Source: Barnesiella propionica (GTDB taxonomy: Bacteria; Bacteroidota; Bacteroidia; Bacteroidales; Barnesiellaceae). From it: 64,000 nt of DNA. The notes below the pieces were generated by a model. It did not search any database. It was not told where the DNA came from and worked only from the letters and a program-made list of their open reading frames with translations. Below are positions 1-64,000 of the stretch, piece after piece (position 1 is the first letter of the stretch; each line of letters opens with the position of its first letter). The position numbers were made by a program, and so were the translations under genes. The stretch covers positions 124,001 to 188,000 of the forward strand of contig NZ_JAOQJK010000002.1 of the NCBI RefSeq assembly GCF_025567045.1. The letters are read 5' to 3'.

Positions 1-1
1 A

Positions 2-535
2 AACGAAACAGGATTTTTTACAATGGCTCTTGCCGGTACAAGAAAAACCGGTACAAAAGGAGAATGGGGAGAAAAAGAACTGGAAGAACAACGTATCGTA
101 ACCGATTATATATATAAAGCTATTACTGATATTGGAATTACTCCGGAGGTGGAGGGCCCCTTTTCCCGTAATGCTGGTCCTGTGGAGCATCTATGTACTA
201 CTTTTAAAGGATATACGGAGCTTTCTTTTGAACAAGCTGCAGCTTTGGTAGGTGCTTTGCATCCTACTCCCGCCGTAGGCGGATTTCCGAAAGATGAAGC
301 AATAAGGCTGATTCTGGAACAGGAGTGCCACGACAGAAGATATTACGGTGGATATCTGGGACCTTTGCATGGTAACGGATGTTTCGATTTATTTGTGAAT
401 TTGCGCAGTATGGAATTTAACCGTCATCAGGTACGCCTTTATATCGGTGGTGGTATCACTGCTCAATCGGAACCGTTGTCCGAATGGAACGAGACGGTTG
501 CTAAGTCCCGTACATTACTGGATATGATAAAATAA
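2..535 (+). CDS. menF: Isochorismate synthase, C-terminal part (cut by window edge)
   Basis: Converts chorismate to isochorismate, the first committed step of menaquinone synthesis, in the cytosol. The reading frame is already open at base 2, and the residues just before the first ATG (FFTMALAGTR) belong to the conserved chorismate-binding fold, so the ATG at 23 is internal and the true start lies left of the window. Visible family motifs are HPTPAVGGFP, YGGYLG and, near the C-terminus, GGGIT with EWNET. About 178 residues of a protein usually near 360-450 are seen. It stops 9 bases before menD, so the two are probably co-transcribed. A related anthranilate or salicylate synthase is unlikely given the menD neighbour. 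Confidence 0.93.
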   Translation, partial: NETGFFTMALAGTRKTGTKGEWGEKELEEQRIVTDYIYKAITDIGITPEVEGPFSRNAGPVEHLCTTFKGYTELSFEQAAALVGALHPTPAVGGFPKDEAIRLILEQECHDRRYYGGYLGPLHGNGCFDLFVNLRSMEFNRHQVRLYIGGGITAQSEPLSEWNETVAKSRTLLDMIK

Positions 536-544
536 AGAATAAGT

Positions 545-2230
545 ATGGAAACGACAGATAAAGAGGCTTGTCTTATACTGGTTGATTTACTGGTAAAAAA
601 AGGAGTTAGACGTGCCGTGCTTTCTCCGGGTTCACGAAACGCTCCTTTACTCGTAGCCTTTGCCCGTACCCGTGAGATAGAGCATTATGTGATGGTGGAT
701 GAGAGGAGCGCTGCTTTTATGGCTTTGGGAATGTGCCAGCAAACAGGTGAACCGGTTGCTTTGATATGTACTTCGGGCAGTGCATTGCTCAATTACGCTC
801 CTGCTGTAGCCGAAGCTTATTATCAGCATTTACCTCTTATCGTGATCTCTGCCGACCGTCCGGTTGAATGGATAGACCAGAATGATAGCCAGACGATAAG
901 GCAGCAAGATGCCTTACGTCCTCTTGTTAAAAGAGTATGTACTTTTCCGACGGCTGTTTTTGGAGAAGAAGAACGCTGGTATATCAATCGTATGGTGAAT
1001 GATGCGTTGAATTATGCTGTAAGAGGAGAAAAAGGTCCTGTGCATATTAACGTGCCGTTGAGAGAGCCTTTATGTGAGGTGCGGTTTTGCGAAAAAATAA
1101 GCTCCAGGAATGTAATAGTTACGGAACCGGAATCAGTATTAAGCGAATGGGATTTATCCCAAATGACACAGGAATATTCTTCGGCCGGTAGGGTTATGAT
1201 CATTGCGGCATTCGGATCGCCGGATAAGGAGCTGAATACGGCGCTTTCTGCTTTAGCCGGTCTGGATAATACGATTGTATTTACAGAAAGTATAGCGAAC
1301 CTGAAAGATGAACGTTTTATCTCTACGATAGACAGGGTGCTTTCGGTCACAACCCGGGAAGAAAAAAAATCATTAGCTCCCGATTTGCTGATTACGCTGG
1401 GAGGAGCATTGGTCTCTCGTATCATAAAAAAATATTTGAGGGATAATCCTCCGAAATATCACTGGTATTTCAGTAAAAGTGAATTTCTTATCGATACGAT
1501 GCAATGTATTACCCGGCAGGTAACTGTAAATGCTTCTTCCGCTTTGGAGCGATTGAGTAAAACAGTCGTTTCTCCAGAGAGCGATTATTCGGTGAACTGG
1601 CATAGACAAGCCTCTTTGGCAACTCGTCTGCATGATTCGTATGTTTCGGGAGTCGGATGGTGCGATTTGAAAGCATTTTCTCTTATTTTGCCGGCAATAC
1701 CGCAAGGTACGGCTTTACAACTATCCAACGGAACTTCGGTGCGGTATGCACAGCTTTTCCCGTGTGAACAGGTATCAAGGGCCGATGCAAATCGCGGTGT
1801 GAGCGGTATAGACGGTTCTACGTCTACGGCATTGGGAGCTTCCTGTGTATATGAAGGGACGACTCTTCTTATTACGGGAGATATGAGTTTTACATATGAC
1901 GTTAACGGTTTAGCCTCTTCTTATAATTCCCCTCGTTTTAAAATTATCGTAATGTGTAATGGCGGAGGTGGAATATTCCGTTTTATTAAGGGACCGAGCG
2001 ATCTGAAAGAATTGGAAGAATGTTTCGAAGTAGCCAGAGATATTCCGGTAGAGGGATATGCTGCATTATTCGGATATCGTTTTTTTCGGGCCTCGAATGA
2101 GGAAGAATTGAAGTCGTTGCTTCCTGTGTTTTTTGCAGAAGATAAGTCTCCGGCTATTCTCGCAGTAGAAACTCCCCGTGTAGAAAACAGTGTAGTGCTT
2201 CGCGGGTATTTCCGTCGTCGTCCCCGATAA
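545..2230 (+). CDS. menD: SEPHCHC synthase (menaquinone synthesis)
   Basis: Thiamine-diphosphate enzyme joining isochorismate and 2-oxoglutarate to give 2-succinyl-5-enolpyruvyl-6-hydroxy-3-cyclohexene-1-carboxylate. The 561-residue length fits the family. The N-terminal half carries LSPGSRNAPL and the VDERSAAF segment with the glutamate expected to activate the cofactor. The C-terminal half carries GDMSFTYDVNGL followed by a Gly-rich loop (MCNGGGG), the cofactor diphosphate/Mg site. It follows menF by 9 bases. The remaining men genes resume only at 4373, after two genes on the other strand. Confidence 0.96.
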   Translation: METTDKEACLILVDLLVKKGVRRAVLSPGSRNAPLLVAFARTREIEHYVMVDERSAAFMALGMCQQTGEPVALICTSGSALLNYAPAVAEAYYQHLPLIVISADRPVEWIDQNDSQTIRQQDALRPLVKRVCTFPTAVFGEEERWYINRMVNDALNYAVRGEKGPVHINVPLREPLCEVRFCEKISSRNVIVTEPESVLSEWDLSQMTQEYSSAGRVMIIAAFGSPDKELNTALSALAGLDNTIVFTESIANLKDERFISTIDRVLSVTTREEKKSLAPDLLITLGGALVSRIIKKYLRDNPPKYHWYFSKSEFLIDTMQCITRQVTVNASSALERLSKTVVSPESDYSVNWHRQASLATRLHDSYVSGVGWCDLKAFSLILPAIPQGTALQLSNGTSVRYAQLFPCEQVSRADANRGVSGIDGSTSTALGASCVYEGTTLLITGDMSFTYDVNGLASSYNSPRFKIIVMCNGGGGIFRFIKGPSDLKELEECFEVARDIPVEGYAALFGYRFFRASNEEELKSLLPVFFAEDKSPAILAVETPRVENSVVLRGYFRRRPR

Positions 2231-2237
2231 AGCCGTC

Positions 2238-3386
2238 TTATCGTTTTAATATACCGGCGTTGATGTGTAAGGCTAAAGATATGCCTATTTGAGAACCTCC
2301 GATATTTATATCCGATTTGTAATTTGTTCCTGTAATGAATATTTTGGTACGGATAGAGTATATGTCGTTTTCTCCTCCTGCATTGCGTAAAATAAAAGAT
2401 TGTGCTGCTCTGAAATTGTAGATGTTTTTAAATCTGAAATCAAAACATAATCCTGCATTCCAGCTGTTACTTTCGTTTTTAAGAATCATATATTTATCTT
2501 CATTCTTATATTTTTTGGAATATGTTGAGCCGTTATACCCTGCAAACGGGATAAGTGCGAACCTGGGAGTAGAATAAATTTCGTAAGCCAGGGAGAACAT
2601 ACCATTTAAATATTGAAGGTTTTTTCCTCTTTCCCATATTTTGTTGCTGCCGTCATATAATAAAAGTATATCTTCTTTTGGAGTCGCATTTCCTATATTA
2701 TAATCGAACATTAAATATATCCGTTGCCAACCAAGTTCAAAACCCAAATTCAGACATGGTGCAGCGTTATATAATTTTCCTATATCTCCGGTCGGGATGA
2801 TATAGCTTCCTCCGAGATATACACTTACATTGAATTTACGTTTAAATGTTTTTTGTAATACAGGCTCCGGATTCTCTACCAGGGCTTTATTCACATATAA
2901 TTCCCATTCTTCTAAACGATTCTCATTTAGACCGTTTTTTGTTTCTTCATCTATAATCTTTTTTTGTTTTTCAAAATCATCCAGTACATACTTGTAGTCT
3001 GCAATCATGTTATAGTTACCTGCAAACAACTGTTGTTGTATAAACCTTCTGTATACTTCGAGCAAGTCATAATTCAGTTGGGCAAAGCGTATGGCATTTA
3101 TATTTGCTGAATCGGTGATATATGAGTTTTTCCGGTCGAACAGGTTTTCTACTTTATAGTATTTATATGTGATTCCATTATATTTTTCTTTTCCATTGGT
3201 TATTTCCAATCTGATGGAGTCTTTAGATGGTATTCCTTTGAATGTGTTTTGACCTTTAAAATCTTCTTGAGAGAGTTTTCCGCTTTTCCATTTTTTTACG
3301 TCAGTCTCATTCGTTTGTGTGTGAACAGGAAAGAAAAATAAAAGAAGAGAAATTAATAGTAAGAATCTTAGAAATGTGTTTTGCAT
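2238..3386 (-). CDS. Exported protein with DUF922-like N-terminal region and predicted beta-barrel
   Basis: Function unknown. A signal peptide covers roughly residues 1-24 (hydrophobic run, then VHTQT). Residues about 31-45 (KKWKSGKLSQEDFKG) resemble the opening of DUF922-type proteins, and a helical segment (NYDLLEVYRRFIQQQL) follows. From about residue 185 to the end the protein alternates polar and aromatic residues in short strands (SVYLGGSYI, YLMFDYNIG, FALIPFAGYNG), as in small outer-membrane beta-barrels. It sits 7 bases after the convergent menD stop and interrupts the men cluster. A TATATTTG -7 box lies at 3413-3420. The DUF922 link is by eye only. Confidence 0.6.
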   Translation of the reverse strand: MQNTFLRFLLLISLLLFFFPVHTQTNETDVKKWKSGKLSQEDFKGQNTFKGIPSKDSIRLEITNGKEKYNGITYKYYKVENLFDRKNSYITDSANINAIRFAQLNYDLLEVYRRFIQQQLFAGNYNMIADYKYVLDDFEKQKKIIDEETKNGLNENRLEEWELYVNKALVENPEPVLQKTFKRKFNVSVYLGGSYIIPTGDIGKLYNAAPCLNLGFELGWQRIYLMFDYNIGNATPKEDILLLYDGSNKIWERGKNLQYLNGMFSLAYEIYSTPRFALIPFAGYNGSTYSKKYKNEDKYMILKNESNSWNAGLCFDFRFKNIYNFRAAQSFILRNAGGENDIYSIRTKIFITGTNYKSDINIGGSQIGISLALHINAGILKR

Positions 3387-3512
3387 GATATGTGATATTT
3401 GAATGATATTTACAAATATATATAAAATAATAGGAATAGAAATATAATGGGCTGCTGAAATAAACGTTTATATTGGGAATCCGAGTATAACGTCATAGAC
3501 TTATAATAAATA

Positions 3513-3549
3513 GATAAAAAAAGAGATACCTTTTTTATAAAGGTATCTC
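3513..3549 (-). terminator. Rho-independent terminator after the small heat-shock gene
   Basis: Ten-bp inverted repeat 3523-3532 / 3540-3549 followed on the minus strand by a run of seven T. It separates the heat-shock gene from the downstream barrel gene. Confidence 0.8.
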
Positions 3550-3576
3550 ACAAATCTGAAAGTATTTAGGTTATGC

Positions 3577-4002
3577 TTATTTAACCTCAATGCATTTTTG
3601 TATCTTGGTCGCTTCTTCGTTTCGTTTAGGAATATCCACAGTCAATACGCCATCTTCAACTTGTGCAGTAATTTTGTCTTTTTCAACATCATTAGGCAAT
3701 ATCATTGTTTGTTGAAATTTAGAGTATGAAAATTCCCGGCGCAGATATCGGCTGTTCTTTTTCTCTTCTTTCTTTTGTTCTTTTTTCTCCATGGCGATAA
3801 CTAAATTATTATCTTCGTCAATGTGGACATTAAAATCTTTTTTAGTCATACCCGGAGCAGCTAATTCGATTTTATAATCGTTTTCGCTTTCGATTACGTT
3901 AATAGCAGGAGCTGTGGCATTGGCTCTTTCCATCCAGTCGTTATCAAAGAAATCATTAAAGATACTTGGTAACCAATTCTGAGTTCTTCTTACAGGCATC
4001 AT
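3577..4002 (-). CDS. Small heat-shock protein, Hsp20/alpha-crystallin family
   Basis: ATP-independent holdase that binds unfolding proteins in the cytosol. It has 141 residues, typical for the family. A short N-terminal arm (MMPVRRTQNWLPSIFNDFF) precedes the alpha-crystallin domain at about 35-138, which includes the AAPGMTKKDFNV strand and the closing DGVLTVDIPK motif. A C-terminal I-x-I motif is not obvious (the end reads ATKIQKCIEVK). The start is preceded by TAGGAGAT, a Shine-Dalgarno-like sequence uncommon in this phylum. The upstream region holds a hairpin and spaced repeats that may be regulatory. Confidence 0.95.
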   Translation of the reverse strand: MMPVRRTQNWLPSIFNDFFDNDWMERANATAPAINVIESENDYKIELAAPGMTKKDFNVHIDEDNNLVIAMEKKEQKKEEKKNSRYLRREFSYSKFQQTMILPNDVEKDKITAQVEDGVLTVDIPKRNEEATKIQKCIEVK

Positions 4003-4372
4003 AATTTAATCTCCTATCATTTAGTTAAACATTCGGTTTTATTGGAACTGAGTTTTTTAACTTAGTTCATTTGATATGAGACAAATACAATGCCAATATA
4101 AGAAAACTGACATTTTGTAACTATATAAATGATATATACTGTAAAAATGTCTTTTATTGTGTAAAAATGTCATGTTATATTAAAATTAAAGATGAATACT
4201 TGTGGATAGTCTTTAATATTGAAATTATTTTTTTAACAGCAATATAAAGTAAAGCGTATGTAGAATTAATGCCGATTGAATAATTCTTGCCTGTGATATT
4301 ATAACTCATCGTTGGTTTTTATTAACTTTGAAGAATTGAAAATGGAAATATCAAACTTTTAAATATAAAATT
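4003..4372. promoter_or_regulatory. 370-bp divergent region between hsp20 and menB
   Basis: No credible gene. Seen in order: a hairpin at 4044-4068 in the hsp20 leader (GAACTAAG against CTCAGTTC on the minus strand, one mismatch); an inverted copy of a repeat near 4108-4120; two direct copies of TGTAAAAATGTC at 4140-4151 and 4160-4171, 20 bases apart; and a TAACTTTG -7 box at 4323-4330 that probably serves menB. No convincing -33 element was found for the menB box. The repeats are candidate operator sites for hsp20 or menB. Confidence 0.5.
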
Positions 4373-5197
4373 ATGGCTACGAGAGAATGGAAGAAAATAA
4401 AAGATTATGAAGATATTAAATTTGATTTTTTTGAAGGAATAGCGAGAATTATGATAAACCGTCCGCAAGTATATAATGCCTTTCGTCCTCAGACTAATTT
4501 TGAAATGCTGGATGCTATGGCGATATGCCGGGAGAGAAATGAAATCGGTGTTGTCGTTCTGACAGGTGCCGGAGATAAAGCCTTCTGTTCGGGAGGAGAT
4601 CAAAAAGTAAAAGGAATAGGCGGTTATATCGATGAAAACGGAGTACCCCGGCTTAATGTGCTGGATTTACATAAAGCTATTCGTTCTATTCCTAAGCCGG
4701 TTATTGCTATGGTAAACGGCTATGCCATAGGGGGTGGCCATGTGCTTCATGTCGTGTGTGATTTGACGATTGCATCCGAAAATGCCCGTTTCGGTCAAAC
4801 AGGCCCTAAGGTAGGCAGTTTCGACGGAGGGTTCGGTTCTTCATATCTGGCACGTGTGGTGGGACAAAAGAAAGCCCGGGAAATATGGTTCTTGTGTCGT
4901 CAATATACTGCTAAGGAAGCAGAAGATATGGGTCTGGTAAATAAAGTTGTACCATTTGAGAAACTGGAAGATGAGACTGTCGATTGGTGTAAAACGATAC
5001 TCCAGCGCAGCCCGATGGCTATACGAATGATAAAACGTGCATTAAATGCCGAGCTAGACGGGCAGCACGGTCTTATGGAATTTGCCGGAGATGCCACTTT
5101 GATGTACTATCTGATGGAAGAGGCACAGGAAGGAAAGAACGCTTTCCTGGAAAAAAGAGATCCCGATTTTCAGAAATTCCCTAAATTCCCCGGATAA
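4373..5197 (+). CDS. menB: 1,4-dihydroxy-2-naphthoyl-CoA synthase
   Basis: Crotonase-fold enzyme closing the naphthoquinone ring from o-succinylbenzoyl-CoA. It has 274 residues. The oxyanion-hole segment CSGGD lies at 72-76, the conserved [16 protein letters not shown] stretch at 141-156 includes the family's active-site Asp (about 151), and the C-terminal region ends FPKFPG. The strong match to MenB-specific sequence excludes a general enoyl-CoA hydratase. menC follows with one base between stop and start. Confidence 0.97.
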
Positions 5198-5198
5198 A

Positions 5199-6245
5199 AT
5201 GCAGGCAGCTTTCACACGCTATGTATTGCAGTTTAAAACACCTTCAGGAACTTCCAGGGGAATTTTACGTGAAAAGGAAACGTATTTTATCAAAATATGG
5301 GAGACAGCTTCTCCCGATATTTTTGGTATAGGGGAGTGTGCTCTTTTCCGGGGATTAAGTGCGGAGGATAATCCGGAGTATGAAGCTAAATTAGCACAAG
5401 TTTGCCATAGTATAAACGACGTAACTTTAGATTCGTTAAAGGATTGGAGTTCTATTTGGTTCGGCCTGGAAACTGCTTTGAACGATTTAAGAAATGGTGG
5501 CCGCAGAGTTATTTTTCCCGGAGAGTTCGTGCAAGGAAAACAAAAGATAGAGATCAATGGTCTTATCTGGATGGGTGACAGGGAGACTATGAAGCAACGC
5601 ATTGAGGAGAAATTAAGAGCCGGCTTTCGGTGTATAAAATTGAAAATAGGAGCCATAGACTTTAGTAGCGAGTTGGATTTGCTGCAATATATACGTTCCC
5701 GTTTCGATAAACATACTGTGGAGTTGCGTGTGGACGCCAACGGTGCTTTTGATCCGGCGGAAGCTTTACAAAAGCTGCAAATGTTGTCGAGATATGATTT
5801 ACACTCTATCGAGCAGCCTGTTCGGCAAGGGCAATGGGAAGTGATGGCGGAGCTGTGCAGGCGTTCTCCTGTACCTATAGTTTTGGATGAAGAATTGATA
5901 GGAATAAACGATTTGATCGAAAAAACAGCTTTGCTGGAAACTATCAGACCGGCATATATTATTTTAAAGCCTGCTTTGGCCGGAGGATTTTCCGGTTCGT
6001 CCGAATGGATCTCGTTAGCTGAGGAACGGGGAATCGGATGGTGGGTGACATCCGCGCTTGAGTCTAATGTTGGCTTGAATGCTATTGCTCAATGGACAGG
6101 TATGATGCCAGTCACAATGCCGCAGGGTCTGGGAACGGGTGGTTTATATGTCAATAATATAGGATCGCCTCTATACCAGAACGGTTCTTCTATCGCCTAT
6201 GACCCGCAGAAAGAATGGATTTTACCGATGGAATCATGGAAATAA
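5199..6245 (+). CDS. menC: o-Succinylbenzoate synthase
   Basis: Enolase-superfamily enzyme dehydrating SHCHC to o-succinylbenzoate. The full set of barrel residues is visible: K147 and K149 (KLK), D179/N181 (VDAN), E205 (SIEQP), D230/E231 (VLDEE) and K257 (ILKP), in the order expected for metal binding and acid-base catalysis. The 348-residue length is normal. It is coupled to menB upstream and overlaps the start of menE. Confidence 0.95.
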   Translation: MQAAFTRYVLQFKTPSGTSRGILREKETYFIKIWETASPDIFGIGECALFRGLSAEDNPEYEAKLAQVCHSINDVTLDSLKDWSSIWFGLETALNDLRNGGRRVIFPGEFVQGKQKIEINGLIWMGDRETMKQRIEEKLRAGFRCIKLKIGAIDFSSELDLLQYIRSRFDKHTVELRVDANGAFDPAEALQKLQMLSRYDLHSIEQPVRQGQWEVMAELCRRSPVPIVLDEELIGINDLIEKTALLETIRPAYIILKPALAGGFSGSSEWISLAEERGIGWWVTSALESNVGLNAIAQWTGMMPVTMPQGLGTGGLYVNNIGSPLYQNGSSIAYDPQKEWILPMESWK

Positions 6246-7255
6246 ATGTAAATCATATCTTATGTACTTCCTGGAGTGAATTGGAACAGGCTGCTTTACC
6301 CGAAGTCGTTGCTTTTTTAAGGGAGTGGTATGACGGTTCACCCTATATTGTCGCTCATACTTCCGGTTCGACCGGAATACCTAAAGAATTAAAATTGCTA
6401 AAATGTGATATGGAAGCTTCGGCTAAACTCACGAATGATTATTTTGGAATTGATCGAACGTCTGTTTTGCTGTTGTGTCTGTCTCCCGATTATATTGCAG
6501 GAAAAATGATGATAGTAAGGGCTTTGTGTTCCGGCGCTTGTTTATTGACTGTCTCTCCGTCTTCACATCCCTTGGACAAGATAGAAGAAAAGATTGATTT
6601 TGCGGCTATGGTACCCATGCAGGTTCAGAAGATACTGGAAAATGAATCTGGTAAATCACGTTTAAACCGCATAAAAAAACTCATAATCGGAGGAGCTCCC
6701 GTTTCTCAGGAGTTGGAAAGTAAATTGAAAAACTTGTCTGTCGCCAGTTATATTACGTATGGTATGACAGAAACCGTGTCTCATGTGGCTTTAAGACAAC
6801 TGAATGATGGGTCGAATATCTATTTTGCGTTAGGAGATATTTCATTTTCGGAAGATAATAGGAATTGTCTGGTTATACACGCACCTCATCTGAGCCAAAA
6901 AGTATTTGTGACCAATGACGTCGTGTCATTGTGTGATAGAACGCATTTTATTTGGAGAGGCCGTTTTGATTGGGTGATAAATTCAGGCGGAGTGAAAATA
7001 TTCCCCGAATCCATCGAAAAAAAGCTGGCTTCGGTCATACCGGTAAGATTTTTTGTAACGGGAGTTGATGATGTTCTTTTAGGACAAAAGGTGGTATTGG
7101 TCTTGGAGGGTGAAATGTGGGATGAGAAGGAAGAACAAAAATTGAGAGCATGCATGAATAATATCCTGGGACGTTATGAACAACCTCGTGAAATAAAATA
7201 TATGCCTGTTTTCAGGGAAACCGCTTCCGGCAAAATAATAAGAGAAATACACTGA
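6236..7255 (+). CDS. menE: o-Succinylbenzoate-CoA ligase (short form)
   Basis: ANL-superfamily ligase that adenylates o-succinylbenzoate and loads it on CoA. The phosphate-binding loop HTSGSTGIPK is at 41-50 counted from this start, YGMTETVSH supplies the nucleotide-binding motif, and the C-terminal domain ends ASGKIIREI with the expected catalytic lysine. About 339 residues is short compared with the roughly 450 of the Bacillus and Escherichia enzymes; the N-terminal part is reduced. An ATG at 6215 would give seven more residues. I prefer 6236 because its overlap with menC is only 10 bases. Confidence 0.9.
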   Translation: MEINVNHILCTSWSELEQAALPEVVAFLREWYDGSPYIVAHTSGSTGIPKELKLLKCDMEASAKLTNDYFGIDRTSVLLLCLSPDYIAGKMMIVRALCSGACLLTVSPSSHPLDKIEEKIDFAAMVPMQVQKILENESGKSRLNRIKKLIIGGAPVSQELESKLKNLSVASYITYGMTETVSHVALRQLNDGSNIYFALGDISFSEDNRNCLVIHAPHLSQKVFVTNDVVSLCDRTHFIWRGRFDWVINSGGVKIFPESIEKKLASVIPVRFFVTGVDDVLLGQKVVLVLEGEMWDEKEEQKLRACMNNILGRYEQPREIKYMPVFRETASGKIIREIH

Positions 7256-7335
7256 TTTTATTTCGGGTATGTGTTGCACGATGTTTTACCTGATAACGGT
7301 TGTTATGATGATATATATTACATGAGTAGTATAAT

Positions 7336-7376
7336 AATAAGCATAGATGGAATGCCATCTATGCTTATTTCTTTTT
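7336..7376 (+). terminator. Terminator between menE and a convergent gene
   Basis: Perfect 15-bp stem 7336-7350 / 7355-7369 with loop AATG, followed by TCTTTTT on the plus strand. It ends the men transcript and can serve the convergent small gene as well. Confidence 0.85.
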
Positions 7377-7635
7377 AAGAGTTGAACTTTTCTTTTACCC
7401 TGTCGGTACCTTGCTGTACTTTTTCTTTCACCGTATCGGCTATTTCCGTACCTTTTTCTTTGGCGACGTTTACGGCATGTTTCGTTTTTTCTTTTAATTC
7501 CGATGTTTGTTCTCTCGCCTGTTCTTTAGCATTGTCCATAGAGTTCTTCGTTTTTTCCTGAGCAATGTTTGCAGCTTCTTTCAGATTTTCTTTTGCTGCA
7601 TCTACTTTTTGTTTCACTTCTTTGTCCATAATCAT
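7375..7635 (-). CDS. Small helical repeat protein (LEA/apolipoprotein-like)
   Basis: Function unknown. The 86 residues are almost all Lys, Glu, Ala, Thr, Asn and Val, in 11-residue-like repeats such as AKENLKEAANIAQEKT and VAKEKGTEIADTVKEK. There is no Cys, Trp or Tyr and a single Phe near the C-terminus. This is the pattern of amphipathic helices in LEA-type desiccation proteins and in YtxH/CsbD-like stress proteins. It lacks a signal peptide, so it is probably cytosolic. A second start two codons downstream (7629) is equally possible. Confidence 0.7.
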   Translation of the reverse strand: MIMDKEVKQKVDAAKENLKEAANIAQEKTKNSMDNAKEQAREQTSELKEKTKHAVNVAKEKGTEIADTVKEKVQQGTDRVKEKFNS

Positions 7636-7741
7636 GTAATTTGGTTTAATTGTAATACAATGATTATAGCTGAAAGTTTGCAGTATTAAGCTTCTTTGTT
7701 CTATCGTTTCGTTTATTTTAAAAGAAATGATATAATAAATG

Positions 7742-7780
7742 AAAAGCCCTTTTGAATCTTAAAGAATCAAAAGGGCTTTT
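7742..7780 (-). terminator. Terminator after tRNA-Thr
   Basis: Fourteen-bp stem 7742-7755 / 7767-7780 located 4 bases past the 3' end of the tRNA-Thr gene, with TTTT closing the stem on the minus strand. Confidence 0.8.
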
Positions 7781-7784
7781 TATG

Positions 7785-7857
7785 AGCCACGACCGGGACT
7801 CGAACCCGGGACCTTTTCGTTACGAATGAAATGCTCTACCGACTGAGCTATTGTGGC
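7785..7857 (-). tRNA. tRNA-Thr (anticodon CGT)
   Basis: The 73-base cloverleaf has acceptor GCCACAA, D-arm GCTC/GAGC, anticodon loop TTCGTAA (CGT, reading ACG) and T-arm CCGGG/CCCGG with loop TTCGAGT. CCA is not encoded. Two A-C mismatches are visible, A6-C67 in the acceptor stem and A31-C39 closing the anticodon stem. Each is one transition away from a normal pair. Confidence 0.95.
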
Positions 7858-7867
7858 GAAAACGGTG

Positions 7868-7898
7868 CAAATGTAATGCTTTTTAATCGTTGAAACAA
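7868..7898 (-). promoter_or_regulatory. Promoter of tRNA-Thr
   Basis: On the minus strand TTG, 20 bases, TACATTTG: a good match to the Bacteroidota primary sigma factor consensus (TTTG, 19-21 bases, TAnnTTTG). The -7 box ends 10 bases before the tRNA. Confidence 0.75.
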
Positions 7899-8003
7899 CC
7901 TTTTTACAAAAAAAATGCGGAACTTTTTTGTTGAAATAAAAAGTAACGGGAATAAATAATTTTATTCCCGTTACTTTTATTGTTTTAGTATATTGATATC
8001 CGG

Positions 8004-9395
8004 CTATTTATAAGCACTTTTCACACTGAAGATCATATTTACCTTGATGTTTTCGGTATCGAGGTGTACTAATGCGGGACCCATTACGAAAGGAATTATT
8101 TCATTCACTACAACGGAACTTGAATAACCGTTCGATACGGTTTCGGTATATACCCATACCGGAGTTAGTACTATTTCTTCGTCTTCTGCTGTCGCATTTC
8201 CATCAGGATTATTTTTCATGATATTCGTAATATAATCTCTCAGATTACCGAAATCATATTCTTTTTTGGTACTGTTATATGTTGCATAAAAAGAATTTTT
8301 ATTGTCCGGTAATTCTTTATCTTCAAAGAATTTATCTTTTTTTGATTTACGGATAAATAACAAATATTGAGGCGGTTCTATATCGTATTTCGTTTTTACC
8401 GGTGAAAATGCCGGTACTTTAAAAGATATTGTATTCAGAACACCTTGGGCATTTCCGTCTTCTTTTAATCTGTTTTTGTATGTGTCGATGATCTTTTGAG
8501 CAGGAAAATTTATAATAGCATCATATCCTACAGGAGCCTGAATGTAGACGTCTCCATTATTGACGGCTTCTTCTATTTTAGCATCAGGCGTTAATTGTAT
8601 ATGATTTACCGAATTGATTTCGGGGGTGACCGCCAGGAATTGTTGGCTTGCGTTGTATAACGATTCTTTCCCGTCGTCGTCGGTTTTGAATTTCCTGTAA
8701 TACATTGCCATTACGGTTTGTTGTATGTTTATTACATTACCGCTGCCGTAACTGCTTTGTACATATATGCCCGGAAAGAACTGGGCGAATTTATTGGGTG
8801 ATTCGTAAGTTGAAGGATTATTGATGTATTCCCGGTAAAAATTAAGAGCCATTTCTCGTGGTAGCTTTACGTCTACTGCTTTAATTTTAAGTTTTTGAAG
8901 AGTATCCGGCATACTCACGAAAGATGCCGTATATGCTTTTTTAGCAAGTAGATTATTCTCTGAATAATATTTGTCCGGGTTAATATCGGTGTACAAAGGT
9001 TTCTCTAATGTTTTTGAAAGTTGATAGACTTTCAATTGCATGGGAGCCAGCGAATCTCCGGTAAAAGAGTTGATACTGAAATTGAGATGGAGTACGAGAG
9101 AATCTATATTTTCTTCCAGAACTGTTGTTGTGTCCAGTTTCGTGGCCGGCATGAATTGTGTGAGGAAATCGGAACGGAGGTTCCCGTATCCCGGAACATC
9201 TATCTCTCCGATCAATTGTATAATAGTACGTCCCGATGCCCGGTTAGTTATTTCGGAATGTGCGCTTACCTGAAACGTAGAATCTATAATGCTGACAACG
9301 GAATTATCGACCGAAGTACCTATCTGGCTTAAATCGTCTCCACAAGATGTCAATAGGGCTATAGCCGCAATAGGTAAGAATCTTGTAATCTTCAT
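8004..9395 (-). CDS. DUF4270 family lipoprotein
   Basis: A predicted lipoprotein of 463 residues. The signal peptide ends in LLTSC with the lipidated Cys at 18. The rest matches the DUF4270 pattern of Bacteroidota: an early conserved stretch around TNRASGRTIIQLIGEIDVPGYG, then beta-rich sequence. Its biochemical role is not established. It starts 6 bases after the stop of the glycogen-synthase-like gene, so the two are probably one transcript. Confidence 0.85.
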   Translation of the reverse strand: MKITRFLPIAAIALLTSCGDDLSQIGTSVDNSVVSIIDSTFQVSAHSEITNRASGRTIIQLIGEIDVPGYGNLRSDFLTQFMPATKLDTTTVLEENIDSLVLHLNFSINSFTGDSLAPMQLKVYQLSKTLEKPLYTDINPDKYYSENNLLAKKAYTASFVSMPDTLQKLKIKAVDVKLPREMALNFYREYINNPSTYESPNKFAQFFPGIYVQSSYGSGNVINIQQTVMAMYYRKFKTDDDGKESLYNASQQFLAVTPEINSVNHIQLTPDAKIEEAVNNGDVYIQAPVGYDAIINFPAQKIIDTYKNRLKEDGNAQGVLNTISFKVPAFSPVKTKYDIEPPQYLLFIRKSKKDKFFEDKELPDNKNSFYATYNSTKKEYDFGNLRDYITNIMKNNPDGNATAEDEEIVLTPVWVYTETVSNGYSSSVVVNEIIPFVMGPALVHLDTENIKVNMIFSVKSAYK

Positions 9396-9401
9396 TGTAT
9401 C

Positions 9402-10232
9402 TTAATCGTTTTGATGTTCTTGACCCCAAACTTCATTGTAGAAGTCATTATAAGCGTCGATATAAGAGTCTGGTTGTTGGTATCCGAGGAATGGCACGTT
9501 CGTAGATTGTGCGTATTGCAATATCTCGGGTGAGATGTTTTCACTGGCCTGTATTATTCCGTCGGAATAATTGATGGCGAGTTTAGTTAAATCTTCTGTA
9601 TTAACCGGAGTCCCGGCTTTAAAGTTGATATCGTCGGGTGTAATACCGTCCAGTAGCAGCTTATTGGCAAAATTAGGATCAAAAGGTGTTTTAAATGCTC
9701 TGTCGTATAGAGAGAATATGACTTTCGTATCCCGGAATGACGGATCTTCGGCGTATGCTTTCTTTATATATAACGGGGTAAGCGAAGTCATCCAACCGTG
9801 ACAGTGAATAATATCGGGTACCCAGCGTAATTTCTTTACGGTTTCCATAACACCCCGTACGAAGAAAATACTGCGTTCGTCGTTATCACTACGGCTGTCT
9901 TCATCTTCGTTTCCGTCTCCATTGCAACGTTGGAAGTAATCATCGTTATCAATAAAATAAACTTGCATACGAGCCGATTGTATGGAAGCAACCTTGATAA
10001 TTAAGGGATGGTCTGTATCATCGATGATTAGGTTCATGCCGGATAAGCGGATTACTTCGTGAAGTTGGTTCCGACGTTCGTTAATATTGCCGTATTTGGG
10101 CATGAAGGTCCGTATTTCGTGTCCTCTTTCCTGGATTCCCTGGGGAAGATTGCGACATACGGTGGATATTTCCGTTTCAGGTAGATACGGTGTGATTTCT
10201 TGGGCAATAAATAGGACTTTTGCAACTTTCAT
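9402..10232 (-). CDS. Short glycogen/starch synthase-like protein (GT5 N-terminal domain)
   Basis: Resembles the N-terminal Rossmann domain of GT5 glycogen synthases: VLFIAQEITPYLPETEISTV at the N-terminus, GHEIRTFMPKYG, and a DIIHCHGW stretch near residue 145. It is only 276 residues against about 480 for a full synthase. The C-terminal domain, which normally carries most ADP-glucose contacts, is absent, with a normal stop and no frameshift remnant. It may be a regulatory or partial-function member. A TATCTTTG -7 box lies at 10268-10275. It is followed by the DUF4270 gene and is divergent from panC. Confidence 0.75.
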   Translation of the reverse strand: MKVAKVLFIAQEITPYLPETEISTVCRNLPQGIQERGHEIRTFMPKYGNINERRNQLHEVIRLSGMNLIIDDTDHPLIIKVASIQSARMQVYFIDNDDYFQRCNGDGNEDEDSRSDNDERSIFFVRGVMETVKKLRWVPDIIHCHGWMTSLTPLYIKKAYAEDPSFRDTKVIFSLYDRAFKTPFDPNFANKLLLDGITPDDINFKAGTPVNTEDLTKLAINYSDGIIQASENISPEILQYAQSTNVPFLGYQQPDSYIDAYNDFYNEVWGQEHQND

Positions 10233-10454
10233 TATGGTATTCCTCTGATCTCAATAAAATTATTCTGCAAAGATAATAAAAAAAACGGCTCGAATATCCA
10301 AATGTTAGAAGTATTAACATGTCGTTATCGCTATTTTATTGTTATTTGTATCTTAAACGAAGATTTCAACCGACATTTTATGAATTTTATCCTGCTTTAG
10401 TTTCGCTGTTTGGGTTTTATTTACTTCTTTTGCACCGATTTTCTAAATACGACT

Positions 10455-11300
10455 ATGGAAATAATAACAAAAATAGCTGATCTGCAGCAGAAAATGTCTT
10501 CTGCCAGAATTCAGGGAAAGCGTGTAGGGCTATTACCTACGATGGGTGCTCTTCACGAAGGACATATAACACTAGCCAGAACTTGTGTCGATGCTAACGA
10601 TTGTTCTGTGGTGAGCGTGTTTGTTAATCCTACCCAGTTTAATGATAAGAACGACCTTTTACTTTATCCCCGGACATTGGATAAGGATTGTGCCCTTTTG
10701 GATGAAGTGGGGGTGACTTATGTGTTCGCTCCTTCGGTCGAAGAGATATACCCGGAAGAGGACACGAGGGTTTTTCATTTAGGCTCTGTTGCAGAAGTCA
10801 TGGAGGGCAAATATCGTCCGGGACATTTTAACGGGGTGGCTCAGATCGTAAGCAGGCTTTTTGACATTGTGAAACCTGATAATGCATATTTCGGAGAGAA
10901 AGATTTTCAGCAGATAGCCGTAATAAAAGCTATGGTTAAGCAATTAGGGATGAAAGTCCATATTGTTGCATGTCCCATTGTCCGCGAGCCTGACGGATTG
11001 GCATTAAGCAGCCGGAACGTAAGACTTACTCCCGAACAAAGAAAAAATGCGCCTAAAATAGCAGAAACTTTATTTAAAAGCCGTACCTTTGCGCAAGATC
11101 ATACGGTAGCGGAAACTATTAAATACGTGACCGATACGATCGATGCGGTTCCTGAAATGCGGGTGGAATATTACGAGATTGTGGATGGTAATAATTTGCT
11201 CCCTGTAATATCGTGGGAGGACTCTGAATATATAGTGGGTTGTATTACAGTGTTTTGTGGAAACGTTCGTTTGATCGATAATATATCATATAAGCACTGA
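10455..11300 (+). CDS. panC: Pantoate-beta-alanine ligase
   Basis: Condenses pantoate and beta-alanine with ATP to make pantothenate. The sequence has the nucleotide-binding [10 protein letters not shown] motif near residue 30, [17 protein letters not shown] and a C-terminal [12 protein letters not shown] segment. Starting at 10455 ([10 protein letters not shown]) gives 281 residues, the usual length; an upstream in-frame ATG at 10410 would add a non-homologous hydrophobic stretch. panD follows after 28 bases, supplying beta-alanine for this reaction. Confidence 0.96.
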
Positions 11301-11328
11301 GTGTATTCATAAATATAAATAGAACGGT

Positions 11329-11679
11329 ATGCTGGTAGAAGTAGTAAAATCTAAGATACACCGGGTGACAGTTACTCAGGCGGATCTTAATTATATCGGT
11401 AGTATTACTATCGATGAAGATCTGATGGATGCGGCCAATATCATTGCGAATGAGAAAGTGTCGATTGTAAATAACAATAACGGAGAACGATTTGAAACTT
11501 ATGTGATAAAGGGCGAGCGGGGATCGGGTGTAATTTGTCTTAACGGAGCTGCCGCCCGTAAAGTCCAGCCTGGAGATATCGTTATAATCATGTCGTATGC
11601 GCTGATGGATTTTGAAGAGGCAAAACAGTTTACCCCAGCGGTTATTTTCCCGGATACGGCAACGAATAAACTTATTTAA
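11329..11679 (+). CDS. panD: Aspartate 1-decarboxylase proenzyme
   Basis: Pyruvoyl enzyme making beta-alanine from aspartate. The self-cleavage site is visible as Y22-I23-G24-S25, so Ser25 would become the pyruvoyl group. The 116-residue length and the conserved [12 protein letters not shown] and [13 protein letters not shown] segments fit the family. It forms a two-gene pantothenate unit with panC and is followed by a terminator. Confidence 0.97.
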
Positions 11680-11705
11680 TACAAGGAAGTTTATAAAATA
11701 AAACC

Positions 11706-11740
11706 GGGACCCATCTTTTACAGATGGGTTTCTTTTTATT
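11706..11740 (+). terminator. Terminator after panCD
   Basis: Eight-bp stem ACCCATCT/AGATGGGT (11709-11716 / 11722-11729) followed by TTCTTTTTATT on the plus strand. Confidence 0.85.
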
Positions 11741-11763
11741 ATTAAATTGTAAATTCATACTTT

Positions 11764-13086
11764 ATGTTTAGCAAGAAAGAGATATGGAATGTTTCATATC
11801 CGATCCTGATCAGCCTGTTTGTGCAGAATCTTATTAATATTACCGATACGGCTTTTATGGGACGTGTTGGTGAGGTGGAGTTGGGTGCATCTGCTCTGGC
11901 CGGAGTATTTTATCTGGCAATTTATATGATGTGTTTCGGTTTTAGTACCGGTGCGCAGATTTTGATGGCCCGTCGTAACGGAGAAGGAAGATATCGGTGT
12001 ATGGGAGGGATTATGTCGCAGGGAATAATTTTTTTGGAGTTATTTTCAGTTTTGCTATTTTTTATCGTTGCATCGTATGCGCCTGCCTTATTACGTTTGC
12101 TGATTTCTTCTGAGTCGGTTTATAGGGCTGCCGCAGAATATATGGACTACAGGATTTACGGACTTTTTTTCTCATCGGTAGCAGTTATGTTCAGGGCTTT
12201 TTATGTAGGAATAACCCGTACCCGGGTATTGATGCAGAATGCTGTCATTATGACTCTGTCCAATGTTATGCTGAATTATCTTCTCATTTTCGGGAAAATG
12301 GGATTTCCGGCAATGGGGATCGGTGGTGCTGCGTTGGCTTCTTCACTGTCCGAAGCGGTATCAATGTTACATTTCATAATTTATACGTTGGCATGCATGG
12401 ATACACGTAAGTACAATCTGTTTCATTTTGGGGAGAAAAGTATGAATGTTATTGCAGGCATACTTAAAGTTTCTATATGGACTATGATACAGAATTTTGT
12501 TACGATAGGTACTTGGTTTCTGTTTTTTGTTGCTGTAGAGCATTTGGGTGAAAGACCTCTTGCTATCTCTAATATAGTGCGTAGTCTTTCAACCGTTTTG
12601 TTCATGCCCGTAAATGCTTTTGCCGTAGCTTCCTGTACGTTGGTGAGTAATGCACTGGGGGCGAAACGGTCGTATGATGTAATTCCAATTATCCGGCGTG
12701 TTATAGTTTTGTGTTATATGGTGGTCATACCGTTAATCGGACTTATTTATATATGCCCGGATTTGTTTCTTCGCATTTATACCGGTGATACGCTTCTTAT
12801 AAATAGCAGTTTGCCGTCGTTATATGTGATGGCTTCATTTTATATATTTGCCGTGCCGGGCAGTATCTTGTTTCAGTCGGTTTCAGGAACAGGTGATACC
12901 CGTATGGCGTTTATTATAGAATTTATAACTGTGTTGTTCTATATAGCCGCAATATATGTAATCGTGCTTGTCTTGCGTTCCGATGTGGCTTATTGCTGGA
13001 CAGTAGAACATGTATACTGGGGGGTAATGTTATTGCTTTCTATATTTTATTTTAAAAAAGCGGATTGGCGTAATAAAAAAATATAG
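11764..13086 (+). CDS. MATE family efflux transporter
   Basis: Integral inner-membrane exporter of 440 residues with about twelve hydrophobic segments, in two similar halves. Family signatures include NLINITDTAFMGRVGEVELGA in the first half and SGTGDTRMAF in the second. Such proteins expel cationic drugs or metabolites using Na+ or H+ gradients. Its substrate cannot be read from sequence. Bacteroidales members are often annotated NorM- or DinF-like. Confidence 0.9.
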   Translation: MFSKKEIWNVSYPILISLFVQNLINITDTAFMGRVGEVELGASALAGVFYLAIYMMCFGFSTGAQILMARRNGEGRYRCMGGIMSQGIIFLELFSVLLFFIVASYAPALLRLLISSESVYRAAAEYMDYRIYGLFFSSVAVMFRAFYVGITRTRVLMQNAVIMTLSNVMLNYLLIFGKMGFPAMGIGGAALASSLSEAVSMLHFIIYTLACMDTRKYNLFHFGEKSMNVIAGILKVSIWTMIQNFVTIGTWFLFFVAVEHLGERPLAISNIVRSLSTVLFMPVNAFAVASCTLVSNALGAKRSYDVIPIIRRVIVLCYMVVIPLIGLIYICPDLFLRIYTGDTLLINSSLPSLYVMASFYIFAVPGSILFQSVSGTGDTRMAFIIEFITVLFYIAAIYVIVLVLRSDVAYCWTVEHVYWGVMLLLSIFYFKKADWRNKKI

Positions 13087-13157
13087 AAAATCCCAACCTT
13101 TTTTGTATTTTTGCGCTTTCAGATAATCGAGGTAATAAGAAAAAGATAAAATAAATT

Positions 13158-14483
13158 ATGTTTGAGAATTTAAGTGAAAGACTGGAACGTTCTTTCAAGA
13201 TACTTAAAGGTGAAGGTAAAATTACTGAAATAAATGTTTCCGAGACCTTAAAGGACGTACGTCGCGCTCTTTTAGACGCCGATGTCAATTATAAAGTAGC
13301 CAAGCAATTTACCGATACGGTTAAGATGAAGGCTCTGGGACAGGATGTATTGACCGCCGTTAAGCCCGGTCAGTTAATGGTGAAAATTGTTCATGACGAG
13401 TTGACTTCCCTCATGGGTGGAGAAGCGGTAGATATAAAAGTATCGGATAATCCTTCGGTGATTCTTATGTCGGGTTTGCAGGGTTCCGGTAAAACTACGT
13501 TTTCCGGAAAATTGGCCAATATGCTTAAGTCCAAAAGAGGCAAACATCCTTTGTTGGTTGCAGGTGATGTGTACAGGCCGGCGGCTATAGAGCAGTTGAA
13601 AGTTCTGGGTGAACAGATCGGGGTTCCGGTTTATACCGAAGAAGGAAGTAAGGACCCTGTGTCTATTGCCCGTAACGGTATAAAGTATGCAAAGGAAAAT
13701 CATCTGGATCTTGTGATTGTCGATACTGCGGGACGTCTGGCGGTAGATGAACAAATGATGAAAGAGATTAAGGCTATAAAAGATGCTATTAATCCGAATG
13801 AAATATTGTTTGTCGTGGATGCCATGACGGGACAGGATGCAGTAAATACCGCGAAAGAATTCAACGATCGTCTTGATTTTGATGGCGTAGTCCTCACGAA
13901 ACTGGATGGAGATACGCGTGGCGGTGCCGCTTTGTCTATTCGTACGATAGTGGACAAACCTATCAAGTTTGTAGGTACGGGAGAAAAAATGGAAGCTATC
14001 GATCCATTCCATCCCGCCCGTATGGCAGACCGTATCCTGGGAATGGGGGATATCGTTTCTCTTGTAGAGCGTGCACAGGAGCAATATAACGAAGAAGAAG
14101 CAAAACGTCTTCAAAAGAAAATAGCAAAAAATCAGTTTGATTTTAATGATTTTATTAGTCAGATACAACAAATCAAGAAGATGGGTAATCTCAAGGATCT
14201 GGCTTCTATGGTTCCCGGATTGGGAAAAGCCATCAAAGACGTTGATATTGACGATAATGCATTTAAAAGTATAGAAGCGATAATTTATTCTATGACTCCT
14301 GCGGAGAGAACTTCTCCCGAAATATTGAACGGAAGCCGTCGCCAGCGTATCGCACGAGGTAGCGGAACCACAGTTCAAGAAGTGAACCGGCTTATTAAGC
14401 AGTTTGATGAGACGAGAAAGATGATGCGTATGGTAACACAGAATAAAGGCGCAATGCGTATGATGAGAGGAATGAAGAAATAA
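13158..14483 (+). CDS. ffh: Signal recognition particle protein Ffh
   Basis: GTPase that binds signal sequences of nascent chains with the SRP RNA and docks on FtsY. The N domain occupies about 1-90. The G domain has GLQGSGKT near 106-113, DTAGRL and [10 protein letters not shown]. The methionine-rich M domain is at the C-terminus ([20 protein letters not shown]). The 441-residue length is normal. A TATTTTTG -7 box lies at about 13107-13114, just after the MATE gene. No SRP RNA gene was recognised in the window. Confidence 0.98.
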
Positions 14484-14499
14484 AAATAATACATACAAT

Positions 14500-14573
14500 G
14501 AAAACACCGGATACATTTTGGTTTTCTGTTCTTATTGAGTGAATAAAGAGCCGGGAATGTATCCGGTGTTTTC
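14500..14573 (+). terminator. Terminator between ffh and folD
   Basis: Sixteen-bp stem 14500-14515 / 14558-14573 around a 42-base loop. The loop is long and the T-run modest, so termination strength is uncertain. Confidence 0.6.
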
Positions 14574-14598
14574 TTATATAATTAAATAGAATAATATT

Positions 14599-15480
14599 AT
14601 GCAGCTGATAGACGGTAAAGCTATTTCGGATCGCATTAAGCAGGAAATTGCCTGTGAGGTGGAAAAAATTAAAGCAGAAGGAGGGAAAATACCTCATCTG
14701 GCAGCCATTCTGGTAGGTCATGATGGAGGTAGCGAGACCTATGTGGCGAATAAAGTAAAAGCGTGTGAGCAATGCGGTTTTAAATCTACTTTAATTCGTT
14801 ATGAAACTGATGTGACGGAAAACGAGCTTTTGGCGCGGGTGGAAGAATTGAATAGGGATGAAGATATTGACGGCTTTATTGTACAGCTCCCTTTACCTGG
14901 TCATATTTCGGAACAGAAAGTAATAGAAGCTATAGATTATCGTAAGGATGTCGACGGTTTTCATCCTGTAAATGTAGGTAGAATGAATATCGGTCTTCCG
15001 TGTTTTGTTTCCGCTACTCCCGCCGGTATATTGGAATTACTGAAAAGGTATGATATAAATACCAAGGGAAAACATTGCGTCGTATTGGGAAGAAGTAATA
15101 TAGTGGGGAAACCTGTTGCAGCACTGATGATGCAAAAGGCTGTACCTGGAAATGCAACGGTAACCGTGTGCCATAGCGCTACGCCGGATATTAAAGATAT
15201 ATGCCGTTCGGCCGATATTATTATTGCAGCTCTGGGCTCTCCGCATTTTGTTACAGCAGATATGGTAAGGGATGGTGCGGTGGTTATTGATGTAGGTACG
15301 ACAAGAGTTCCGTCTGATAAAACAAAATCAGGTTTTAAATTGACCGGAGATGTGAAGTTTGACGAAGTGGCTTCTAAATGTTCTTATATAACCCCTGTAC
15401 CCGGGGGAGTCGGCCCTATGACGATCGTATCTCTTATGCGTAATACTTTACTCGCAGGGAAAAAAGAAATATATAAATAA
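14599..15480 (+). CDS. folD: Methylenetetrahydrofolate dehydrogenase/cyclohydrolase
   Basis: Bifunctional cytosolic enzyme interconverting 5,10-methylene- and 10-formyl-tetrahydrofolate. Clear signatures: [14 protein letters not shown] with the catalytic Lys near residue 55, the dinucleotide-binding GRSNIVGKP segment, and [10 protein letters not shown] near the C-terminus. The 293-residue length is typical. It is transcribed alone between two hairpins. Confidence 0.97.
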
Positions 15481-15541
15481 ACGGAAATATCTGCTGAAAA
15501 AGTATTTTTTGTGAAGGAATAACATTTCCAAAGAGATCAGG

Positions 15542-15585
15542 AATTCTCTGTCTTTTGATATATATAAGACAGGGGATTTTTGTAT
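15542..15585 (+). terminator. Terminator after folD
   Basis: Thirteen-bp stem with two G-T pairs (15542-15554 / 15566-15578) followed by TTTTGTATTATTTTT. Confidence 0.75.
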
Positions 15586-15714
15586 TATTTTTCATAGGCG
15601 GGTAGGAAGGGGTAATATGAAAAATATGTAATAGAAGCGGTTAAAAAGAATAGAATACATATATTTGTAAAATTGAGACTTGTTTTTGTTTAAAGTCTTT
15701 TTAAATGCAGAGAT

Positions 15715-16806
15715 ATGTTTTCACTTATACCATTTGCCTTAGCTCTGATGATGGGGTATCCTGTGTCAGATTCTCCGGAACCGGTAACAATACTTTTTGC
15801 GGGGGATGCTATGCAACATACCGCTCAGATTGAAAGCGCCGGAAAATCGGAGAGGTATGATTATAGGCATTGCTTCTCTCTTGTGGAAAATGAAATAAAG
15901 TCGGCAGATTTAGCTGTGGTAAATCTGGAAGTTCCGTTGGGAGGAAAACCTTATACGGGATATCCGGCTTTTAGTGCTCCCGATGAATATGCAGTAGCTT
16001 TAAAAAATGCGGGATTTGATATTTTCTTAACGGCAAATAATCATTGCTTGGACAGACGTTCTTCGAAGGGATTGCTTCGGACTATACAGGTTTTGGATTC
16101 TATAGGTGTAAGGCATGCTGGTACATACCGGGATCGGTCGGCACGGCATAGCTGTTATCCGTTGATGATAAAGAAGAAAGGAATCCGGTTTGCTTTTCTT
16201 AATTATACATACGGAACGAATGGAATTAAGGTCGTTCCGCCGGCTGTCGTGAATTATATAGACAGAAATACGATAAAAGAAGATATAAAAAGGGCGAGAA
16301 AACTCGATGCGGATATTATTGTGGCTTGCATGCATTGGGGGGAGGAGTATAAATTGCTACCAAACAGCGAACAGAAAGGATTGGCCGATATGCTGGTAGA
16401 AGAAGGGGTTCAATTGGTGATAGGCGGACATCCTCATGTTATACAACCTATGGAAATGAAATATGATGAATATGGGAATGCGAAGGCTCTGGTAGTATAT
16501 TCTTTGGGAAATTTTATTTCTAATATGAAAACGCGTGATACGGTAGGAGGAGCTATGGTAAAAGTAACAGTTACAAAGGAAAAGCATAAAATCAAACTCA
16601 AATCCGCCGGGTATTCTTTGATATTTACGGTGCGTCCGGGACAAGGTTATACCGATAATTTTGTTATAGTGCCGGCTGATAAATCTTTGAATGATAAATT
16701 ATTTCCGAATGTAGTGTCCCGGCAATTAGAGGATTTTGTGAGAAGCGCCCGGAATATTTTTTCAAAGTATAATAAAGGAGTAAGCGAATACAATTTCCCG
16801 AACTAA
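15715..16806 (+). CDS. CapA family metallophosphatase-like protein
   Basis: Member of the PGA_cap/CapA family related to poly-gamma-glutamate capsule proteins and the calcineurin-like fold. It has 363 residues with an N-terminal hydrophobic segment (about 1-18), so it is probably exported. Motifs are TILFAGDAMQH, NLEVPL, TANNHCLDR, MHWGEEY and GGHPHVIQP, which provide the metal-binding Asp, Asn and His positions. No cap/pgs genes are nearby, so capsule synthesis should not be assumed. A TATATTTG -7 box lies at 15660-15667. Confidence 0.85.
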   Translation: MFSLIPFALALMMGYPVSDSPEPVTILFAGDAMQHTAQIESAGKSERYDYRHCFSLVENEIKSADLAVVNLEVPLGGKPYTGYPAFSAPDEYAVALKNAGFDIFLTANNHCLDRRSSKGLLRTIQVLDSIGVRHAGTYRDRSARHSCYPLMIKKKGIRFAFLNYTYGTNGIKVVPPAVVNYIDRNTIKEDIKRARKLDADIIVACMHWGEEYKLLPNSEQKGLADMLVEEGVQLVIGGHPHVIQPMEMKYDEYGNAKALVVYSLGNFISNMKTRDTVGGAMVKVTVTKEKHKIKLKSAGYSLIFTVRPGQGYTDNFVIVPADKSLNDKLFPNVVSRQLEDFVRSARNIFSKYNKGVSEYNFPN

Positions 16807-16845
16807 TTTTAATAAAAATATTTTTGTAAAAATAGACTTCAGATA

Positions 16846-16877
16846 TTGCAGGATTCAAAAAAATATCCTATCTTTGC
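16846..16877 (+). promoter_or_regulatory. Promoter of tRNA-His
   Basis: TTG at 16846-16848, 20 bases, then TATCTTTGC at 16869-16877, an exact TAnnTTTG -7 box 17 bases before the tRNA. Confidence 0.8.
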
Positions 16878-16893
16878 ATCGCATTTGAGAAAT

Positions 16894-16968
16894 GGTGTTT
16901 GTAGCTCAGTTGGTTAGAGCATCGGATTGTGGTTCCGAGGGTCGTGGGTTCGAGTCCCATCTAGCACC
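16894..16968 (+). tRNA. tRNA-His (anticodon GTG)
   Basis: The cloverleaf has D-arm GCTC/GAGC, anticodon stem TCGGA/TCCGA with loop TTGTGGT (GTG), and T-loop TTCGAGT. The extra 5' G at 16894 pairs with C73, the hallmark identity element of tRNA-His. One T-T mismatch (6-67) is present in the acceptor stem. CCA is not encoded. Confidence 0.96.
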
Positions 16969-16974
16969 CGTTGT

Positions 16975-17003
16975 AAAAAAGCCGGTTATTAACCGGCTTT
17001 TTT
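16975..17003 (+). terminator. Terminator after tRNA-His
   Basis: Thirteen-bp perfect stem with loop ATT. The six A opposite six T give an A-tract and T-tract on either strand. Confidence 0.88.
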
Positions 17004-17121
17004 ATTTATATTTTATCTATGATATAAGGATGATTACTGTTATTTGAGAGTTTAATGAGGAACAAATAAAGTTCTTCTGCCCGAACATAGAAGAGGAAAA
17101 TATTGGCATATGGACTAAATA

Positions 17122-17157
17122 AACGACCGGAGAAACATATATGTTTCTCCGGTCGTT
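17122..17157 (-). terminator. Terminator after the nucleotidyltransferase gene
   Basis: Seventeen-bp perfect stem 17122-17138 / 17141-17157, then TTATTTAG on the minus strand, 17 bases beyond the stop codon of the upstream gene. Confidence 0.8.
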
Positions 17158-17174
17158 CTTACATGAAAAGATTC

Positions 17175-18074
17175 TTAAAATAATTTGGCAGGATAATCGC
17201 CTTTTTCTATGAGTGCATTGATTTTATCAACAACCGACTGCCGGTCTTGCGCATATGTAACTCCGAACCATTTGGACGGTGTATCCAGCACTTTTACGGT
17301 TGCCGTATTGTTTTGGATCAATTCATTTACCATTAGCGGAATGAAAAATTCGGCTTTGATATTATCGGCATTTTCTTGTAAAAATGTTGTGAAATAATTT
17401 TCGCTGTATTTGAAATAATCGGGAGTAAATCCCCACATGTTCATGGAAACAGGAGCATTTTCGGCTACTTCGGTCCATGTTTCGCCTTCCTTGAACATCA
17501 CTTTTCCCTCATGACGTTCGATATGAGTGCGTTCTACGACAGAAGTAAGGTTTTCCTTGCTATCTGTTTCGCAAATTCCGCGTGCTACGCTGCCATTCTC
17601 CGAAAGAGTATTGCATATTCTGTAGCCTACCATACAATATTCGTTCTTTTTACCTTCCAGCTTTTTGAGATAGTCAGCCAGAATCGCGAAACTTTCACGG
17701 CCATAGAAGTCATCGGCATTAATTACAGCAAAAGGTTCTTTTATAACATCTTTTCCCATAAGTACTGCATGGTTGGTTCCCCATGGCTTTACACGTTCGG
17801 GATTTAAGTTATAACCTTCCGGCAAGTAATCGAGTTCCTGAAAAACGAGTTCGACAGGTATTATATTTTCGTATTTTTTTATTATTTTATCTCTAAAATC
17901 ATTTTCGAAAGTATGACGTATGACAAATACTACTTTGCCGAAACCGCCACGCACGGCATCAAAAATAGAATAGTCCATAATGGTTTCACCGTTTGGACCC
18001 AGACCATCCAGCTGCTTTAAGCCTCCGTAGCGACTTCCCATTCCGGCAGCAAGTACAAATAAAGTAGGTTTCAT
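17175..18074 (-). CDS. NDP-sugar nucleotidyltransferase-like protein
   Basis: GT-A fold nucleotidyltransferase of the RmlA/GalU type. The N-terminus has the signature LAAGMGSRYGGLKQLDGLGPNGE (read in two overlapping parts, residues 8-30) with the nucleotide-binding loop, and VINADDFYGRE near residue 118 carries the metal-binding Asp. It has 299 residues. The exact sugar phosphate cannot be told from sequence. It is monocistronic, with a TACATTTG -7 box at 18128-18135 and a strong terminator. Confidence 0.82.
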   Translation of the reverse strand: MKPTLFVLAAGMGSRYGGLKQLDGLGPNGETIMDYSIFDAVRGGFGKVVFVIRHTFENDFRDKIIKKYENIIPVELVFQELDYLPEGYNLNPERVKPWGTNHAVLMGKDVIKEPFAVINADDFYGRESFAILADYLKKLEGKKNEYCMVGYRICNTLSENGSVARGICETDSKENLTSVVERTHIERHEGKVMFKEGETWTEVAENAPVSMNMWGFTPDYFKYSENYFTTFLQENADNIKAEFFIPLMVNELIQNNTATVKVLDTPSKWFGVTYAQDRQSVVDKINALIEKGDYPAKLF

Positions 18075-18384
18075 GTTTTTCTTATTTTTTATAGTGGTTA
18101 ATAAATGATTTTTGAATTATGACGACGCAAATGTAACGAATAAATTCATATATTGACATAGTGAATATTCTTCTTTTACATGGAAAATATTCTGATATTT
18201 ACTTTTAACTTTTTATGGGTTAATTGTGTTAAATTGTAGAGTTGGGTTTAAAAAATAACTATTTCTCTTCCATTTTATTGAAAAATGTATTTTATTTGCA
18301 TCATAGATAAATCATTTCTAATCCTAAAATCAAAAGCCTATAGACAAACATTACTCTTTAAAAACTAAATAACACACAAAGGTA
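18075..18384. other. 310-bp divergent intergenic region
   Basis: AT-rich spacer between the nucleotidyltransferase gene and the sigma factor gene. It contains the TACATTTG -7 box of the former (18128-18135). I see no gene, no RNA and no clear repeat. An ATTTTATTTGCATC stretch near 18288-18301 may be an imperfect promoter for the sigma factor gene. Confidence 0.5.
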
Positions 18385-18975
18385 ATGGATGAACTTATGT
18401 TACGAACAGATGAAGAGCTGGTCGTACTTTATGCAAAAGGGAATAATGAGGCATTTGATATTCTTCTCAGACGTCATCAGAACAGAATCTTTTCCTATAT
18501 TTATTATATAGTGAAAAATCGTGATTTGGCGGATGATATCTTTCAGGAAACATTCGTTAAAGCTATTATGACTATAAAACAAGGAAGATATACCGAGAAT
18601 GGGAAATTCCCGGCTTGGATATCACGTATAGCACATAATCTTATTATTGATTATTATCGTCAGGAGAAAGCAGAAAATCATCAATTGAATGGTGATGAAA
18701 ATACCGATATATTCAATAAGAAGGAATTAAGCGAAGGGACCATAGAAGATCATATGGTAAAGCGTCAGATAGATTCGGATATACGTAAACTGGTTAAAGC
18801 TTTGCCGGAAAATCAACGGGAGGTTTTAGTGTTACGTTATTATAAGAATATGAGTTTTAAAGAGATAGCAGATGCTACTCATGTGAGTATAAACACGGCG
18901 TTGGGGCGTATGCGTTATGCTATACTTAATATGCGAAAGATGGCCGAAGAAAATAATATCGTTTTAACTCTATAA
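18385..18975 (+). CDS. ECF-type RNA polymerase sigma factor
   Basis: Sigma-70 family member of 196 residues with only regions 2 and 4. Region 2 (about 25-95) contains DLADDIFQETFVKA and the promoter-melting stretch FPAWISRIAHNLIIDYYR. Region 4 (about 135-190) contains LPENQREVLVLRYYKNMSFKEIA with its helix-turn-helix. No anti-sigma factor or SusC/SusD pair is adjacent, so it is not an ordinary polysaccharide-locus sigma factor. A 54-residue gene follows on the same strand. Confidence 0.93.
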   Translation: MDELMLRTDEELVVLYAKGNNEAFDILLRRHQNRIFSYIYYIVKNRDLADDIFQETFVKAIMTIKQGRYTENGKFPAWISRIAHNLIIDYYRQEKAENHQLNGDENTDIFNKKELSEGTIEDHMVKRQIDSDIRKLVKALPENQREVLVLRYYKNMSFKEIADATHVSINTALGRMRYAILNMRKMAEENNIVLTL

Positions 18976-19053
18976 AATAAAAAAATAGGATAGAATAAAA
19001 TAATTCATAGGTATAGGCGTTATAAATATACAGTCCTAAAAAATAAACAGCCT

Positions 19054-19218
19054 ATGAAGAAAAATTTTACTATTAAAGACATTCCAGCTCCTTGTATTCA
19101 AAAATCTCAGAGAATTACTCCCAAAGCATCGACATTGGATGCGATAATGCAATTTGCGCGGGTGTATTCTTATGAAATACAGATGCCGAAAGGATTAGGC
19201 GCTTTTGTCGCTAATTAA
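19054..19218 (+). CDS. 54-residue small protein downstream of the sigma factor
   Basis: Short frame beginning MKKNFTIKDIPAPCIQKSQR and ending GLGAFVAN. It starts 78 bases after the sigma factor stop with no terminator between them, and a strong terminator follows 5 bases after its stop, so it is most likely the second gene of a sigma factor operon. It has no transmembrane segment, one Cys, and is basic. Function unknown; by position it could modulate the sigma factor. Confidence 0.7.
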   Translation: MKKNFTIKDIPAPCIQKSQRITPKASTLDAIMQFARVYSYEIQMPKGLGAFVAN

Positions 19219-19223
19219 GAAAT

Positions 19224-19258
19224 AAAAAGAGCTCTTATCGTAAGAGCTCTTTTTATTT
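19224..19258 (+). terminator. Terminator of the sigma factor operon
   Basis: Fourteen-bp perfect stem 19224-19237 / 19241-19254 with loop TCG and a 5-T tract. Confidence 0.9.
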
Positions 19259-19320
19259 CCTGATAAGTATATAAATCTTCTTCGATATTTGTTATATTTG
19301 TTCATCTAATAGATTTTGAT

Positions 19321-19974
19321 ATGAGTGATGTAATTGTTTCCCCGTCATTATTATCTGCCGATTTTGGCAGATTGAATGAAGAGATAGATCTGATAAATGA
19401 GAGTGATGCCGATTGGTTGCATATAGATGTAATGGACGGTGTTTTTGTTCCTAATATATCTTTTGGATTTCCGGTACTCGAGTTTGTAAAACGCCGTTCT
19501 GTTAAGCCCTTAGATGTACATTTAATGATAGTCGAACCTCAGAAGTTCATTACGGAAGTAAAAGAGTCGGGAGCTTATATTATGAATGTACATTATGAGG
19601 CATGTCTCCATTTGCATCGTACTATTCAGGAAATAAAGAAGGCTGGTATGAAAGCCGGGGTTACTTTAAATCCCCATACGCCGGTATGTATGCTCGAAGA
19701 TATAATTCAGGAATTAGACCTGGTTCTTATCATGTCGGTAAATCCTGGTTTCGGCGGACAAAAGTTCATCGAGCATTCTGTAGAAAAAGTATCGAAATTA
19801 CGTAATTTATTGGAGCGGAAAAATTCTCACGCTTATATCGAGGTTGACGGAGGAATTAATCTGGAAACAGGAAGGAGACTGGTAGATGCCGGTGCCGATG
19901 CACTAGTGGCCGGAAACTTTGTTTTCCGTTCTTCCGATCCTCTGGAAACTATATCGTCACTTAAGTCATTGTAA
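19321..19974 (+). CDS. rpe: Ribulose-phosphate 3-epimerase
   Basis: Pentose phosphate enzyme interconverting ribulose 5-phosphate and xylulose 5-phosphate. TIM-barrel signatures are SPSLLSADFG, LHIDVMDGVFVPN, LDVHLMI, LIMSVNPGFGGQKFI and VDGGIN, giving the metal-binding His/Asp set. The 217-residue length is normal. A TATATTTG-like -7 box lies just upstream near 19291. Confidence 0.97.
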   Translation: MSDVIVSPSLLSADFGRLNEEIDLINESDADWLHIDVMDGVFVPNISFGFPVLEFVKRRSVKPLDVHLMIVEPQKFITEVKESGAYIMNVHYEACLHLHRTIQEIKKAGMKAGVTLNPHTPVCMLEDIIQELDLVLIMSVNPGFGGQKFIEHSVEKVSKLRNLLERKNSHAYIEVDGGINLETGRRLVDAGADALVAGNFVFRSSDPLETISSLKSL

Positions 19975-19992
19975 GAATAGATAGGAATGAAT

Positions 19993-20028
19993 AAAAAACC
20001 ACGGTAATTTAAATTACCGTGGTTTTTT
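19993..20028. terminator. Bidirectional terminator between rpe and a convergent gene
   Basis: Perfect 36-base palindrome with an A6 tract on one side and a T6 tract on the other, between two convergent genes. Confidence 0.92.
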
Positions 20029-20059
20029 GGTGGCTAATAAACGATAAGTTATATAAAAC

Positions 20060-22501
20060 TTATTTTATTACGATTTTTACAACATCTGTTGCATTATCTC
20101 TGTTAATTTGTACAAAATATGTACCTGTGGAGAGAGAGGATGTAGGAAGTAAAATATTGCCTGCTTCTTGCATTCCGTATTTTTGTGATTTAACGAGCTG
20201 TCCTCCTATATTATATATGTTAACAGAAATATTGGTCCTTTCCGTATTTCTGAAATACATATTTTCTTCTCCCTGACGTGCGGGGTTCGGGAATACAATG
20301 AGATTGGATAATAATTCATTTTTTTCGACTGAACTAAAATTCTTATAAACAGCATTTATAGCAGGGATTTTTACCGTGTATTTTCCAACTTTGTTTCCTA
20401 AGTCCAAATAAAAGCGTATGCTTGATAATTTGATCGGATAGTTGATAAGATCGTTTTTGTCTGTCAATAAATCAGACATATTTACCCGGATTATAGTATC
20501 CTTGTTCAAAGACGGAGCGGCAATATCAATTGTTTTGCTGCCTCCTGAATTGGGCCGGAATTCTACCTGAATCTTCGTCATCAATAAATTGCCGGGATTC
20601 ATATTTATTTCCATAGCTTCAGGGATACTGTATAATGCAATTGATTTTGCAATTTGTACATACGGACCCCGTGTTACGGCATATTCGATATTTAAATTGA
20701 CTCCCTCTTCCGCCTGCTCCGGAGTTACAGCTATAGCACCGGTCTTTGTGATGGTCCAGGTATTCATATCCAGATTATCTACAGGCATTTTTGCACTGGT
20801 AGGGATCTCTACTGTTACGGGTAATACTCCCGTAAAATCTTCTAATGTTCCGGTTATATTTGCGGTTCCATTTACATGCCCTTTTAAAATACCCGCTTCC
20901 GATACAGTAGCTACGCTTTCGTTGTCACTGCTCCATGTCAGGCTAGAAGGGGCAATATCCATTTCTCCTTTATCCACCATGGATTTTACTTCAATAGGAT
21001 ATTCGATAAAACCATCATTAAGAACATTGCTGAGACGTAATTTTAATCCTTTTGATTCAAGGACGGTAACGGGTATTTTTGTGGTTGCACCATTGTATTC
21101 TGCATAGATAAAACCACTTCCCGGATCGCCGGCTATAAAAGTATTCCCTTCTATTCTTCCGATGGCTTCATCACATGTGAATTTTACGTTTTGTACATCG
21201 AGATCCACTAATACGCCTTGTTGGCTGTAACCGTATATTACCGGTATATATTGACCGTATTTCGGAAGGTCGATTTTCCAGTCTTTGCAATGGATTTCCT
21301 TGATTTCTTTGTCCATGGTTCCGGTATATACGGCAAACATGGCGCTACCTACGGCTCTTTCTTTTCCGTCGCTACAATGATTGCGTACTCCGAGAGCATT
21401 GGTATATAAAGTGCTGGAACCGCCGCCATCCCAGTTCATGGCCCAGGCCGCACCTGCATATCGCATTACATCGCCTAACATAGAGGTGGTTACACCTACC
21501 GATAAAGCGCGTCCGTCTATTACCATTAAAATAATTTTGGATTTGTCTGCACTGTATCCGGCAGCAGTACGGGGATGGCGTGCCGATGCGTCTCCACGGT
21601 CGCCTTCTGTATCAAGGGTTTCTCCGTTACCTACAATAATAGGATTACCTCCACTCATATTTATGAGATTGTGTATTTCACCGTCTACTGTCAGGTGATT
21701 TTCAATTTCTACTATATCACCGGCTTTTAAATCCTTGATGAATTCTTCGGCAGTTCCGTGTCCAGATAATACGAATCCGTTTTCGGGAATTTTCATATTA
21801 CCGACTTTAGCGACAGGAGCGGCTGTGACTTTTACTTTGAATGTATTTCCTATTTTAAATTCACCTTCAGTTAATTCTACGGCTACTTCGGTACCGTATG
21901 CATTTGTGCCGGTATTGCCGTCTCCAATGATAGGTGTATATAATATTAAATTATTTTCGCCGCGTCCAACATTTATTCCTTCTAAATCATGTGTTTGCGT
22001 GCCGATTTTTGCCGTACCATTGAAAGCTGTAACTCCCAGCCAGGGAATTCCATCAGCATCCACACCCATTTGTTTATAGGATTTGCTTGTTTTGCAGGGA
22101 ACGCCTTCTACCGTACTGGAACCGGTAGGTGTTCCTATAAAACCGGAAGTATAATAAAAGTCCCCGTTTACACCACAAAAATATAATTCGTTTTCTGTAC
22201 TTTTGCGATTTGCCATAGTTGCAACAGTTTCATTGCCTGGTAACCGGTCTTTGGCTAATACAGCTTTCATTTTAATATTAGGGTTCGTACGATCGATTGT
22301 GAGATAGAAAACTCTAAGTTGGTTGGTCGCACTTCCGTTGGGGAATAAAGCCAGTGATGTCTGTGTCGTTCCAGGCCCTACTTTAGCATGGAAAGTAGTA
22401 TCGACTTCATAATCAACACCCTTAATGTTGATAGACCCTACTGAATAAGATGACAAAACCAGGGTAAGAAATGCCATCAAAAAAGTAATTTTTAATTTCA
22501 T
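20060..22501 (-). CDS. Phosphodiester glycosidase-domain protein with T9SS sorting domain
   Basis: An 813-residue exported protein. A signal peptide is at about 1-20. A phosphodiester glycosidase (NAGPA-like) domain spans roughly 90-400, with SARHPRTAAGYS, ILMVIDGRA and MNWDGGGSSTLY, the motifs of enzymes that remove GlcNAc from phosphodiesters. Ig-like repeats follow (TWSSDNESVATVSEAGILKG is a Big2-type pattern). The last 80 residues (VFPNPARQ, NIYNIGGQLV, LSTGTYFVQI) form a type A type IX secretion sorting domain. It is probably surface-anchored or secreted. Confidence 0.85.
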   Translation of the reverse strand: MKLKITFLMAFLTLVLSSYSVGSINIKGVDYEVDTTFHAKVGPGTTQTSLALFPNGSATNQLRVFYLTIDRTNPNIKMKAVLAKDRLPGNETVATMANRKSTENELYFCGVNGDFYYTSGFIGTPTGSSTVEGVPCKTSKSYKQMGVDADGIPWLGVTAFNGTAKIGTQTHDLEGINVGRGENNLILYTPIIGDGNTGTNAYGTEVAVELTEGEFKIGNTFKVKVTAAPVAKVGNMKIPENGFVLSGHGTAEEFIKDLKAGDIVEIENHLTVDGEIHNLINMSGGNPIIVGNGETLDTEGDRGDASARHPRTAAGYSADKSKIILMVIDGRALSVGVTTSMLGDVMRYAGAAWAMNWDGGGSSTLYTNALGVRNHCSDGKERAVGSAMFAVYTGTMDKEIKEIHCKDWKIDLPKYGQYIPVIYGYSQQGVLVDLDVQNVKFTCDEAIGRIEGNTFIAGDPGSGFIYAEYNGATTKIPVTVLESKGLKLRLSNVLNDGFIEYPIEVKSMVDKGEMDIAPSSLTWSSDNESVATVSEAGILKGHVNGTANITGTLEDFTGVLPVTVEIPTSAKMPVDNLDMNTWTITKTGAIAVTPEQAEEGVNLNIEYAVTRGPYVQIAKSIALYSIPEAMEINMNPGNLLMTKIQVEFRPNSGGSKTIDIAAPSLNKDTIIRVNMSDLLTDKNDLINYPIKLSSIRFYLDLGNKVGKYTVKIPAINAVYKNFSSVEKNELLSNLIVFPNPARQGEENMYFRNTERTNISVNIYNIGGQLVKSQKYGMQEAGNILLPTSSLSTGTYFVQINRDNATDVVKIVIK

Positions 22502-22938
22502 AACAGTGTGTTTTTGTTAGTTACGATTGTTTGATAAAAGTATAATTTTGAATCGTATTATGAAAGAATTATTTATGGAAAAATTGTTCATAATTCTTAT
22601 AAAAAGTAAAAATAATAGTGGATTTATTGTATAATTAATGATACTAAAATCAGAACTGTAAAAATATAGATACATGATATAACTTTTGTGATATATGAAA
22701 TACAGGATTTTATTTGGACGGCAAAGGGTTGAAATTATAATTGACGGGAAAAAATTATATTTTTCTTGCACAAATATTTGTTTTTGTATTTTACGTATTG
22801 ATTTATATTATTTCCGTATGATGGGAAGTTTGTAAGCGATTGTTTTTATATGGGAAATAATGAATAAGGTCTTTTGGAACCGGACAGATCGTTTGGTATT
22901 GAAGATGTCTCCGGTTAAGCTTTTTGTTATATGTAAGA
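22502..22938. other. AT-rich spacer upstream of the phosphodiester glycosidase gene
   Basis: About 440 bases without a credible gene; the short frames here lack coding character. It should contain the promoter of the gene at 20060-22501. An unexplained imperfect hairpin is visible at about 22877-22919 (AACCGG with CCGGTT arms). Confidence 0.5.
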
Positions 22939-22968
22939 AACTCCTGCAATATTTATATTACAGGAGTT
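22932..22968 (-). terminator. Probable terminator of the tRNA-Arg cluster
   Basis: Stem 22939-22946 / 22961-22968 on the 3' side of the last tRNA-Arg gene, followed by TCTTACAT on the minus strand; the T-tract is weak. Confidence 0.5.
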
Positions 22969-22996
22969 CTAATTGCTTATTTAGTTTTTATTTCTG

Positions 22997-23070
22997 TGAT
23001 CCCGACAGGATTCAAACCTGTAACCTTCTGATCCGTAGTCAGATGCTCTATTCAGTTAAGCTACGGGACC
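22997..23070 (-). tRNA. tRNA-Arg (anticodon ACG), copy 3 of the transcript
   Basis: The 74-base cloverleaf has acceptor GGTCCCG/CGGGATC, anticodon stem TCTGA/TCAGA and loop CTACGGA (ACG). It is identical by eye to the copy at 23104-23177. Last tRNA of a three-gene minus-strand cluster. Confidence 0.96.
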
Positions 23071-23103
23071 TTATTGTATTATTTTTTGATTGTATCATAT
23101 GTG

Positions 23104-23177
23104 TGATCCCGACAGGATTCAAACCTGTAACCTTCTGATCCGTAGTCAGATGCTCTATTCAGTTAAGCTACGGGACC
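23104..23177 (-). tRNA. tRNA-Arg (anticodon ACG), copy 2
   Basis: Same cloverleaf as the downstream copy: 74 bases, anticodon ACG, no encoded CCA. A spacer of about 33 bases separates it from copy 3 and about 54 bases from copy 1. Confidence 0.96.
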
Positions 23178-23231
23178 TTTTTTTGATACTATAAAAAATA
23201 AAGATAACTGTTCTCGCTTGAAACAGTGCTG

Positions 23232-23305
23232 TGACTCCGACAGGATTCAAACCTGTAACCTTCTGATCCGTAGTCAGATGCTCTATTCAGTTAAGCTACG
23301 GAGCC
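23232..23305 (-). tRNA. tRNA-Arg (anticodon ACG), copy 1, variant acceptor stem
   Basis: Same tRNA body as copies 2 and 3, but the acceptor is GGCTCCG/CGGAGTC instead of GGTCCCG/CGGGATC. Both strands of the stem changed at positions 3-70 and 4-69, keeping pairing, so the gene looks functional. Confidence 0.96.
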
Positions 23306-23316
23306 GATTGCGGATG

Positions 23317-23346
23317 CAAAGGTATGAATAAAATCGATTAAAACAA
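23317..23346 (-). promoter_or_regulatory. Promoter of the tRNA-Arg cluster
   Basis: On the minus strand TTG (23346-23344), 19 bases, TACCTTTG (23324-23317), 11 bases before the first tRNA-Arg. One promoter for three tRNAs is consistent with the absence of terminators between them. Confidence 0.75.
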
Positions 23347-23471
23347 TAATATTTTCCCCTTTTTTGGGATTTTGAATATATAAATAGTCAATCTAACAAA
23401 GTTTATGTTATACGAAACAAAGGAAATAAATTGAAATAAAATAAGTTCCGTTATCGTTATGTTTAGATTGA

Positions 23472-25760
23472 TTACTCTAAAAATTTAGGGCTGAATATCA
23501 GTAAACCTATATTAACGCCAAAATTCCAGTTATTTTTTGGATAACTATATCGGTTTCCATATACGCTGATAGATGCGAAAGGTAAATTGTAAACAATGGA
23601 GACTTCGCCCATGAAACTTACCGTATTCATGAATTTACCATAATAGGCTTGATTCTCTGAATCCTCTTTAATTTTAAAGAAAGGAGAAAAAGCGTAGAAT
23701 TCGGTACGTAGCTGAAGATTATCTATAATTTTCCAGATAGGTACTAACCCTCCCGCTAAATATTGAGTAGAACGGAATGCCGGATTGAACGAAGTTTTGC
23801 TATGAGGAGTAGGGGTAAATGCCGGAGCTTGTACTATAGTTGCCGTATAGTTGTCGTAAAAATCTTTACTCGATAGTACCAATTCTCCTCTAATGCCTAA
23901 TGTGAAGTTTTTGGCAAGAGAAAAATATTTACTGCCGTAAGCAGTCATTTGCAACCAGGAATGATAAGTCTTATTGTTGTTCTTTTTTCCTTGTTCCAGA
24001 TACCTTTCGGAGCCGTAAACAACTTCGCCCGTTATCGAAATTTCATTTCCCGTAGTAGGATACATGAAGTTGTCCAGATTATTTTTTTCAAATCTCATGG
24101 AGCCCATCCATAATAAATATTTGCTGCGGTCGCTCTTGTTCTGGGCGAAATCTATATTATTGCTTTGATAATAGTCGTCAAACAGATACCCGTATCCTAA
24201 AGAAACTTCGGCTTTAGCTTTTGTAAGAAAAGGAAGACCCAAACGTAACTTCAAGTATGATTCGTTTTTACTGATAAAAGTAGGTAATTTGTCGGAATAG
24301 AATAATTTATCGCTTTCGTAAAATTTATGTTTGGATAATACTCCCATGAATTTTAGAAACATAGGTATAGAAGACGGAAGGTCTATACGTGCAGTAAGCA
24401 TACCTGAGTTGTAAGATTGTCCTATCTGTCCTGTCAGATCCAGGTCGAGGGAGTTCAGACTTACTGTACGGTAATGTGCTCCCAGACATATTTGATTAGA
24501 GCTGTTTGACGCAATAAATCCCCCTATTCCCAATGCCAGACGGTCTTTTACTTTTGCCTGTAGATTGAGGTCGAACATTCCTGTTTCGGGATTATATATG
24601 GCGTGCGGGATCAGGTCTGAGATTTTGCCGTCGGATATAATCTTATAATAAGCCTCTTTAGCTTCTGCCTCACTCAATACACCGCTTTTGTTGTCGGTAA
24701 ACTGTTTTTTTATATAAGCTGTTTGTGCGTGGTTAGCTCCTTCGATATTGACACGGTCGAACTCCAGTTTAGGAGTTTTGCTCTTAAAGACTTTACGTTG
24801 TAAATTTTTTCTTTCCAGAGGTATCTCTCGGGGAATACGTCCTTTAATAGAGTCTATCATGCTGATGGCTTTGTCATAACCTATCTGGTATATTTCTTTT
24901 GCGTTCGGGAAATCGAGCAATTCTACTCCTTTTAGATCAAATTTTAACAAGATGCCATCTTTAGGATCCACGGTGTAATCGCTTTTTTGCATCACCATGT
25001 TTTCTATCTGCGTCATCAGGTTGTCCTCTTTAGGTTTTGTTACTTCTGTTGCTACGACACTACCGATAATCACATCAGGATTGAAATCCTCTTTCATAAC
25101 ATCTACCGGGAAGTTGTTATAAATGCCCCCGTTATATACCAGGACACTGTCGATCTCTATAGGTTTGAAAACGAAAGGGAAACTCATAGAAGCCCTTACC
25201 GCATCTCCCAGATCTCCGTTTCTTAATATCACTGCCCGTTTATGGTAAACATCCGAAGCTACCGCACGAAAAGGAACAAATAATTGATTGAAATCGTTAT
25301 TAGCCTGGGCAGAATAAGGCGCGAAAATACGCATGAAAGCGAAATTCATAGGTAATGGATTGATAAGGCTTCTGGGAAGGAAGTGTGGTGTGATTTTGGA
25401 TGAGTCTTGTATTCCCAGATTGAATGTTACGAATTCGGGAGTAGGCTCGGGTTTCTTGAAATAATATATATAGTCGTCTTCAAGTATGCCCCGGGACCAT
25501 GAATTAAAATCATCCGATAATATTAGCTGGATCATTTCTTCCGGTGTATATCCCATTGCATATAGCGCACCTACAATAGCGCCCATAGACGTTCCTGCCA
25601 CATAGTCGATAGGGACATTATTTTCTTCCAGTGCCTGTATGAGACCGATGTGTGCGATGCCTCTAGCGCCTCCGCCGCTCATGACGAGACCTACGGATTG
25701 GGATTTTATTCCGGTACAAAACAGAATGACTGCCAGAAATACCATAATGATTTTTTTCAT
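23472..25760 (-). CDS. Patatin-like phospholipase with C-terminal outer-membrane barrel
   Basis: A 762-residue exported protein with a signal peptide at about 1-20. A patatin domain follows at 21-300: GLVMSGGGARG oxyanion motif, then GTSMG with the nucleophile Ser58. The middle has a POTRA-like segment (FDRVNIEGANHAQTAYIKKQF). The C-terminal part, from about 400, is a BamA/Omp85-like barrel, as in PlpD-type autotransporters. The second catalytic residue, normally Asp in a DGG motif, reads Asn210 (YNGGIYNNFP). Activity is therefore uncertain. Confidence 0.85.
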   Translation of the reverse strand: MKKIIMVFLAVILFCTGIKSQSVGLVMSGGGARGIAHIGLIQALEENNVPIDYVAGTSMGAIVGALYAMGYTPEEMIQLILSDDFNSWSRGILEDDYIYYFKKPEPTPEFVTFNLGIQDSSKITPHFLPRSLINPLPMNFAFMRIFAPYSAQANNDFNQLFVPFRAVASDVYHKRAVILRNGDLGDAVRASMSFPFVFKPIEIDSVLVYNGGIYNNFPVDVMKEDFNPDVIIGSVVATEVTKPKEDNLMTQIENMVMQKSDYTVDPKDGILLKFDLKGVELLDFPNAKEIYQIGYDKAISMIDSIKGRIPREIPLERKNLQRKVFKSKTPKLEFDRVNIEGANHAQTAYIKKQFTDNKSGVLSEAEAKEAYYKIISDGKISDLIPHAIYNPETGMFDLNLQAKVKDRLALGIGGFIASNSSNQICLGAHYRTVSLNSLDLDLTGQIGQSYNSGMLTARIDLPSSIPMFLKFMGVLSKHKFYESDKLFYSDKLPTFISKNESYLKLRLGLPFLTKAKAEVSLGYGYLFDDYYQSNNIDFAQNKSDRSKYLLWMGSMRFEKNNLDNFMYPTTGNEISITGEVVYGSERYLEQGKKNNNKTYHSWLQMTAYGSKYFSLAKNFTLGIRGELVLSSKDFYDNYTATIVQAPAFTPTPHSKTSFNPAFRSTQYLAGGLVPIWKIIDNLQLRTEFYAFSPFFKIKEDSENQAYYGKFMNTVSFMGEVSIVYNLPFASISVYGNRYSYPKNNWNFGVNIGLLIFSPKFLE

Positions 25761-25801
25761 ACGATCCTTTAGTTATATTGTTTTTTCTATGGGGGACGGT
25801 A

Positions 25802-27037
25802 TTACATCAGGGTAGAGTCGTCTGCGATGAACGAATCTTTGAATCCCAGAAAATAAAGTACACCATCCAGTCCTATAGTGGAGATGGACTGATCTGCATT
25901 AGCTTTTACTTTGGGTTTGGCATGATAAGCAATACCTAATCCGGCCGCACTCAGCATAGGCAGGTCGTTAGCTCCGTCTCCAACAGCAATCGTTTGAGCT
26001 ATATTCACATTTTCCACCTGGGAAATAAGTCTTAGTAATTCAGCTTTACGTTTGCCATCTACGATATCTCCGACATGGCGTCCGGTCAATTTATTATTTT
26101 CAATTTCCAGTTCATTAGCATAGACATAGTCTATACCATATTTCTGCTTCAGATAATTTCCGAAGTAGGTAAATCCTCCGGACAAGATCGCTATTTTATA
26201 ACCGGCTCGTTTTAAAACTTGCATGAGACGATTAACACCTTCTGTAATGGGTAGATTTTCCGCAATTTCGCGCATAACGGAGACGTCCAATCCTTTTAAA
26301 AGGCTTACTCTGCGTCTGAAACTTTCCGAAAAATCAATTTCTCCTCTCATGGCGGATTCCGTGATCGCTTTCACTTTTTCGCCTACACCTGCTTTCATTG
26401 CCAGTTCGTCGATGACTTCCGTTTCTATAAGGGTAGAGTCCATATCGAAACAGATTAATCTCCGGCAACGCCGGTACATACTGTCTTCTTGTAAAGAAAT
26501 ATCCATTTCCAGTTCTGAAGATAGTTTCATAAAATCCGATTGCATTGTATTCCTGTCTTTCGGAGTACCGCGAACCGACAGTTCTATACATGACTTGGGA
26601 GGGCGGATGTTCTCATCCAAGGGAATACGGCCGGTAAGACGTTGTATAGCGTCTATATTCAGTCCCTGGCTGGCTACGATGCGCGTAACCTCACTTATTT
26701 GACGGGCGGTAATGCAACGGCCCAGTATGGTGATAATATATCTGTTTTTTCCCTGTAGGCTCACCCAACTTTCATATTCCTTTTCACTGATAGGATTAAA
26801 CCGTATGTTAATTCCCAGTTCATATGCCTTAAAAAGCAGGTCTTTAAGAATTTCCCCTGATTTGGTCTCGTCTGTTTTGAACAATATACCTAAAGATAAA
26901 GTGTGATGTATATCTGCTTGTCCTATATCCAGAATAAAGGCATCGTACCGTGCCAATACTTCGGTGAGTGCTGTTGTTACTCCGGGCTTATCTTCACCGG
27001 ATATGTTGATAAGGATAATTTCAGTCTTAGGGTTCAT
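25802..27037 (-). CDS. serB: Phosphoserine phosphatase with N-terminal ACT domains
   Basis: Last step of serine synthesis, removing phosphate from phosphoserine. The N-terminal 185 residues contain two ACT-like regions (EIILINISGEDKPGVTTALT and RYIITILGRCITARQISEVT), a likely serine-sensing module. The HAD phosphatase domain starts at 195 with DMDST at 198-202, followed by ILSGGFTYFG and VGDGANDLPML. At 411 residues it is longer than E. coli SerB. A TAATTTTG -7 box lies at 27065-27072. Confidence 0.95.
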   Translation of the reverse strand: MNPKTEIILINISGEDKPGVTTALTEVLARYDAFILDIGQADIHHTLSLGILFKTDETKSGEILKDLLFKAYELGINIRFNPISEKEYESWVSLQGKNRYIITILGRCITARQISEVTRIVASQGLNIDAIQRLTGRIPLDENIRPPKSCIELSVRGTPKDRNTMQSDFMKLSSELEMDISLQEDSMYRRCRRLICFDMDSTLIETEVIDELAMKAGVGEKVKAITESAMRGEIDFSESFRRRVSLLKGLDVSVMREIAENLPITEGVNRLMQVLKRAGYKIAILSGGFTYFGNYLKQKYGIDYVYANELEIENNKLTGRHVGDIVDGKRKAELLRLISQVENVNIAQTIAVGDGANDLPMLSAAGLGIAYHAKPKVKANADQSISTIGLDGVLYFLGFKDSFIADDSTLM

Positions 27038-27210
27038 TTCTTGAAAATGTTATTAACTAACGTGCAAAATTAATAAAAAAGGGAAGAAATAGATATTTAA
27101 ACGTCTAAATAATCATTTGTATTCACAAAGTGTTGTTGTTTTTACTTATTTCGTAAATTGTTTATTATTAGATGTTTGACTTTTATTAGTGCTAAAAAAA
27201 CAAGTGAAAA

Positions 27211-27242
27211 TTTGCTTATGTGGTTGTAAATGTGCAACTTTG
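27211..27242 (+). promoter_or_regulatory. Probable promoter of the thioredoxin-like gene leader
   Basis: TTTG at 27211-27214, 20 bases, CAACTTTG at 27235-27242 (one mismatch to TAnnTTTG). A transcript from about 27249 would carry a leader of about 125 bases. Confidence 0.5.
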
Positions 27243-27259
27243 CGCAGTTTTGTAGCATT

Positions 27260-27352
27260 ATGGGGCAAAGAGAGCTTTGTAGACATAATTGCTTACCGCT
27301 GAAAATCAGTGGGGTTTGTCGTTTCGGTGTGATGCCTAACCGGCAGATTTAG
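27260..27352 (+). CDS. Candidate 30-residue leader peptide with three cysteines
   Basis: Short frame starting MGQRELCRHNCLPLKI and ending with FGVMPNRQI, with Cys at 7, 11 and 20. It lies within the leader of the thioredoxin-like gene, stopping 21 bases before that gene. The same bases can form small hairpins (CCGCTGA/TCAGTGG at about 27295-27311; CGGT/ACCG at about 27325-27342). It may be a translated regulatory leader; whether it is translated is not shown by the sequence. Confidence 0.45.
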   Translation: MGQRELCRHNCLPLKISGVCRFGVMPNRQI

Positions 27353-27373
27353 TGTAAACTATAAAACTTCGAT

Positions 27374-27865
27374 ATGAAGAAAACAAAGTCAATCATTGTT
27401 GTACTGTTGTTGTTTTTATCTTTATCGTCGGCCTTTAACCCTCAGGATACAGGACTTAAACCAGGCAAGTTCGCTCCTGTATTTGAGATTAAAGATTCAT
27501 CACAGACTTTTAGTCTGAGTTCTTTGAAAGGACAATATGTCGTGTTGAATTTTTGGGCTAGTTATGATGCCCAGTCACGTATTGCCAATATTCGTCTTCG
27601 CAATGCTGTGGATAAGATGGTAAATAAAAACGTTTGTCTGGTTTCTGTTTCTTACGATACAAATAGGAGCGTATATGAGGAAACTCTGAAACTTGATAAA
27701 TTTAACACTGGTAGACAATTCTATGACGAGGCTGGTAGTACTTCGAAAGTTTTTGGAGATTATCGCCTTAAAAAAGGATTTACAAGTTATTTAATTGACC
27801 CCGAGGGAAAGATAATAGCGAGTAGCCTTAGTCCGGAAAAATTGACAGAACTGATTAGTCAATAA
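27374..27865 (+). CDS. Thioredoxin-fold protein lacking the CXXC motif
   Basis: A 163-residue exported protein of the TlpA/AhpC-TSA type. A signal peptide is at about 1-20. The thioredoxin fold is clear: GKFAPVFEIKD, FSLSSLKGQYVVLNFWAS, and the cis-loop side GFTSYLIDPEGKIIA. At the redox site the usual WCxxC is replaced by YDAQS, so no redox cysteine pair exists. The only Cys in the mature part is in KNVCLVSVSYD. It cannot be a normal disulfide reductase; a binding or structural role is inferred. Confidence 0.85.
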   Translation: MKKTKSIIVVLLLFLSLSSAFNPQDTGLKPGKFAPVFEIKDSSQTFSLSSLKGQYVVLNFWASYDAQSRIANIRLRNAVDKMVNKNVCLVSVSYDTNRSVYEETLKLDKFNTGRQFYDEAGSTSKVFGDYRLKKGFTSYLIDPEGKIIASSLSPEKLTELISQ

Positions 27866-27872
27866 CCTTAAT

Positions 27873-27908
27873 AAAGCCTGTTTCTTATAAAGATACAGGC
27901 TTTTTCTT
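27873..27908 (+). terminator. Terminator after the thioredoxin-like gene
   Basis: Nine-bp stem AAAGCCTGT/ACAGGCTTT followed by TTCTTTTTA. Confidence 0.85.
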
Positions 27909-28004
27909 TTTATCGTATAAAGAAATATCGTGGAAGCCGGAATAAAAGATTAGAAGAAAAGAAAGGCGGAAGGAATAAGATTCTTATTAAATAAAATTTA
28001 TTGA

Positions 28005-28706
28005 TTAACCGAATTTACTGATTTTTTTTAATTTCTCTTCATCCAGAATTTTAATTTTTCGTCCGTCTACAATAATGATTTTTTCATTGACAAAGCAAGA
28101 TAAAGTACGTATTGCATTGGAAGTAGTCATGTTTGAAAGATTGGCAAGATCTTCCCGAGCCATATATATGTTCAGTGTCGAACCGTCTTGTTCCAGCCCG
28201 TAGTTTTCTTTCAGGAAAATGAGAGACTCGGCGAGCCTTCCGCGTATATGTTTCTGTGTAAGATTCACAGTACGGGCGTCCGAGATTCCCAGATTGGTCG
28301 CTAATTCTTTAATAAAGAAAAGTGCGAATTGATTGTTACGTTTCAGTTGTTCTTCAACAATGGACATGGGTAAAGTTCCGATCGTAGAAGTTTCGAAAGC
28401 CGATGCCGCAGTAACGTAATTTTCATTGGCAAAATGAGCCCGGTATCCGAAATATTGAACAGGGCGGATAAGCCTGATAATCTGACTGCGTCCTCCTACG
28501 CCGTCTTTGTATATTTTTACTTTTCCTTTAAGCAAACACATGAGCAGCTTAGGTTCTTCCCCTTCACTGTAGATCACTTCATTCTTTTTAAAGGTATGAA
28601 TGCGAAAATTGTCGGTAATAATACGTTTATCTTCGTTCGTTAAAACCGACCACATTTCTGACATTTCTTCTTTAAGAATCGATTCTAATGTGCTTTTTTT
28701 TACCAT
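28005..28706 (-). CDS. Crp/Fnr family transcription regulator
   Basis: A 233-residue protein with an N-terminal cyclic-nucleotide-like barrel (about 40-140; FKKNEVIYSEGEEPKLLMCLLKGKVKIY) and a C-terminal winged helix (about 165-225; MAREDLANLSNMTTSNAIRT as recognition region). There is no cysteine cluster for an FNR-type iron-sulfur centre, so the signal is unknown. The gene has its own promoter (TAATTTTG at 28736-28743) with an inverted repeat over the -33 region that could mediate autoregulation. Confidence 0.9.
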   Translation of the reverse strand: MVKKSTLESILKEEMSEMWSVLTNEDKRIITDNFRIHTFKKNEVIYSEGEEPKLLMCLLKGKVKIYKDGVGGRSQIIRLIRPVQYFGYRAHFANENYVTAASAFETSTIGTLPMSIVEEQLKRNNQFALFFIKELATNLGISDARTVNLTQKHIRGRLAESLIFLKENYGLEQDGSTLNIYMAREDLANLSNMTTSNAIRTLSCFVNEKIIIVDGRKIKILDEEKLKKISKFG

Positions 28707-28735
28707 TTTTTGTTGTATAACACTGTTTTACAGCA

Positions 28736-28779
28736 CAAAATTAGAGAAAAAAATGGTTCTTGTTACATTTTGTGAACAA
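28736..28779 (-). promoter_or_regulatory. Promoter and candidate operator of the Crp/Fnr gene
   Basis: The -7 box TAATTTTG lies at 28743-28736. An inverted repeat TTGTT-N10-AACAA at 28760-28779 overlaps the -33 position. Crp/Fnr proteins bind such spaced palindromes, so autoregulation is plausible. Confidence 0.45.
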
Positions 28780-28869
28780 AAAAAGCATAGAAGTTTCTGT
28801 TTTTTAGAAAAGTTAATGGTTGCTTGATAAATATTAGGAAGATCGGCTGGCAAAATGCTGGAATATGAG

Positions 28870-28907
28870 AATCCCCCATATTTGAAGTTTCCGGCATATG
28901 GGGGATT
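28870..28907 (-). terminator. Hairpin at the end of the ftsK-lolA-trxB transcript
   Basis: Twelve-bp stem AATCCCCCATAT/ATATGGGGGATT with a 14-base loop, 13 bases after the trxB stop. The following T-tract is poor, so efficiency is uncertain. Confidence 0.55.
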
Positions 28908-28919
28908 TCTATAATGAGA

Positions 28920-29867
28920 TTATAAATTTTGATTTGTTAAATAGCGTTCCGCATCGATAGCCGCTTTACAACCCGAAGCAGCAGCCGTGATGGCTTGCCG
29001 GTAAATGGGATCGGCTACGTCTCCCGCGGCAAAAACACCGGGAATATTTGTTTCTGTGGTATGAGGATTTGTGATGATATATCCGTTATCATCAAGTTTC
29101 AAAAAGTCTTTGAAAATATCCGTGTTAGGTTTATGGCCTATTGCCAGGAAGAAACCGTCGATAGGCAGGTTAAAACGTTCTTCGTGGCTACTCCCCAGTC
29201 CTTTTACCAGATGGACACCTTCTACTCCGTTACTTCCGAATAAACCTTCCGCCTGTGTTTCAAAAAGAATTTCTATATTATGGTTTTCTTTGACACGTTT
29301 TTGCATAATTTCCGATGCGCGCAAATAGTTTTTGCGTACGATCAAATAAACTTTACTGGCCAAATGGGAAAGATAAATAGCTTCTTCGCATGCCGTATCA
29401 CCTCCGCCAACGACTGCAACTACTTTTTTCCGGTAGAAAAAACCGTCGCAGGTAGCACAGGCCGAAACTCCCATGCCGGCATATTTATCTTCGTCCGGTA
29501 ACCCTAAATACTTGGCAGAAGCACCTGTAGATATGATAACCGTATCTGCTTCAATTATCTTCTCTCCTTCTATGGTAATACGATAAGGTTTTTTTGAGAA
29601 ATCAGCAGCAGTCGCGATTCCTCGACGTATATCTGTACCAAAGCGGGAAGCCTGTTTTTTCAAATCTTCCATCATGTCGAATCCAGATATACCATCCGGA
29701 TAACCTGGGAAGTTTTCTATATCTGTCGTTGTTGTAAGTTGACCTCCGGGTTGTAAACCTTCATAAAGGACAGGGGCCAGGTTTGCACGGGAGGCATATA
29801 TAGCTGCTGTATATCCGGCAGGCCCGGAACCAATGATCAGACAGCGGACTCTTTCATTTTGTTCCAT
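28920..29867 (-). CDS. trxB: Thioredoxin reductase
   Basis: FAD- and NADPH-dependent enzyme that reduces thioredoxin in the cytosol. FAD-binding GSGPAGYTAAIY is near residue 13, the redox pair C137-A-T-C140 is followed by DGFFYR, NADPH-binding VVGGGDTA is near 152, and AAGDV is close to the C-terminus. The 315-residue length is standard. It is the last gene of a minus-strand run with ftsK and a LolA-like gene. Confidence 0.97.
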   Translation of the reverse strand: MEQNERVRCLIIGSGPAGYTAAIYASRANLAPVLYEGLQPGGQLTTTTDIENFPGYPDGISGFDMMEDLKKQASRFGTDIRRGIATAADFSKKPYRITIEGEKIIEADTVIISTGASAKYLGLPDEDKYAGMGVSACATCDGFFYRKKVVAVVGGGDTACEEAIYLSHLASKVYLIVRKNYLRASEIMQKRVKENHNIEILFETQAEGLFGSNGVEGVHLVKGLGSSHEERFNLPIDGFFLAIGHKPNTDIFKDFLKLDDNGYIITNPHTTETNIPGVFAAGDVADPIYRQAITAAASGCKAAIDAERYLTNQNL

Positions 29868-29890
29868 GATTTCTCTCTTTTGTGTTGTTA

Positions 29891-30499
29891 TTATCTTAGG
29901 TCTATCAGTTCTGCATCGGGATAGTTTTTCTTATCGAAAACAAATGTACGGTCAGGATAGTTCAAGCCACTTTTGTATTTTGAAATTTCTATCTGCGTCA
30001 CTTTATTGTTTTTGTCATAAATTGTTACAGACAATGGATATAATAATTGGGAATCTATTATCAATACTATTTTTTTAAAGTCACTCTGTTTGTTCTTAGG
30101 GATTAATGTAACGGTTTGTTTTCCGTTTTTGGGTGTTCCCGTTTTTTCGGTAAATCCTTTTTTATATCCGTTTATAATAGCGTAAGGATTTATATTTTGT
30201 AATTCTGACAAGCTGGGAGTGCTCAAATTTACTTCTCGCGTAGAAAACATATAGGACCACATCTCTTTTCCGTTATACCACGAGATTATTTCAGGGGTGT
30301 TCAGGACGAATTTTTCGCCAGCCATTTTTATGTCTCCGACGATCTTTCCCTGGGTTCCTTCCTGCATGATTGTAAAAACAGCCGAAATACCTTTGGATGA
30401 TTCGTATTTCGATTTTACTTTATCTAATAGCGAATTTTGAGCATGTGATAAAGGTAATATCAGCAAAATCAATAAAAAAGATATATATGCTCGTCTCAT
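29891..30499 (-). CDS. LolA-like outer-membrane lipoprotein carrier
   Basis: Periplasmic protein of 202 residues with a signal peptide (about 1-20, ending SHAQ) and the LolA pattern: helix KVKSKYESSKGISAVFTI, beta strands including EISTP-like FVLNTPEIISWYNGKEMW, and YKSGLNYPDRTFVF near the end. It would ferry lipoproteins or a related hydrophobic ligand to the outer membrane. It lies 11 bases after ftsK, an order I recall from other Bacteroidota. Confidence 0.85.
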   Translation of the reverse strand: MRRAYISFLLILLILPLSHAQNSLLDKVKSKYESSKGISAVFTIMQEGTQGKIVGDIKMAGEKFVLNTPEIISWYNGKEMWSYMFSTREVNLSTPSLSELQNINPYAIINGYKKGFTEKTGTPKNGKQTVTLIPKNKQSDFKKIVLIIDSQLLYPLSVTIYDKNNKVTQIEISKYKSGLNYPDRTFVFDKKNYPDAELIDLR

Positions 30500-30510
30500 T
30501 TTTTTAAATA

Positions 30511-32973
30511 TTAAGAAAGTTTATTTTCCAGTTGCATGATGTCCATTACCAGCACCTGTCTGGGTTTACCACCTTCACTCGGTCCCACGATACCCGCTGC
30601 TTCCAATTGGTCCATGAGCCTGCCTGCCCGGTTGTATCCTATGGAATAACGTCGTTGCAGGGAAGATGTAGAGGCTTGTTGTGAAACGACTATCATGCGT
30701 GCCGCTTCGTCGAACAAGGGGTCTCTCTCTCTCGTTTCGGAAAAATCTATAGCACCGCCTTCGCTGTCACCCCCTGTATATTCAGGGAGCATGAAGGCGG
30801 TAGGATAACCTTGTTGCTGGCTTATATATTCACAAAGCCTTTCTACTTCCGGTGTATCTATAAACGCACATTGTACCCTTTCCAGTTCACTGCCTTTGAA
30901 TATAAGCATATCTCCCCGCCCGATGAGTTGGTTGGCTCCGGGACAATCCAGAATAGTGCGGGAATCTATCATGGACATGACACGGAATGCGATACGGGTC
31001 GGGAAGTTTGCTTTAATAATACCGGTAATCACATTAGTCGAAGGTCTTTGTGTCGCTATAATCATATGTATACCTACGGCACGCGCCAGTTGTGCTATAC
31101 GTATGATAGGTGCTTCCACCTCTTTTCCGGCTGTCATGATGAGGTCGCTGAACTCATCGATAATGACTACTATATACGGCATATAATGATGACCGTTGTT
31201 CGGATTAAGTCCCCGGTTAATAAATTTCGTGTTATATTCTTTGATAGTACGTACACGCGCCTTTTTTAGCAGGTCATAGCGGTCGTCCATCTCTTTGGTA
31301 ATAGAACTGAGCGTTTGTACCACTTTGGTGACATCTGTTATAATAGCATCTTCGGTATCAGGCAATTTTGCCAGAAAATGCCGTTCAATAGCAGAATACA
31401 GGCTAAATTCCACTTTCTTGGGATCTACCAATACAAATTTGAGTTGGGACGGATGCTTTTTGTACAGCAAAGACGATATGATGGCATTCAGTCCTACCGA
31501 TTTTCCCTGGCCTGTAGCACCTGCCACCAGTACGTGTGGCATCTTGCACAGATCTGCCACATATACGTCGTTCGTGATGGTTTTTCCCAACGCAATAGGT
31601 AGCTCATAGTTACATTCCTGGAATTTTCTGGATGCTATGATAGAATACATGGAAACCGTTTGCGGTACATTGTTCGGAACTTCTATACCGATGGTGCCTT
31701 TACCGGGGATAGGAGCGATGATACGTATTCCGAGTGCAGACAGGCTCATGGCTATATCGTCTTCCAGGTTCTTTATTTTTGCAATCCTTATACCGGCTTC
31801 CGGAACGATTTCGTATAATGTGATGGTGGGGCCTACGGTCGCTTTTATCGAAACGATATGTATTCCGTAGTTTTCCAAAGTTTCCGTAATGCGTTTTTTA
31901 TTGGCGATCAGTTCTTCTTGATTAATCTCCGATGACGATTCGTATTTATTCAACAGATCAAATCCCGGCGCCTTATAGTGGGATAGATCGCGCGTAGGAT
32001 CGTAGTTTTCCAAAGGTGCGTTATTGTCGGTCAGTTCCTCGGTTCCTTGCGCGATAGTAAATCCGTTTTCTCCGGCTATAGTCAGTTCTTTTAAAGGTGG
32101 TGCAGGTATATCATTACCATCTGTTTCCCCAGTAGATACTTCGAATGGTATTTCATCTTCTGTATCGTCCGAATACGGTGCTTCTTCATCGTCGAAAGTG
32201 AGTTCCGGCGATGGAGTATGGGCGGCATATTCTTTAATTTCTTTTTTGGTAACGTTATTCTTTTGCTCTGCTTGAGCGATATTTTTTTCAGGAACCGGAT
32301 CGGTTACAGGCTCATTTAAGATAGGCTTTATGGTTTTCTTTGAAGAAATTTTCAAGGTAAATATACGGCGAATAATATCAATCGTTTTTTTGCTGATAAT
32401 TATAAGAAAAAAGAGAGTCAGCGCCATGATCAGGAGAGGTGTTCCTACTTCTCCTATGTTGTGCTCCAGAAACAGAGTTGCATAATACCCATGATATCCT
32501 CCCAGAAATAAGAAGCTGTCGTTATAATTGTCTATAAAGAAATAGCCGAAGAACAGAGAAGATATGATGATAGTCAGGCTGCAATATAAGGTAAGTTTAG
32601 GCAGGTTGCAGCGATTTACCTGCATGAGTTTAAGCCCTATGACTGCCAGCCATAAACTTACGACAAAAGAAGATATCCCTATCCATCGGTTAATGAACAG
32701 GTCGGACAGATAGGCTCCGAAAGCTCCTCCCCAATTAAGTATTTCATTTTCGATACGGCTGAGTTCTACTACAGGTAAATTTTCTATTTTACTTTGATCT
32801 ACAGTTCCTGTATAGAAAAAAGAAAGAAAAGAAATAAATGTATATGCAGCGAATAGTACGAAAAAAATGCCTGTTATAAAGTGTATGCGTTCGTTTCGTA
32901 AAAAAGCTCGTATGCTGCTAAAAAATCCTGTTTGGGGTGTATCTTTGGGATTTGCATCCTTTTTTGCTGCCAT
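30511..32973 (-). CDS. ftsK: DNA translocase FtsK/SpoIIIE
   Basis: Septum-located motor that pumps chromosome ends during division. Four hydrophobic segments in the first 200 residues anchor it, then an acidic/proline-rich linker. The motor has Walker A GATGQGKS near 482 and Walker B VVIIDEFSDL. The C-terminal gamma winged helix (QRRYSIGYNRAGRLMDQLE) reads orienting sequences. I start at 32973 (MAAKKDANPK, 820 residues) because the 22 residues encoded upstream look non-homologous. A TATTTTTG -7 box lies at 33004-33011, before this start. Confidence 0.95.
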   Translation of the reverse strand: MAAKKDANPKDTPQTGFFSSIRAFLRNERIHFITGIFFVLFAAYTFISFLSFFYTGTVDQSKIENLPVVELSRIENEILNWGGAFGAYLSDLFINRWIGISSFVVSLWLAVIGLKLMQVNRCNLPKLTLYCSLTIIISSLFFGYFFIDNYNDSFLFLGGYHGYYATLFLEHNIGEVGTPLLIMALTLFFLIIISKKTIDIIRRIFTLKISSKKTIKPILNEPVTDPVPEKNIAQAEQKNNVTKKEIKEYAAHTPSPELTFDDEEAPYSDDTEDEIPFEVSTGETDGNDIPAPPLKELTIAGENGFTIAQGTEELTDNNAPLENYDPTRDLSHYKAPGFDLLNKYESSSEINQEELIANKKRITETLENYGIHIVSIKATVGPTITLYEIVPEAGIRIAKIKNLEDDIAMSLSALGIRIIAPIPGKGTIGIEVPNNVPQTVSMYSIIASRKFQECNYELPIALGKTITNDVYVADLCKMPHVLVAGATGQGKSVGLNAIISSLLYKKHPSQLKFVLVDPKKVEFSLYSAIERHFLAKLPDTEDAIITDVTKVVQTLSSITKEMDDRYDLLKKARVRTIKEYNTKFINRGLNPNNGHHYMPYIVVIIDEFSDLIMTAGKEVEAPIIRIAQLARAVGIHMIIATQRPSTNVITGIIKANFPTRIAFRVMSMIDSRTILDCPGANQLIGRGDMLIFKGSELERVQCAFIDTPEVERLCEYISQQQGYPTAFMLPEYTGGDSEGGAIDFSETRERDPLFDEAARMIVVSQQASTSSLQRRYSIGYNRAGRLMDQLEAAGIVGPSEGGKPRQVLVMDIMQLENKLS

Positions 32974-33107
32974 GATATTCAAGTAAAGAGTTGATTCGCT
33001 TACAAAAATAATAAAAAAGTTTGGTGAGAACAGAAACAATCATGAGCATTCTTTTTTATTTTTTCATATCTGCGAACAGATTATGGTTTTAAAAGACGAA
33101 TCCGATT

Positions 33108-33836
33108 TTATGTTCCGGTATATTCTTCTTTTATGGAATGGAATTTTTGTATTAACCCTTCTTCTAATATACATTCTCGTTGCAGTTCTTCCTGCTCATT
33201 ACTTTCGCACAGATATTTGTTCAGAATATTTAAATAGTCTAATACATGCACTATAGATAAATGAAGATAATATTTAGAGCGGATATATCCATTATTTGCA
33301 GCCAGAACAGTACCGTTGTAATTAAGCATGTTTTCCAATTCAATATCGGTGAACTGGAACAAGACCGGATGTCCGGCGTTTCCTGAAATCCGTAAGGTAT
33401 ATTGTGGCTGAAGAAGAAAATTACAAAGAGTAAAAATTTCCTGTCCCGATAATTTTTGAAGTGTTTTTATTTCTTCTTCACTCAATGGGAATTTATTTTT
33501 CCAGTAATCAACTGCCTTTTGTTCGCTTGTTCCGGTCGCATGTTGGAATAGGATGCCTGCGCCTACATATATCGAACAAAGAGTAGTAAAGGCATCGGTA
33601 TGTAAACCTTTTAACATTCGAAGAAAATCAAATTCATGCGGATAATCTCCGGGGGAAGCTTTCTCTGTTTCATCGAATATAGTAGCCGTAATTATGAGGG
33701 TAGCTATACGGTCATGAATGCGGGATATTATTTTTTCATCTTCGTAGTCCAGTTGGGCTGTTTCCAGATATGGATTTAAAGGCAAGAAAAAACCGTTCTC
33801 GGTAAATAATTTTTTATATAGGGAAGATAGTTTCAT
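33108..33836 (-). CDS. Uncharacterised 242-residue cytosolic protein next to trkH
   Basis: Not recognised. No signal peptide or membrane segment. Mainly helical, with conserved-looking patches NPYLETAQLDYEDEKI, FDFLRMLKGLHTDAFTTL and LQPQYTLRISGNAGHPVLFQ. It lies 6 bases after the trkH stop and is probably translated from the dxs-trkA-trkH message. No terminator was recognised after it. Confidence 0.75.
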   Translation of the reverse strand: MKLSSLYKKLFTENGFFLPLNPYLETAQLDYEDEKIISRIHDRIATLIITATIFDETEKASPGDYPHEFDFLRMLKGLHTDAFTTLCSIYVGAGILFQHATGTSEQKAVDYWKNKFPLSEEEIKTLQKLSGQEIFTLCNFLLQPQYTLRISGNAGHPVLFQFTDIELENMLNYNGTVLAANNGYIRSKYYLHLSIVHVLDYLNILNKYLCESNEQEELQRECILEEGLIQKFHSIKEEYTGT

Positions 33837-33842
33837 TATTTA

Positions 33843-35303
33843 TTATTTTTTCCAAAAATATTTAGTAAATAAAATAAGGACGGTAAATAGCTCCAAACGT
33901 CCGATAAACATCACAAAGGATAATATCCATTTGCCGGATTCGGGTATATGGGAATAATCTCCGGCCGGTCCGCTTGCTTCAAGTCCTGGGCCGACATTGC
34001 TTATGCAGGAAAGAGCCGCCCCGAACGATTCGTCCATACTGAGACCTAATGCAGTAAGCGAGACCGTACTGGCTACTATCACGAACATGTATACAATAAG
34101 AAAAGCCATTGTTTTTGTAACCAGCTCGTGTGATATCAGTTTGCTATTTACCCGTATAGGGACAACGGCATTAGGATGTATAGCCCGGTAAAATTCATTC
34201 TTGATATTTTTGATTAAGATAACCATGCGGTCTATCTTTGCCCCGCCGCTGGTAGAACCGGCGCATGCTCCGAAAAACATGAGTATAAGGATAATAACAC
34301 AGAAGAAAGGTCCCCAGACTGTATAATCGGCCGTGGAAAACCCCGTAGTAGAGATAATAGAAGAAACCTGGAAAAAAGTCATACGGAATGTTTTCTCGAA
34401 TCCTTCCCATTGACCGGTAATGTATAATCCCGTCATGATGACGATAATAGCTCCTATTACCATAATCAGGAACCAGCGTAACTCTTCGCTGTGGATGAGT
34501 TTGGAATAATCGCCTTTTACCGCGCGGTATACCAGTGAGAAATTGATTCCGGCAATAATCATAAATATCGCTATAACATATTCGGTATAAGAAGAATTCC
34601 AGTAAATAATACTTTCCTGCCGGGTGGAAAATCCTCCAGTTCCCATAGTACTCATAGCGTGACAAACGGCTTCGAATAAGTTCATGGGCCCCATAAACAG
34701 CAAAATTACTAATACGGCAGTAATAGTACAGTAAACCACCCATAGTTTCTTTGCCGTTTGACTGATACGGGGACTAAGTTTATCGTGAGTAACACCGGTC
34801 ACCTCGGCATTAAATAATTGGATTCCTCCTCCGGAATTAAGCATAGGAAGAACGGCAAGTGTGAAAAGGATAATTCCCATACCTCCCAGCCATTGTATGA
34901 GACACCGCCAGATATTAATACCGTGTGGCAGGATATTTATGTTCTCCAGGACTGTAGCTCCGGTAGTTGTAAATCCCGACATGGTTTCAAAAAAAGCATC
35001 GACAATACGTGGTGCGTATCCTGAGAAAATAAAGGGCAGCATTCCGAAAAATGAAAAGAATAGCCAAGTGACCGATACTAAGAGAAATCCTTCCCGTTTT
35101 CCTACATGGTTGGATGCATTTTTTCCGCATAATACCATGATTCCAGCACATCCTGAGGTAATAAGTAAGGTATAAAGAAACGGCATAAAGTCGCTTCCTC
35201 CGTATAAAAGTGAAGTTACTAAAGGTATCAGCATAAAAAAAGCTTCTACAAATAGTAGCAAGCCGATAATTTTTAATAACAGACGATAATTTATTTCTGC
35301 CAT
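33843..35303 (-). CDS. trkH: Potassium uptake protein TrkH
   Basis: Inner-membrane K+ channel subunit of 486 residues with about ten hydrophobic segments and four selectivity-type re-entrant loops, visible as MSGFTTTGATV, MSTMGTGGFST, SSIISTTGFSTADY and CISNVGPGLEASGPAGDYS. It works with the cytosolic TrkA subunit encoded immediately upstream (12 bases). Confidence 0.95.
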   Translation of the reverse strand: MAEINYRLLLKIIGLLLFVEAFFMLIPLVTSLLYGGSDFMPFLYTLLITSGCAGIMVLCGKNASNHVGKREGFLLVSVTWLFFSFFGMLPFIFSGYAPRIVDAFFETMSGFTTTGATVLENINILPHGINIWRCLIQWLGGMGIILFTLAVLPMLNSGGGIQLFNAEVTGVTHDKLSPRISQTAKKLWVVYCTITAVLVILLFMGPMNLFEAVCHAMSTMGTGGFSTRQESIIYWNSSYTEYVIAIFMIIAGINFSLVYRAVKGDYSKLIHSEELRWFLIMVIGAIIVIMTGLYITGQWEGFEKTFRMTFFQVSSIISTTGFSTADYTVWGPFFCVIILILMFFGACAGSTSGGAKIDRMVILIKNIKNEFYRAIHPNAVVPIRVNSKLISHELVTKTMAFLIVYMFVIVASTVSLTALGLSMDESFGAALSCISNVGPGLEASGPAGDYSHIPESGKWILSFVMFIGRLELFTVLILFTKYFWKK

Positions 35304-35315
35304 TTCATTTTTTTT

Positions 35316-36650
35316 TTAATAAAACAGTTTCTCTATTTTTTGAATAGCAGTATCCAGGCAAAAGACGACTACATGGTCATTCGGCTGTATATGAGTATTA
35401 CCGGTTACGATCATTCCTTTTCCTTCCCGTATAAGACCACCGATAGTGAGATCTTTTGGTAAAGATAGTTCTTTAATAGGAGCTTTTGTTATTTTAGAAC
35501 CTTCTTTAGCTACTAGTTCCGCGACTTCAGCATCTGCCAGAGCCATACATTTGGCATTTGAAGAATCTTCAGCCAATAACAATTGGAAAATACGGCTGGC
35601 GGCCAACAATTTTTTGTTGATAATAGTACCTATATTTAATCCTTCTGCAGTGGAAATGAATTGTATGTTTTCGACTTCGGCAATCGTTTTGCGTACACCG
35701 AACTCCTTAGCGGTAAGGCACGCTAATATGTTCGTTTCCGAGCTGTCCGTCAGTGCTATGAATGCATCTACATCTTTTATCCCTTCTTCTTTTAAAAGTT
35801 CCGTATCTCGTCCGTCACCTTGTATGATAATGGTATCATCCATTTTTTCCACGAGTTTGTAACTTTTTTTACGGTCTATTTCAATGAGTTTGATTTTTAT
35901 ATCGTTAGGGGTACAGGCTGCAATGCGTACGGCAATACGGCTGCCTCCCATGATCATTACTTTCTTGATATCTATTTCTTGTTTTCCGGTCAGTATGCGA
36001 ATGTCTTTAATATGATCAGGCGTAGTCGTAAAATAAACGATATCTCCTAATTTCAATTCGTCGTTACCCCGGGGAATTATGGTCTCGTGTTTCCGTTTTA
36101 TGGCAGCTATGTGAAAATAACTGTCCGCATTGGTCAGTTCAAACAGTTTTTTATTGAGTATCATTGCTGTATCTCTAAGCCGTACCCCTACCACAATGAG
36201 CTCGCCGTTACAAAGTTCGAACCAGTTACGTACCCAGTTTCTTCGTAAAGCAGTACTCACTTCATGGGCAGCTAGCATTTCCGGATAGATAAGTTCGTCG
36301 ACACCCATTTTTTTGAAAAATTCTTTATTACCCGGTTTCAGGTATTCGTAATTATCTATGCGTGCAACTGTTTTTCGGGCTCCTAAGCTGGATGCTATGG
36401 CACATGCCGTAATATTTCGTGTTTCGAACGGGGTTACTGCAATGAAAAGATCGGTATGTTCTACATCTGCCTGTTTTTGCACGTGGAAAGAAGTCGGACT
36501 GCCTATTATGGTCATGAGGTTATAACGAGAATCCAGTTCCTGAAGTTTCTCATCATCGGTGTCAATTAATATGATGTCCTGTGCTTCTCTTGAGAGCATT
36601 TTGGCAAGGTGGGTTCCAACTTCTCCGGCTCCCGCAATTATTATTTTCAT
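35316..36650 (-). CDS. trkA: Trk potassium system NAD-binding subunit TrkA
   Basis: Cytosolic RCK ring protein gating TrkH. Two tandem RCK units are visible: a Rossmann nucleotide loop MKIIIAGAGEVGTHLAKML at the start, and a second unit at about 230 (VMIMGGSRIAVRIA) with FIALTDSSETNIL. The start at 36650 matches the conserved MKIII beginning; the upstream in-frame ATG adds 16 unlikely residues inside dxs. Four bases separate it from dxs. Confidence 0.95.
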   Translation of the reverse strand: MKIIIAGAGEVGTHLAKMLSREAQDIILIDTDDEKLQELDSRYNLMTIIGSPTSFHVQKQADVEHTDLFIAVTPFETRNITACAIASSLGARKTVARIDNYEYLKPGNKEFFKKMGVDELIYPEMLAAHEVSTALRRNWVRNWFELCNGELIVVGVRLRDTAMILNKKLFELTNADSYFHIAAIKRKHETIIPRGNDELKLGDIVYFTTTPDHIKDIRILTGKQEIDIKKVMIMGGSRIAVRIAACTPNDIKIKLIEIDRKKSYKLVEKMDDTIIIQGDGRDTELLKEEGIKDVDAFIALTDSSETNILACLTAKEFGVRKTIAEVENIQFISTAEGLNIGTIINKKLLAASRIFQLLLAEDSSNAKCMALADAEVAELVAKEGSKITKAPIKELSLPKDLTIGGLIREGKGMIVTGNTHIQPNDHVVVFCLDTAIQKIEKLFY

Positions 36651-36654
36651 TTTA

Positions 36655-38589
36655 TTATTGTATCGTGTGCAACAACTGTGTTTGTTTTTGAGGAACAATG
36701 CTCAATATTGTGTTTAATATACTGTCCTCGTCCATTCCGCATAATTTATATAATTCGTCAACTGTTCCGTGTCCGATAAATTCATCAGGAATACCTATAC
36801 GTTTTACAGAGACCATGTATCCGTTATCATTCATAAATTCTATGACGGCCATTCCAAGACCGCCTTTGATACTACCGTCTTCGACGGTTATGACCCGTTT
36901 GTAATTTTTCCCTACCTCATGCAGGATATCTTCGTCTATAGGTTTTAAAAATATCATATCATAGTGCGCCGCAGAGATTCCTTGCAGGTTTGCTTTTTCA
37001 ATAACATGGGCGACGGATGTCCCTATAGGGCCTAATGTAAGTATGGCGACATCATTGCCGTCGCGTAATTTGCGGCCTTTGCCATATTCCAGTAACTGAG
37101 GCGTACAATGCCAATCGGTCATATTTCCGCGTCCGCGGGGATATCTTATAGCAATAGGGCCCGACAGTTTTTTTTGCGCCGAGTACATTAAATGTTGCAA
37201 AAAATGCTCGTCCATCGGAGACGCGATATTCATGTTAGGTATGCAACGCAGATAGCTGAGGTCGAAATTTCCATGATGTGTTACGCCGTCTTCCCCGACA
37301 AGACCGGCCCGGTCGATACAAAAAATTACCGGAAGATTTTGTATGGCGACATCGTGAATTACCTGATCGAAAGCACGTTGCAGGAATGTTGAATAAATGC
37401 TGCAAAAGGGGATAAGTCCTTCTTTTGCCAGACCGGCAGCGAATGTAACGGCATGTTCTTCGGATATTCCTACGTCAAAGGAACGGGTAGGGTGGGCTTC
37501 CATCATATATATCATGGAGCTCCCGGTAGGCATGGCAGGAGTTATGGCGACTATTTTGTCGTTTTTATCGGCCAGCTCCACCAGTGTTTTGCCGAATACG
37601 TCCTGAAAACGGGGAGGAAGAGAACTTTCGTCCGACTTTACCCGTTCTCCCGTATCTTTATTGAATTTACCCGGGGCATGCCATGTAGTCGCCTCTTTTT
37701 CGGCAGGTTCGTAACCTTTTCCTTTTATCGTGCATAAATGTAGTATCTTGGGACCTGTCATGTCTTTAATATCGTTCAGAACACGAATGATATAACCTAT
37801 ATCATGTCCGTCTATAGGTCCGAAGTAACGTATGTTTAAGCCTTCGAATATATTTTGTTGTTTACTCAGTAAGGCTTTAAGACTATTGTTAAAGCGTAAT
37901 ATTGTACCTCTGTGGGCTTCATCTATAAGCTTAAGACGCCGTAATGTACGGTAAACGTCATAACGCAATTTATTATAACCTTTCGAGGTTGTGATATCTA
38001 CCAGATAATTATTTAATCCTCCCACGTTATGGTCTATTGCCATATCGTTGTCGTTGAGGATAATGAGCATGTTGTTGGGAATGATGGAGGCGTTGTTCAA
38101 ACCTTCGAATGCCAAACCTCCGGCTATGGAAGCATCTCCTATAACAGCAATAACCTGCCGTTGCTGTTCATCTTGTAATTGGGTAGCAGTCGCCATTCCC
38201 AAAGCGGCAGAAATAGAATTGGATGCGTGTCCGGCTACGAACGCATCGTATTCACTTTCCGAAGGGAGAGGAAAACCGCTAAGGCCGTTTAATTTTCGGT
38301 TGGTATGAAAAAGGTCACGTCTTCCCGTTAATATTTTGTGACCGTAAGCTTGGTGGCCGACGTCCCATACGATCCTGTCGTACGGAGTATTGAATACGTA
38401 ATGTAAAGCGACGGTTAATTCCACTGCACCCATACTGGAAGCGAAATGTCCCGGATTCTTTGATAAAGAATCTATGATAAAGGAGCGGAGTTCGTTGCAA
38501 ACTTGAGGTAGCTGATCTATGTCGAGTTTACGAAGATCTTCGGGAGAATCCAGAGTGGATAATATATTTGTTTTTTTTGTATCCGTCAT
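36655..38589 (-). CDS. dxs: 1-Deoxy-D-xylulose-5-phosphate synthase
   Basis: Thiamine-diphosphate enzyme starting the MEP isoprenoid pathway from pyruvate and glyceraldehyde 3-phosphate. Motifs are [46 protein letters not shown] for cofactor and Mg binding, and the transketolase domain with [18 protein letters not shown]. From MTDTKKTN the protein has 644 residues. It heads the dxs-trkA-trkH-unknown transcript. The product feeds the menaquinone tail, although men genes are distant. Confidence 0.96.
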
Positions 38590-38652
38590 ATCTGATATAT
38601 ATGAGCAAAATAAAATATTCGGTACGGTTAAATCCAAATTGGTCTAAGAAAG

Positions 38653-38832
38653 TTATTTCTTATCCTTTTCACGGTTTATTTTTTTATATATGGGGATAAA
38701 AATAATAATACCCGATGCTATGATAGTAAATATTACCTGACCGTTTATTCCTCGTCCTCTGATTAATAAGAAACATAGGAATACCCATAATAATACAACG
38801 CATAACAATCTGAATATACTGTATTTTCGCAT
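38653..38832 (-). CDS. 59-residue two-helix membrane protein
   Basis: Short frame beginning MRKYSIFRLLCVVLLWVFLC, with one hydrophobic helix at about 8-24, a basic turn (RGRG), a second helix (IFTIIASGIIIFIPIY) and a lysine-rich tail (KKINREKDKK). Positive ends and clean helices suggest a real small membrane protein. It lies 63 bases before dxs on the same strand and could be co-transcribed. Function unknown. Confidence 0.6.
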   Translation of the reverse strand: MRKYSIFRLLCVVLLWVFLCFLLIRGRGINGQVIFTIIASGIIIFIPIYKKINREKDKK

Positions 38833-39035
38833 TTTAATTTTCGGTTATTTATAAATAACTACGGGCAGGAAAATTCCTGTCTGTTGTAACTTACAAATAT
38901 AGATAATGTTTTACAATTGCGAAAATTAAAGTTTTTCTTTTACGGGTTATGTGTATATTCTTTGATATGATATTTCAGTTTGTTGGGAAAGTGTTTTTAC
39001 GGATATTGCTTATAATGATAAAGATAAGTAGGGTG

Positions 39036-39078
39036 TTTATAAGACAAAGGCGCTTTAAAAGCGCCTTTGTCTTATAAA
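39036..39078 (-). terminator. Terminator of the aromatic amino acid operon
   Basis: Perfect 21-bp inverted repeat centred on one base, directly overlapping the end of tyrA's downstream side. Both flanks are AT-rich; the T-tract is short. Confidence 0.8.
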
Positions 39079-39079
39079 T

Positions 39080-39853
39080 TTATTTGATGTTTTCCCTGAA
39101 TTTTTTCAGATATTGCGTCATTTTTATATTGTCTTTTTCTTTGACTATTTCCAATAAAGTGGATAATTCGGTTCTTATTTTTTCCAATTGTTCCGGAGTA
39201 TGCGGATTGAACAGGATTTCGGATAATAAATAGTCGTCTTCCGACGAAAGTCCTCGTGCGATAGACATATGCTTTTTAAAGGTAGTTCCGGGAGCGTCCT
39301 GGTGTTTCATGACCGCTGCGAACACAAGCGTAGAGGCGAAAGGAATGGATAGCGAGTATGCTATCGTTTCGTCATGCTCTTTGAATGAATATTCGAAAAT
39401 ATTGAGATGCAATTCATTATACAGGTCTTTGAAAAAGACTTTACCCAGATGGTCGCTTTCGGTGATAATGATCGTGTTTTGTGTACTCAAGTCACTCAGG
39501 TTTGCAAATGTGGGTCCGAACATGGGATGGGTTGATACGAACGGATGCCCCGCTTGTTTGTAAAATTCCGGTAATCCTGTTTTTACCGATGCGATATCCG
39601 ATAATATACAATTCTTGGATAAATATGGTAATATCATTTTAAAAGCATCGATAGTATATTTTACGGTAGCAGCGTTAATAACAAGTTCAGGCTTGAAATC
39701 GGTTATCTCTTCCGGACGGGACATACGTATAGTATTGAATGTAAAACGCAGTCTCTGTAAATCGGTGTCGAACATAGCGACCTCATGTTTAAAACTTAGT
39801 ACGTCCGCAAAAAACGAGCCCATTTTCCCGGCCCCTAAAATCAATATTTTCAT
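39080..39853 (-). CDS. tyrA: Prephenate dehydrogenase
   Basis: Oxidative decarboxylation of prephenate to 4-hydroxyphenylpyruvate, the Tyr branch. N-terminal NAD-binding loop ILGAGKMGSFFADVLS, then SDIASVKTG and the prephenate-binding VSTHPMFGPTF stretch. It has 257 residues, shorter than many TyrA proteins and without an ACT domain or fused chorismate mutase, so feedback control by Tyr on this enzyme is not evident. It is the last gene of the operon started by pheA, 11 bases after the DAHP synthase gene. Confidence 0.92.
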   Translation of the reverse strand: MKILILGAGKMGSFFADVLSFKHEVAMFDTDLQRLRFTFNTIRMSRPEEITDFKPELVINAATVKYTIDAFKMILPYLSKNCILSDIASVKTGLPEFYKQAGHPFVSTHPMFGPTFANLSDLSTQNTIIITESDHLGKVFFKDLYNELHLNIFEYSFKEHDETIAYSLSIPFASTLVFAAVMKHQDAPGTTFKKHMSIARGLSSEDDYLLSEILFNPHTPEQLEKIRTELSTLLEIVKEKDNIKMTQYLKKFRENIK

Positions 39854-39864
39854 GACCTGTGCTT

Positions 39865-40929
39865 CTATTTATTTATAATTTCGATTTGCTGACGTACCGA
39901 TTCTTCATGGATTGCCTGCAATACCAGTTTCATAAATTCTCCGTCCATACCCAGTTCCATAGCTTGAGAGATACGTTTACTCAATATCTCATCATATCGG
40001 GTTGCTTGTAATACAGGCATGCTATGTTCTTTTTTATATTGCCCTATTTCTCTGGAAATACGCATACGTTTAGATAGAAGTTCCAGGAGCTGGTTATCCA
40101 GAATATCTATCTGGCTGCGTAATTCTGCCAGATTTTCAGTGGTTTGTGTGGTGTCACGAATAACCAGCATATGTAAGATATAATTCAGTACATCGGGAGT
40201 AATCTGCTGATTTTTATCACTCCATGCGCAATCCGGTTCGCAATGGGTTTCCACTATAAGACCGTCGTATCCCAGGTCCATGGCCTGTTGAGAAAGAGGA
40301 GCTATCAATTCTCTTTTACCACCCATATGGCTGGGATCACAGTAAATAGGAAGATTTGGCATACGTCTTCTCAATTCAATCGGTATGTGCCATTGAGGTT
40401 GATTACGGTAAATCTGCTTATCATAAGTACTGAATCCCCGGTGGATAACTCCGAGTTTGTGTATTCCCGCGTTATAAATACGTTCGACAGCCCCTATCCA
40501 TAATTCCAGATCGGGATTTACAGGATTCTTGATAAGAACGGGAATATCCACGCCTTTAAGAGCATCGGCTATTTCTTGTACGGCAAAGGGATTGGCGGCA
40601 GTACGGGCTCCTATCCATAGCATGTCAATACCATGTTTCAATGCTTCGAATACGTGGCGTTCTGTGGCAACTTCGGTAGAGATGTACATCTCTGTCTCTT
40701 CTTTTACGCGTTTTAACCAGGTAAGTCCTTCTACCCCGACCCCTTCGAATCCTCCGGGTTTTGTACGGGGTTTCCATATTCCTGCACGAAATATTTTTAT
40801 TCCTTGTGAGGCCAGCTCTTTGGCTGTTCTCATTACTTGTTCTTCTGTCTCTGCGCTGCAAGGACCGGCTATGATTAATGGTCTTTTCGCTTCTATACCG
40901 GGAAGCAGGATAGGTTCTAAATCTTTCAT
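39865..40929 (-). CDS. DAHP synthase fused to chorismate mutase
   Basis: Bifunctional enzyme making DAHP (entry of the shikimate pathway) and rearranging chorismate to prephenate. Residues 1-260 form a type I-beta DAHP synthase barrel: IAGPCSAET, FRAGIWKPRTKPG, IGARTAANPF, KNPVNPD and CDPSHMGGKR. Residues about 268-354 form an AroQ-type chorismate mutase helix bundle (LRSQIDILDNQLLELLSKRM). This domain order is known from Prevotella and Porphyromonas, where the mutase domain mediates prephenate feedback. It is 11 bases after the aminotransferase gene. Confidence 0.95.
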   Translation of the reverse strand: MKDLEPILLPGIEAKRPLIIAGPCSAETEEQVMRTAKELASQGIKIFRAGIWKPRTKPGGFEGVGVEGLTWLKRVKEETEMYISTEVATERHVFEALKHGIDMLWIGARTAANPFAVQEIADALKGVDIPVLIKNPVNPDLELWIGAVERIYNAGIHKLGVIHRGFSTYDKQIYRNQPQWHIPIELRRRMPNLPIYCDPSHMGGKRELIAPLSQQAMDLGYDGLIVETHCEPDCAWSDKNQQITPDVLNYILHMLVIRDTTQTTENLAELRSQIDILDNQLLELLSKRMRISREIGQYKKEHSMPVLQATRYDEILSKRISQAMELGMDGEFMKLVLQAIHEESVRQQIEIINK

Positions 40930-40940
40930 TGGGATATATT

Positions 40941-42146
40941 TTATTTATTTTCTTTAAAATTTAATGTCTTTATACGTTGAAGTGCTTTTTCCAGGACATC
41001 CTCAGTTGCACATAAAGAGATTCTTATATAGCGGTCTCCTTGGCTGCCGAAAATAAAACCGGGAGTGATAAATACATTAGCATCGTATAAAACCCGGTCT
41101 GCCAATGCTTCCCCGCTATTTGCGGTATCGGGAACTTTGCCCCACAGGAAAAGACCTTTTTGTCCAGAATCGAATGTGCATCCGAGAGCATTCATGATTT
41201 TTTCGGCAACCAAACGTCGTGACGCATATTGGCGGTTGAGGGAATCATACCAGTCTTTACCGCAATGTAAAGCTGTTACGGCTGCCGATTGTAGCGGACG
41301 GAACATTCCTGAATCGATATTACTTTTTACCCGTAATATCCATTCGATGAATTGGGAGTTCGAAGCCAGCATACCGATGCGCCATCCGCTCATATTATGG
41401 GATTTGCTCAATGAATTCATCTCTATGCATATTTCTTTGGCTCCTGCAATTTCGAGGATGCTCAACGGATTATCGTTTAAGATAAAACTGTACGGATTGT
41501 CATTCACAATTATAATTTTGTGGCGTTTCCCGAATTCTACCAGACGGGTGAATAATTCGATAGTCGCACAGGTTCCGGTAGGCATATGAGGATAATTTAC
41601 CCACATAAGTTTTATTTTTTCGAGAGGCATTTTTTCAAGCGCTTCGAAATCAGGCATCCATCCGTTTTCTTCCTGAAGGTCATATGTGTAAATATCCGCT
41701 TCGGCGAGACGGCTTACCGAACAGTAAGTAGGATAGCCTGGATTAGGAACGAGAACTCCGTCCCCCGGGTTAAGAAATGCCAGAGAAATATGCAAGATAC
41801 CTTCTTTCGAGCCTATCAAAGGTTGAATTTCTGTTTTAGGGTTTAATGTTACTCTATACCATTTTTTATACCATTCTGCAAATGCCTGCCTCAATTCGGG
41901 AATACCGACATAAGGCTGGTATACATGAGTGTCGTCCCGTCGGCTTTCCCGGCATAAGGTTTCTATGGTGTCGGCGTGAGGCGGCCGGTCCGGTCCGCCG
42001 ATGCCCAGGCTTATTACCTGTTTTCCGTTGGCATTCATTTCAGCTATTTCTCTTAATTTTTTTGAGAAATAATATTCGCTGATGTTGTTTACCCGGTTTG
42101 CCGGGGTTATTTCAGATAGTTTGGGTGCATTCTGCATATTCTCCAA
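40941..42146 (-). CDS. Class I/II aminotransferase, probably aromatic
   Basis: PLP enzyme of 401 residues with the fold-type I signature: NPGYPTYCSVSRLAEA, NYPHMPTG, NDNPYSFIL, and the PLP lysine in MNSLSKSHNMSGWR. Placed between pheA and the DAHP synthase/chorismate mutase gene, it most likely transaminates phenylpyruvate and 4-hydroxyphenylpyruvate, the final step to Phe and Tyr. The sequence also resembles LL-diaminopimelate-type aminotransferases, so substrate is an inference from context. Its start overlaps the pheA end by 35 bases; an alternative ATG is at 42137. Confidence 0.9.
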   Translation of the reverse strand: MENMQNAPKLSEITPANRVNNISEYYFSKKLREIAEMNANGKQVISLGIGGPDRPPHADTIETLCRESRRDDTHVYQPYVGIPELRQAFAEWYKKWYRVTLNPKTEIQPLIGSKEGILHISLAFLNPGDGVLVPNPGYPTYCSVSRLAEADIYTYDLQEENGWMPDFEALEKMPLEKIKLMWVNYPHMPTGTCATIELFTRLVEFGKRHKIIIVNDNPYSFILNDNPLSILEIAGAKEICIEMNSLSKSHNMSGWRIGMLASNSQFIEWILRVKSNIDSGMFRPLQSAAVTALHCGKDWYDSLNRQYASRRLVAEKIMNALGCTFDSGQKGLFLWGKVPDTANSGEALADRVLYDANVFITPGFIFGSQGDRYIRISLCATEDVLEKALQRIKTLNFKENK

Positions 42147-42960
42147 GTATTTTAAAGTCTTTAGTTAATGGTCTTATTGCGTCGAGAGATTGTTTGTACC
42201 GGGTAAAGTTGTCAAAGGTTACATCTACGTAGAAGCGGTATTCCCATTCTCTTCCGATGATAGGTAATGACTGTATCTTAGATAGATTGATATCATAAAA
42301 AGATAAGATAGTAAGAACTTTTGACAGGCTGCCGTGTGTATGGGGAAGACTGAAAACCAGAGATGCTTTGTTTATAGTATGTCTGGCCGTGTATTCTTCT
42401 CCGGCAAAACGGTCTGCCAGAATCAGAAAACGGGTAAAATTCCGTTTATTGGTTTCGATCCCTCTTGCGAGGATGTTTAGACCGTAAATTTGTGCTGCGA
42501 GCTCTCCGCATATGGCTGCATGTCCTTTTAGTGAATTTTCCGATATTTCTTTTGCACTTCCTGCTGTGTCGTCCTTTTCTACGATCTTCATGTGCGGATT
42601 GCTTTTGAGGAATTCTTCACATTGCATTAATGCGATAGGGTGGGAATTCACTTCTGTGACAGTTTGCAGGGTATCGTCCGGAAGAGCAGCCAGTACATGG
42701 GAAATGCGTAATTTATATTCACCTATGATGTTTAATTCACTTTTACGTAATAACTCGTGGTTTTGTAATAAACTACCCGCAATCGTATTTTCGATTGCCA
42801 TGATTCCCAATAAAGTGCAGTCATCGTTCATTTTTGCAAATAACTCCGGAAAACTCATGCACGGAACGGCTTCTATTTCTTCCTGATAAAAATAAGAACG
42901 TGCGGCAGCTTCATGATAACAGCCTGTTACTCCTTGTATAGCAATTCTTTTCTTTTCCAT
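42112..42960 (-). CDS. pheA: Prephenate dehydratase
   Basis: Converts prephenate to phenylpyruvate, the Phe branch. Catalytic domain at about 1-180 with IAIQGVTGCYHEAA, MAIENTIAGSL and NFTRFLIL (the Thr-Arg-Phe catalytic motif). A C-terminal ACT domain at about 195-275 (ASLVFSLPHTHGSLSKVLTIL, then EYRFYVDV) gives Phe feedback. I start at 42960; the upstream in-frame ATG lies inside the attenuator terminator stem. No fused chorismate mutase here, since the operon encodes it on the DAHP synthase. It is the first gene after a tandem attenuator. Confidence 0.95.
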   Translation of the reverse strand: MEKKRIAIQGVTGCYHEAAARSYFYQEEIEAVPCMSFPELFAKMNDDCTLLGIMAIENTIAGSLLQNHELLRKSELNIIGEYKLRISHVLAALPDDTLQTVTEVNSHPIALMQCEEFLKSNPHMKIVEKDDTAGSAKEISENSLKGHAAICGELAAQIYGLNILARGIETNKRNFTRFLILADRFAGEEYTARHTINKASLVFSLPHTHGSLSKVLTILSFYDINLSKIQSLPIIGREWEYRFYVDVTFDNFTRYKQSLDAIRPLTKDFKILGEYAECTQTI

Positions 42961-42971
42961 TTTATAGTCAT

Positions 42972-43008
42972 AAAATAAAAATCCCATCTTTTGGCAAAGG
43001 TGGGATTT
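42972..43008 (-). terminator. Attenuator 2 terminator before pheA
   Basis: Stem of 12 pairs with one C-A mismatch (43008-42996 with 42991-42979), loop GCCA, followed by TTTTATTTTA. Its 5' arm includes CCCACCTT (43004-42997), exactly complementary to AAGGTGGG at 43054-43047 inside leader peptide 2, so an alternative antiterminator can form. It ends about 12 bases before the pheA start. Confidence 0.85.
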
Positions 43009-43014
43009 GTCTTT

Positions 43015-43113
43015 TTATTTGAAATTCGTATTTATAACAGCAACAACCCACCTTACATTTTTAGTAAAGAAAAAATAAAGGCCGTAAAAGAAAAATGTAT
43101 GATTGACGTTCAT
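43015..43113 (-). CDS. Phe-rich leader peptide 2 (32 residues)
   Basis: Frame beginning MNVNHTFFFYGLYFFFTKN, then VRWVVAVINTNFK. It has seven Phe (two runs of three) and two Tyr, the pattern of Phe attenuator leader peptides such as the one before E. coli pheA. It lies between two terminators, upstream of pheA and on the same strand. The AAGGTGGG antiterminator arm is codons 20-22, just after the second Phe run, so a ribosome stalled early on Phe codons would leave it free. Its stop is only 6 bases before the terminator stem. Confidence 0.8.
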   Translation of the reverse strand: MNVNHTFFFYGLYFFFTKNVRWVVAVINTNFK

Positions 43114-43124
43114 TGTCGTATCGT

Positions 43125-43163
43125 ATTAAAATAAAAAATCCCGTTTGTTCGAAACGGGATTTT
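43125..43163 (-). terminator. Attenuator 1 terminator
   Basis: Perfect 12-bp stem (43163-43152 with 43146-43135), five-base loop, followed by TTTATTTTAAT. The 5' arm with one more base (43164-43152) pairs with 43214-43202 over 13 positions including one G-T, forming a longer antiterminator that fully occupies the arm. Confidence 0.88.
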
Positions 43164-43201
43164 AATATATTATTTTGTTTTTATCGTTTTTGTGTTTTAC
43201 A

Positions 43202-43214
43202 TAAAACCCCGTTT
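43202..43214 (-). promoter_or_regulatory. Antiterminator arm of attenuator 1
   Basis: AAACGGGGTTTTA on the minus strand. It is complementary to the 5' arm of terminator 1 and begins immediately after the stop codon of leader peptide 1, so a ribosome sitting on that stop would cover it and favour termination. Confidence 0.75.
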
Positions 43215-43274
43215 TTATTTTTTTCCGAAATAAAAATAAAAATAAAAGTAATATGCAAAATTCAGATTTTTCAT
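43215..43274 (-). CDS. Tyr/Phe-rich leader peptide 1 (19 residues)
   Basis: Frame MKNLNFAYYFYFYFYFGKK: five Tyr and five Phe, nine of them in the stretch of residues 8-16. The start is about 22 bases after the expected transcription start from the promoter at 43302-43332, and the stop abuts the antiterminator arm. A further tiny frame (MTIYKQ) just upstream overlaps its ATG by the bases ATGA. The composition cannot easily arise by chance in front of a Phe/Tyr operon. Confidence 0.82.
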   Translation of the reverse strand: MKNLNFAYYFYFYFYFGKK

Positions 43275-43301
43275 TGTTTGTAAATTGTCATTTTTCTGTG
43301 A

Positions 43302-43332
43302 CAAAAGTAATGATTAGTTTCTTCTTTCCAAA
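43302..43332 (-). promoter_or_regulatory. Promoter of the pheA operon leader
   Basis: TTTG at 43332-43329, exactly 19 bases, TACTTTTG at 43309-43302: a full match to the Bacteroidota consensus TTTG-N19-TAnnTTTG. Transcription would start near 43296 and give a leader of about 335 bases before pheA. Confidence 0.85.
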
Positions 43333-43560
43333 CTTTTTGCGGCTTTTTTTGATGTAATATTAAAAAAATAAGTTTGAGGACTCGGTGGAGAATAATACAA
43401 TTCTGAATACCGGAAATATGATTAAAATAAACCAAGATAATGTGTGTAAGTATTTAAAAATATATATTATGCTTTGGAATATATATGTTGGTAAGTATGG
43501 CAATAATGAAGTAAACAGGGAACCTTTTTATTAAAAAATAAGCAGGAATAGTAACTTTTA
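43333..43560. other. Spacer between the pheA promoter and the next gene
   Basis: About 230 AT-rich bases with no gene, RNA or repeat that I can support. Confidence 0.5.
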
Positions 43561-43572
43561 CGAAATTTTCTT

Positions 43573-43603
43573 TATCTTTGAACGATTTATAAAGGAGGCA
43601 AAT
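43573..43603 (+). promoter_or_regulatory. -7 box and strong Shine-Dalgarno of the acidic protein gene
   Basis: TATCTTTG at 43573-43580 is a -7 box. AAAGGAGG ends 7 bases before the ATG at 43604 and matches the 16S rRNA tail closely, which is unusual in this phylum. No clear -33 box was found. Confidence 0.6.
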
Positions 43604-44062
43604 ATGAAAGCTGTAGAGCAGATACTGGTAAATGGTATAGAAAACGCATTTAAAGAGGCGATAGCAAAAGCTGATGAGAAGAATTTGGCATTATCCGATA
43701 TGTACATACGGATAAAAAATGAGGAAGCTTCTTTTACTATATATGATGATACCGATAATGTATTGGTCCAGGTGAATGTTGATGAACTCAGTGAATGGAA
43801 AGATCCTTCGGACGAGGGTTATGAAATGGCTTTAACCGGATTCCTGAAACAAATATTGAATACTCCCTCATTGAAATCTGAATTTGAAAAGCTCAATATA
43901 TTAACTCCTTTTTCGGTTGTGCTGGTCGATGATGATTTTGAGGCAATTGCCGAGTTATTGACTATAGATGATGAAAATATTTATCTTGAAGATAATTTCT
44001 GGAACAAAATGGATAAGGAACTGGATGAATTTTTTGAAAATCTGATGAAAGATGTAAAATAA
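43604..44062 (+). CDS. Uncharacterised acidic 152-residue protein
   Basis: Not recognised. Cytosolic, without signal peptide. Strongly acidic, with Asp/Glu-rich patches such as DDTDNVLVQVNVDELSEW, VLVDDDFEAIAEL and LDEFFENLMKDVK. The N-terminus (MKAVEQILVNGIENAFKEA) is helical. It is monocistronic, with an own -7 box, an exceptional Shine-Dalgarno sequence and a following hairpin, which suggests high expression. Confidence 0.8.
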   Translation: MKAVEQILVNGIENAFKEAIAKADEKNLALSDMYIRIKNEEASFTIYDDTDNVLVQVNVDELSEWKDPSDEGYEMALTGFLKQILNTPSLKSEFEKLNILTPFSVVLVDDDFEAIAELLTIDDENIYLEDNFWNKMDKELDEFFENLMKDVK

Positions 44063-44088
44063 GAATATACTGAAAAAATAATATAAAG

Positions 44089-44122
44089 TGCCGGTCATTA
44101 TTCTCTATGAACGGCATTTTCG
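44089..44122 (+). terminator. Terminator after the acidic protein gene
   Basis: Stem TGCCG/CGGCA (44089-44093 / 44112-44116) extended by TCAT/ATGA with one mismatch, followed by TTTTCGTGTTTT. Confidence 0.65.
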
Positions 44123-44186
44123 TGTTTTGTACCCAATATAAAAGATAAATCATGAAATAAAAAATATAGAATTGTAAACTATTAAT

Positions 44187-45065
44187 ATGAAAAAAATAAT
44201 TCTATCAATTGCATTATGTCTTTATTGTATTATAACATTCGGACAAAATCTAACTCAAGAAATTGAAAAAGTGATACAAGAGAAACAGGCTTCTATAGGC
44301 GTGGCAGTCATGTATGGAGACAAAACTTTTGCTGTCGCCAATCATAAAAAATATCCAATCATGAGTGTATTCAAATTTCATATTGCAGTAACAGCATTAA
44401 AAAAGATGGAAACGGAAAATATACCTTTAGATAGTATGATATATATAGAGCCAAAACAAATCCATAAAAAAACATTTAGCCCATTAAGAGATAAATATCC
44501 AAATCAAAGAATACACCTATCATATCGAGATATGATAGAATATACAGTTGCACATAGCGATAATAACACATGTGATTTACTGATAGAATTTGTAGGAGGG
44601 ATAAAGAATGTGGATACATATATAAAATCACTTGGAATTAAAGACCTAAATCTTACGGAGACGGAACATGATATGCATGAAAACATAATGAATTGCTACA
44701 ATAATTGGAGTACGCCTTTATCTATTGCACAATTATTAAAGAAAGTCTATACAGAAAATATTTTGACTGAAGACCACTTTACTTTTTTAGAAAAAATCAT
44801 GCTTAATTGTTCTTCAGGAAAAGACAAATTAAAAGCAGGATTGCCTGCAGACATTAAGATAGCTCACAAAACAGGACATTCAGATCGCACTTCTGACGGT
44901 TTGCAAATAAGCGAGGCTGATGCCGGGGTTATTTATTTACCTAATGGAGAAAAATGTTATATTGTGGTTTTGATAAAAGATTCTCGAGAGTCGGATAAAG
45001 ACAATGCTAAAATAATGGCAGATATAGCGAATTTAACTTTTAGAATTTATAATACCGGTATTTAA
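44187..45065 (+). CDS. Class A beta-lactamase, subclass A2 type (CfxA/CblA-like)
   Basis: Periplasmic serine hydrolase expected to open beta-lactam rings. A signal peptide is at 1-19 (ending TFGQ). All class A landmarks are present: S60-V-F-K63 (SxxK), S124-D-N126, a Glu in the omega-like TETEHDMHEN segment near 158-160, and K228-T-G230. Layout resembles CfxA, CblA and CepA of Bacteroides. It is clearly more AT-rich than its neighbours and uses many AAA and ATA codons, hinting at acquisition, although no mobile element is adjacent. Which drugs it acts on cannot be read here. Confidence 0.92.
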   Translation: MKKIILSIALCLYCIITFGQNLTQEIEKVIQEKQASIGVAVMYGDKTFAVANHKKYPIMSVFKFHIAVTALKKMETENIPLDSMIYIEPKQIHKKTFSPLRDKYPNQRIHLSYRDMIEYTVAHSDNNTCDLLIEFVGGIKNVDTYIKSLGIKDLNLTETEHDMHENIMNCYNNWSTPLSIAQLLKKVYTENILTEDHFTFLEKIMLNCSSGKDKLKAGLPADIKIAHKTGHSDRTSDGLQISEADAGVIYLPNGEKCYIVVLIKDSRESDKDNAKIMADIANLTFRIYNTGI

Positions 45066-45094
45066 TATATGAATTACCCCAATAATATAATACG

Positions 45095-45132
45095 TACAAA
45101 AGGGCTCTTTTTTCAGAGCTCTTTTGTATTTA
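45095..45132 (+). terminator. Terminator after the beta-lactamase gene
   Basis: Fourteen-bp stem 45095-45108 / 45115-45128 with one G-T pair and a T-rich tail. Confidence 0.85.
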
Positions 45133-45190
45133 GATATTCTCTTATACTGAAATAGAGTTATACCTAAAGATGAAAAAAATCAAGTATTAG

Positions 45191-45221
45191 TTTGAATATC
45201 GAAACTAAACAACTATTTTTG
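45191..45221 (+). promoter_or_regulatory. Promoter of tig
   Basis: TTTG at 45191-45194, 19 bases, TATTTTTG at 45214-45221: an exact consensus promoter about 100 bases before the tig start. Confidence 0.85.
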
Positions 45222-45322
45222 CGGTCGCATTTTGTAAACGTGTGTACAAATATCTTTGTTCTTGTTATACAAAGCATATTATCGTATTGATTATAAGTTT
45301 AATATTAAATAAATTCGAAAGA

Positions 45323-46678
45323 ATGAACGTTTCGCAACAAAACACTGACAAATTAAATGCAGTAATTTCTATTGAGGTTACTAAAGCAGATTACCAGGAG
45401 AGTGTAAATAAAGCTCTGCGCACTTATGGCCAGAAAGCAAATATTCCCGGTTTCCGTAAAGGAAAAGTTCCCTTTGGTATACTCAACAAGATGTTCGGAA
45501 AATCTGTGTTGGTAGAAGAGATCAATAAGTTGGTTTCTGATAAACTTTTCGGATATATTCGTGAAAATCAATTAAATATTTTAGGTGAACCTATGCCTGT
45601 AGAAAATCAGGAAATTGATTTTGATAAACAGGAAGATTTTACCTTTAATTTCGATATAGCTTTGGCTCCGGAAATAAAAGTTTCACTGAATAAAGATGTA
45701 CATGTTCCTTATTATAATATCACCGTGGATGATGATATGGTTAATAAACAGATAGACGCTTTTGCAAACCGCTATGGAAAACAAGTAGTAGTGGAAGAAG
45801 TGGGAGAAAAAGATCTGGTGAAAGGTTCAATGGTGGAACTGAATGAGGATGGAACATCTAAAGAAGGAGGAATTGTGGTGGAATCTACGGTCGTTTCTCC
45901 TTATTATTTTAAAAATGAAGATGAGAAAGCTAAATTTGTCGGTGCTAAAACAGGTGCTAAAGTCGTATTCAACCCGGCAAATACCTGTGATGCGAATCCG
46001 GCTGAACTGGCTTCGATGCTGAATATTGATAAGGCTGTTGCTGCTGATGTGAAGTCTTCTTTTGAAATGACCATTAAGGAAATTACAGGTTTGAAACCTG
46101 CTGAAATGGATCAGGAATTCTTTGATAATGTATTTGGTAAAGATACGGTAAAATCGGAAGATGAATTCAAGGCAAAAGTTCGTGAATTCATTGCCATGCA
46201 ATTAGCTCCCGAAAGTAATTATAAGTTCGGTATCGATGCACGTGAAGTCATTGAAAAACAAATCGGGGAATTTGATTTACCTGATACTTTCCTGAAACGT
46301 TGGTTGTTGGCTACCAATAAAGAACGCAAAGCAGAAACTATCGATGACGAATATACAAAAATGTTGCCGGACCTTAAATGGCATCTTATCAAAGAACAGA
46401 TTGCTAAAGATACTCAATTGAAGATAGAAGACGCCGATCTTATGATTATGGCTAAGAACGTAGCTGCATCGCAATTTGCTCAATACGGAATGACCGGACT
46501 TCCTGACGATGTATTGGAAAAATATGCTAAAGAAATGCTGGATAACCGGGAAACAAAAAGCAATTTGATAGATCGTGTTACTGAAACCAAGATACTTGCC
46601 GGTATTAAAGACGCTGTGACATTAGATGAAAAATCTATATCCAGCGAAGATTTCTACAAAATGTTTGAGAATAAATAA
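45323..46678 (+). CDS. tig: Trigger factor (ribosome-bound chaperone)
   Basis: Folding chaperone at the ribosome exit tunnel. The N-terminal ribosome-binding signature NIPGFRKGKVPFGILNKMFG is present at about residues 34-53, and a long helical C-terminal chaperone arm follows. The central PPIase domain is reduced, as is common in this phylum. The start at 45323 (MNVSQQNT, 451 residues) is preferred; an in-frame ATG at 45242 would add 27 unrelated residues. The neighbouring clpP and clpX give the common tig-clpP-clpX order. Confidence 0.94.
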   Translation: MNVSQQNTDKLNAVISIEVTKADYQESVNKALRTYGQKANIPGFRKGKVPFGILNKMFGKSVLVEEINKLVSDKLFGYIRENQLNILGEPMPVENQEIDFDKQEDFTFNFDIALAPEIKVSLNKDVHVPYYNITVDDDMVNKQIDAFANRYGKQVVVEEVGEKDLVKGSMVELNEDGTSKEGGIVVESTVVSPYYFKNEDEKAKFVGAKTGAKVVFNPANTCDANPAELASMLNIDKAVAADVKSSFEMTIKEITGLKPAEMDQEFFDNVFGKDTVKSEDEFKAKVREFIAMQLAPESNYKFGIDAREVIEKQIGEFDLPDTFLKRWLLATNKERKAETIDDEYTKMLPDLKWHLIKEQIAKDTQLKIEDADLMIMAKNVAASQFAQYGMTGLPDDVLEKYAKEMLDNRETKSNLIDRVTETKILAGIKDAVTLDEKSISSEDFYKMFENK

Positions 46679-46704
46679 GACCTTATAGATATTCTCTTTT
46701 AAGG

Positions 46705-46739
46705 AACCCGCTCTGTTCAAATGCAGAGCGGGTTTTTAT
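46705..46739 (+). terminator. Terminator after tig
   Basis: Eleven-bp perfect stem AACCCGCTCTG/CAGAGCGGGTT followed by TTTATTTAG. Confidence 0.9.
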
Positions 46740-46806
46740 TTAGGTTTTCCTTTTTACCGGAAATAAATTTGTGACTATAAAATATGGTTACTTGCATGTC
46801 AATGTT

Positions 46807-46814
46807 TATATTTG
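46807..46814 (+). promoter_or_regulatory. -7 box of a possible short transcript
   Basis: TATATTTG followed by C. It would start an RNA near 46821 that ends at the UUCG terminator near 46896. No matching -33 element was found. Confidence 0.45.
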
Positions 46815-46831
46815 CACTCCTTTTGCTGAAA

Positions 46832-46870
46832 ATGTGTAAAGACAGTTCTTGCAATTATGCGGATAAATAG
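46832..46870 (+). CDS. Candidate 12-residue leader peptide MCKDSSCNYADK
   Basis: Tiny frame with Cys at positions 2 and 7. Its stop codon directly abuts the first base of a terminator stem, and a -7 box lies 18 bases upstream. This is the layout of an attenuator or a small translated RNA. The downstream clpP gene has its own promoter, so its target is unclear. Confidence 0.4.
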   Translation: MCKDSSCNYADK

Positions 46871-46896
46871 AAAATCCTTCGGGATTTTTGTTTTAT
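46871..46896 (+). terminator. UUCG-tetraloop terminator between tig and clpP
   Basis: Seven-bp stem AAAATCC/GGATTTT closed by a C(TTCG)G loop, an extra-stable tetraloop, followed by TTGTTTTAT. Confidence 0.8.
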
Positions 46897-46960
46897 AGAA
46901 CAAAATTTACAGTGTGTAATTCTTAATGATATTAAATACTGTTTTCCGCGTGAATAAAAC

Positions 46961-46992
46961 TTGCAGGATTCTTGAATTTATTTATAACTTTG
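46961..46992 (+). promoter_or_regulatory. Promoter of clpP-clpX
   Basis: TTG at 46961-46963, 21 bases, TAACTTTG at 46985-46992, 41 bases before the clpP start. Confidence 0.75.
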
Positions 46993-47033
46993 TTTGTTAG
47001 TATAATAGAAAACCAATTAAAAAGAACATATTT

Positions 47034-47714
47034 ATGGCTAATGACTTTAGAAATTATGCGGTAAAACATCTGGGGATGAACGGGCTGGCTATAGACCAGT
47101 ATATGGCGGCTTCGGATATTACCAGTAGTTACATTTCTCCGACCATTATCGAAGAGCGTCAGCTCAATATCGCTCAAATGGACGTGTTTTCCCGTTTGAT
47201 GATGGATCGTATTATATTTATGGGAACTCAGGTAGATGATTATTCCGCCAATGTGATTCAGGCCCAGTTGCTTTATCTGGATTCGGCCGATCCCGGAAAA
47301 GACATATCTATTTATTTCAATAGTCCCGGAGGTTCGGTATATGCAGGATTAGGCATTTATGATACTATGCAATATATTAGCAGCGATGTATCCACTATAT
47401 GTACAGGCATGGCGGCATCGATGGCTGCTGTATTATTAGTATCTGGAACCAAAGGAAAAAGATTCGCTTTACAGCATTCTCGCGTAATGATTCACCAGCC
47501 GATGGGTGGTGCTCAGGGGCAGGCTTCCGATATAGAGATTACGGCTCGGGAAATACAAAAACTTAAAAAAGAACTTTACACCATAATAGCCGAACATTCC
47601 GGAAATTCTTATGAAAAGGTAGAAAGAGATTCCGATCGAGATTACTGGATGACTGCTGTCGAAGCAAAAGAATACGGTATGATTGATGATGTATTGATAA
47701 AAGCGGCCCGTTGA
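47034..47714 (+). CDS. clpP: ATP-dependent Clp protease proteolytic subunit
   Basis: Serine protease forming the tetradecameric barrel that degrades proteins unfolded by ClpX. Catalytic S129 lies in GMAASMA and H154 in [17 protein letters not shown]; the Asp is expected in the following RDYWM-containing region. [16 protein letters not shown] is the substrate-groove motif. It has 226 residues, with an N-terminal extension of about 30 residues compared with E. coli. clpX follows by 34 bases. Confidence 0.97.
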
Positions 47715-47748
47715 TATAAAGGCCCGCAGTTATATAACCTAAACAAGA

Positions 47749-48987
47749 ATGGCAAAAAAAGAAAACAGATGTAGCTTTTGTGGCCGCTCCGAACACGAAG
47801 TTAATTTGCTTATGCCCGGCCGTGACGGATGCATTTGCGATATGTGTGCCGAGCAAGCCTATCTCATAACAGAAGAATATTTGAACAAAAAGAAGTCGGG
47901 AAACAAGAATGATTTGGGTTTCACCAAGCAGGATCTGCCTCGTCCGGCCGATATTAAAGCATTTCTGGACCAGTATGTTATAGGACAGGATGCCGCCAAG
48001 CGTTATCTTTCCGTATCGGTGTATAACCATTATAAACGGCTGATGCAGAACTTTTCTCAGGATGATGATGTGGAAATCGAGAAATCCAATATTATCATGG
48101 TGGGACCTACGGGGACAGGAAAAACTTTGCTGGCAAAAACAATCGCCAGGCTGCTGAAAGTACCGTTCACGATTGTCGATGCAACAGTGCTTACCGAAGC
48201 CGGATACGTAGGGGAAGATATAGAAAGTATTCTTACCCGTTTATTGCAGGTGGCTGATTATGATGTTGCCGCTGCCGAACGTGGTATAGTTTTTATCGAT
48301 GAAATAGATAAAATTGCACGTAAAAGCGATAATCCGTCGATAACGAGGGATGTTAGCGGCGAAGGAGTTCAGCAAGGGCTCTTAAAATTACTGGAGGGTT
48401 CTATTGTGAATGTTCCCCCTCAGGGAGGACGTAAGCATCCGGAACAAAAAATGATCCCCGTAAATACTAAAAACATACTATATATTTGCGGAGGGGCTTT
48501 TGATGGAATAGAGCGTAAAATAGCCATGCGCCTTAACACTCATGTGGTAGGATATAATAGAGGGAACCGTCATTCTGTAGCCGATCGCGATAATATGTTG
48601 CAATATGTGGCGCCTCAGGATTTAAAGGCTTTCGGCCTGATTCCCGAGATAATAGGCCGCTTACCTATACTTACTTCGTTACAGCCGTTGGATAAGGAAT
48701 CTTTGCGCCGTATACTCGTCGAACCGAAAAATTCCATTATTAAACAATATATCAAGTTGTTCGATATGGATGGGGTTACTCTTACATTTGATGACGATGT
48801 GCTGGACTATGTTGTAGAGAAAGCTATTGAATTTAAGTTAGGAGCACGCGGTTTGAGGTCTATAGTCGAGACTATTATGATGGATGCCATGTACGAGATA
48901 CCGTCTTCCAATAAGAAGAAATTGACTATTACCCAAAAATATGCTGCGGAGAAACTTGAAAAAGCAAATTTGTTGGCGTTGCATTAA
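47749..48987 (+). CDS. clpX: ATP-dependent Clp protease ATPase subunit ClpX
   Basis: AAA+ unfoldase that feeds tagged proteins to ClpP. An N-terminal zinc-binding domain has four Cys (CSFC at 8-11 and CICDMC near 30-35). Walker A GPTGTGKT lies near residue 119, Walker [10 protein letters not shown], and the pore loop GYVGED. The ClpP-docking IGF-type loop is expected in the middle of the large domain. The 412-residue length is normal. Co-transcribed with clpP. Confidence 0.98.
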
Positions 48988-49091
48988 AAAATAATCAAGA
49001 AAAAATTGGAGAAATCAAAGAGATATTTATAAATTTGTTACAGTCAATTATGCTAAAAAACTGTTTTGAACACCAATAATCCTAACGTTAC

Positions 49092-51272
49092 ATGGCTGAT
49101 TATATAAATCTGACAGATGAACTGAAAAAAAACTTCGGGTTTGATACATTTAAAGGAAATCAGGAGGCAATTATAAAAAACTTACTGGCTGGAAAAGATA
49201 CTTTTGTACTTATGCCTACAGGAGGTGGAAAGTCATTATGCTATCAGTTGCCGTCCTTAATGATGAAAGGTACCGCCGTTGTTATTTCTCCGTTGATCGC
49301 ATTGATGAAAAATCAAGTTGATGCCATGCGTAATTTCAGCGAAGAAGATGGTGTCGCTCATTTTATAAATTCATCTCTGAATAAAGCTGCGATAGATCAG
49401 GTCAAAAACGATATACTTTCGGAAAAGACCAAATTATTGTATGTAGCACCCGAATCGCTTACTAAAGAAGAAAATATAGAATTCCTTAAACAGATCGATA
49501 TCTCCTTTTATGCCGTAGACGAGGCTCATTGTATTTCGGAATGGGGACACGATTTCCGTCCGGAGTATCGCCGTATTCGCCCGATCATTAATGAGATAGG
49601 CGTACGTCCGGTTATTGCTCTCACGGCAACGGCAACCCTTAAGGTTCAGCACGACATTCAAAAGAATCTTGGAATGACCGATTCTGCTGTATTTAAATCA
49701 TCCTTTAACCGCCCTAATCTGTATTATGAGGTACGTCCCAAAACACAGAATATTGATAAGGATATTATTAAATACATAAAATCGCAGGAAGGAAAATCGG
49801 GTATTATTTATTGCCTGAGCCGTAAAAAAGTAGAAGAGCTGGCCGAAATGTTGCGTGTAAACGGTATAAACGCCCTGGCTTACCATGCCGGGATGGATTC
49901 TGCTACCCGCACACAAAATCAGGACGCTTTTCTTTTGGAGAAAATCGACGTTATTGTGGCGACTATCGCTTTCGGGATGGGTATAGATAAACCGGATGTA
50001 CGTTACGTTATCCATTACGATATACCTAAAAGCCTGGAAGGATATTATCAGGAAACCGGTAGAGCCGGTCGTGACGGCGGAGAAGGTCAGTGCATCACGT
50101 TCTATATGAATAAAGACTTGCAAAAACTGGAAAAGTTTATGCAGGGTAAGCCTATTGCCGAACAGGAAATCGGTAAACAACTATTGCTTGAAACAGCTGC
50201 TTATGCAGAGTCTTCCCTCTGCCGTCGTAAACTGTTGTTGCATTATTTCGGGGAGGAATACAATGAAGATAATTGCGGTAATTGTGACAATTGTTTAAAC
50301 CCTAAAAAACAAGTGGAAGCTAAAGATTTACTTTGTGCAGTTATTGAAACTGTTATTGCGTTAAAAGAGAAGTTCAAAGCAGATCATGTGATCGATGTGA
50401 TGTTAGGAAAAGAGACTTCCGAGGTATTATCCTATCATCAGGACGAACTGGAAGTGTTCGGCTGTGGCCAGGGAGAAGATGAAAAGACCTGGAATGCCGT
50501 GATACGGCAAGCCCTTATCAGTGGTCACCTCGATAAAGATATTGAGAATTACGGATTGCTCAAGGTGACTAAAGCCGGGCATGCATTCCTTAAGAAACCG
50601 GTTTCTTATAAAATTGTGCAGGATGCCGATTTTGAGGATACCGAAGAAGAAGTACCGATGAAAGGAGGGGCAATATGTGCCGTTGATCCCGAACTTTATT
50701 CTATACTTAAGGATTTACGTAAAAAGATTGCTAAAAAGCTGGAATTACCTCCTTATGTAATATTTCAGGATCCTTCGCTGGAAGCTATGGCTACGACCTA
50801 TCCGATCACAATGGACGAGCTGCAGAATATTCCCGGTGTCGGAGCCGGCAAGGCTAAACGATACGGAGAAGAATTTATTAAAGTTATTAAGGCGCATGTA
50901 GAAGAAAATGAGATCGAACGTCCTGAAGACTTGCGTGTACGTACCGTAGCTAATAAATCGAAACTTAAAGTCTCCATCATTCAGGCTATCGACCGTAAGA
51001 TAGCATTGGATGAGCTTGCAGAATCCAAAGGCCTTGAGTTTACCGAGTTACTGGATGAGGTAGAGGCTATTGTATATTCCGGAACAAAAATAAATATCGA
51101 TTATTTTTTACATGAGATCATGGACGACGATCATATAGAAGATATTTTCGATTATTTTAAAGAGAGTGAAAGCGATAGTCTGGAAGATGCGATTGAAGAA
51201 TTCGGTCGTGAATATACCGAGGAAGAAATACGCTTGATCCGTATAAAATTCCTTTCGGAAATGGGAAACTAA
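49092..51272 (+). CDS. recQ: ATP-dependent DNA helicase RecQ
   Basis: 3'-5' helicase for recombination and stalled-fork repair. Walker A TGGGKS at 43-48 is followed by DEAH near 144 in AVDEAHCISEWGHDFRPEYR. Helicase C-domain motif QETGRAGRDG is near residue 320. The RQC zinc site has four Cys (CRRK, then CGNCDNC). An HRDC domain is at about 535-610. The 726-residue length exceeds E. coli RecQ (about 610); the extra C-terminal region of about 110 residues is acidic. Confidence 0.96.
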   Translation: MADYINLTDELKKNFGFDTFKGNQEAIIKNLLAGKDTFVLMPTGGGKSLCYQLPSLMMKGTAVVISPLIALMKNQVDAMRNFSEEDGVAHFINSSLNKAAIDQVKNDILSEKTKLLYVAPESLTKEENIEFLKQIDISFYAVDEAHCISEWGHDFRPEYRRIRPIINEIGVRPVIALTATATLKVQHDIQKNLGMTDSAVFKSSFNRPNLYYEVRPKTQNIDKDIIKYIKSQEGKSGIIYCLSRKKVEELAEMLRVNGINALAYHAGMDSATRTQNQDAFLLEKIDVIVATIAFGMGIDKPDVRYVIHYDIPKSLEGYYQETGRAGRDGGEGQCITFYMNKDLQKLEKFMQGKPIAEQEIGKQLLLETAAYAESSLCRRKLLLHYFGEEYNEDNCGNCDNCLNPKKQVEAKDLLCAVIETVIALKEKFKADHVIDVMLGKETSEVLSYHQDELEVFGCGQGEDEKTWNAVIRQALISGHLDKDIENYGLLKVTKAGHAFLKKPVSYKIVQDADFEDTEEEVPMKGGAICAVDPELYSILKDLRKKIAKKLELPPYVIFQDPSLEAMATTYPITMDELQNIPGVGAGKAKRYGEEFIKVIKAHVEENEIERPEDLRVRTVANKSKLKVSIIQAIDRKIALDELAESKGLEFTELLDEVEAIVYSGTKINIDYFLHEIMDDDHIEDIFDYFKESESDSLEDAIEEFGREYTEEEIRLIRIKFLSEMGN

Positions 51273-51284
51273 TAGATTTTGTAT

Positions 51285-51341
51285 ATAATATAAATGCAGT
51301 AAATGCGGTATTCAATACCGCATTTACTGCATTTATATTAT
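51285..51341 (+). terminator. Long perfect inverted repeat after recQ
   Basis: Perfect 28-bp inverted repeat symmetric about base 51313, starting 12 bases after the recQ stop. Likely a transcription terminator, but longer and more perfect than needed; no long T-tract follows. Confidence 0.7.
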
Positions 51342-51441
51342 TGGATGGAATATTTTTATAGTATAAATAGTTTCAATAGTCGTAATTTAAAATTTTCTTA
51401 AAAATAAAAGGAATCATTTCCTGCGAAACGGGAAATATATG

Positions 51442-51449
51442 TATCTTTG
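51442..51449 (+). promoter_or_regulatory. -7 box of guaB
   Basis: TATCTTTG followed by C, 31 bases before the guaB start, a full match to TAnnTTTG. No purine repressor site was recognised. Confidence 0.65.
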
Positions 51450-51459
51450 CGTGCAATAA

Positions 51460-52953
<1,494 letters not shown>

Positions 52954-52978
52954 AGAATTATAATTATTTTTTATCTTT

Positions 52979-53050
52979 ATAATACACTATTTTCTCGTGT
53001 TCAATATAATTTTCTTATATTTGGAACGTTAAAATAGTGTATTATTTTTT
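52979..53050 (+). terminator. Long hairpin after guaB
   Basis: Outer stem AATACACTATTTT/AAAATAGTGTATT (52981-52993 / 53031-53043) encloses an inner imperfect stem (GTTC...GAAC with TATAA/TTATA), followed by ATTTTTTATA. About 70 bases of nested structure, acting at least as a terminator. Confidence 0.75.
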
Positions 53051-53121
53051 ATACTAAAATTTATGATGAATAAAGCGGAGTAATGCTCCTCTGCTTATAG
53101 TGCTTAAATATGATAAAACCA

Positions 53122-55077
53122 ATGAAAAAGAAATTGCTGTTACTGTCTTTGTGTGCCGGAGGAACTCTCCTAATGGCGCAACCTGTCAATGACCCAGTAT
53201 TGATGAAAATAAATGGGAAGGATATCAAGAAATCGGAATTTGAGTACATTTACAACAAAAACAATCAGCAGCAACTTGAACACAAGTCGCTTGATGAGTA
53301 TTTGGTTCTGTTCACCAATTATAAACTAAAGGTAGCTGAAGCAGAAGCTTATGGTCTCGATACGGTGCAGGCGTTCAAAAAAGAACTGGCCGGATATAGA
53401 AAAGAACTGGCGAAACCATATTTGGTCGATTCCAAGCTGGATGAACAAATGGCCCGCGAGGCATACCACCGCCTGAAAGAAAATGTGGAAGTCGAGCATA
53501 TTCTTTTTTCTATAAATAATCCGAATGATGAAGCTGAGAAAAAGGCCGCTTTCGATAAGGCTATGCAGGCCCGTGAAAGAATATTGAAAGGCGAAGATTT
53601 CGGTAAGGTGGCTTTTGAATGCTCTGATGATCCTTCTGCGAAAGAAAATAACGGTTATTTGGGCTTTATCAAAGGATTCCGTACTGTATTGCCTTTCGAA
53701 GATGCTGTTTATAGCATGAAACCGGGAGATTTGTCCAAACCTGTATTAAGCCAGTTCGGATATCATATTATAAAAGTATTGAGTACTCGTCCCGATCCGG
53801 GGAGTGTGCTTACCGCCCATATCGCTCTCATGGTTCGGAAAAATGCGCCGGAAGGATTGATGGCTGAAAAGGAGAAAGAAATAAAAGAAATTTATAATGA
53901 AGTTATCAATGGAGGTGACTTTGCCAAAATAGCAAAAGAAAAATCAGAAGACAGAGGTTCCTCTCGCAACGGAGGACAATTACCTTGGTGTAACAGTGGT
54001 GATTTCGTTCCTGAATTTGAAAAAGTAGCATTTGCCTTAAAAAATAAGGGTGATATTTCGGAACCAGTGCTTTCTCCTTTTGGCTGGCATATAATTAAAT
54101 TACTGGATCGTAAGGAATTTCCTTCCTTTGAAGAGAAAAGAAACGAAATTATGAACCGCCTGGCACGCGATAGTCGTGGAGCGAAAGCAAAGGAGTCGTT
54201 AGTTACACAATTGAAAGAAGCATATCATTTCAAACTGAATCAGGATATTTTAAATAAAATGTATGCTCGGACAGAAAAGAAGGGAATCGATTCTTTGTTC
54301 TTGGCTGATATAAGTAAAGATGAAACCTGGTTGTTTTCGTTTGACGGAGGAGGAATGAAATTATCCGAATTTGGTGAAGCGATAACTCCGGTAGTTTATG
54401 GTCTGGTTTATAATCCCAATACTCCTGCCCGTGAGTTTATAGATACTCAAATTAAGAAATATGTAGAAAACCAAATCCTAACGTATGAAGAGAATAATCT
54501 GGATGTTAAGTATCCCGATTTTCGTAATCTTATGAATGAATACCGTGATGGTATGCTGCTTTTCGAAATAAGTAATCGTGAAGTTTGGGAAAAAGCATCT
54601 CAGGATACTCAGGGACTTGAAAAGTATTTCAAGAAAAATAAAAAGAAATACAACTGGAAAGAACCTCATTTTAAAGGGTATTTGGTTCAATGTGCGAATG
54701 ATTCTGTTGCCGGACTTGTGCAGAACCGGATTAAAACCGCTCCTAAAGATTCTGTCATATATTATGTAATTCGGGAATTCAATAACGATAGTGTCAAGAA
54801 TGTCCGTATTGAACGTGGATTATATGTGGCAGGAGACAATGCGAATATAGATAATCTGGTATTCGCGCAAGGGGAAAAACAAATAGATGAAAAATTTCCT
54901 GTTATGTTTACAGCAGGTAAAATCTTGAAAAAAGGACCGGAAGAGTATACCGATGTTCGTGGGCAGGTGACAGCCGATTATCAAACTTATCTTGAAAAAG
55001 TGTGGGTAAAGATGCTAAATAAGAAATATCCGGTTGAAATAAATAAAGATGTTCTAAAAACGGTTAATAAACAATAG
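53122..55077 (+). CDS. PpiC-type peptidyl-prolyl isomerase with two rotamase domains
   Basis: Periplasmic folding factor for envelope proteins. A signal peptide is at about 1-20 (ending LLMAQ). Two parvulin domains are visible: about 118-225 (EVEHILFSINNPND to GYHIIKVL) and about 230-330 (LTAHIALMVRKNAP to GWHIIKLL). The remaining 320 residues are unassigned. An ATG four codons upstream (53110) is the alternative start. It heads a run of three similar genes with a co-directional OstA-like gene. Confidence 0.9.
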   Translation: MKKKLLLLSLCAGGTLLMAQPVNDPVLMKINGKDIKKSEFEYIYNKNNQQQLEHKSLDEYLVLFTNYKLKVAEAEAYGLDTVQAFKKELAGYRKELAKPYLVDSKLDEQMAREAYHRLKENVEVEHILFSINNPNDEAEKKAAFDKAMQARERILKGEDFGKVAFECSDDPSAKENNGYLGFIKGFRTVLPFEDAVYSMKPGDLSKPVLSQFGYHIIKVLSTRPDPGSVLTAHIALMVRKNAPEGLMAEKEKEIKEIYNEVINGGDFAKIAKEKSEDRGSSRNGGQLPWCNSGDFVPEFEKVAFALKNKGDISEPVLSPFGWHIIKLLDRKEFPSFEEKRNEIMNRLARDSRGAKAKESLVTQLKEAYHFKLNQDILNKMYARTEKKGIDSLFLADISKDETWLFSFDGGGMKLSEFGEAITPVVYGLVYNPNTPAREFIDTQIKKYVENQILTYEENNLDVKYPDFRNLMNEYRDGMLLFEISNREVWEKASQDTQGLEKYFKKNKKKYNWKEPHFKGYLVQCANDSVAGLVQNRIKTAPKDSVIYYVIREFNNDSVKNVRIERGLYVAGDNANIDNLVFAQGEKQIDEKFPVMFTAGKILKKGPEEYTDVRGQVTADYQTYLEKVWVKMLNKKYPVEINKDVLKTVNKQ

Positions 55078-55146
55078 ATTCAGCACTTTTCGTTGTATTT
55101 TTATGACGAAGATTTGTTTAGAACGTTTTTTATTAAATCGTAAAAT

Positions 55147-56028
55147 ATGCGAAAGTCCGCTCTCTTATTCGTACCATTTGTTTTATTTTCTTTGCTTGTA
55201 ATAGCATGCAAAGGAAGTAATAACGGCGAAGACGGGAACGGACTTTTGGTTAGGATAGGCGGTCATACTCTGTCAAAAGAAGATCTGGCAGAGGTCATGC
55301 CGAACAATTTGTCGGAGGCAGACAGTGCCGAGTTCGCCGAACATTATATCAGGCAGTGGATTGACGACCAGTTATTATACGAAGTAGCCAGTAAAAATGT
55401 TCCGGATATGGACCGTATTGACAAGGAAGTAGAACGTTATCGAAAAGAACTGATAACTTATGAGTATCGCAATAGATTGATAGGCGAAAAAGCTGGTACG
55501 GAGTTTTCCGATGAAGATATGGAAGCATATTATAAAGCCAATCCTGAACAGTTCAGACTGAAGAGAGCGGTAATAAAAGGCCTTTTTTTGAAAGTACCGG
55601 AAAAGTCCCCTAATATTGACAAGCTGAAAAGATGGTATAGTTCCGGTAAACCCGAAGCCATAGAAAATATAGAAAAATACGGTTTGAAAAATGCCGTGAT
55701 TTATGAATATTTTTATGACAAATGGGTAGATCTGGATGAAGTAATGGCAAATATACCTTATGTAATGGAAGATGAAACTTCTTTTTTGAAAAATCATAAA
55801 ACTTTGGAGGTTCATGATAAGGGATATTGGTACTTGCTTCATATTAGTGAATATCGTCCCGAAGGAGGAGAAGCTCCTTTTGACTTCGCCCGTACTCAGA
55901 TACAAGATATTTTTGTAAATAGAAACCGGTTAAGGTTTAACCGTGAGATGGAAGAGGAGTTGTATCGTGAAGCTATGAATAAGGATAAGATAGAATTCTT
56001 TTATAAAAATCCTGAAGAAAAGAAATAA
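55147..56028 (+). CDS. Lipoprotein with SurA-like N-terminal region
   Basis: A predicted lipoprotein of 293 residues, with Cys21 after the hydrophobic segment LFSLLVIAC. The N-terminal half (LSKEDLAEVMPNNLSEADSA and DMEAYYKANPEQF) has the helical substrate-binding pattern of SurA/PpiC proteins, but no clear parvulin signature is visible. The role is probably chaperone-like for envelope proteins, inferred from neighbours. It is 17 bases before the next PPIase gene. Confidence 0.75.
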   Translation: MRKSALLFVPFVLFSLLVIACKGSNNGEDGNGLLVRIGGHTLSKEDLAEVMPNNLSEADSAEFAEHYIRQWIDDQLLYEVASKNVPDMDRIDKEVERYRKELITYEYRNRLIGEKAGTEFSDEDMEAYYKANPEQFRLKRAVIKGLFLKVPEKSPNIDKLKRWYSSGKPEAIENIEKYGLKNAVIYEYFYDKWVDLDEVMANIPYVMEDETSFLKNHKTLEVHDKGYWYLLHISEYRPEGGEAPFDFARTQIQDIFVNRNRLRFNREMEEELYREAMNKDKIEFFYKNPEEKK

Positions 56029-56045
56029 AAACGAATAAATAAAAA

Positions 56046-57416
56046 ATGCGAAATCTAAAAAGTATTACGGCCGCTATGCTTTTGGTATGTGCGGGTATTG
56101 CAACACCGTTTGCAGCGACGGCGCAGGAAAACAATGTTATTGATGAGGTCGTGTGGGTAATCGGTGACGAGGCTATTTTTAAGTCCGAAGTGGAGGAACA
56201 ATATCGTCAAATGCAATATGAAGGACAAAAGATAGACGGGGATCCTTATTGTGTCATTCCTGAACAACTGGCAATTCAAAAGCTTTTTTTGCATCAGGCG
56301 AAGATAGATACGATTAGTGTTCCCGATGCTACTGTATTTCAGCAGGTCGAATCCCGTATGAACTATTTTATAGCGAATATAGGTTCGAAAGAAAAACTGG
56401 AAGAATATTTTAAGAAATCGGTTACCGAGATTCGTGAAGAATTGGCGGAAGTTATCCGCAATACCGGAACCGTGCAGGAAGTACAACGTAACTTAGTGAA
56501 AGATGTAAAAATTACACCTTCCGAAGTTCGCAAATATTTCAGTAGATTGCCCGATGACAGCATACCGTTTATTCCTCTTCAGGTAGAAGCGCAGATAATA
56601 ACATTAAATCCCCGTATTCCCCAACAGGAGATAGATAATATTAAAGCTCGCCTCCGGGACTATTCAGACAGGATCATGAGAGGAGAATCGGATTTTTCAA
56701 CGCTGGCTATTTTGTATTCCGAAGACGGTTCTGCCAGAATGGGAGGAGAAATCGGTTTTCTGGGAAAAGCTGAATTAGATCCGGCTTATGCCAATGTAGC
56801 TTTTAAACTTACCGATACGAAGAAGGTTTCCAAGATTGTAGAATCGGAATTCGGTTATCATATAATACAATTGATAGAAAAGCGCGGTGACCGTATCAAT
56901 ACCCGTCATATATTGCTGAAACCTCATGTATCGGATAAAGACCTGACAGATGCTTTAAATCGTTTGGATTCATTGCGTACTGATATTATGGATAATAAAT
57001 TCACTTTTGATGATGCCGCGGCAGTTGTTTCTCAGGATAAGGATACGAGGAATAATAAAGGAATTATGGTGAACCAGAATACCGCTACAACCCGTTTTGA
57101 AATGAGTCAGTTACCTCAGGAAGTAGCGAAGGAGATAGATAAAATGAAGGTTGGCGAAATATCCAAACCTTTTATCATGATGGATCGAGCCAAAGGAAAA
57201 GAAATTGTCGCTATTGTCCGGTTGAGGAATCGTATTGAAGGACACAAGGCAAATATGTCCGACGATTATCAGGAACTGAAAAGTATAGTTGAGGCTGAGA
57301 AGAAAAACGAGATTATCAATAACTGGATTAAGAAAAAACAGAGTGAGACATATATCCGCATTAACGATGGATGGAGAAATTGTGATTTCCAGTATGATGG
57401 TTGGATAAAAAAATAA
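56046..57416 (+). CDS. SurA-like periplasmic peptidyl-prolyl isomerase
   Basis: A 456-residue protein with a signal peptide at about 1-26 (ending ATAQ). The N-terminal chaperone helices (VDEVVWVIGDEAIFKSEVEEQ is read in parts) are followed by two parvulin domains: about 175-280 (VEAQIITLNP to GYHIIQLIEK) and about 285-385 (NTRHILLKPHVSDKDL). The pattern matches SurA, which escorts outer-membrane barrels. Placing it before an OstA-like gene fits outer-membrane biogenesis. Confidence 0.9.
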   Translation: MRNLKSITAAMLLVCAGIATPFAATAQENNVIDEVVWVIGDEAIFKSEVEEQYRQMQYEGQKIDGDPYCVIPEQLAIQKLFLHQAKIDTISVPDATVFQQVESRMNYFIANIGSKEKLEEYFKKSVTEIREELAEVIRNTGTVQEVQRNLVKDVKITPSEVRKYFSRLPDDSIPFIPLQVEAQIITLNPRIPQQEIDNIKARLRDYSDRIMRGESDFSTLAILYSEDGSARMGGEIGFLGKAELDPAYANVAFKLTDTKKVSKIVESEFGYHIIQLIEKRGDRINTRHILLKPHVSDKDLTDALNRLDSLRTDIMDNKFTFDDAAAVVSQDKDTRNNKGIMVNQNTATTRFEMSQLPQEVAKEIDKMKVGEISKPFIMMDRAKGKEIVAIVRLRNRIEGHKANMSDDYQELKSIVEAEKKNEIINNWIKKKQSETYIRINDGWRNCDFQYDGWIKK

Positions 57417-57420
57417 AAAA

Positions 57421-59049
57421 ATGTCTTTTCACAGAAAAAAAATGCATAACAGCGGGCATAGGATACTTGTATGTATTCTATGCCTGTTGGCTCTTTGTGC
57501 CTGGGCACAGACGATCCGGCGGGGAGCGCCTTCCATGCCCCAGGCCCTCAAGGATAATCCCGATAAAGTATATTTATTATATAGCGATGAACTTACGCTG
57601 AACGAAAGCCGTCCCGATTATCAGGTATTAAGAGGAAATGTCCGTTTTCGTAAGGATAGCATGTATATGTATTGCGACAGTGCTTATTTCTATAGTAAAT
57701 CCAATTCTTTAGATGCGTTCGGTAATGTGAGAATGGAGCAAGGAGATACCTTATTCGTATTTGCCGATGTCCTGTATTATGACGGACCAGCCCAGCTCGC
57801 CCGTTTGCGTTATAACGTAAGAATGGAAAACCGGGATGTAACCCTTTTTACAGATAGCCTTAACTATGATTTGGTTCCTAATATCGGTTATTATTTTGAA
57901 GGAGGGAAAATAGTGGATTCTCAAAATGAACTTTCCTCCGTTTACGGACAATATTCTCCGGATACGAAAGAAGCTGTTTTCAATTATGATGTGGTATTGG
58001 TGAACGAGCAATATACTCTTTATTCCGATACGCTCGAATATAGCACAATGACTAAGATAGCCGATATTGTAGGCCCTTCGAAAATTGTATCGGACAGTAA
58101 TATTATATATTCCAGTAAAGGATGGTATGATACGGAAAATAATAAAGCACTGTTACTTGACCGTTCGGTGGTGGTTGGGAAAACTCAGCAACTTACCGGC
58201 GATTCACTTTTCTATAATAGAGAAAAAGGGTTTGGAGAAGTATTCGGTAATATACAACTTACCGATTCGGCCCGCAAAGTGATTATGGAGGGGCAATATG
58301 GCTTCTATAATGAGAAAAACGAATTTGCTTTTGCTACGGATTCGGCTCGTTTATTGGAATTTTCAAGGGGAGATACCCTTTTTCTTCATGCCGATACTCT
58401 CCAATCTATGTTGGTATTGCCCGATTCATCCCGTATTTTGAAAGCTTTTCATGAGGTCCGTTTTTTTCGTGTAGACGTACAAGGTGTTTGTGATTCATTG
58501 GAATATCTTACAGCCGATTCAACTTTATATATGTTCCGTGATCCTATTATATGGAACGGAAGTTACCAGATATTCGGAGATACGATAAGGGTGCATATGA
58601 ATGACAGTACGGTCGAATGGGTTCATATACCTCAATTTGCTTTTGCTGCACAACACAAGGATTCTGTATATTTCGACCAGTTGGCCGGTAAAGATTTAAA
58701 GGCATTTTTCCGGGAAGGAGAGCTATATAAAATTGATGTCAGCGGAAATGTACAAACCATATTTTATCCTATGGAAAGGGATTCCACCTATACGGGGCTG
58801 AATAATGCCGAGAGCAGTTTCCTTACCATGTTGTTAAAAGACCAGAAAATGGACAAGCTTACTATGTGGCCCGAGGTAAAAGGAAGTATGACGCCTCCGC
58901 AGCTTATTAAGCGTTCCCAGCTTTTTTTGCCGGATTACCGTTGGTATGAACCTATTCGCCCAAAAGATAAGTGGGACATATACCGTAAAATTGAGAAAAA
59001 GGTTGAGGACGTGCCTAAAAAACAAAAGCATCGTTTTGGAGAACAGTAA
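57421..59049 (+). CDS. OstA-like protein (LptA/LptD N-terminal type)
   Basis: A 542-residue exported protein with a signal peptide at about 1-31 (hydrophobic segment near 15-27, then WAQ). Repeated beta-jellyroll strands [20 protein letters not shown] and [22 protein letters not shown] match the OstA/LptA lipopolysaccharide-transport fold. There is no C-terminal barrel like LptD, so it is a soluble bridge or an atypical Lpt component. It starts 5 bases after the SurA-like gene. Function in LPS transport is inferred. Confidence 0.85.
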
Positions 59050-59099
59050 CATATTATGCGTATTACCGCAAAGTTTATAATCTTTGTCTAAATGAAAAT

Positions 59100-61001
59100 A
59101 TGAGTGATGTAATTAAACTTTTACCCGATTCGGTAGCGAATCAGATAGCAGCTGGGGAAGTGATACAACGTCCGGCTTCTGTGATCAAAGAATTGGTGGA
59201 AAATGCTATTGATGCCGGCGCGACATCAATACAGATAATATTGAAAGAAGCCGGACGCACTCTTATACAAGTGATCGATAATGGAAAGGGTATGTCTCCT
59301 ACAGATGCCAGACTGGCTTTTGAGCGCCATTCCACCTCAAAGATACGTTCGGCAGAGGATTTGTTTACCTTACAAACAATGGGTTTCCGGGGAGAAGCCC
59401 TGGCTTCTATTGCAGCTATAGCCCAGGTCGATTTAAAATCCCGTCGTCCGGATGACGAAATAGGTACATGTGTGTGCATATCGGCTTCACAATGCGAGTC
59501 TCAGGAGCCCGTTTCTTGTCCTCCCGGCAGTAATTTTTCGGTCAAGAATATATTCTTTAACGTACCAGCCCGGCGTAAGTTTCTTAAATCCAACCAGATT
59601 GAATTGAGTAATATTCTTACTGAATTTGAACGTATAGCATTAATCAATACCGGTGTGGAATTTTCTCTTTCTCATAATGGTAATGAACTGTTTAACCTGC
59701 CGGCTTCCAATTTCAGGCAACGCATCATCTCTATTTTTGGAAAAAGTTTGAATCAGCAGTTGCTGACGGTCGAAGTAAAAACTTCATTGGTAGAAATGGA
59801 GGGTTATATTGGAAAACCGGAAGCCGCTCGGAAAAGAAATGCATTGCAATATTTTTTTGTAAACGGGAGATATATGCGCCATCCTTATTTTCATAAAGCT
59901 GTAATGACTTGTTATGAAAATCTGGTTCCCGTAGGAGAAATGCCTAATTATTTCCTGAATCTGAAAGTTGATCCTGCTTCTATAGATGTAAATATACATC
60001 CTACGAAGACCGAAATAAAATTTGAAAACGAACAACCCATCTGGCAAATTATTTCTGCTTCGATCAAAGAGACTTTGGGAAAATTTGGAGTAGTTCCTTC
60101 CATTGACTTTGATATGGCGGATGCTCCCGAAATTCCGGTATTTCATAACAATCCGTCCGTTAAACCTCCTCGTGTCGATTTCGACCCCGCTTATAATCCG
60201 TTCAAAAGTTCCCCCGGTGTTACAGGCAAACGCCCTGAGTATGACTGGAAACAGTTATATGACGGATTTCGTTCCGGAGACCGTCAGCAAGAAACAGGAA
60301 AACCTTCTGACAATGAAGTGATATTTGAATCTCGTCTTAACAAAGACGAGATTGTAGACGGAATAACAGGAATGATTGATATCCCTGAAAATGGGGAAGA
60401 GCAGATTCTTATTGATGGAATGGATAACGTATCGGGAAACGGCTCTGATTACTTACAGTTAAAAGGGCGTTACATACTGGCTCCTGTTAAGTCGGGCTTG
60501 GCGATGATAGACCAGCACCGGGCACATGTGCGTATATTGTTCGATGAATATATCCGCCATATATCATTACATAAAGGAATATCTCAACGAATACTTTTCC
60601 CGGAAATTATACAGCTTACTTCGGTTCAGGCAGCTGTTTTGCAGGAAATCAGTGAAGATTTGCTGGCATTGGGGTTTGAATTGAGCGATATGGGACATTT
60701 TTCATATGCCGTGAATGGAGTTCCTTCAGGTATTGAAGGAGTGGATGTAAAAAACCTTATAAGCAGTATGATTGATTCGGTAACAGAAAAAGGAAACGAT
60801 ATAAAAAATGATGTTCACCAGCGTATTGCCCTTTCTCTTGCACGGGCAGCTGCTATTCCGGTAGGGCAAGTGCTTTCCGTTATGGAAATGGATAGGCTCG
60901 TCGGAGACCTGTTTGTCTCGGCTATGCCCAATTATACCCCCGACGGACAAGTGATTATCCATATTCTGTCCGATGAGGATATCAAACGTTTTTTTTCATG
61001 A
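59100..61001 (+). CDS. mutL: DNA mismatch repair protein MutL
   Basis: Couples mismatch recognition by MutS to strand removal. GHKL ATPase motifs are [16 protein letters not shown] and [10 protein letters not shown] in the first 110 residues; the C-terminal dimerisation domain covers about 440-633. The endonuclease motif DQHA(X)2E(X)4E reads D471-QHRAHVR, with Val at the Glu, and the later metal ligands are also replaced (TPDGQV instead of a CPHGRP type). It therefore looks nuclease-inactive, like E. coli MutL. The 633-residue length is normal. Confidence 0.96.
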
Positions 61002-61013
61002 AATAATCCGGTT

Positions 61014-61748
61014 TTACAGGTATATCATTTTTTTTGTCATTCCCCCGTCAACTGTTATGTTCTCTCCGTTGATAAAGTCATTTTTGTCTTCACATAGGAA
61101 GAGGCACGTCCGGGCGATGTCTTCCGGTTTTCCTACTCGCCCTGAGGGGTGCTGATGGTGATCTTTGTCCGTAAGAGAATCGTAATTATGAGTTTGTATC
61201 CATCCCGGACTTATACTGTTTACCGTAATATGATAAGGACTGAGAGATATTGCCAGGGCATGTGTCAGGGCATATATTCCCCCTTTAGAGGCAGCATAAC
61301 CTTCACTTCCGGGCTCGCTCATTAAGTAACGGGTCGAAGATATATTAATGATCCTGCCGTACATGTTTCGAACTTTTTGCTTATCGCGATGGATGGCAAG
61401 CAGTTGGGAGGTTATAAATACGGGCCTCAGATTAGTCCTTATGATTTTATCGAATTCTTCTATTGATGTTTCTGTGATAGGAGAGAAGCAGCTTATTCCG
61501 GCATTATTCACCAGGATATCTATATCCCCCCAGTTGTCTAATACCTGTTTCATGCAATTTTCCAGTTCCGTTTCATTATTCAGGTCTGCCGGATAAAATA
61601 CAGCTCCGGTATCACGCGCAACTTCTTTTCCAGCTATTAGGTCTTTGTCACAAAACGCTACATTTGCTCCTGCTTTTATAAAAGCCGTTGTTATACTTTT
61701 ACCTATGCCGCGGGCGGCTCCCGTTACAAATACTCTTTTTCCTTTCAT
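61014..61748 (-). CDS. Short-chain dehydrogenase/reductase
   Basis: NAD(P)-dependent oxidoreductase of 244 residues with a classic SDR pattern: TGAARGIGKSI cofactor loop near residue 10, NNAGIS near 88, catalytic Ser in ISSTRYLMSEPGSEGYAASKGG with Tyr and Lys (YAASK) near 153. FabG-like proteins share this layout, but no fatty-acid gene is adjacent. The substrate is unknown. It is convergent with mutL, with 12 bases between stops. Confidence 0.88.
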   Translation of the reverse strand: MKGKRVFVTGAARGIGKSITTAFIKAGANVAFCDKDLIAGKEVARDTGAVFYPADLNNETELENCMKQVLDNWGDIDILVNNAGISCFSPITETSIEEFDKIIRTNLRPVFITSQLLAIHRDKQKVRNMYGRIINISSTRYLMSEPGSEGYAASKGGIYALTHALAISLSPYHITVNSISPGWIQTHNYDSLTDKDHHQHPSGRVGKPEDIARTCLFLCEDKNDFINGENITVDGGMTKKMIYL

Positions 61749-61847
61749 TCCGGTAATTTATTATAGAAGTAAATATAATGTTTTCCAGAGAAAAAATTAT
61801 CCTTTATCTGCTTTTTTGTAAATTTGCTATATATAAATAACCTTACT

Positions 61848-62609
61848 ATGATTATTTTAATATCCTCGGCCAAGACTATGTCATCCTCCTCTTCCATAAT
61901 AGTGCCGGAAAGAACAGTTCCGATATTTGGTGCGGAAGCAGCCGGATTAATGAAGCAAATGTTACAATATTCTCCGGAAGAATTAAAGGAAATATTAAAA
62001 GTAAGTTCCCGGATTTCTTTAGAGACGATTCTCAGATACCGGCGTTTTTTCGAACCGGATTATTTCGGTCTTCCAGCTATTCTGGCATATACGGGGGTTG
62101 TATACAAGCATATTGCTCCGGAAGATTTCTCTCCGGAAGATTTTCTTTATATGCAGGAACATTTGAGGATTGCTTCTGTCGGTTATGGTTTACTGAGACC
62201 ATTGGATTCCATTCGTCCTTATCGTTTGGAATATGATGTGCAGCTTCCGGATTTCGATTCGGGGAGTGTCGCTGATTTTTGGAAACCGAAACTTACGAAT
62301 AAATTGATAGAAGATATTCTGGCGGATGACGGAATTTTACTTAATCTTGCCAGTAAAGAAATACGGGCTGCTTTTGACTGGAAAAAACTCGATAGGGAAG
62401 TAAAAATCGTGACACCGGAATTTAAAACGTGGCGGGGAGGAAAATTAAAAACAATTGTTATATATGCGAAAATGATGAGAGGACAAATGACGCGGTATGT
62501 TTTGAAGAAGCGGATTCGTGTTCCGGAAGAACTTGTTGGATTCGGCTCCGAAGGATTTAATTTCAGACCTGAATTTTCGGATGATAAATCTCTGATATTT
62601 ACGGTATAG
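61848..62609 (+). CDS. yaaA: Peroxide stress protein YaaA (DUF328)
   Basis: Member of the YaaA/DUF328 family that limits free iron and protects DNA during peroxide stress in E. coli. Start MIILISSAKTM is the family's usual beginning; an ATG eight codons upstream (61824) is the alternative. Family patterns include YTGVVYKHI, LRIASVGYGLLRPLDSIRPYRLEYD, NLASKEI and GFNFRPEFSDDKSLIFTV. 253 residues from this start. Stand-alone gene with a terminator after it. Confidence 0.94.
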   Translation: MIILISSAKTMSSSSSIIVPERTVPIFGAEAAGLMKQMLQYSPEELKEILKVSSRISLETILRYRRFFEPDYFGLPAILAYTGVVYKHIAPEDFSPEDFLYMQEHLRIASVGYGLLRPLDSIRPYRLEYDVQLPDFDSGSVADFWKPKLTNKLIEDILADDGILLNLASKEIRAAFDWKKLDREVKIVTPEFKTWRGGKLKTIVIYAKMMRGQMTRYVLKKRIRVPEELVGFGSEGFNFRPEFSDDKSLIFTV

Positions 62610-62671
62610 GATTAATATTATCCTTATCACGTTGTATGTGAAATAAGGTTCTGTTATAAAATTTATTTTAA

Positions 62672-62715
62672 GATGAAGTCCGGTTCATAATTAATAAACC
62701 GGGCTTCATCTTTTC
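62672..62715. terminator. Terminator between yaaA and the peptidase gene
   Basis: Fourteen-position stem (62672-62685 / 62697-62710) with a mismatch or wobble near the middle, followed by TTTTCT; it lies between convergent genes. Confidence 0.75.
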
Positions 62716-62725
62716 TGGTGGTATA

Positions 62726-64000
62726 TTATTTAAAATCAGGTTTCATGCCCAGATTGTACATGATAAAAGAGAACATGTCAGCTTGAGCGTCAATAACCTT
62801 ACTTATAGGTTTTCCTGCACCATGACCGGCTTTGGAGTCGATTCGGATAAGAGTAGGGTGAGTTCCGTTGTTCGCCGCTTGTAATGTTGCCGCAAATTTG
62901 AATGAATGTGCCGGAACTACCCTGTCGTCATGGTCTCCCGTCATAACAAGAGTGGCCGGATAAGCTGTACCTTCCTTGACATTATGAAGAGGAGAATAGC
63001 CCAGTAGATATTGGAACATTTCGGGGCTGTCGTCGCTTTTACCGTAATCTGTGGCCCAGGCCCATCCGATTGTGAACCGATGATATCTCAGCATATCCAG
63101 TACCCCTACTTCGGGTACTGCCACTGCATAGAGGTCCGGTCTCTGGGTAAGACAAGCACCTACTAAAAGTCCGCCGTTCGAACCTCCGTTTATAGCCAGT
63201 TTTTTCGATGAAGTATATCCTTTGTCTACCAAATATTCCGCAGCAGCAATAAAGTCGTCGAAAACATTTTGTTTTTGCATTTTCGTTCCGGCTTTGTGCC
63301 ATTCGGCGCCATATTCGCCTCCCCCTCGCAAGTTTGCTTCCGCATATATTCCGCCTTGTTCCAGGAAAGGTATTTTCATGACCATGAAACGGGGATTCAA
63401 ATTGATGTCGAAACCTCCGTAACCATATAACAGAGCAGGGTTGTTACCATCAAGTTTAATCCCTTTTTTATAAGTAATTGTCATCGGTACTTTTGTTCCG
63501 TCTTTGCTCGTATAGAATACCTGTTCGCTCGTATAATCTTCAGGATTGAAATTCACGTCACAAGAACGGAATATTTCCGATTTATTATTTTTTACGTCAT
63601 ATTTATAAATAGTGGGAGGTAAAGTATAGGACTGGAATGAGTAAAAAGCTTCGTTATCTTTTTGTGTTCCTGAAAATCCTTCTATGGAACCTAAAGCGGG
63701 AAGTTCTATCTCCCGGGGATTAGTTCCGTCCAGATTATAACTATAGGCGTGGTCTATCGCATCTTTGATATAAGTGACCAGTAATTTGTCTCCGGCGATA
63801 CGTACGCTGCTCAATACATTGTCCGACTCAGGGATGATTTCTTTCCAGTTTTTCTTTTCCGGAGCTTTGGGATCTACGCTGATAAGTCTCCATTTGGGAG
63901 CATTATCATTGGTGAGTATAAATATATTTCCGTTCACATCATCGATAACATTATAGTCTGCATCGAACCCGCCGGATATCGTGATCCAAGGTGAACCGTG
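62726..64000 (-). CDS. Prolyl oligopeptidase family serine peptidase, C-terminal part (cut by window edge)
   Basis: S9A-family peptidase cleaving after proline. The catalytic domain is complete: nucleophile in INGGSNGGLLVG, Asp in MTGDHDDRVVP, His in SKAGHGAGKP, and the FRGGGEYGAEWHKAG-type loop (NLRGGGEYG). The upstream frame is open to base 64000, so the first half of the propeller domain lies outside; about 425 of roughly 700 residues are seen. The GTG at 63937 is internal. Signal peptide not visible. Confidence 0.93.
   Translation of the reverse strand, partial: HGSPWITISGGFDADYNVIDDVNGNIFILTNDNAPKWRLISVDPKAPEKKNWKEIIPESDNVLSSVRIAGDKLLVTYIKDAIDHAYSYNLDGTNPREIELPALGSIEGFSGTQKDNEAFYSFQSYTLPPTIYKYDVKNNKSEIFRSCDVNFNPEDYTSEQVFYTSKDGTKVPMTITYKKGIKLDGNNPALLYGYGGFDINLNPRFMVMKIPFLEQGGIYAEANLRGGGEYGAEWHKAGTKMQKQNVFDDFIAAAEYLVDKGYTSSKKLAINGGSNGGLLVGACLTQRPDLYAVAVPEVGVLDMLRYHRFTIGWAWATDYGKSDDSPEMFQYLLGYSPLHNVKEGTAYPATLVMTGDHDDRVVPAHSFKFAATLQAANNGTHPTLIRIDSKAGHGAGKPISKVIDAQADMFSFIMYNLGMKPDFK

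What the first reader, a model, noticed from the sequence alone, without database searches (positions are those of the whole stretch)
42972..43332. Two complete Phe/Tyr attenuators in series before the pheA operon
Seen: consensus promoter, Tyr/Phe leader peptide (43215-43274), terminator 1, Phe leader peptide (43015-43113), terminator 2, then pheA, all on the minus strand in about 370 bases. Each terminator has a complementary antiterminator arm at or inside its leader. Known: single leader-peptide attenuators control E. coli pheA, and a Trp-codon leader motif (Bacteroid-trp) has been described in Bacteroidota. Inference: a tandem arrangement controls the whole Phe/Tyr branch, reading both tRNA-Tyr and tRNA-Phe charging, with both gates needing to open. 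I do not know of a described tandem Tyr/Phe attenuator in Bacteroidota.
Basis: partly seen in the sequence, partly recalled or inferred. Interest (0 to 1): 0.93.

Follow-up and report, generated by a model that had tools for sequence, protein, structure and literature searches.

The report
Doubled Phe/Tyr attenuator before pheA
A relative of the bacterium Barnesiella carries, one after the other in front of its phenylalanine/tyrosine-making operon, two mini-genes rich in Phe and Tyr codons, each followed by a terminator hairpin; they likely act as two brakes in series that open when these amino acids run short, and at least 22 of 145 sampled relatives show such a doubled layout.

Summary
On the minus strand one promoter is followed by leader 1, terminator 1, leader 2, terminator 2 and pheA, with an antiterminator arm for each terminator. 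It is not chance: 0 of 1740 dinucleotide shuffles of 145 pheA upstream regions gave even one such unit; of 44 window frames of about 200 aa or more only this one did. A single Phe/Tyr attenuator precedes pheA in most sampled Bacteroidales and in relatives of Flavobacterium and Mucilaginibacter, with compensatory changes in all three alternative helices. The doubled form occurs in 22 of 145 genomes by rule, plus 4 by eye, one of them weak, and is scattered on the PheA tree. Unit 2 has its own covariation, and a model of unit 1 ranks unit 2 second in the 64 kb. Likely mechanism: two classical ribosome-mediated attenuators in series. Untested: termination, amino-acid response, multiplicative action. 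Novelty: new variant of a known kind.

The parts
43302..43332 (-). promoter: TTTG (43332-43329), 19 nt, TACTTTTG (43309-43302), Bacteroidota -33/-7 type
   Evidence: TTG plus TANNTTTG within 95 nt of the first leader ATG in 85 of 120 loci, 3.1 expected from shuffles
43215..43274 (-). leader peptide 1, MKNLNFAYYFYFYFYFGKK (5 Phe, 5 Tyr)
   Evidence: similar Tyr/Phe-rich frames in relatives
43212..43236 (-). helix 1:2 of attenuator 1: 43236-43228 (last Tyr/Phe codons) with 43220-43212
   Evidence: 42 double-change cells, 0 of 500 shuffles as high (pair count reached by 19 of 500); two covarying columns are mostly the third base of Tyr codons
43202..43214 (-). antiterminator arm 1 (strand 2), 13 contiguous pairs with the 5' arm of terminator 1
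43133..43163 (-). terminator 1 (strands 3:4, hairpin 43163-43135 plus T tract)
43015..43113 (-). leader peptide 2, MNVNHTFFFYGLYFFFTKNVRWVVAVINTNFK (7 Phe, 2 Tyr)
   Evidence: alignable second leaders in 10 further loci
43051..43069 (-). helix 1:2 of attenuator 2: 43069-43064 with 43056-43051
   Evidence: same helix in relatives; the window row has a double change at one pair and lacks the two outermost pairs
43047..43054 (-). antiterminator arm 2, inside leader 2, 8 contiguous pairs with the 5' arm of terminator 2
42972..43008 (-). terminator 2 (hairpin 43008-42979 plus T tract), 11 nt before pheA
42112..42960 (-). pheA, prephenate dehydratase
   Evidence: Pfam PF00800
40941..42134 (-). class I/II aminotransferase
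   Evidence: Pfam PF00155
39865..40929 (-). DAHP synthase / chorismate mutase
   Evidence: Pfam PF00793 and PF01817
39080..39853 (-). tyrA, prephenate dehydrogenase
   Evidence: Pfam PF02153

Best explanation
The pheA operon is preceded by two Phe/Tyr-rich leader frames, each followed by its own terminator hairpin and antiterminator arm, which likely work as two classical ribosome-mediated attenuators in series. Inferred steps: RNA polymerase starts at the single promoter before leader 1. When Phe- or Tyr-tRNA is scarce, the ribosome would stall in the aromatic codon run of leader 1, keep strand 1 from pairing with strand 2, and let strand 2 pair with the 5' arm of terminator 1, so that polymerase passes. 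The same test would be repeated at leader 2 and terminator 2. When both amino acids are plentiful the ribosome would run on, cover strand 2, and the terminator would form. Because both leaders carry both codons, both gates would read the same pair of signals; full-length transcript needs both to be passed, so total read-through would be roughly the product of two pass probabilities, giving lower leak and a steeper response. Shown: anatomy, conservation, covariation, recurrence. Not shown: termination, translation of the leaders, amino-acid response, multiplicative action.
For: Anatomy at exact places. One unit or more before pheA in 119 of 145 Bacteroidales genomes by rule, and in 11 of the other 26 the unit-1 model hits next to pheA; 0 of 1740 shuffles. 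Covariation on 53 unit-1 rows: terminator helix 97.3% of cells paired and 40 double-change cells, helix 1:2 88.8% and 42, antiterminator 85.3% and 56, each of these values reached by 0 of 500 shuffles. Unit 2 on 11 doubled loci: antiterminator 91.7% paired, 3 pairs with double changes, pair count reached by 0 of 500; 1:2 plus terminator 95.2%, 5 pairs, 0 of 500. Model R2, built from unit-1 rows only (the window's unit 1 among them), ranks unit 2 of the window (39.8 bits, E 4e-4) second in the 64 kb after that unit 1. Ribosome-masking folds: the antiterminator pairs at 0.88-0.94 with the ribosome on the aromatic codons of unit 1 and 0.00 at its stop; 0.88-0.93 on the aromatic run of unit 2 and 0.00 while the ribosome reads the arm. 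Pathway logic: in 5 of 5 loci examined from the Caccoplasma family an R2 hit (E 2e-11 to 7e-10) lies before a separate aminotransferase-DAHP synthase operon.
Against: With no ribosome the folds still give antiterminator pairing of 0.82 and 0.91 in the window, and over the sample a stalled ribosome raises it by 0.2 or more in only 45 of 97 single units, 10 of 23 first units and 4 of 23 second units; so helix 1:2 is a weak competitor, while trp-type control predicts termination without translation. With the ribosome at the stop of leader 2, arm 2 is free again (0.90), because the stop lies 37 nt past the start of the arm; the closed state of gate 2 then rests on timing. Stall exceeds stop by 0.2 or more in 18 of 23 second units, not in 5. 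On the stricter measure of pairs with double changes, shuffles reach the unit-1 values in 1 (terminator), 19 (1:2) and 98 (antiterminator) of 500. On the 11 doubled loci alone unit 1 covaries weakly: 11 of 500 shuffles reach its pair count in the terminator-state helices and its antiterminator is within shuffles. Arm 1 can pair 7 bases with the 5' arm of terminator 2, and arm 2 seven with that of terminator 1, so the gates are not fully separate. The 9 sampled Barnesiella-family genomes have one unit each, and the five of them on the PheA tree are nearest to the window. No transcript data.
Confidence: 0.78

Rival explanations
1. Only attenuator 1 regulates; leader 2 and terminator 2 are a leftover copy or a constant brake that does not respond to amino acids.
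For: The 9 Barnesiella-family genomes have unit 1 alone. Arm 2 in the window pairs over 8 bases against 13 for arm 1, and the stop of leader 2 sits in an unusual place.
Against: Second units keep leader, arm and terminator with compensatory changes in other families, and doubled loci occur in 22 of 145 genomes by rule.
Confidence: 0.1
2. The two gates separate two signals, the first reader's view: leader 1 for Tyr and Phe, leader 2 mainly for Phe.
For: In the window the densest 12 residues hold 5 Phe and 5 Tyr in leader 1, 6 Phe and 2 Tyr in leader 2; over 27 loci the Phe share is 0.61 in leader 2 against 0.55 in leader 1, p = 0.013.
Against: All 27 second leaders also hold Tyr, some with as many Tyr as Phe or more, e.g. 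G266, G175, G318. The loci are related, so the p value is too favourable.
Confidence: 0.08
3. The elements work by another trigger (a binding protein, a T-box or another riboswitch) and the short frames are incidental.
For: Terminator-antiterminator pairs are shared by many riboswitch types (recalled); no direct evidence of translation.
Against: No Rfam family reaches its threshold in this stretch (in the window only tRNAs do) and no T-box is among the 17 matches to E = 1. The short frames are Phe/Tyr-rich in relatives inside and outside the order and precede Phe/Tyr genes; helix 1:2 covaries through the silent third base of Tyr codons.
Confidence: 0.03
4. Chance: AT-rich DNA throws up Phe-rich frames and hairpins.
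For: The region is AT-rich, and TTT/TTC/TAT/TAC codons are common in such DNA.
Against: 0 of 1740 dinucleotide shuffles and 0 of the 43 other window frames gave a unit; covariation.
Confidence: 0.01

Closest known systems
E. coli pheL-pheA attenuator (Rfam Phe_leader, RF01859); mechanism recalled
   Same: Phe-rich leader peptide, terminator and antiterminator before pheA; stalled ribosome as switch (inferred here)
   Different: Single, Proteobacteria (recalled). The two units here score 22.5 and 22.2 bits against a threshold of 55. Here the leaders hold Tyr as well, the operon is pheA-aminotransferase-DAHP synthase/chorismate mutase-tyrA, and there are two units.
Salmonella mgtCBR tandem attenuators (PMC3641672; abstract and section 11 read)
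   Same: Two short leader frames in one mRNA leader, each controlling read-through; signals add
   Different: [quoted passage not shown] Here: the same codons twice, with intrinsic-type terminators.
Bacteroid-trp motif (RF01692, Weinberg 2010, PMC2864571; passages read)
   Same: Listed there as a cis-regulatory candidate of Bacteroidetes; link to Trp genes recalled and in the finding
   Different: No match here at threshold or among matches to E = 1. The pheA motif in that paper's table is from Actinobacteria.
Flavobacterium psychrophilum 5' element upstream of pheA (PMC9723704; passages read)
   Same: Same gene and phylum; that paper sees strong clues for leader-peptide attenuation at amino-acid operons and lists pheA among elements present in other Flavobacteriaceae genera. 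A unit of the kind described here precedes pheA in locus L298, whose PheA is 95% identical to that of Flavobacterium beibuense
   Different: The passages read do not describe leader, arms or a doubled arrangement, nor Bacteroidales.
Tandem riboswitches (PMC2864571, passages: tandem arrangement associated with more-digital regulation; glycine and B. anthracis papers cited there, not read)
   Same: Two like elements in series on one gene, thought to steepen the response
   Different: Ligand-binding aptamers (recalled), not leader peptides.

Membership tests
ribosome-mediated leader-peptide attenuator (trp/phe type) | short frame rich in codons of the operon's product amino acids | tested here: met
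   both leaders; both codons in both leaders of 27 of 27 doubled loci
ribosome-mediated leader-peptide attenuator (trp/phe type) | intrinsic terminator before the first gene | tested here: met
   by sequence and folding
ribosome-mediated leader-peptide attenuator (trp/phe type) | mutually exclusive antiterminator (2:3) and protector (1:2) helices | tested here: met
   covariation in both; but 1:2 competes weakly in the folds
ribosome-mediated leader-peptide attenuator (trp/phe type) | ribosome at the stop masks strand 2 | tested here: inconclusive
   met for unit 1 (0.00 at stop), not for unit 2 of the window (0.90 at stop)
ribosome-mediated leader-peptide attenuator (trp/phe type) | response of read-through to charged tRNA | not testable with these tools
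   needs an experiment
Rfam Phe_leader RF01859 | score at or above the curated threshold | tested here: not met
   22.5 and 22.2 bits against 55
Bacteroid-trp RF01692 | score at or above the curated threshold | tested here: not met
   no match
mgtCBR-type tandem attenuators | two leader frames in series in one mRNA leader | tested here: met
   by sequence; the transcript itself is not shown
mgtCBR-type tandem attenuators | the two frames read different signals | tested here: not met
   both Phe and Tyr codons in both leaders, (codon content only)

The most novel reading that the evidence does not exclude
A same-signal double attenuator: Bacteroidales have repeatedly built two complete, covarying Phe/Tyr leader-peptide attenuators in series on one promoter, which squares the gate and turns a graded attenuator into a steep, low-leak switch. 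It would be the first leader-peptide counterpart of tandem riboswitches.
Probability: 0.55. Interest if true: 0.72.

Novelty: new variant of a known kind. Interest (0 to 1): 0.62.

Why it matters
If true, it gives amino-acid attenuation a second architecture: two like gates in series, recurring in a major order of gut bacteria in which attenuation is little studied. With single and doubled forms in related lineages (Barnesiella single, window and Coprobacter doubled), what a second attenuator buys (steepness, leak, range) becomes directly measurable. It also supplies two covariance models for an element that no Rfam 15 family reaches in this window.

Tried and rejected
Rejected: chance; a known Rfam family; separate Tyr and Phe gates; stronger or weaker terminators as the reason for doubling (median dG -15.7 in 97 single, -14.1 and -14.4 in 23 doubled loci, p 0.06 and 0.13). 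The idea that the double is peculiar to this genome fell. A second promoter between the leaders: among 23 doubled loci 4 have a -7-like match between the two start codons, all inside leader 1; the three that the script flagged as full promoters are an index fault, since the match lies too near the leader start for the -33 test.

Errors and limits: my first detectors missed bulged terminators, so undercounts doubles and also calls L086 doubled wrongly; replace it. Four doubled loci (G266, G078, G116, G353) fail the final rule and were added by eye; on a recheck arms pair over 13 (G266 unit 1), 9 (G078 unit 2), 7 and 5 (G116) bases, but the first arm of G353 has no convincing match (best run 5 bases with one G-C pair), so G353 is weak. 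They are in the 27 loci; three of them are in the tree, from which G353 was dropped for a short PheA. Of 179 genomes with PheA in the order draw, 149 were fetched: by my count 150 places were listed, and G149 was skipped because pheA lies at a contig start. 145 had 300 nt or more upstream. The tree is FastTree with many long branches; 13 changes is a minimum on that tree and 10 are forced by its well-supported branches. A4 uses 53 of the 112 rows listed; I left out the unit-2 rows, close copies and the most distant ones. The shuffle controls of the pair counts do not keep relatedness (tool's own warning). Of the 63 hit genomes of the phylum draw I looked closely at 14 loci, those of the 20 fetched that were not in the order draw. 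One off-pathway R2 hit (G266:C1:34197, E 0.002, beside what looks by eye like a methionine gamma-lyase) was taken for chance. A paper that may have predicted attenuation in Bacteroidetes (Lopatovskaya, Seliverstov and Lyubetsky 2010; title seen in a reference list) is not held, so earlier prediction of the single form cannot be excluded.

Full report
WHAT IS THERE. On the minus strand the window shows, within about 370 bases, one promoter of the Bacteroidota -33/-7 kind (TTTG, 19 nt, TACTTTTG), a 19-residue frame with 5 Phe and 5 Tyr, a hairpin followed by T, a 32-residue frame with 7 Phe and 2 Tyr, a second hairpin followed by T, and pheA 11 nt later. A stretch just 3' of the aromatic codons of each leader is complementary to the 5' arm of the following hairpin: 13 contiguous pairs for unit 1 and 8 for unit 2. 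A third helix, between the end of the aromatic codon run and the start of that arm, exists in both units. This is the 1:2, 2:3, 3:4 layout of classical attenuators. Downstream lie genes for prephenate dehydratase, an aminotransferase, DAHP synthase/chorismate mutase and prephenate dehydrogenase. Of 66 named relatives with 4.5 kb from the pheA start, 57 show all four genes in this order.

IS IT MORE THAN CHANCE. A rule (ATG frame with at least 6 Phe/Tyr in 12 residues, then a complementary arm, then a terminator folded at -7 kcal/mol or better) was applied to the pheA upstream regions of 145 genomes from an even draw of the order: 97 had one unit, 22 two, 26 none. 1740 dinucleotide shuffles of the same regions gave no unit at all, and of 44 window frames of about 200 aa or more only the pheA frame scored, with two units. 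Four more genomes have two units by eye where the rule missed a hairpin or an arm: G266, G078, G116, and, weakly, G353, whose first arm is not convincing. Of the 26 scored none, 11 have a covariance-model hit beside pheA.

CONSERVATION OF UNIT 1. On 53 aligned units (A4) the terminator helix is formed in 97.3% of cells with 40 double-change cells, helix 1:2 in 88.8% with 42, the antiterminator in 85.3% with 56; 0 of 500 shuffles reach any of these six values, and sliding the partner by 1 to 3 columns lowers pairing to 25-69%. The stricter count of pairs with a double change is reached by 1, 19 and 98 of 500 shuffles (same calls). Two of the covarying columns of helix 1:2 are the third base of Tyr codons, TAC against TAT, in 49 and 50 of 52 rows, a silent change. 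In a draw of 395 genomes of the phylum the model hits 63. Of 14 loci looked at closely, 13 showed a unit followed by a frame that reads as PheA by eye; the fourteenth, L294, gave no unit by the rule. Two of the 13 were named through their PheA: L292 is 82-90% identical to named Mucilaginibacter proteins (its exact match is labelled Inquilinus, probably a misnomer), and L298 is 95% identical to Flavobacterium beibuense. So the single form reaches beyond Bacteroidales. Where pheA is separate from the rest of the pathway, in the Caccoplasma family, the model also hits before the aminotransferase-DAHP synthase operon (5 of 5 loci examined).

CONSERVATION OF UNIT 2. Eleven loci with alignable second units (A2) come from the window, the family of G266 (G070 in it has a PheA identical over 250 residues to a protein named Coprobacter tertius), the family of G199, and G279, G206 and G078. 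Their antiterminator is 91.7% paired with 3 double-change pairs, and helix 1:2 plus terminator 95.2% with 5; 0 of 500 shuffles reach these pair counts (the number of further pair types is reached by 85 and 10 of 500). For unit 1 on the same 11 loci the signal is weaker: 11 of 500 shuffles reach its pair count in the terminator-state helices and its antiterminator is within shuffles, because these rows vary little. A model built only from unit-1 rows (the window's own unit 1 is one of them) finds unit 2 of the window as second-best hit of the 64 kb (39.8 bits, E 4e-4), and the model of unit 2 finds unit 1 at E 0.019. In the order draw the unit-2 model scored 87 bits or more in ten genomes, all doubled and all among those it was built from; the next hit scored 67.

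DISTRIBUTION. Doubled loci are scattered. On a PheA tree of 145 rows (the window and 144 genomes; 26 doubled, three of them by eye) the doubled label needs at least 13 gains or losses (24.3 in shuffles; 10 forced by well-supported branches), and the window groups with five Barnesiella-family rows that have one unit (95% local support). All 9 Barnesiella-family genomes held have a single unit. The second units of distant lineages look different in sequence, so repeated gain is likely, but loss cannot be separated from gain here.

HOW IT LIKELY WORKS. I modelled the transcript just before the 3' arm of each terminator emerges, with the ribosome blocking from 18 nt before to 11 nt after the first base of the A-site codon. 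In unit 1 the antiterminator pairs at 0.88-0.94 while the ribosome sits on aromatic codons and at 0.00 at the stop. In unit 2 it pairs at 0.88-0.93 on the aromatic run and 0.00 while the ribosome reads the arm, but 0.90 again at the stop, which lies 37 nt past the start of the arm. Over the sample, stall exceeds stop by 0.2 or more in 92 of 97 single units, 22 of 23 first units and 18 of 23 second units. Against a strict trp-type reading, pairing without any ribosome is already 0.82 and 0.91 in the window, and stall exceeds the ribosome-free state by 0.2 in only 45 of 97, 10 of 23 and 4 of 23, so helix 1:2 protects weakly in this model. The model is equilibrium folding only.

WHAT THE TWO GATES READ. 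All 27 doubled loci hold both Phe and Tyr codons in both leaders; the Phe share is 0.55 in leader 1 and 0.61 in leader 2. So the pair does not look like a Tyr gate plus a Phe gate. With one promoter and no other -7-like match between it and pheA in the window, both terminators must be passed, and read-through would multiply. That last step is inference.

WHAT IS KNOWN. The closest described tandem is the Salmonella mgtCBR leader (PMC3641672; abstract and one section read): two leader frames, different signals, no intrinsic-type terminators. F. psychrophilum has a conserved 5' element before pheA and clues of leader-peptide attenuation (PMC9723704; passages read). The B. thetaiotaomicron map mentions sORFs reminiscent of leader peptides but, in the passages read, not pheA (PMC7366714). 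Premature-terminator analysis (PMC2965389; passages) has no Bacteroid or pheA term in its text and mentions a second terminator in tandem in the rimP leader of several Gammaproteobacteria. Apart from these, the listings of nine searches showed no paper on a doubled Phe/Tyr leader, in an open-access library that lacks most subscription papers.

VERDICT. Observation confirmed, interpretation partly supported. It is a known kind of regulator, not reached by any Rfam family here, in an unusual and recurrent doubled form.

Noticed in passing
window 44187-45065 (+): Class A beta-lactamase gene next to the pheA region: above the cut-off of the general class A model, just below that of subclass A2, and best matched by but far below the cut-off of the MUN family model.
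   Followed up: partly
L217, L218, L201, L207, L209: In the Caccoplasma family the aminotransferase-DAHP synthase genes are separate from pheA, and a Phe/Tyr attenuator model hit precedes that operon; two of these five genomes (G002, G038) also have a hit beside pheA.
   Followed up: partly
L213 (G224): The two terminators in front of pheA share nearly the same stem (CCGTCCTAAT...AGGACGG), so arms could pair crosswise, perhaps a recent duplication.
   Followed up: no
window 43604-44062 (+): Divergent 152-residue protein, acidic by eye, without any NCBIfam or Pfam match.
   Followed up: no
window about 39038-39077 (-): Long hairpin just after tyrA with little T tract, possibly the end of the operon transcript (by eye).
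   Followed up: no
L095, L096, L108 and the window: Leader 2 runs 37-38 nt past the start of its arm and ends close to terminator 2 in these four loci; what the long tail does is unexplained.
   Followed up: no
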